Source: Fimbriimonadaceae bacterium (GTDB lineage Bacteria > Armatimonadota > Fimbriimonadia > Fimbriimonadales > Fimbriimonadaceae). From it: 19,632 nucleotides of DNA. The stretch is from assembly GCA_022842565.1 (NCBI GenBank), contig JALHPH010000001.1, positions 1 through 19,632 on the forward strand. The letters are read 5' to 3'. Positions within the stretch are counted from its first letter, which is position 1. Every line of letters begins with the position of its first letter. Shown here one piece after another: positions 1 through 19,632 of this stretch. A model generated the notes under the pieces. The model saw only the letters and a program-made list of their open reading frames with translations, did no database searches and was not told the origin of the DNA. A program made the position numbers and the translations under genes.

Positions 1-145
1 CAAAGAGTGCGACCTCCCGTGCGTGGTGTTCGCCATCAGCAAAGAGGGTGAGTTCGGAGCGGCATGCAGCAACGGCGATTTTGAACTCTGGATCTGCCGC
101 GATGGTGAACTCACAATGACCGTTTACCCCGAGTTGGCACGCTAA
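1..145 (+). CDS. C-terminal end of a probable N4-(beta-N-acetylglucosaminyl)-L-asparaginase (glycosylasparaginase), 5' truncated
   Basis: An open frame enters from the left edge (first full codon at base 2) and stops with TAA at 143-145, leaving 47 residues. The tail contains [15 protein letters not shown], which resembles the last beta-strands of Ntn-hydrolase glycosylasparaginases, where an 'A-x-D/N-x-x-G-x-x-G-A-A-C' strand precedes a short C-terminal hairpin. Members of the family cleave the GlcNAc-Asn bond of glycopeptides or act on isoaspartyl peptides. The catalytic threonine lies outside the window, so the assignment rests on this tail alone. The next gene starts one base after the stop, so the two are probably co-transcribed. 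Another Ntn-type asparaginase is a possible alternative. Confidence 0.5.
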
Positions 146-146
146 G

Positions 147-1994
147 ATGGCACGCCTCATCGGGACCGCCGGCCACGTAGACCACGGCAAAACCAGCCTC
201 ATCCAAGCCCTGACCGGCATTGACGCCGACCGCTTGCCGGAAGAAAAGCGGCGCGGCATGACCATCGACCTCGGATTTGCTTTTCTTGAACTGCCTGGAG
301 TCGGTCAGGTCTCCATCGTCGATGTTCCGGGCCACGAACGCTTCCTCGCCAATATGCTGGTCGGCGCGCTCGGCGTGGATGTGGCGCTGCTTTGCGTCGC
401 CGCCGATGAGGGCCCCAAGCCACAAACCGAGGAGCACCTACGCGTGCTTGATCTGCTCCCCATCGAGTCGATGGTCGTGGCGCTCACCAGGAGCGATCTC
501 GCCGAGCCCGGCGTGCTCGAGCTCAGCACCCTCTTAGTTCGAAACCTGCTAGAGACCACCCGGTTCGGCGACGCCCCCATCGTCCCGGTATCGGCCATCA
601 CCCGCGAGGGGATCCCAGAGCTGCAGGCCGCGCTCACCCAAGCGCTAAGCTCGAAACCCGCCAGCAAGGGCGGAAACTGGTACTTGCCCGTCGACCGCAG
701 CTTCTTGGTCAAGGGTCAAGGCGTGGTCGTGACCGGCACGCTCATGCAGGGTCAGCTCACCGCCGGCGAGCAAGCCGAGCTACAACCCCAAGGCAGCAGC
801 GTGAAAATCAGGGGCGTGCAGCGGCACGAGCACGATGAAAGCGATGCGGAATTCGGCATGCGCACGGCAGTGCGACTCGGCGGCGTGGAGCTAGAAGAAG
901 TGCCGCGCGGTTGCATTCTCGCCAAGCCCGGTACCGCCTTCGCCACGCAGTGCATGGATTTAGCCATCCGTTGGCTTGAGGCCCCAAAGCACATGGAGCG
1001 AGTCCGACTTTCGGTCGGCGCCGACGAAGTGATGGGCCGTCTCATCTTCAACGAGGAGGACCCCGATAACCCGCAAGTGCGCCTGGAACGAGCGACCGCG
1101 GCGGTCACCGGCCAACCGTTTATCCTGCGGAGCTACAGCCCTTCGAGGGTGTTGGGCGGCGGGCGAGTCCGGGTGGTGATGGCCGAGCGTCGCCGAAAAA
1201 ACGAAGACGCCGCCGCCCTCGACCTCAATGCATCCATCGAAGAGAGGGTGGTGGCCGCCATCGCGAATGAACCACGCGGGGTCAAAACCGAGGCGATCTG
1301 CCGGGTCGTCGGCATGACGCCACAACAACTGGGCGACATCTTCGAAGGTCTTCTCGCCGATGGGAGGTTGCTCGGTTTTGCCGGGCTCTGGTTCTCGCCC
1401 GAAGCGTTCAGCGAATCGACCGAGCACCTGGAACGCACGCTCCTGGAATGGCACGCAGCCCACCCCACCGAGTCGGGCGCGCCCCGCGAGATCATTCTAC
1501 GCGAGGCCCGGCTGAACTGGGCCGAGAAACCGCTTAACCGGATCCTCTCCGCTCTCGCTGAGGGGGGCCGCCTCCGCGTAGAAGGCAACAAAATCGCGCA
1601 TGTCGACTTCGCCGTCCAGCTCAACGCGCGCCAAGAAACCCTCCTGCAGCGTGTCGAAGCTGTGCTCAATGCGGCCGGTTTCTCGGTTCCCGGCGTTCGG
1701 ACCCTCACCAGCGAAGTGCACGTCCCCCCGCAGGCCATCGAGGAAATCCTGAAAGTCGGCGTGCAAGCCAAGCGACTGTTGCGGGTCGAGGAGGAGATGT
1801 TCTACACCATCGCCCAACTCGCGGAGGTCCAGCGGATCATTCAAGAAATCGAAGGCAGCTTCTCGGCTTCCGAGTTCAAAGATAAACTTCAAACCAGCCG
1901 CAAGTACGCCATCCCGTTGCTGGAATACTGCGATTCGCGGGGCTGGACCCGGCGGCAAGGCGACGTCCGAGTGGCCGTCCAAAGACCATCATGA
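147..1994 (+). CDS. selB: Selenocysteine-specific translation elongation factor SelB
   Basis: The 615-residue product matches the usual SelB length (about 610). SelB delivers selenocysteyl-tRNA to UGA codons marked by a SECIS element. The GTPase domain shows G1 GHVDHGKT at 9-16, G2 around T39 (RGMTI), G3 DVPGH at 59-63 and G4 TRSD at 114-117. SelB proteins usually have TKxD where EF-Tu has NKxD, so here K is replaced by R. EF-Tu-like beta-barrel domains 2 and 3 follow at about 175-345. From about 365 to 615 come winged-helix repeats, ending with the typical [11 protein letters not shown]...TRRQGD signature of the SECIS-binding end. The ATG at 147 lies one base after the previous stop, and the gene ends in an ATGA overlap with the next start (1991-1994). 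No selA, selD, tRNA-Sec or UGA-interrupted gene is visible here, so the rest of the selenocysteine machinery must lie elsewhere. Confidence 0.95.
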
Positions 1995-2782
1995 GCACAC
2001 CCGAACTCAAAACCCAGCGGCTCTTTGGGCTCGATTTCGTTTCCGAGGCCACGCTTGAAGAAGTTGCGGAAGCCATCCTGCGTCATCCCCGATCTGCGGA
2101 CGCGGACCCGTACGTCATCACGCCCAACGTGGACTACCTGGTGCAGTTTAACAAGCCGGAGCTGCTTGAGACCAGCGCGAAATTCGTTCGCTCTGCGTTT
2201 GTCCTCCCAGACGGCATGCCGATCGTTTGGGCGAGCCGCTGGCTGGGCCGACCGCTGCGCTCCCGCCTCACCGGGGCCGACCTCTTCCCCATCCTCTGGA
2301 AGCGCCTGTGCCAAAGCGGGCGGCGCGTATTGATCGTCGTCGCGAACGCCGAAATCGCCGAAAAGCTCAAGCTGGAGATGCCGAATGTCGTCGCTTACCA
2401 GCCGCCCTTTTATCGCCTCGAAGATACCGCCGCCGTGGAAAAAGTCCACCAAGAGCTGCTGGAAGTAGCGCAGCGCGAACAAACGGAGTTCCTCGTGATG
2501 GGCATTGCAGCTCCCAAGCAGCAGTTTATGACGCTGCACTTGCACCAGCATCTAGGCGACGCGATGCCGCTCACCCTCATGATCGGCGCGAGCATGGAGT
2601 TCTATTTGGGCATGCGTAATCGTGCCCCCGAGTGGATGCGCCGCTCCGGGCTTGAGTGGACCCACCGTTTGGCCATGGAGCCCAAGCGAATGTTTAAGCG
2701 CTACATCATTGATGGCGTGCGTTTTGCGCCGCTGGTCATGCGCGAGCGCCGGTTGCTGGTAAAAGAGCAACGTGAGCGATGA
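1991..2782 (+). CDS. WecG/TagA/CpsF family glycosyltransferase
   Basis: This 263-residue protein belongs to glycosyltransferase family 26, which moves a sugar (for example N-acetylmannosamine or N-acetylmannosaminuronate) onto a lipid-linked intermediate in envelope polysaccharide or teichoic acid synthesis. Family landmarks are TPNVD at 44-48, PDGMPIVW at 73-80 and RLTGADL at 92-98. Thr44 and Asp74 correspond to the proposed active-site Thr and Asp of TagA. The C-terminal block RAPEWMRRSGLEW...RL..EPKRMFKRY is the usual membrane-association appendage. The start overlaps the selB stop as ATGA, which indicates translational coupling to a gene of unrelated function. The acceptor and sugar cannot be read from the sequence. 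It could serve the same envelope polysaccharide as the dehydrogenase and glycosyltransferase at 17123-19465, but that is inference. Confidence 0.9.
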   Translation: MSTPELKTQRLFGLDFVSEATLEEVAEAILRHPRSADADPYVITPNVDYLVQFNKPELLETSAKFVRSAFVLPDGMPIVWASRWLGRPLRSRLTGADLFPILWKRLCQSGRRVLIVVANAEIAEKLKLEMPNVVAYQPPFYRLEDTAAVEKVHQELLEVAQREQTEFLVMGIAAPKQQFMTLHLHQHLGDAMPLTLMIGASMEFYLGMRNRAPEWMRRSGLEWTHRLAMEPKRMFKRYIIDGVRFAPLVMRERRLLVKEQRER

Positions 2783-3812
2783 GATTTCTCGGAGAAGTTT
2801 GATAGTGGGTGGCGCCGCAGCCGCGCTCGGTCTTGCCGTCGGAGCCGCGGCAAAGCCGCTTGGCAAGCCCAAACTTCCGCGCGCACTAAAGCCGGGTGAC
2901 CGCATCGCCATCACCAGTCCTGCGGGCGCTGCCGACGGTCCACAGCACCTCGAATCGGCCAGCGAGAAGATTCGCTCGCTAGGCTGGGAGCCCGTTGTTT
3001 CGAAAAACGCGACGGCCCGCTACGGTTACCTCGCCGGCACCGACGGCCAACGCGCAGAGGACCTCAACACCGCTCTCCGGGACGAGACAATCGCCGGAAT
3101 CCTCTACCTGAGAGGCGGCTATGGCGCGATGCGTATTCTGCCCGCCCTCGACTACGACGCCATGCGCAGACGCCCCATTGTGACCATGGGATTCAGCGAC
3201 ATCACCGCGCTCCATCTGGCGTTCCTAGCGCGTAGCGGCGTCGTGACTTTCCACGGCCCATGCGCGGAATCGCGCTGGAGCGAATTCAGTCGGTCGAGCC
3301 TGCCCATCGTGACAGTGTCGCAGCCGTTTGGAACGGTCCTCCACCCGGTCGAGGGCGGCGCGCCCAAAACGACTCTGGTGCCCGGAAAGGGCCGCGGCCG
3401 TATTGTGGCGGGCAATCTCTCGCTGGTGGTTGCGCTCGCCGGGACGCCCTACCTGCCATCCCTCAAGGGCTGCATCCTTTGCCTTGAAGATATCGGGGAG
3501 GACCCCTACCGAGTGGACCGAATGCTCACCCACCTTCTGCTAACCGGTCAGCTCAAAGACGCCGAAGGCATCATTTTTGGCGATTTCCGCGAGCGGCGTC
3601 GCCCGGGCGAGGAACCCGACAAAACGCCTGCCAACGAGACCTTTAACATGGAGCAGGTCCTTCTGGACCGCTGCCAAGCCATTGGGATACCAGCCTTTTC
3701 GGGGCTGAGCTTTGGGCATATCGGCAACAACCATATCCTTCCTCTGGGAGTAATGGCCACACTCGACGCAGGCGCGAAGTCATTGACTCTAACCGAGTCT
3801 GCCGTCGGCTAG
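2772..3812 (+). CDS. Tat-exported LD-carboxypeptidase, peptidase family S66
   Basis: This 346-residue protein begins at GTG 2772, inside the 3' end of the previous gene (11-base overlap). LD-carboxypeptidases remove the terminal D-Ala from murein tetrapeptides during wall recycling; the MccF branch cleaves microcin C7-type toxins. The N-terminus reads SRRSLIVGG followed by a hydrophobic Ala/Gly-rich stretch to about residue 27, a good twin-arginine signal with R7 and R8. The catalytic triad is visible: Ser142 in GFSD, Glu239 in CLEDIGEDPYRVDR and His316 in LSFGHIGNN. The typical TFHGP segment is at 159-163. The classic enzyme is cytoplasmic, so an exported form would act on the periplasmic side. 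There is no lipobox cysteine after the signal. The stop TAG interlocks with the stop of the convergent gene. Confidence 0.92.
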   Translation: MSDEISRRSLIVGGAAAALGLAVGAAAKPLGKPKLPRALKPGDRIAITSPAGAADGPQHLESASEKIRSLGWEPVVSKNATARYGYLAGTDGQRAEDLNTALRDETIAGILYLRGGYGAMRILPALDYDAMRRRPIVTMGFSDITALHLAFLARSGVVTFHGPCAESRWSEFSRSSLPIVTVSQPFGTVLHPVEGGAPKTTLVPGKGRGRIVAGNLSLVVALAGTPYLPSLKGCILCLEDIGEDPYRVDRMLTHLLLTGQLKDAEGIIFGDFRERRRPGEEPDKTPANETFNMEQVLLDRCQAIGIPAFSGLSFGHIGNNHILPLGVMATLDAGAKSLTLTESAVG

Positions 3813-4405
3813 CCCGAGCCCGCTAAAAACGCAGCCAACCGACGGCGCAGGCGGCGATTGGCCAGCAGCGTGTTGCGCTGCCGAGGTTCCAGAAACAACT
3901 CCTGATAGCCGTCGGGGGTCTGCCAAGTCAGCTGAATCCATCCGCCAAGCAGCACCCAACTATGGACGTTACGGCGCAGTTTGATGCCAACAATGCTGGA
4001 TTGCAGAATCGCATGGCGCGTGAGATCGCCCATGATATGCACTGTATCGCCGTCGCGCCAAATCAGCGCCACTTCCTCATGCGGATCGAGGAGGCTCTGG
4101 AACTTGGGCCGGGCCATTCCCACAAACCAAAGCTCGTCAGGCGCAGTCCCGTACTCGCGCCCATACCGGCGGCCCATCTCGTCGCGCATCAATGCGTTGG
4201 TGCAAAGCCCCAAGAGGTTGAGGCTAATCCAGCCGAAAAGCGGAAAGGCCAGGATCAACCATAGCCCGGGTCCTGAGAACGGATCGTCCACCTTGAACAG
4301 CATGATGCCGATGAACAAGATGGGTAGACTCAGTGCCGCAGGCAGCACATTGCCTAGCCATTGTCGCGATCGGGTCCATACTCGTGGGGTCACCGACGCC
4401 ATCAT
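3809..4405 (-). CDS. Hypothetical two-helix membrane protein with a soluble beta-rich C-terminal domain
   Basis: The 198-residue product (from ATG 4405) is not one I recognise. It has two hydrophobic segments, at about 18-37 and 47-70, then a soluble region. The stretch at about 90-165 (ELWFVGMARP...VALIWRDGDTVHIMGDL...WVLLGGWIQLTW) alternates hydrophobic residues like the beta-strands of a bacterial PH-type or YcxB-like domain, and the C-terminus is Arg-rich. A later GTG at 4391-4393 is in frame and lies 7 bases after TATGAT, so the protein may begin there (194 residues). An open frame continues upstream to 4579 but runs antisense through the N-terminus of the AddB-like gene and is not credible. 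The stop codon shares CTAG with the stop of the convergent LD-carboxypeptidase gene. Confidence 0.7.
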   Translation of the reverse strand: MMASVTPRVWTRSRQWLGNVLPAALSLPILFIGIMLFKVDDPFSGPGLWLILAFPLFGWISLNLLGLCTNALMRDEMGRRYGREYGTAPDELWFVGMARPKFQSLLDPHEEVALIWRDGDTVHIMGDLTRHAILQSSIVGIKLRRNVHSWVLLGGWIQLTWQTPDGYQELFLEPRQRNTLLANRRLRRRLAAFLAGSG

Positions 4406-4406
4406 A
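4401..4406 (-). promoter_or_regulatory. Possible -10 box TATGAT for the minus-strand membrane protein (leaderless-type)
   Basis: On the minus strand TATGAT (4406 to 4401) is followed by 7 bases and then an in-frame GTG (4393-4391). This is the spacing expected when transcription starts at the start codon itself. It overlaps the ATGATG otherwise taken as the start. No clear -35 was identified. Confidence 0.3.
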
Positions 4407-4414
4407 CACCGCTG

Positions 4415-7327
4415 ATGTCGAAAGGCTCTCTCCGAATCCAACGCATCGCCCCCAGGCCAGAGCAATATCAGCACCATGTGCGGGCTTTCGCCAAGAAGGA
4501 AGGGTGGCTGACCGCGCTGCACGAGAGCCAACTGGTCGCGCTCCGTTCGACTCTCGAGCATTTCGACGACGAGGACCAAATTGAGATCATGCCGTTTCCG
4601 GCCATGCTGGGGCGCATCCTGCGGTTCGCTTGCCAGCCGCTGCCGATAATGGCGCGCGATACCGAGGTGCTGGCGCTCCTAGAAGTGCTCTGCGAAGAAC
4701 TACAGCCAGAGAGCCCACTCGGCGCCACTCGCGAGCTCCCCGGCCTGCACGAAGCCCTTCGCCGCACCCTGCGCGAGCTACGCCACTGGCAAGTCTCCCC
4801 TTCGGACCTGCGCCAAGCCGCCTTTTTTGCCGCGCAACCCGATAAGGTTCTGCAAATCGCCGACTTGCATTCCAGTCTGAGCCGAGAGCTCACCGAGCTT
4901 CAGCGCTGCACGTCGACCGAACTCCTGGCCGCCGTGGCGGAGCTTGCCCCGATTCCCGACTTCTCGCCACGGATACTTATCCTTTGCGGCGAAGAGCCCC
5001 TTCCCGACCTCCTCGCCTCGATCCCATGCCTGGTCAAGCTCGGCGCGCGGATTGAGCTGCTTTGCGATGCGGTCGCGCCCACTCCGGCATACCGTGCCAA
5101 CTTCGAAGCGGTCCTCGGAAAACCGCTCCCGCCAGCACCCGAGCCGAGTTGGATTCATCAGGTTTTTGAGGAAGCACCAGACTCCAGCCTGCAGCATCCG
5201 CAAATCCGTACTTTCAGCGTGCCCGATCCGGTCGCGGAAGTCAATTGGGCGCTGCGCGCGTGTCTGCGTGCGCGATCCGAAGGGATCCTCGAACACAGGA
5301 TGGGCATCGTGGTGCCCGACCGCGATCTCTACGTCCCGCTCCTCATCGCCGCCTCGCCCCGCTTCTTGGGCGATGGCGACGGAAGCGGCCGCCCGGTTCT
5401 GGACGCACGGCTTCCAATGCCGCTGCTCGCCAACGGTTTTTGTGCCCTCGTGCTGCAATGCCTCAAGGCTCTCGGCCATGACGACATCCGGGAGATTCCC
5501 AAGCTGATGGCGTCCAGCTACTTCCGGTTAGCCCCGGATCACCAGCAGGAACTGCGGCGACAGTGCCAATTGCTGCTCAACGGCCCAAACGAGACCTGGG
5601 CGGGCCTAGAGGCCTGGGTGGCTGGAGCAGCCGAAGAATTTGCGCCCCTGGTCGCGCTGCTTGAATGGCGAAAGCAGGCGTCGGTGCAGCCGATCACGCT
5701 CGCCGCCTGGCACGCCGAGCTTGCGAGGTTCACCCGGCTCGAAATCTTTACCGAACGACTCAACCGGCGCGACGACTGGCATGCCGATGCCGACCGGGGC
5801 GCTGTGACTGCCCTTCTGCGTTCGCTCGGCGGATACGCGGCGGTGATGTCGGCCAAGGGGTCTGCGGCCCTCAACCTGCGCGCCTTTGCCCTCCTCGCCG
5901 AGCGCGTTTGGCAACGGGAAGAGACCGCCGTGCCAACCCGCCGCCACGGCATTCGGGTGGTTTCCAGTGCCCAAGAGCTAGGCGTTGTGGACCTTGTCAT
6001 CGTGCTCAACGCGGTGGAGGGCGTCTACCCGCGCCGCCGCAGCGAGGACCCGATCCTCTTTGATAGCGACCGAGCCGCGATCCGTGAGCTGAAGTCTCAC
6101 GCTGTAGAGATCCCCGACTCGCACACGCATGCCGCCGAGCAACGTCCAGGGTTCCTGCGGCTGTGCGCGGCGGCCCGAACCCGGCTCGTGTTCATGGTCC
6201 CCCGGATGAGCGGCGATCGGCAGGCGATCAGGTCGGGCTTCGTGGAGGACGTGCTCCGCGCCTATCCGGAGAGCGAACAAGTCGAGATTCTAGGTTCGCA
6301 AATCGTGCCCGACCGGGCGAACTGCCTCGTGACCCAAGACCTAGAAATCCGCGAGGCGCTGGATGGCCCGCGCCACGTGCCCGAGCGCCCGTCGCTTCAC
6401 CTTGAGGAGAGCCGGGCCATGGTCCGGCCTGCGTTCGAAGAAGGTGTTTCCTACAAAGTCCTCTCGATCGCCCGCGAGTGCCCCTTCCGCGCCGTCGCCA
6501 ACAAAATGCTGGGGTTGGCTCCCAATGGTCCTTCTCAAAAGCATCTGAGCCTGCTTTTCCGCATTGCCCAAGAAGCAAACTTGTTTAACCTCGACACGCT
6601 TGAAATGGCTCCGGAGGCGCTCAGCCACGCCACCAAAAACGCTCTCGCCGAGCTTTCTACCGAAGTCGACAGCACCGAACTGAAGCTACTTCAAAGCATC
6701 CTGGAGGAGGCCATAGACAAGCTGCTGGCGAACGAGCGGGATGCCCGCGACTACTGGCAGCCCCATCCTGTTTCGAAGGGCCGTACCCGGCTCGGCGACG
6801 TGGCGACCCGCTCGCAAATCACGATTGCGGGCCAGCCCATCACGCTCAGCGGGACAGTCGATGGCGTCGCCGAGATTCGCGACAAGAAGACGCTGCGATT
6901 CTATACTCAGTCCACTCAGCTCACCGGAAAAGACCCCATCAAGCCGGACAGCCGCTACTGGATCGAGGTGATGCTGCTGCTCTGCACCATGCTGAGTAAG
7001 GACCAACGCGATGTCGCCCTAGAGTTTCAGTCGCTGCGAGGGGGTCGAAAGCTGATCGTCTTGAACGACAGCACCGGTTCTGCCGGCGTGGCCAAAAAGG
7101 GTGAAGATCTGCTCACCGAAATCATCCCGCTCCGTGACGTGCGCGACGTCGGGATTCAGGAAATGAAGAAGCTCCTGGTCGCCAGTGTCGAAGATCTGAA
7201 AGCCGGCCACATGCAACCCAAACGCGGCGAGCACTGCGAACGCTGCAACCTGGGTGAGCTTTGCCGGTATTCGCAGGCGCTGGTCGAGGACCACCTTGGC
7301 CCGGCCATGGCGGAGGGTGCAGAATGA
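4415..7327 (+). CDS. AddB-like helicase/nuclease subunit with iron-sulfur staple but degenerate nuclease and P-loop
   Basis: This 970-residue protein (ATG 4415) resembles AddB, partner of the AddA helicase in double-strand-break end processing. The family N-terminus aligns from the first residues: RIQRIAPRPEQYQ sits where AddB has its GxxGSGKT P-loop, and EIMPFPAMLGRIL matches the following 'v-x-s/t-F-x-x-L-x-x-x-i-L' segment, which supports this start. The middle carries MGIVVPDRDLYVPL and VVDLVIVLNAVEGVYP, typical of inactivated SF1 folds in AddB. The C-terminal domain has Cys689 (ECPFRA) and Cys941, Cys944, Cys950 (CERCNLGELC), the CxxCx5C staple binding 4Fe-4S. The PD-(D/E)xK core keeps GTVDG (Asp816), but the DYKT-like strand reads FYTQ (829-832), so the second acidic residue and the lysine are missing. 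An upstream ATG at 4361 would add 18 residues overlapping the divergent gene. The stop overlaps the next start as ATGA. Confidence 0.8.
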   Translation: MSKGSLRIQRIAPRPEQYQHHVRAFAKKEGWLTALHESQLVALRSTLEHFDDEDQIEIMPFPAMLGRILRFACQPLPIMARDTEVLALLEVLCEELQPESPLGATRELPGLHEALRRTLRELRHWQVSPSDLRQAAFFAAQPDKVLQIADLHSSLSRELTELQRCTSTELLAAVAELAPIPDFSPRILILCGEEPLPDLLASIPCLVKLGARIELLCDAVAPTPAYRANFEAVLGKPLPPAPEPSWIHQVFEEAPDSSLQHPQIRTFSVPDPVAEVNWALRACLRARSEGILEHRMGIVVPDRDLYVPLLIAASPRFLGDGDGSGRPVLDARLPMPLLANGFCALVLQCLKALGHDDIREIPKLMASSYFRLAPDHQQELRRQCQLLLNGPNETWAGLEAWVAGAAEEFAPLVALLEWRKQASVQPITLAAWHAELARFTRLEIFTERLNRRDDWHADADRGAVTALLRSLGGYAAVMSAKGSAALNLRAFALLAERVWQREETAVPTRRHGIRVVSSAQELGVVDLVIVLNAVEGVYPRRRSEDPILFDSDRAAIRELKSHAVEIPDSHTHAAEQRPGFLRLCAAARTRLVFMVPRMSGDRQAIRSGFVEDVLRAYPESEQVEILGSQIVPDRANCLVTQDLEIREALDGPRHVPERPSLHLEESRAMVRPAFEEGVSYKVLSIARECPFRAVANKMLGLAPNGPSQKHLSLLFRIAQEANLFNLDTLEMAPEALSHATKNALAELSTEVDSTELKLLQSILEEAIDKLLANERDARDYWQPHPVSKGRTRLGDVATRSQITIAGQPITLSGTVDGVAEIRDKKTLRFYTQSTQLTGKDPIKPDSRYWIEVMLLLCTMLSKDQRDVALEFQSLRGGRKLIVLNDSTGSAGVAKKGEDLLTEIIPLRDVRDVGIQEMKKLLVASVEDLKAGHMQPKRGEHCERCNLGELCRYSQALVEDHLGPAMAEGAE
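7312..7316 (+). promoter_or_regulatory. Shine-Dalgarno GGAGG fixing the start of the AddA-like helicase
   Basis: GGAGG lies 7 bases before the ATG at 7324. It is one of the few textbook ribosome sites in the window. It selects 7324 over the longer in-frame start at 7261, which would lie inside the cysteine motif of the upstream gene. Confidence 0.7.
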
Positions 7328-9558
7328 ACTTGCTGGATTCCCTGACCGCCGAACAACGTGCCGCGGTTGAGTTCGATGGCCCGCGATTGATGCTGCGAGC
7401 CTCGGCGGGGTCGGGCAAAACCCGCGTCTTGACCGCACGCTACCTGCGTCACGTGGTGCAAGACGGCATCTCGCCCGATTCGATCTTGGCCATCACGTTC
7501 ACGACCCGAGCGGCTACTGAAATGCGGCGGCGCATTGTCGAACAGCTCCGTGCGGAGGGTCTGAAGGACCAAGCCCAGCTTGCAGAAACCGGACCCATTT
7601 CGACCATCCACAGTTTCTGCGAAAGGTCGCTTCGCGAGAATGCGCTAGCCGCGGCGCTCGACCCGGAATACTCGGTGATGCCCAGCGACCAAGTGGCCCT
7701 GCTCCGAGAAGAGATTCTGCTGGACGAGATTTCGCTGAACCACCACGACTCGCCCGAAATCGAGATGTTTCTGAAGGAGTACGCGGGCAAAGTGAGCTTT
7801 GGCGGAGGGCCCCTGGTGCATGACGAAATTGCCCGCCGCGTGAACCACATCATGGATTCGTTGCGCGGCACTCTGTGGACTACGGACCACCTGGGGCGCC
7901 GCTATCTCTCGGCGGAAACCCTGGCCGAAGCGTACTTAACTGCGATGGCGGGCGATCCCAAACCCCACTCCAAGTTCGCATTGCAATGGGAAAATGCGAC
8001 CAAGAAAAAGGAAGAGCCGTACCGGGGCTTTCAGATCACTTGCGGCGCGGTGCAGCTCGCGATCCGGGTCTGGCGGCGCCTGGAGTCGCGCCTCAAACGG
8101 CTCTACCAATTGGATTACAACCTGCTTGAATCGATGCTTCTGAGGCTGCTGGAGAGCGACACCCTCACGGCCAAACGACTGCGTGACCAATACCAGGTGG
8201 TTTTGGTGGACGAAGCGCAAGACCTCAACCCCGTTCAGTACCGCCTTTTAGAAGAGCTCGATCCGCATCAAATGATGCTGGTCGGCGACCCGCAGCAAAG
8301 TATCTACGGTTTCCGCAACGCCGATAGCGAGCAGTTTGTTCGTCGCACGCGCATCACCCCCACGCTTGCGCTGACCACAAACTTCCGGAGCGAATCGGAG
8401 GTGCTGCGAATGGTGGATGCCGTCTTCGCCGAGCGTTGGGGCGAGGACTACTCGCCGATGCAAGCCCGGCCCGATGCGCTCAAAGGATCAGCGGCCACCT
8501 GGGCATTCCCCGAGCGCGATTCGCACGGCTTGGCCGAGCTCGTACGGGCGGTGGTTCAAGATAACGCTCTGGGTCTGCCGATCCCGCCGCGCTACTCCGA
8601 CATCGCGATCCTCACGCGTAACAAGACTCACAGCCAGATGTACGTGACCGCCATGCGGAAGCTGAGCGTCCCGGTGCGGCATGAGGGCAGCAAGCGCTTT
8701 TATGCCCGAATGACCCTGCGCGATGTGGCGAACACACTTGAAGCCGCCGCCCGCCCGAACAGCGATTTCGCGCTCTTGTGCACGCTCCATTCCCCCATCG
8801 GCGGGCTCTCGCTCGATAGCGTTATTCAGCTCGCCGTGAAGGCCAAGGCTGCGGGCACTTCAGTCCGCGCGGCATGCTCCACGTTTGAGTGCCCAACCGC
8901 TGAGGACGCAGATGCACTGGCGCGGTTCCTAGCTTGGTTTCTGCCTGCCTGTGAGGAGGCCGACCGCATTCGCGCCTGGGAGCTCATTGGCAAAATTCTT
9001 CATCACTCGCCGCTGCAAATCCAAATCGCGAGGCTCCCAGATGCCCCGCTGGAAGTGGCGAACCTCAACAAGCTGCTCATCATGGCCGTCAACCAGCCCA
9101 CGGCGACCCCGATCGAGTTTGCCGACCAACTCCGCAAAGTCCTGATGCTCCGGCACGAAGAAGAGGACGCCGACTGGAGCAGCCAATCGGAAGAAAGCGT
9201 GACCCTGATGAACGTCCACCAGTCCAAAGGGCTGGAATTCCCGCTCGTCATCATCCCCTCGGTGCACGAGAACATCCGGAAAGTCCGCTCGTCCGGCAGC
9301 CTCGTTCACCGCGGACTTGGCCTCGTGCACGTGGGCAAACTTGAGCACTCCATGGCCTCGAAATGGTTGAAAGACCGGGTGGCCGACGAGGGCTCCGCCG
9401 AAGAGCAGCGTGTGCTCTACGTCGCCATGACTCGCGCGGAAAAGGGCCTGCTCATTGGCACGGCGATGAAGCCCAGCAGTTGGGGCAAGCTGGTCCATGA
9501 ATCGTTGGAAGCGCTCGCGCCGGATCGCGGCTTTCCAAAATGGCAGCAGCCCGAATGA
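7324..9558 (+). CDS. AddA-like UvrD-family (SF1A) DNA helicase lacking the C-terminal nuclease domain
   Basis: This 744-residue protein should unwind DNA ends 3' to 5' with the AddB-like partner. All SF1 motifs are present: Walker A ASAGSGKT at 26-33, motif Ia AITFTTRAATEM at 56-67, TIHSFCE at 94-100, Walker B VLVDEAQD at 293-300, motif III GDPQQSIYGFR at 321-331, motif IV TTNFRS at 351-356, motif V VTLMNVHQSKGLEF from 626, and motif VI EEQRVLYVAMTRAE from about 693. Bacterial AddA is normally about 1,200 residues and ends with a PD-(D/E)xK nuclease. This protein ends only about 35 residues after motif VI, and the next gene starts at once, so no nuclease domain is present or hidden by a late frameshift. 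The ATGA overlap (7324-7327) with the AddB-like gene argues for a complex. A plain PcrA/UvrD-type helicase is the alternative, but the partner and the GLEFPLVII block favour AddA. Confidence 0.85.
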   Translation: MNLLDSLTAEQRAAVEFDGPRLMLRASAGSGKTRVLTARYLRHVVQDGISPDSILAITFTTRAATEMRRRIVEQLRAEGLKDQAQLAETGPISTIHSFCERSLRENALAAALDPEYSVMPSDQVALLREEILLDEISLNHHDSPEIEMFLKEYAGKVSFGGGPLVHDEIARRVNHIMDSLRGTLWTTDHLGRRYLSAETLAEAYLTAMAGDPKPHSKFALQWENATKKKEEPYRGFQITCGAVQLAIRVWRRLESRLKRLYQLDYNLLESMLLRLLESDTLTAKRLRDQYQVVLVDEAQDLNPVQYRLLEELDPHQMMLVGDPQQSIYGFRNADSEQFVRRTRITPTLALTTNFRSESEVLRMVDAVFAERWGEDYSPMQARPDALKGSAATWAFPERDSHGLAELVRAVVQDNALGLPIPPRYSDIAILTRNKTHSQMYVTAMRKLSVPVRHEGSKRFYARMTLRDVANTLEAAARPNSDFALLCTLHSPIGGLSLDSVIQLAVKAKAAGTSVRAACSTFECPTAEDADALARFLAWFLPACEEADRIRAWELIGKILHHSPLQIQIARLPDAPLEVANLNKLLIMAVNQPTATPIEFADQLRKVLMLRHEEEDADWSSQSEESVTLMNVHQSKGLEFPLVIIPSVHENIRKVRSSGSLVHRGLGLVHVGKLEHSMASKWLKDRVADEGSAEEQRVLYVAMTRAEKGLLIGTAMKPSSWGKLVHESLEALAPDRGFPKWQQPE

Positions 9559-9562
9559 TCGG

Positions 9563-9568
9563 TACACT
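9563..9568 (+). promoter_or_regulatory. Possible -10 box TACACT for the nitrilase-family gene (leaderless-type)
   Basis: TACACT, a TANNNT-type -10 element, ends 7 bases before the ATG at 9576. There is no Shine-Dalgarno sequence between them. This would allow a leaderless transcript independent of the upstream helicase gene. No -35 is obvious, so confidence is low. Confidence 0.3.
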
Positions 9569-9575
9569 TGGCGGC

Positions 9576-10436
9576 ATGTCGCAGTACCGTCTGGCGAGCG
9601 TTCAGTTCGCACCGAACAAAGCAAAGGTGCCCGAGAACCTGGCCCGGATTGGAGAGCTGGCGGTCCAAGCGAGCGAATCGGGTGCAGACGTCGTTCTGTT
9701 CTCGGAATCGGCTGCATGCGGATACTTCCTTGAAGGCGGCGTGCTCGAGTGCGCGCTTTCAGTCGATCAACTCGCTGCAGGATTGAACCCTCACTTGCAA
9801 GGGCTAACTCGCCCGACGGATCTGATCGTCGGCTTTTACGAACGCCACAACGAGACCCTCCACAATAGCGCAGCGTATCTGGCGTGGGACAACGGCACGC
9901 TGAAGCCCGTCCAGGTCTATCGCAAGTTCTTTTTGCCCACCTACGGAGTGTTCGATGAGAATCGCTTTGTAGCCCCGGGCAATGAAGTCGCGGTCTTTGA
10001 GACGCGCTTTGGCACCGCCAGCATCCTCATCTGCGAGGATGTCTGGCACTCGATCCTGCCCATGCTCGCAGCGCTGCGCGGGGCCGAAATCCTCTATGTG
10101 CCGATAGCCTCGCCCGCGCGTGGTTTTCAGCAACATGAACCGGCGAATGTCGAGCGTTACGCCCGACTGTTGCGCGCCATTGCCGAAGAGCACGGCGTGT
10201 ATGTGGCGAGTTCAATGCTGCTTGGCTTTGAGGGCGGCAAGGGTTTCGCAGGTGGCGGCTGCATTTTTGACCCAGAGGGCGTTGAGCTGGCGACTAGCCC
10301 TACGCAAGAAGAGCACATCCTTTTGGCGGACGTGGACCGAAACCGCGTGACCCAAGCCCGCGCTCACTTGCCCCTACTAAGCGACCTACGCGACCGATGG
10401 GCCACGCTGCTCAAGCTTGGTGAAGAGGTCCTTTAA
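9576..10436 (+). CDS. Carbon-nitrogen hydrolase (nitrilase superfamily), NAD-synthetase glutaminase-like
   Basis: The 286-residue product carries the catalytic Glu-Lys-Cys triad: Glu44 in VVLFSES, Lys117 in YRKFFLPTYGVFDENR and Cys153 in ILICEDVWH. Such enzymes hydrolyse amides or nitriles through a cysteine thioester. The KFFLPTYGVFDENRF segment is closest in style to the glutaminase domain fused to NAD synthetase, but no synthetase domain is attached, so the substrate is unknown. The chosen ATG at 9576 gives the usual family start (YRLASVQFAP). An in-frame ATG at 9555 would overlap the helicase stop as ATGA and add 7 residues, and cannot be excluded. It lies 17 bases after the helicase gene, but no functional link to it is evident. 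Its TAA stop interlocks with that of the convergent gene. Confidence 0.88.
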   Translation: MSQYRLASVQFAPNKAKVPENLARIGELAVQASESGADVVLFSESAACGYFLEGGVLECALSVDQLAAGLNPHLQGLTRPTDLIVGFYERHNETLHNSAAYLAWDNGTLKPVQVYRKFFLPTYGVFDENRFVAPGNEVAVFETRFGTASILICEDVWHSILPMLAALRGAEILYVPIASPARGFQQHEPANVERYARLLRAIAEEHGVYVASSMLLGFEGGKGFAGGGCIFDPEGVELATSPTQEEHILLADVDRNRVTQARAHLPLLSDLRDRWATLLKLGEEVL

Positions 10437-11224
10437 GCTTTCGGAGCCCGAACAAAAATGAGCTCTTGGCTCAGCTTGCTCATGGCGGCGCTGACCAGCT
10501 TGCCTGGGTCGCCCTCGTCCTCTTGCGGCAGACCGAAGAGCACGTAGTCGGCGGGTACTTCCTCGATGGCGGACAGCACTGCGGCCGCCGAGTCACGACC
10601 TCGAGCCACTCGCATGGAGTGCGCCACGCGCTTCTGAATCATGATGCCCTCTGCCTTCTCAAGTGAGTTCTTTGCCTCGGCTTCGATGGCCGGCAACGGC
10701 GCATTGATCGGCATCTCGCGCGGCACCGTGATAGGATACAGCAGGTGGACTTGGGTGCTCAGGCCCTCGGCCAGTTGCACGGCGGTCTCCAGCAGGTACT
10801 GATCGCACCGCGTGCCCGAAAGGCAAACCAGTAAGTGCTTCTCGTACTTGTGTTTGCTGGCCTTGTGGTCCTCTTTCGCGCTTTCGCCGTCGGTGAGTAA
10901 GTAGAGCGAGTTCCGGGCTTCTTCCAGCGTCGGAGCCATCGGCAGCTGCGAGCGCACATCCGGCACGTTCTTCACGATCTCCAGAAGCGGCTTGGGCAGC
11001 GCGGCCACAATCACTCGGGCATCGTGGTGAGCCAAGAACTGCATGACGTGATAGAAGGTGTCGGCACCCGCCTCATTCATTTCAGAGAGACCGCTACAAT
11101 CGATCACCACTCCCTCGGGGTGGCGCTGCAACTGCAGCGAGAGCGCGGTGTGGAGCGTGCTCCACTGGTTGTTGACCAATGCTCCAGAAAGCAGGACAAC
11201 GTCTTCGTAAGATTCAACAATCAT
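10433..11224 (-). CDS. Two-domain STAS and universal stress protein (USP) fusion, probable transporter regulator
   Basis: This 263-residue soluble protein starts at ATG 11224, overlapping the transporter stop as ATGA. Residues 1-110 form a STAS domain (VVIDCSGLSEMNEAGADTF), the fold of anti-sigma-factor antagonists and of SulP transporter tails. The conserved D-S-S-G loop here reads N-E-A-G (50-53), so the phosphorylatable serine position is Glu51. Residues 128-263 form a USP domain (HLLVCLSGTRCDQYLLETA, VARGRDSAAAVLSAI, ADYVLFGLP). Its G-x2-G-x9-G-[ST] nucleotide loop is poorly kept, so ATP binding is doubtful. Translational coupling to the KimA-like gene suggests that it regulates or stabilises that transporter, which is inference. 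A longer frame to 11323 overlaps the transporter and is unlikely. The TAA stop shares TTAA with the nitrilase stop. Confidence 0.8.
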   Translation of the reverse strand: MIVESYEDVVLLSGALVNNQWSTLHTALSLQLQRHPEGVVIDCSGLSEMNEAGADTFYHVMQFLAHHDARVIVAALPKPLLEIVKNVPDVRSQLPMAPTLEEARNSLYLLTDGESAKEDHKASKHKYEKHLLVCLSGTRCDQYLLETAVQLAEGLSTQVHLLYPITVPREMPINAPLPAIEAEAKNSLEKAEGIMIQKRVAHSMRVARGRDSAAAVLSAIEEVPADYVLFGLPQEDEGDPGKLVSAAMSKLSQELIFVRAPKA

Positions 11225-13131
11225 TTTAAGTAGTGCCTCACGTTGGTAATCACCACGCGTTTGCGAGCGCCAAGCGCAGCCTTCAGCGGGATGGCGGCAT
11301 TTGTGTGCAGCAATCGATGCCACAGCCTTCGGGGAACGGACTCCGGCACGATCACGGTTACGAACACCTCAGGGTCCTCTGAGAGTGTTTGCTCCACGTA
11401 ATCGATGATGGGGCCGACCAGCGAGCGGTAAGGGCTCTCTAGGATCACTAACGGCATTTCTTGTCCGTGCTTCACCCAGTCCTCCTTCACTTTCGCCACC
11501 GTCTTGGGGTCGATGGTCACGTGCAGGGCGCGTACGTCTTCGCTCAGCGCGCGGGCATAGGAGATCGCGTTCAGGATGCCACGGTGAACTCGCGGGACCA
11601 AGAGCAGCGTCACCGTGCGAGCCGGCAGAACCTTGTCTTCCGGCGTAATTTCAAGTTCTCGGGCCAGATAGCGGTAGTGCCGCTGAATGGCGAGCATCAT
11701 ACTGAGCACGAGCGGCACAGCAATGAAAACCACCCATGCGCCGGCTGTCCATTTGCTTACCGCAATGACGACTGTGATGATCAGAGTGATTGTTCCGCCG
11801 AAGAAACTCACTGCTTGAGTGGCCAGCGACTTCTTATCCTTGCGTTGGTGAACCACCATGCCGAACTGGCTGAGGGTGAAGGAAGCAAAAACGCCAATGG
11901 CGTAAAGCGGGATGAGCTTGGAAGTATCGCCGCCGAACTTCACAATAAGGAGGCACGACGTGACCGCAAGGATGATGATGCCGTTTTGGTACACCAATCG
12001 GTCGCCGACGACGGCCAATTGCCGCGGCAGGTAGTTGTCACGCGCGATGATGCTGGCGAGCCGTGGAAAGTCGGCATAGGCCGTGTTAGCAGCCAAAATC
12101 AAGATGCCCGCCGTGGCGAACTGCATGGCGGTGAAGTAGCCCACGCCAAAGCTCGTGTTCTGCGGAAAGGTCGCTTGCGTGATCATTGCGACCACGGTCT
12201 TGAAACCGGGTTCGCCAAACTCCATCGGGATGATGTGGAACTTCTCGGCGAGGTAGCTACCGCCCACGAAGAGGAAAGACAGGATGCCGGCCATCCACCA
12301 CAGTGTGATGGCAGCGTTACGTGATACCGGCTCTTTGAACGCCTGAGTGCCGTTTGAGATGGCTTCGATGCCGGTGAGAGCCGTACAACCAGAGGAGAAC
12401 GCCTTGAACCCAATCAGAATCCAGGCCCAACCTATCAGTTCAGTCGGGTTTGGAGCAACTCGCTTAAGTTCCTCGGTTGCCAGCGCAACCTCGGGTGGGG
12501 CTGGGTGGCCGGCTGCAAAGAAGGTTCCGTACACGATCAGCGTGCCAAAGAGCAGGACGAACGTATACGTCGGGATGCTGAACAGCGCGCCGCTCTCCTT
12601 CGCGCCTCGAAGGTTGGCGATGGTGATGAGCAGGATGAAAAAACAGTTGAGATGTAAAACGTACGGCTGCAACTGGGTATTGAACGAAATCAGCGCCAAC
12701 ACACCAGCCGAGACCGACACCGCCACGGTCAAGATGTAGTCGATGAGCAGCGAAGCACCGGCCAAGCGACCCGGCCAAGTGCCCAGGTTCTCTTTCGCGA
12801 CCGTATACGATCCGCCGCCACCGGGGTAAGCCTTGATGGTCTGCGAATAGCTGAGCGAAACGATGACGATCAGGATACAAATCAGGATCGCGATGTTAAA
12901 CGTTTGACTCAGGAACGCATAGCCCAGCGACATCGAGATACCGCCCGCCATAAACTTGGGCGAGACATGCAGAAACGTCCGCATGATCTCTTCGGTGGCA
13001 TACGCCGTGGACGAAAGCGCGTCCGATGCGAAAACCGGGAGCGCAACCCGCTTGGGAAGTCGCTCTTGATGGGCGTGTTTCGACGCAATCGGCTTGCCAA
13101 AAACAGCCTCTTTTAGCTTTCCAAAATTCAT
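11221..13131 (-). CDS. KimA-like potassium importer (APC/KUP superfamily)
   Basis: This 636-residue membrane protein has about twelve hydrophobic helices up to roughly residue 485 and a soluble C-terminal domain of about 150 residues. It closely resembles Bacillus KimA (YdaO), a proton-coupled high-affinity potassium importer inhibited by c-di-AMP. The substrate-site residues I recall from KimA have counterparts at matching spacings: Asp37 and Tyr44 in SDALSSTAY, Asp132 and Thr136 in IDYILT, and Thr254 and Glu257 in LTGIEA. YPGGGGSYTVAKENLG at 103-118 is the family signature. The C-terminal region (PARTVTLLLVPRVHRGI...) is the cytoplasmic part that in KimA dimerises and binds c-di-AMP. The gene follows nagA by 21 bases without a ydaO riboswitch-sized leader, so such control at RNA level is absent here. 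No ribosome site is clear. Confidence 0.88.
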   Translation of the reverse strand: MNFGKLKEAVFGKPIASKHAHQERLPKRVALPVFASDALSSTAYATEEIMRTFLHVSPKFMAGGISMSLGYAFLSQTFNIAILICILIVIVSLSYSQTIKAYPGGGGSYTVAKENLGTWPGRLAGASLLIDYILTVAVSVSAGVLALISFNTQLQPYVLHLNCFFILLITIANLRGAKESGALFSIPTYTFVLLFGTLIVYGTFFAAGHPAPPEVALATEELKRVAPNPTELIGWAWILIGFKAFSSGCTALTGIEAISNGTQAFKEPVSRNAAITLWWMAGILSFLFVGGSYLAEKFHIIPMEFGEPGFKTVVAMITQATFPQNTSFGVGYFTAMQFATAGILILAANTAYADFPRLASIIARDNYLPRQLAVVGDRLVYQNGIIILAVTSCLLIVKFGGDTSKLIPLYAIGVFASFTLSQFGMVVHQRKDKKSLATQAVSFFGGTITLIITVVIAVSKWTAGAWVVFIAVPLVLSMMLAIQRHYRYLARELEITPEDKVLPARTVTLLLVPRVHRGILNAISYARALSEDVRALHVTIDPKTVAKVKEDWVKHGQEMPLVILESPYRSLVGPIIDYVEQTLSEDPEVFVTVIVPESVPRRLWHRLLHTNAAIPLKAALGARKRVVITNVRHYLK

Positions 13132-13152
13132 TAGTGGGGGACCAGAGGTTGC

Positions 13153-14199
13153 TTAGAGAGCACTCGCATCGAACAACTCAACTACTTGCCACTGATCATC
13201 CCAAAGCACGTACCGACGGGCATTAATATGAGACCTCAGCGCCAATCGAGGATTATGACAGCAAGCTCTGATCGCGCATTCGGGACCGAAGTCCTCAGCC
13301 AAGTTGCGGAAGGCGTCAGCCAACGTGATGGCGCTGCCCGCAAGCGCGCCATTGCTCTTTAATCGCACTTCGCGCTTGCCCACATCCACCGGATGCCCCC
13401 ACATCGTGAGCGCCGTCCCTTTGGGCAGGCCGGTGGCGGCGGTGCTGTCGCTTACCGCGATCACGCCGTCCAATGGCTTGATCTTCAAAAGAAGAGCGGC
13501 GGCATCGCGCACCACATGCAGCCGGTCATAGATCAGCTCGCAGCGCAAGCCGGGTTGGTGCAGCGCGTAGCCAACCGTGCCCGCCTCACGATGGTGAAGC
13601 CCCCGCATCGCATTGAACGTGTGCGTGGTGTGGGTTGCCCCGAATTCAAATCCGCGACGGGCCTCCTCGTAGGTGGCGTTGGTATGGCCAATGCTCACAA
13701 TCACGCCTCGCGTTTGTAGCCGCAGGATCATTTCAAGCGCATGAGGCCGCTCGGGAGCCAGCGTGACGATCCGTAAGCGCGGGTCGTCCAAAATGTCATC
13801 CCATTCGCTATCGCCATACGGGATATCGGCGATATGCTCGGGCGGCTGCGCGCCAGGGAACTCTGGCGAGAGGAACGGGCCCTCCAGGTGGAAGCCAGGC
13901 ATCATGGGGTGATCGGGCAATTGCTTGAGCGCCGACCGGATCGCATCCGCGGGTCCGGTGATGGTGGTCGGCAAGAACGCCTCATACCCTTCGGCGGCAA
14001 GCCTCTCGGCCAGGTAGACCATGTCCCGCGCGTCGGCTGACATCCAGTCCACGCCAAAAGCACCGTGGATGTGAAGGTCGATCAATCCGGGTGTGAGTAC
14101 GCCTCGCGGCGATTCGTGAACGCGGGAGAAAGCCCCGTCCTCGTATCGGTAGCTTCCGTACCCTTCCAGGCCCAACATCGTATACACGCCGTCCATCAC
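13153..14199 (-). CDS. nagA: N-acetylglucosamine-6-phosphate deacetylase
   Basis: This 348-residue amidohydrolase removes the acetyl group from GlcNAc-6-phosphate in amino-sugar and murein recycling, in the cytoplasm. Visible landmarks are DLHIHG (His43, His45), FHLEGPFL with metal ligand Glu106, IGHTNATYEEA (His172), HTTHTFNAM (His190, His193), the substrate segment LHHREAG at 201-207, and the catalytic Asp251 in VSDSTAATG. At 348 residues it is slightly shorter than the usual 380 or so. The start is either GTG 14199 (GTGA overlap with the dprA stop) or ATG 14196, one codon later. No nagB, nagK or GlcNAc transporter is nearby, so it may serve wall recycling, possibly with the exported LD-carboxypeptidase at 2772. 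That link is inference. Confidence 0.92.
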   Translation of the reverse strand: MMDGVYTMLGLEGYGSYRYEDGAFSRVHESPRGVLTPGLIDLHIHGAFGVDWMSADARDMVYLAERLAAEGYEAFLPTTITGPADAIRSALKQLPDHPMMPGFHLEGPFLSPEFPGAQPPEHIADIPYGDSEWDDILDDPRLRIVTLAPERPHALEMILRLQTRGVIVSIGHTNATYEEARRGFEFGATHTTHTFNAMRGLHHREAGTVGYALHQPGLRCELIYDRLHVVRDAAALLLKIKPLDGVIAVSDSTAATGLPKGTALTMWGHPVDVGKREVRLKSNGALAGSAITLADAFRNLAEDFGPECAIRACCHNPRLALRSHINARRYVLWDDQWQVVELFDASAL

Positions 14200-15239
14200 T
14201 GCTTGGCATACCCCATCCCGTCGCGAAAGATGAGCCCGGCCAGCTCCATTTCGGTCAGGTGCACCATCACATCAGCCGACGCCAATCCGGTGCGCTCGAT
14301 CAGTTGTTCCGGACCCAGGCACTCCGTCGCCAGGATCTCGAGAATCTGGATTTGCGCCGGGTCGTTCAACTCGGCCTCCTCGGCGGCTACGGGCTCCAAA
14401 CCAAGAGCTTCCAGCACCTGATCGGGATGGGCCACGAGGGTCGCGCCATCGCGGATGAGCGCATGCGAACCGCGGTACCCAGGGTGGGTGATGTTCCCCG
14501 GCACGACCAGAACGGGCTTGTTGAATTCGGCAGCTGCGCCGGCTGTGATGAGCGCGCCCGAACGCTCCGGCACCTCGATCAGAAGCACGACGTCGGACAT
14601 CGCCGCAATTGTGCCGTTCCGAATCCGGAACATGTAATCCTTGCACCGGGTGCCCATCGCGAATTGGCTGACCAGGCATCCGCCGCCGGTGACCATGCGG
14701 TTGAATAGCGGTCGGTTCATGGCTGGGTACGGCTCATCGAGGCCGCCGGCCAAGACGGCGACCGTGCGGCCACCACCCAGAAGCGCGCCTTCGTGGGCGC
14801 AAGCATCGATTCCCAGTGCGCCGCCACTGACAATGCTGATGCCCTGCCTGGCCAGTGTCTCGGCAAACTTCTGAGCAATCGCCTTGCCGTACGTGGAGGG
14901 GCTCCGGGTTCCAACGATGCCGACCGTCGGACCGCGAAGGGCTTCCAGACTTCCCGAAGCAAACAGAGCCGGGGTCGCCAGTGAAAACCTGAATTCGGTA
15001 CCCTCTGATTCTTCACCGGAGAGCAAATGCGATCCCTCACGCATCGCTTTTTCATAGGCGACCATGTTGACGGCTTGGAGCCTGCGCCTTTCTGCATCGG
15101 TGGACATCGGCGCACGGCCCAGCGCGAAAATTGGGTCTAAGCCGCTCTCGCGCACGTACTCCACCAAGCGCTGAGCCCGGTGCGCTGGCATTTCCATCGA
15201 AAGAAGATGCTGCCAGAAAACCGGGCTCAGTGAACTCAC
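14196..15239 (-). CDS. dprA: DNA-processing protein DprA (DNA uptake, RecA loading)
   Basis: DprA protects incoming single-stranded DNA and loads RecA during natural transformation. With the GTG start at 15239 the product is 347 residues. It has an N-terminal helix-hairpin-helix/SAM-like region (1-60), a Rossmann-like core with GIVGTRSPSTYG (107-118), SGGALGIDACAHEGAL (138-153) and RIRNGTIAAMSDVVLLIE (205-222), and a C-terminal winged-helix (DML1-like) domain from about 290. GTG is preferred because it begins the recognisable N-terminal domain just after the previous gene's stop (15259). An upstream ATG at 15356 would put 39 residues inside the preceding gene. No Shine-Dalgarno sequence is visible. 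Its presence hints that the organism may be competent, but no com genes are in view. The stop overlaps the nagA start. Confidence 0.92.
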   Translation of the reverse strand: MSSLSPVFWQHLLSMEMPAHRAQRLVEYVRESGLDPIFALGRAPMSTDAERRRLQAVNMVAYEKAMREGSHLLSGEESEGTEFRFSLATPALFASGSLEALRGPTVGIVGTRSPSTYGKAIAQKFAETLARQGISIVSGGALGIDACAHEGALLGGGRTVAVLAGGLDEPYPAMNRPLFNRMVTGGGCLVSQFAMGTRCKDYMFRIRNGTIAAMSDVVLLIEVPERSGALITAGAAAEFNKPVLVVPGNITHPGYRGSHALIRDGATLVAHPDQVLEALGLEPVAAEEAELNDPAQIQILEILATECLGPEQLIERTGLASADVMVHLTEMELAGLIFRDGMGYAKQ

Positions 15240-15258
15240 GCGTGCTTGAATAAGGAGT

Positions 15259-16818
15259 CTAGCCGTCGCGACCGGGGCGTCCGCCGCCTGCTCCCGCACC
15301 GCCCGAATTGCTCGGGGCCGAACTCGGCGCGTCCATTGGCGGGACCGATGCATCAAAAGTGATCGTGTACGGTACCTTCGATTCGTTGCCCATCCAGTCC
15401 TTCGCCATCACCTCGAAGACGACACGGCCATTGGCGGCAAAGCGATTCTCCGATTCTTCCAAGCGCACAATGGCGTAACCTTCGCGGCTGGTGATGATCT
15501 TCAGCGGTCGACCGTTGGCGGTGACTTTCACCGATCCCAGGTCCAAGCCGCTGCCTGGGTCATCAAGCTCAAAGAACACCGTCACGTACTCGCCTAGGGT
15601 TCGTTGCTCGCCCTGGGTCTTTCCATACCGCGGGTTCATTTCCGAACCGGCAAATGGGAAGAGCAAGCTGACATCCGGCGGGGTGAGGTCGACTCCGGTG
15701 ACGTTGTCGAAAGCCAGCAGACTGCCATCGCGCGAGGTGAGCAGCAGGGTGTTTCCGGCCATCATGGGTCCACCGACGGCAGTCATGAAGTTCGGTGGCT
15801 TTTGGCCCCCGGCTTCAGGAGCGACCGCCTTGGTCGCTGGGCGCAGAATGTAGTTCCAAACGGTCTTTCCAGTCGCCGGATCGATGACCAGCATGGAGCC
15901 ATTGGCGATGTTGACGCCGATGTACTTGCCAACCGCAGTCGGGCCAGACACCGGTAAGGCACCCAGGTCGAACCGCTGGATCTTGCGGGGGTTCAGGCGG
16001 TCTGCGATGATGAGCTTGCCTTGCGTCGTCACCACAGCGACCGATTCCATGGTCACTGCCGGCGAAAAAGCAATCGGCTCATTGAAGTTGATCGGTTGAC
16101 CCGCGCGCTTACCATTGGCTGGGTTCAAACCTACCACGTAGCTGCCGCTGGCGATGTAAGCCGTGTTGTCGAACAGTGTCGCGGTGACATTGCCCGCAAG
16201 TTCGGTGAAGGTGATCTCCCAGTTGGTGCGTTTGCTGGCGGAGTCGATAGAGTACAGCTTGTTCGTCTGGTCGAAAACCATGACCGCGGTGCCATAAGAA
16301 AAGATGCTGCCACGGATTCCGCTAAAGATTCGGACGGAGTTCGTCCAAAACGGCGTACCGTCCTCCAAGTTCAGCGCGAGCAGCGAGCTGTCTGCCTGTG
16401 GCAGTACCAGGGTGTTGCCCGCCGCGACGGGAGCACCGAGCAACGACTGATCTCCCAAATACTGCCAGCGCTGCTTTCCAGTCTTCGCGTCGATTGCGAA
16501 AACGTTTCGGTCGCTGGTCGCGGCAATGATGAGGTCACCGGTCAGAACAACGCCCGATTGGAAATTGGCCGCGTTCGGTTCGCCCGAAGGGAATCGCCAG
16601 AGTTGGTTTCCAGTCGCACGATCGAGCGCATAAACGCGGCGGCCGACGGCTGTGTAAACAACGTTTCCGATGACCAGGGGTGGTCCAGGAGGAACGGAGG
16701 TCGGTTGGACCCATCGCCACGAGAGCGGCGCGGCCCCCGTAAATTCGGCTCGCGCTTGCGCGCTCATCAGCGTCGTCAGCGAAATGAGTGCTGCGGTGAA
16801 CAAGTGAAACTTCGTCAT
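15259..16818 (-). CDS. Secreted PQQ-type (BamB-like) beta-propeller protein with Ig-like C-terminal domain
   Basis: The 519-residue product starts with a Sec signal peptide (hydrophobic core at about 5-20, cleavage after ARA at 22-24). Seven repeats with the pattern 'xxAxDxxTGxxxW' follow (for example VYALDRATGNQLWRF, VFAIDAKTGKQRWQY, MLVIDPATGKTVWNY) across about 45-395, which is a PQQ-like/BamB-like propeller. Residues of about 400-495 resemble an Ig-like fold (VTVFFELDDPGSGLD, VVFEVMAKDWMGN). The last 25 or so residues are low-complexity Pro/Ser/Gly. The fold gives no specific function; it may be an extracytoplasmic scaffold or outer-membrane assembly factor. ATG 16818 is chosen because it begins the signal peptide. 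The longer frame to 17013 passes antisense through the tRNA gene. It is the first gene of the minus-strand unit. Confidence 0.8.
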   Translation of the reverse strand: MTKFHLFTAALISLTTLMSAQARAEFTGAAPLSWRWVQPTSVPPGPPLVIGNVVYTAVGRRVYALDRATGNQLWRFPSGEPNAANFQSGVVLTGDLIIAATSDRNVFAIDAKTGKQRWQYLGDQSLLGAPVAAGNTLVLPQADSSLLALNLEDGTPFWTNSVRIFSGIRGSIFSYGTAVMVFDQTNKLYSIDSASKRTNWEITFTELAGNVTATLFDNTAYIASGSYVVGLNPANGKRAGQPINFNEPIAFSPAVTMESVAVVTTQGKLIIADRLNPRKIQRFDLGALPVSGPTAVGKYIGVNIANGSMLVIDPATGKTVWNYILRPATKAVAPEAGGQKPPNFMTAVGGPMMAGNTLLLTSRDGSLLAFDNVTGVDLTPPDVSLLFPFAGSEMNPRYGKTQGEQRTLGEYVTVFFELDDPGSGLDLGSVKVTANGRPLKIITSREGYAIVRLEESENRFAANGRVVFEVMAKDWMGNESKVPYTITFDASVPPMDAPSSAPSNSGGAGAGGGRPGRDG

Positions 16819-16847
16819 CGGTTCAACTTCCAGGTCGATTACCGGGC

Positions 16848-16853
16848 AGTATA
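16848..16853 (-). promoter_or_regulatory. -10 box TATACT of the minus-strand unit (propeller, dprA, nagA, KimA-like, STAS-USP)
   Basis: On the minus strand TATACT is a near-consensus -10 hexamer 29 bases upstream of the ATG at 16818. No convincing TTGACA-like -35 lies at 16-18 bases. It sits in the 105-base gap between this gene and the divergent tRNA, and is the only good promoter-like signal found for the five genes downstream. Confidence 0.5.
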
Positions 16854-16923
16854 TCCCTCTGCCCAGTTTCTTGCCTTCTCCCCATAGACGCACGAAGTTG
16901 GGATCGGGTATCAATAGCAAGCC

Positions 16924-17000
<77 letters not shown>

Positions 17001-17081
17001 AACTTCCCCGCACCTCGGGTTGAAGTGACCACCGGCTCCTTTTCGCACTTGAAATTTAACGTGACAACGCCAATATCCATA

Positions 17082-17100
17082 GAGGCGCCCGATTCGCCTC
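17082..17100 (+). other. Inverted repeat GAGGCG-7-CGCCTC upstream of the GT2 gene
   Basis: This is a perfect 6-bp stem with a 7-base loop, ending 22 bases before the ATG at 17123 and followed by AAAAAG. It lacks the trailing T-run of an intrinsic terminator on either strand, so it could be a leader hairpin or an operator-like site. The rest of the 122-base gap (17001-17122) shows a weak TTGAAA at 17049-17054 with only poor -10 candidates, and no clear tRNA terminator. Confidence 0.35.
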
Positions 17101-17122
17101 AAAAAGTAGTGCGTTCAGAATC

Positions 17123-18151
17123 ATGAGAGTCACCGTCATCATCCCAACCTATAACCGGGCTGGGCTCATCGAAGAGACCGTGCATTCTGTATTGGCGCAA
17201 TCCTACGCGGACTTCGAAGTTCTCATCGTGGATGATGGTTCAACAGATCACACGCAGGCCGTGGTCAGCGCCGCATTTTCTGAAGAACCGCGTGTCCGGT
17301 ACCACCTCCAACAAAACGCCGGAGCCCAAGCAGCCCGCAACAAAGGGACTGAGCTCGCGAGTGGCGAGTACGTCATGTACCTTGACTCCGATGACCTTCT
17401 TCACCCGGAGTTCCTGGCGAAACAGATGGAGTCCTTCGCTCTGGATCACCAGCTGGATGGCTCAATTGCTCAGACCGCGTGGTTCATGCAAAAGCCAGGT
17501 GATGGTCCCTTTGTTTGGAACCGTGTGGTCCTCCACGATCCCCTGACAAGCTTCCTGGAGCAAGACGTATTGTGGTCGACTCTAGGCGGCGTGTGGCGCA
17601 AGGAATTCATCCAAAAAATGGGCGGGTGGCGATTGGAAGTCAAATCGAGCCAGGATGTCGATTTTCACTTGCGCGCGGCATACCATGGCCATCGCGTTCG
17701 CTTTATTCCCGAAGTTCTGGTCTATGCTCGCGACCACGCTGGACCTCGTATCAGCGGCGGAAGCCGACCCGGCTGGATCCGTGATGTCGTGGAGATCACA
17801 GATTACATCTATGGCGAAATGCGAAAGGATGGACGCCTGACTCCGCGCCACACCCACATCATCGCTTCAAATTACCTGTGGTGCGCCCGAAAACAAGCCC
17901 GTGACAGCACGCTTCCGGACGCGCTTGGGTACCTCAAGAAGTGCCTGGAGGTCCAACCGTCGGTGGCCAGGCGGATTGGAATCGCCCTGCTCGCACCCGT
18001 GGGACTTCGGATCATGAACCGCCTCAAGCAGTGGTACTATATCTCCTACGGCATCCATCTATTGCTTGGATTGGAAGTAAAGCGTTTTAATTGGCACAAA
18101 CACTATCGTTTAGAAAACTGGTTGCAACATAGCGATTTCACAAAGGCATAA
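17123..18151 (+). CDS. Family 2 glycosyltransferase (GT-A fold)
   Basis: The 342-residue protein opens with VTVIIPTYNRAGLIEETVHSVLAQ, the usual GT2 start. It carries VDDGSTD (36-42), binding the nucleotide sugar, and the metal-binding DSDD at 88-91. QNAGAQAARNKG (64-75) is typical of inverting GT2 enzymes that build polysaccharide or glycoprotein side chains. The C-terminal half has no clear transmembrane helix, so it is probably a cytoplasmic or peripheral enzyme. No Shine-Dalgarno sequence precedes the ATG. The dehydrogenase gene begins six bases after its stop, which suggests a polysaccharide operon. The base composition, especially the last 150 bases, is clearly more AT-rich than genes left of the tRNA. 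Donor and acceptor sugars cannot be read from the sequence. Confidence 0.9.
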   Translation: MRVTVIIPTYNRAGLIEETVHSVLAQSYADFEVLIVDDGSTDHTQAVVSAAFSEEPRVRYHLQQNAGAQAARNKGTELASGEYVMYLDSDDLLHPEFLAKQMESFALDHQLDGSIAQTAWFMQKPGDGPFVWNRVVLHDPLTSFLEQDVLWSTLGGVWRKEFIQKMGGWRLEVKSSQDVDFHLRAAYHGHRVRFIPEVLVYARDHAGPRISGGSRPGWIRDVVEITDYIYGEMRKDGRLTPRHTHIIASNYLWCARKQARDSTLPDALGYLKKCLEVQPSVARRIGIALLAPVGLRIMNRLKQWYYISYGIHLLLGLEVKRFNWHKHYRLENWLQHSDFTKA

Positions 18152-18157
18152 CTTAAC

Positions 18158-19465
18158 ATGGTAGACGCACTCATTCAGAAGATCGATCAGCGGGAATACA
18201 ACATCGGCATTGTCGGCCTGGGCTATGTAGGATTGCCACTGGCTCTCACGGCCATTGAAGCAGGCTTCACCGTGACAGGCCTCGACATTGACCCTACCAA
18301 GATTGAGCAGTTAAGAGCCGGTCACACCTATATCAAGCATATCGGAGAAGAGCGAGTGAGGAAGGCAGTTGAAACCGGTCGCCTACATGTGACTTCCGAC
18401 TATTCTGAAGCAGCCGTTCCGGACTGCCTCATCCTCTGTGTCCCGACCCCGCTAGGTAAGCACATGGAACCGGATATCAGCTTTATCACCAATACCATGG
18501 ACAGTCTGCTACCCCACATCCGCAAAGGGCAGCTGATCTCTCTGGAAAGCACGACCTATCCTGGCACGACTTTCGAGACCGTCGTGACCCCAGTTCAAGA
18601 AAAGGGATTTACGGTCGGCGAAGATATTTTTGTCGCTTATTCGCCCGAGCGCGAGGACCCAGGCAACCCGAATTTCGAGACCAAAACCATCGCAAAAGTC
18701 GTCGGAGGACACACCGCCAACTGTCTCGAACTTGCGAAGAAACTCTACAACCAAGTTGTCGATAACATCCACGAAGTGTCTTCCTGCGAGGTTGCAGAAA
18801 CCGCTAAGCTTCTCGAAAACATCTACCGAGCCGTAAACATCGGATTGGTGAACGAAATGAAGATCGTCACTGATCGAATGGGTATCGATATATGGGAAGT
18901 CATCCGCGCGGCGGCTACCAAACCGTTCGGTTTTACTCCGTTTTATCCCGGTCCCGGACTTGGCGGGCACTGTATTCCCATCGACCCCTTCTACCTTACT
19001 TGGAAAGCCAAAGAGTTTGGCGTCAATACACGCTTTATTGAATTAGCGGGTCAGGTCAACCACGACATGCCCGACTACGTGCTTCATAAGACCATTGAGG
19101 GCCTGAATACCCAAGGCAAATCCCTGAAAGGATCGAAGATCTTGGTCCTCGGTATTGCGTACAAAAAGAACATTGATGACGCACGCGAATCGCCGTCTTG
19201 CGAAATCATGGAGCTTCTCCAAAGCTATGGCGCGGAGATCGCTTACACCGATCCTCATTTCCCAAAGTTCCCGGTCATGCGAGAGCACAGTTTCAATCTG
19301 AGCTCGGTGCCATTCGACGAAGCCACGCTCAGCCAGTTCGATTGCGCGCTCATCGCGACGGACCACGATGCATTTGATTATGAGCTGCTGCTGAGGGTCG
19401 CTCCGCTCATTATTGATGCGCGCGGCCGGTACAAGCGGGGCACGCCGAAAGTCGTCAGCGCCTAG
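18158..19465 (+). CDS. Nucleotide-sugar dehydrogenase, WbpA-like UDP-N-acetylglucosamine 6-dehydrogenase
   Basis: This 435-residue enzyme of the UDP-glucose/GDP-mannose dehydrogenase family oxidises the sugar C6 alcohol to a carboxylate with two NAD+. It has the Rossmann GLGYVG (20-25), VPTPL (95-99), SPER (162-165), Lys217 in ETAKLLEN, and the catalytic Cys272 in [13 protein letters not shown] (265-277). The [16 protein letters not shown] form is typical of WbpA/WbpO/TviB-type enzymes acting on UDP-GlcNAc or UDP-GalNAc, whereas UDP-glucose enzymes usually have GGSCxPKD. It would supply a uronic acid for an acidic surface polysaccharide, probably used by the adjacent glycosyltransferase. A weak AAAGG lies 11 bases before the ATG. 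The exact epimer of the substrate remains uncertain. Confidence 0.92.
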
Positions 19466-19504
19466 GTAAGCTGGCAGCATGCAATCACCGGCGAGGCACT
19501 TCAC

Positions 19505-19632
19505 ATGAACCCTCGCTGGACCGTCCGGGTCGGACGGTCGCAAGCGAAGATTGCTCACGTGCGCACTCGCGCACATGGCTTTGATGTGGGCCAGCCGCTT
19601 GATTTTGGGGCCAAGAGCGATGCCACTTCTGC
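19505..19632 (+). CDS. Start of a probable OsmC-family protein, 3' truncated
   Basis: An open frame starts at ATG 19505, with GAGG 8 bases upstream, and runs off the right edge after 42 residues. The segment HVRTRAHGFDVGQPLDFGAK resembles the early beta-strands of OsmC-like proteins, ahead of the PSAxExLLxAL helix that would follow. OsmC-family proteins are thiol peroxidases or related redox proteins with two catalytic cysteines, which lie outside the window. The call rests on the N-terminal pattern alone. GC content is back to the level of the left part of the window. Confidence 0.4.
   Translation, partial: MNPRWTVRVGRSQAKIAHVRTRAHGFDVGQPLDFGAKSDATS
19519..19539. repeat. Perfect 9-bp inverted repeat with 3-base loop in the first codons of the OsmC-like gene
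   Basis: GACCGTCCG, then GGT, then CGGACGGTC: every base of the 9-bp arms pairs. It begins 14 bases after the A of the ATG at 19505, spanning codons that read W-T-V-R-V-G-R-S. There is no T-run after it, so it is not an intrinsic terminator. In mRNA it would be a very stable hairpin close to the ribosome start site; in DNA it could be a dyad operator. Confidence 0.6.

What the first reader, a model, noticed from the sequence alone, without database searches (positions are those of the whole stretch)
4415..9558. AddAB-like recombination motor in which both nuclease active sites seem to be gone
Known AddAB enzymes carry two PD-(D/E)xK nucleases, one at each C-terminus. Here the AddA-like helicase has every SF1 motif but ends about 35 residues after motif VI, and the next gene starts at once. 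The AddB-like partner keeps the iron-sulfur staple (Cys689, then CxxCx5C at 941-950) and the first acidic site (Asp816 in GTVDG). At the expected spacing, however, it has F829-Y-T831-Q in place of D-Y-K-T. The pair is joined by an ATGA overlap, so it is maintained as a unit. This suggests an end-unwinding complex that relies on a separate nuclease, or one with a scaffold role. The absence in AddA is plain from the sequence; loss of AddB activity is inferred from motif alignment by eye.
Basis: partly seen in the sequence, partly recalled or inferred. Interest (0 to 1): 0.75.

Follow-up and report, generated by a model that had tools for sequence, protein, structure and literature searches.

The report
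AddAB-type DNA-end motor without nucleases
A whole branch of bacteria appears to keep the two-protein motor that opens broken DNA ends while having lost both of its DNA-cutting sites, so the cutting step of break repair would have to be done by some other enzyme.

Summary
AddA has all SF1 motifs but ends 39 residues after motif VI. AddB is predicted to fold like Bacillus AddB and keeps all four Fe-S cysteines, but its RecB-nuclease motifs are gone except D816. Exact genome lengths of two cultured relatives place the genome in Armatimonadota, family Fimbriimonadaceae.

In 43 AddB proteins of two families (own and a sister) none has the D-x-K pair, and the H, E, R and Q motif residues stand at 0-1 of 43; in other families of the phylum they stand at 33-36 of 36. 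The cysteines are at 42-43 of 43. Trees suggest two steps: the AddA nuclease was lost in a wider clade, the AddB nuclease later in these two families (and apparently separately in Chthonomonas calidirosea). The dead domain is under purifying selection in two close pairs (dN/dS 0.04, 0.09).

Most likely it is a pure end-unwinding motor with a RecC-like inert AddB, the cutting done in trans, probably by RecJ (found in 58 of 61 genomes), as in E. coli recB1080. That last step is inferred. Loss of the AddA nuclease alone is known from Wolbachia; loss of both was not found in print. New variant of a known kind.

The parts
4415..7327 (+). AddB-like subunit, 970 aa; no P-loop, nuclease motifs lost, Fe-S cysteines kept
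6446..7267 (+). degenerate PD-(D/E)xK (PDDEXK_1) domain of AddB, residues 678-951
   Evidence: PF12705 25.7 bits; predicted strands 807-812, 817-821, 824-831 and helix 847-859
6479..6481 (+). codon of Fe-S cysteine C689
   Evidence: C in 43 of 43 f1/f5 and 36 of 36 other AddB
7235..7264 (+). Fe-S cysteines C941, C944, C950 (CxxCx5C)
   Evidence: C in 42 of 43 f1/f5 members each; the one other row has masked bases there and shows a gap
6569..6571 (+). lost nuclease motif H (Q719)
   Evidence: H 35/36 in other families, 1/43 in f1/f5
6860..6865 (+). nuclease motif G-x-x-D-R: D816 kept, R replaced by G817
   Evidence: D 36/36 against 16/43; R 36/36 against 0/43
6899..6907 (+). F829-Y830-T831 in place of catalytic D-Y-K
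   Evidence: D 35/36 against 3/43; K 34/36 against 1/43
6965..6967 (+). lost nuclease motif Q (E851)
   Evidence: Q 35/36 against 0/43
7324..7327 (+). ATGA overlap of AddB stop and AddA start
   Evidence: sequence
7324..9558 (+). AddA-like SF1 helicase, 744 aa, without C-terminal nuclease domain
   Evidence: UvrD-helicase 6.1e-57 and UvrD_C 4.1e-26, no nuclease family; best NCBIfam model addA_Gpos, 239.7 bits; groups with AddA, not UvrD/PcrA
7399..7422 (+). AddA Walker A ASAGSGKT
   Evidence: G31, K32, T33 invariant in 27 of 27 aligned AddA
9421..9438 (+). AddA motif VI VAMTRA
   Evidence: T703, R704, A705 invariant in 27 of 27 aligned AddA
9439..9555 (+). 39-residue tail where canonical AddA of the phylum has 289-389 residues

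Best explanation
The pair is an AddAB-descended DNA-end helicase that carries no nuclease of its own. Shown by sequence: AddA keeps the motor motifs and lacks the nuclease domain; AddB keeps the AddB fold (predicted) and all four Fe-S cysteines but has lost its P-loop and its nuclease motifs; both genes are kept in nearly all genomes of the two families and evolve under purifying selection where this could be measured. Inferred: AddA pulls on the 3' strand and unwinds DNA from a break, while AddB acts as a RecC-like inert collar, its Fe-S-stapled dead domain holding the duplex end and guiding one strand. The 5' strand is then cut in trans, most likely by RecJ, and RecFOR helps RecA load: the naturally fixed counterpart of the E. 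coli recB1080 'hybrid' pathway. Evolution in two steps: first the AddA nuclease was lost (no cutting of the 3' strand, a permanently post-Chi-like enzyme), later the AddB nuclease (5' cutting outsourced).
Against: No biochemistry. RecJ and RecO are near-universal in the 61 genomes, also where AddB is competent, so their presence does not single them out. A stand-alone intact Fe-S PD-(D/E)xK nuclease is present in nearly all of the same genomes. The RecB1080CD/RecJ pair is described as less efficient than RecBCD. 16 of 43 f1/f5 members keep D816 and 3 keep D829. A few f1 genomes carry further long ORFs with PDDEXK_1 matches (G031, G015, G012, G018, G016), one with D-Y-K (L171). The genes are unlinked in 2 of 42 f1/f5 loci. 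dN/dS rests on two close pairs; a third pair was saturated (0.241 for the C-terminus, unreliable).
Confidence: 0.6

Rival explanations
1. The trans-acting cutter is the stand-alone Cas4/ACE-like Fe-S PD-(D/E)xK nuclease (own copy G000:C88:2714-3478, 264 aa), which took over from the lost AddA and AddB nucleases.
For: Its motif residues (G132, D135, R136, D149, Y150, K151) and four Cys are invariant in 16 of 16 aligned copies. Full-length matches (E 1e-57 or better) in 60 of 64 short-AddA genomes against 5 of 42 canonical-AddA genomes (counted; classes set by hand from frame lengths, partial AddA matches left out, G182 with both kinds counted as short).
Against: Short AddA is one clade, so this is a single evolutionary contrast; 27 further genomes have the gene without an AddA match at 1e-60. 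It does not track the AddB loss (present in f2 and f3 with competent AddB). In the domain tree it is a separate clade on a long branch, so there is no sign of an excised AddA domain. In L153 its neighbours, judged by eye, are not repair genes.
Confidence: 0.2
2. The pair no longer resects breaks; it is an end-binding or fork-remodelling translocase, with AddB as scaffold.
For: Neither subunit has a recognisable cutting site; both are conserved; the dead domain has its own conserved residues.
Against: The pair equivalent to the latch E129-R629 of B. subtilis (PMC4824097) is largely kept, E121 36/43 and R553 34/43 (mapped by hand on the printed alignment), which fits an AddAB-like strand path; no RecC in 61 genomes.
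Confidence: 0.14
3. AddB still has a nuclease centre with displaced residues.
For: D816 kept in the window; DKKT at 823-826; PF12705 still matches over its cut-off.
Against: [DE]xK near the site in only 6 of 43, at no common column; H, E, R, second D and Q motif residues at 0-1 of 43.
Confidence: 0.04
4. The genes are decaying remnants.
For: The residues that replace the motifs differ from genus to genus, as expected after relaxation.
Against: Long open frames (one f1 AddA, G028, is split in two), cysteines 42-43 of 43, dN/dS 0.04-0.09 in the dead domain, motor residues invariant in 27 of 27, both genes kept in 1.5-Mb genomes.
Confidence: 0.02

Closest known systems
AddAB (RexAB) of Bacillus subtilis
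   Different: Both PD-(D/E)xK nucleases gone: AddA lacks the domain, AddB has the fold without the motifs and without a P-loop
Wolbachia AddA without nuclease domain
   Same: In six Wolbachia strains of isopods a premature stop removes the whole AddA nuclease domain; the authors expect limited consequences, citing work in which repair still operates (PMC4224334, passages)
   Different: Recent, strain-level, AddA only, in a shrinking endosymbiont genome; here it is ancient, spans several families and is followed by loss of the AddB nuclease
RecC of RecBCD
   Different: Here the Fe-S cysteines stay and the motor partner has no nuclease either; no match to the RecC family PF04257 in 61 genomes
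E. coli RecB1080CD hybrid pathway
   Same: Processive helicase without nuclease, cutting by RecJ, RecFOR for RecA loading (PMC3375238, passages)
   Different: A laboratory mutant there; here the proposed wild-type state of two bacterial families, in an AddAB-type enzyme
AdnAB of mycobacteria
   Different: Entry titles name D934A and D1014A mutants of AdnA and AdnB, read as their active sites; here AddB has neither P-loop nor nuclease motifs
Argonaute-associated Cas4 family protein ACE1 (9iac)
   Different: Single-domain protein; not part of this operon

Membership tests
AddB | AddB-type fold: helicase-like N-terminal part plus C-terminal RecB-nuclease fold | tested here: met
   (predicted structure)
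AddB | Four Fe-S cysteines spanning the C-domain | tested here: met
   43/43, 42/43, 42/43, 42/43; that a cluster is bound was not tested
AddB | RecB-family nuclease motifs (H, E, D-R, D-x-K, Q) | tested here: not met
   0-3 of 43 except D816 16/43
AddA | SF1A helicase motifs | tested here: met
AddA | Groups with AddA rather than UvrD/PcrA | tested here: met
   (three UvrD/PcrA rows as outgroup); best NCBIfam model addA_Gpos, pcrA next
AddA | C-terminal PD-(D/E)xK nuclease | tested here: not met
   39 residues after motif VI; none of the 120 proteins listed of 7180 is tagged PF12705, lengths 732-813
AddAB helicase-nuclease (NCBIfam equivalogs) | Score above curated cut-offs | tested here: not met
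   AddA 239.7 against 707.65; AddB no NCBIfam match at E 0.1. A canonical AddA of the phylum also stays under the cut-off (398.3), so this test is weak
AddAB helicase-nuclease | ATP-dependent unwinding and Chi control | not testable with these tools
   Needs purified protein
RecBCD | RecC (PF04257) subunit | tested here: not met
   0 of 61 genomes; among 14 control genomes found in E. coli
Anti-phage defence system | Specific PADLOC model | tested here: not met
   AddB none; AddA 54 families at E 0.001, the 25 shown being GajB and RTasHel helicase models, read as general SF1 similarity

The most novel reading that the evidence does not exclude
Two bacterial families, including the cultured Fimbriimonas ginsengisoli, repair double-strand breaks with a naturally nuclease-free AddAB: a permanent helicase-only state in which break ends are opened but not degraded by the motor. 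There is then no cutting for Chi to restrain, the 5' strand is handed to RecJ (or a stand-alone Fe-S nuclease), and the dead AddB domain has become an Fe-S-stapled DNA collar like that of RecC, reached independently. Chthonomonas calidirosea looks like a second, separate arrival at the same state.
Probability: 0.5. Interest if true: 0.82.

Novelty: new variant of a known kind. Interest (0 to 1): 0.7.

Why it matters
AddAB and RecBCD are textbook helicase-nucleases whose control by Chi is control of cutting. A lineage that dropped both nucleases in two steps, yet keeps the motor and the Fe-S cysteines under purifying selection, separates end binding and unwinding from cutting by natural experiment. 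It suggests that the structural role of the Fe-S cluster outlives catalysis, offers a living parallel to the proposed AddB-to-RecC transition (PMC1185551), and turns the question 'can a nuclease-free motor drive bacterial break repair in the wild?' into a test in cultured species. It also warns that automatic annotation (PDDEXK_1, 'ATP-dependent helicase/nuclease') names a nuclease where none seems to be left.

Tried and rejected
Rejected: (1) sequencing error or one-genome oddity: the pattern is in 43 of 43 AddB of f1/f5. (2) AddA being PcrA/UvrD: tree and model scores speak against it. (3) The stand-alone nuclease as the excised AddA domain: separate clade, no sign of it. (4) Defence system. 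(5) RecBCD elsewhere in the genomes: no RecC in 61; SbcD over its cut-off in 1 of 61, with weaker matches bringing the total to 28. (6) The third operon gene as nuclease: it is a carbon-nitrogen hydrolase. (7) Chi-contact residues of B. subtilis AddB (R70, W73; recalled) are not kept here, but neither are they in a competent relative, by hand on the printed alignments: uninformative.

Literature: the searches showed no paper on an AddAB with both nucleases lost. I saw listings and, of nine papers opened besides PMC4224334, passages only; the paper of 2014 on Wolbachia (PMC4224334, passages) reports AddA nuclease loss alone. Most subscription papers are not held, so 'not in print' is weak. Supplementary tables (e.g. 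the repair gene table of F. ginsengisoli) could not be read. No Foldseek E-values were obtained; VIA-align only re-ranks Foldseek's own list. The AddA structure job was never accepted.

Dropped rows: A2 used 36 AddB (the window, P0002, P0003 and 33 of the 40 regions first fetched; the seven left out were cut, masked, near-duplicate or otherwise awkward copies). A1 used the window and 26 of 35 AddA. Searches used 79 of 81 AddB (dropped G061, contig-cut, and G145, whose C-terminus does not align). One search used 75 of 81. One search used 13 of 16 stand-alone proteins (G022, G040 and G041 were displaced by opposite-strand frames in my script). In one search the motif VI pattern missed about a third of the rows, all of f8 among them; these have no tail length.
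Full report
What is in the window. The two genes are an AddB-like ORF at 4415-7327 and an AddA-like ORF at 7324-9558, both on the + strand and overlapping by ATGA. AddA has UvrD helicase domains and no nuclease family in Pfam. AddB has only a weak PDDEXK_1 match over its C-terminus, 25.7 bits against a cut-off of 22. NCBIfam names AddA best as addA_Gpos, 239.7 bits, under the equivalog cut-off of 707.65, and does not name AddB; a canonical AddA of the phylum also stays under that cut-off (398.3).

Where it comes from. The genome is a 1.7-Mb, 272-contig, 70% complete assembly. One relative in the same family (G175) is a single contig of 5,231,762 bases and another in the phylum (G081) a single contig of 3,437,861 bases. 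These are exactly the sizes printed for Fimbriimonas ginsengisoli Gsoil 348 (PMC4072686, passages) and Chthonomonas calidirosea T49 (PMC4959169, passages). The own family f1 is therefore taken as Fimbriimonadaceae and the phylum as Armatimonadota (taxonomy). Names that sources give to close AddA proteins are mostly Fimbriimonadaceae, Fimbriimonas or Armatimonadetes, with a few Chthonomonadaceae or Chthonomonas labels, one of them on a contig with the length of G003:C22 in the window's own genus; depositors' labels are thus not uniform.

The loss is clade-wide. AddB was found in 57 of 61 genomes of the nearest relatives, own included, and in 154 of 251 across the phylum. Eighty regions holding AddB were fetched and the proteins aligned. 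In 43 proteins of families f1 and f5 (two near-duplicate pairs among them), against 36 of the other families, the nuclease motifs fare as follows: H at 719, 1 against 35; E at 790, 1 against 33; D at 816, 16 against 36; R at 817, 0 against 36; D at 819, 0 against 35; D at 829, 3 against 35; K at 831, 1 against 34; Q at 851, 0 against 35. The one row with K831 (G028) and the three with D829 (G027, G020, G031) are different proteins. The four cysteines are at 43, 42, 42 and 42 of 43; the miss is a row with masked bases at its end. A published description of this domain class, four motifs associated with nuclease activity plus four strictly conserved Cys (PMC7430649, passage), is thus split: the cysteines stay and the catalytic motifs go. 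The P-loop of AddB is found by pattern in 0 of 43 in f1/f5 and 25 of 38 elsewhere, with losses already in f2 (2 of 8 keep it).

AddA. Residues after motif VI number 28-69 in f1-f5, 58-99 in f6, f12 and f28, and 289-389 in canonical AddA, in the rows where the motif pattern was found. One f12 genome, G182, has both a long AddA (292 residues after motif VI) and a 915-aa frame. In f8 the pattern missed the motif; the frames are 916-948 aa. Of the best 120 proteins listed by the database search (of 7180), lengths run from 732 to 813 (counted) and none is tagged with PF12705.

Two steps. In the AddA tree the 30 short proteins form one clade (SH-aLRT 94), sister to 13 canonical AddA (96*), with two further canonical rows and the three UvrD/PcrA rows outside. 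In the AddB tree, built without the nuclease part, f1 and f5 form one clade (99*), inside a set that also holds the competent f2, f3 and f4 (98*); two long-branched f19 rows join next to it, which I distrust. Families f2, f3, f4, f6, f8, f12 and f28 have short AddA with a competent AddB in the rows sampled, the intermediate state. The exception is the Chthonomonas calidirosea AddB (G081): among competent f12/f28 relatives it has R for H, T for K, R for Q and M for Y, and keeps D816-R-x-D and the cysteines. I read it as a second, separate loss. Both trees are quick searches without bootstrap.

Who cuts? In 61 genomes: RecC 0, RecJ 58, RecO 59, SbcD over its cut-off 1. A stand-alone 264-aa Fe-S PD-(D/E)xK nuclease with intact motifs lies at G000:C88. 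All 61 genomes have some PDDEXK_1 match, in nearly all of them a stand-alone frame of this kind; a few have fragments only. Full-length matches fall in 60 of 64 short-AddA genomes and 5 of 42 canonical ones, but short AddA is one clade, so this is one contrast, and the gene was there before AddB died. The domain tree puts it apart from the AddA and AddB nucleases. I prefer RecJ because the exact combination, a nuclease-dead RecB-type helicase with RecJ and RecFOR, is described for E. coli recB1080 (PMC3375238, passages). It is less efficient than RecBCD there, a point against the model. In B. subtilis the AddA nuclease cuts the 3' strand and the AddB nuclease the 5' strand (PMC4824097, passages). 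Losing AddA's nuclease first would thus leave a permanently post-Chi-like enzyme. That is inference.

What was known. In six Wolbachia strains of isopods a stop removes the AddA nuclease domain, and the authors expect repair to go on (PMC4224334, passages). RecC is a dead-nuclease relative (PMC1185551, passages). I found no report of both AddAB nucleases gone, in a library that lacks most subscription papers.

Against. No activity was measured. Some f1 genomes hold other long ORFs with PDDEXK_1 matches (G031 2029 aa, G015 1032 aa, G012 1244 aa, G018 1227 aa, G016 1134 aa), so extra helicase-nucleases may exist there. The window's own genome is only 70% complete, so absences rest on its relatives.

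Verdict. A naturally nuclease-free AddAB descendant: by anatomy it should work like the motor half of AddAB, but it fails the nuclease tests that define AddA and AddB as helicase-nuclease subunits.

Noticed in passing
window 9540-10436 (+): A carbon-nitrogen hydrolase follows AddA directly. A homologue lies after AddA in 26 of 42 fetched f1/f5 loci, all f1, in 24 of them on the same strand; a conserved but unexplained operon partner.
   Followed up: partly
window 3809-4579 (-): A divergent membrane-like protein without Pfam match has a homologue on the opposite strand just upstream of AddB in 32 of 42 fetched f1/f5 loci, all f1, and in none of the 38 others.
   Followed up: partly
   Followed up: partly
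L171 3977-10063 (-); G031: A 2029-aa ORF with GSGKT, two PDDEXK_1 matches and D-Y-K, perhaps a fused helicase-nuclease, in a genome that also has the dead AddAB.
   Followed up: no
L169 3983-7150 and 7137-10259 (-); G038: A second pair of 1056- and 1041-aa ORFs, each with D-Y-K and a PDDEXK_1 match, beside the short-AddA system.
   Followed up: no
L153 2705-3499 (+), G000:C88: Stand-alone Fe-S PD-(D/E)xK nuclease related to the Argonaute-associated Cas4-family ACE proteins, with a match in 34 of 34 f1 genomes of the phylum sample.
   Followed up: partly
window 147-1994 (+) and 14196-15356 (-): SelB selenocysteine elongation factor and a DprA recombination mediator in the same window; selenoprotein genes were not sought.
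   Followed up: no
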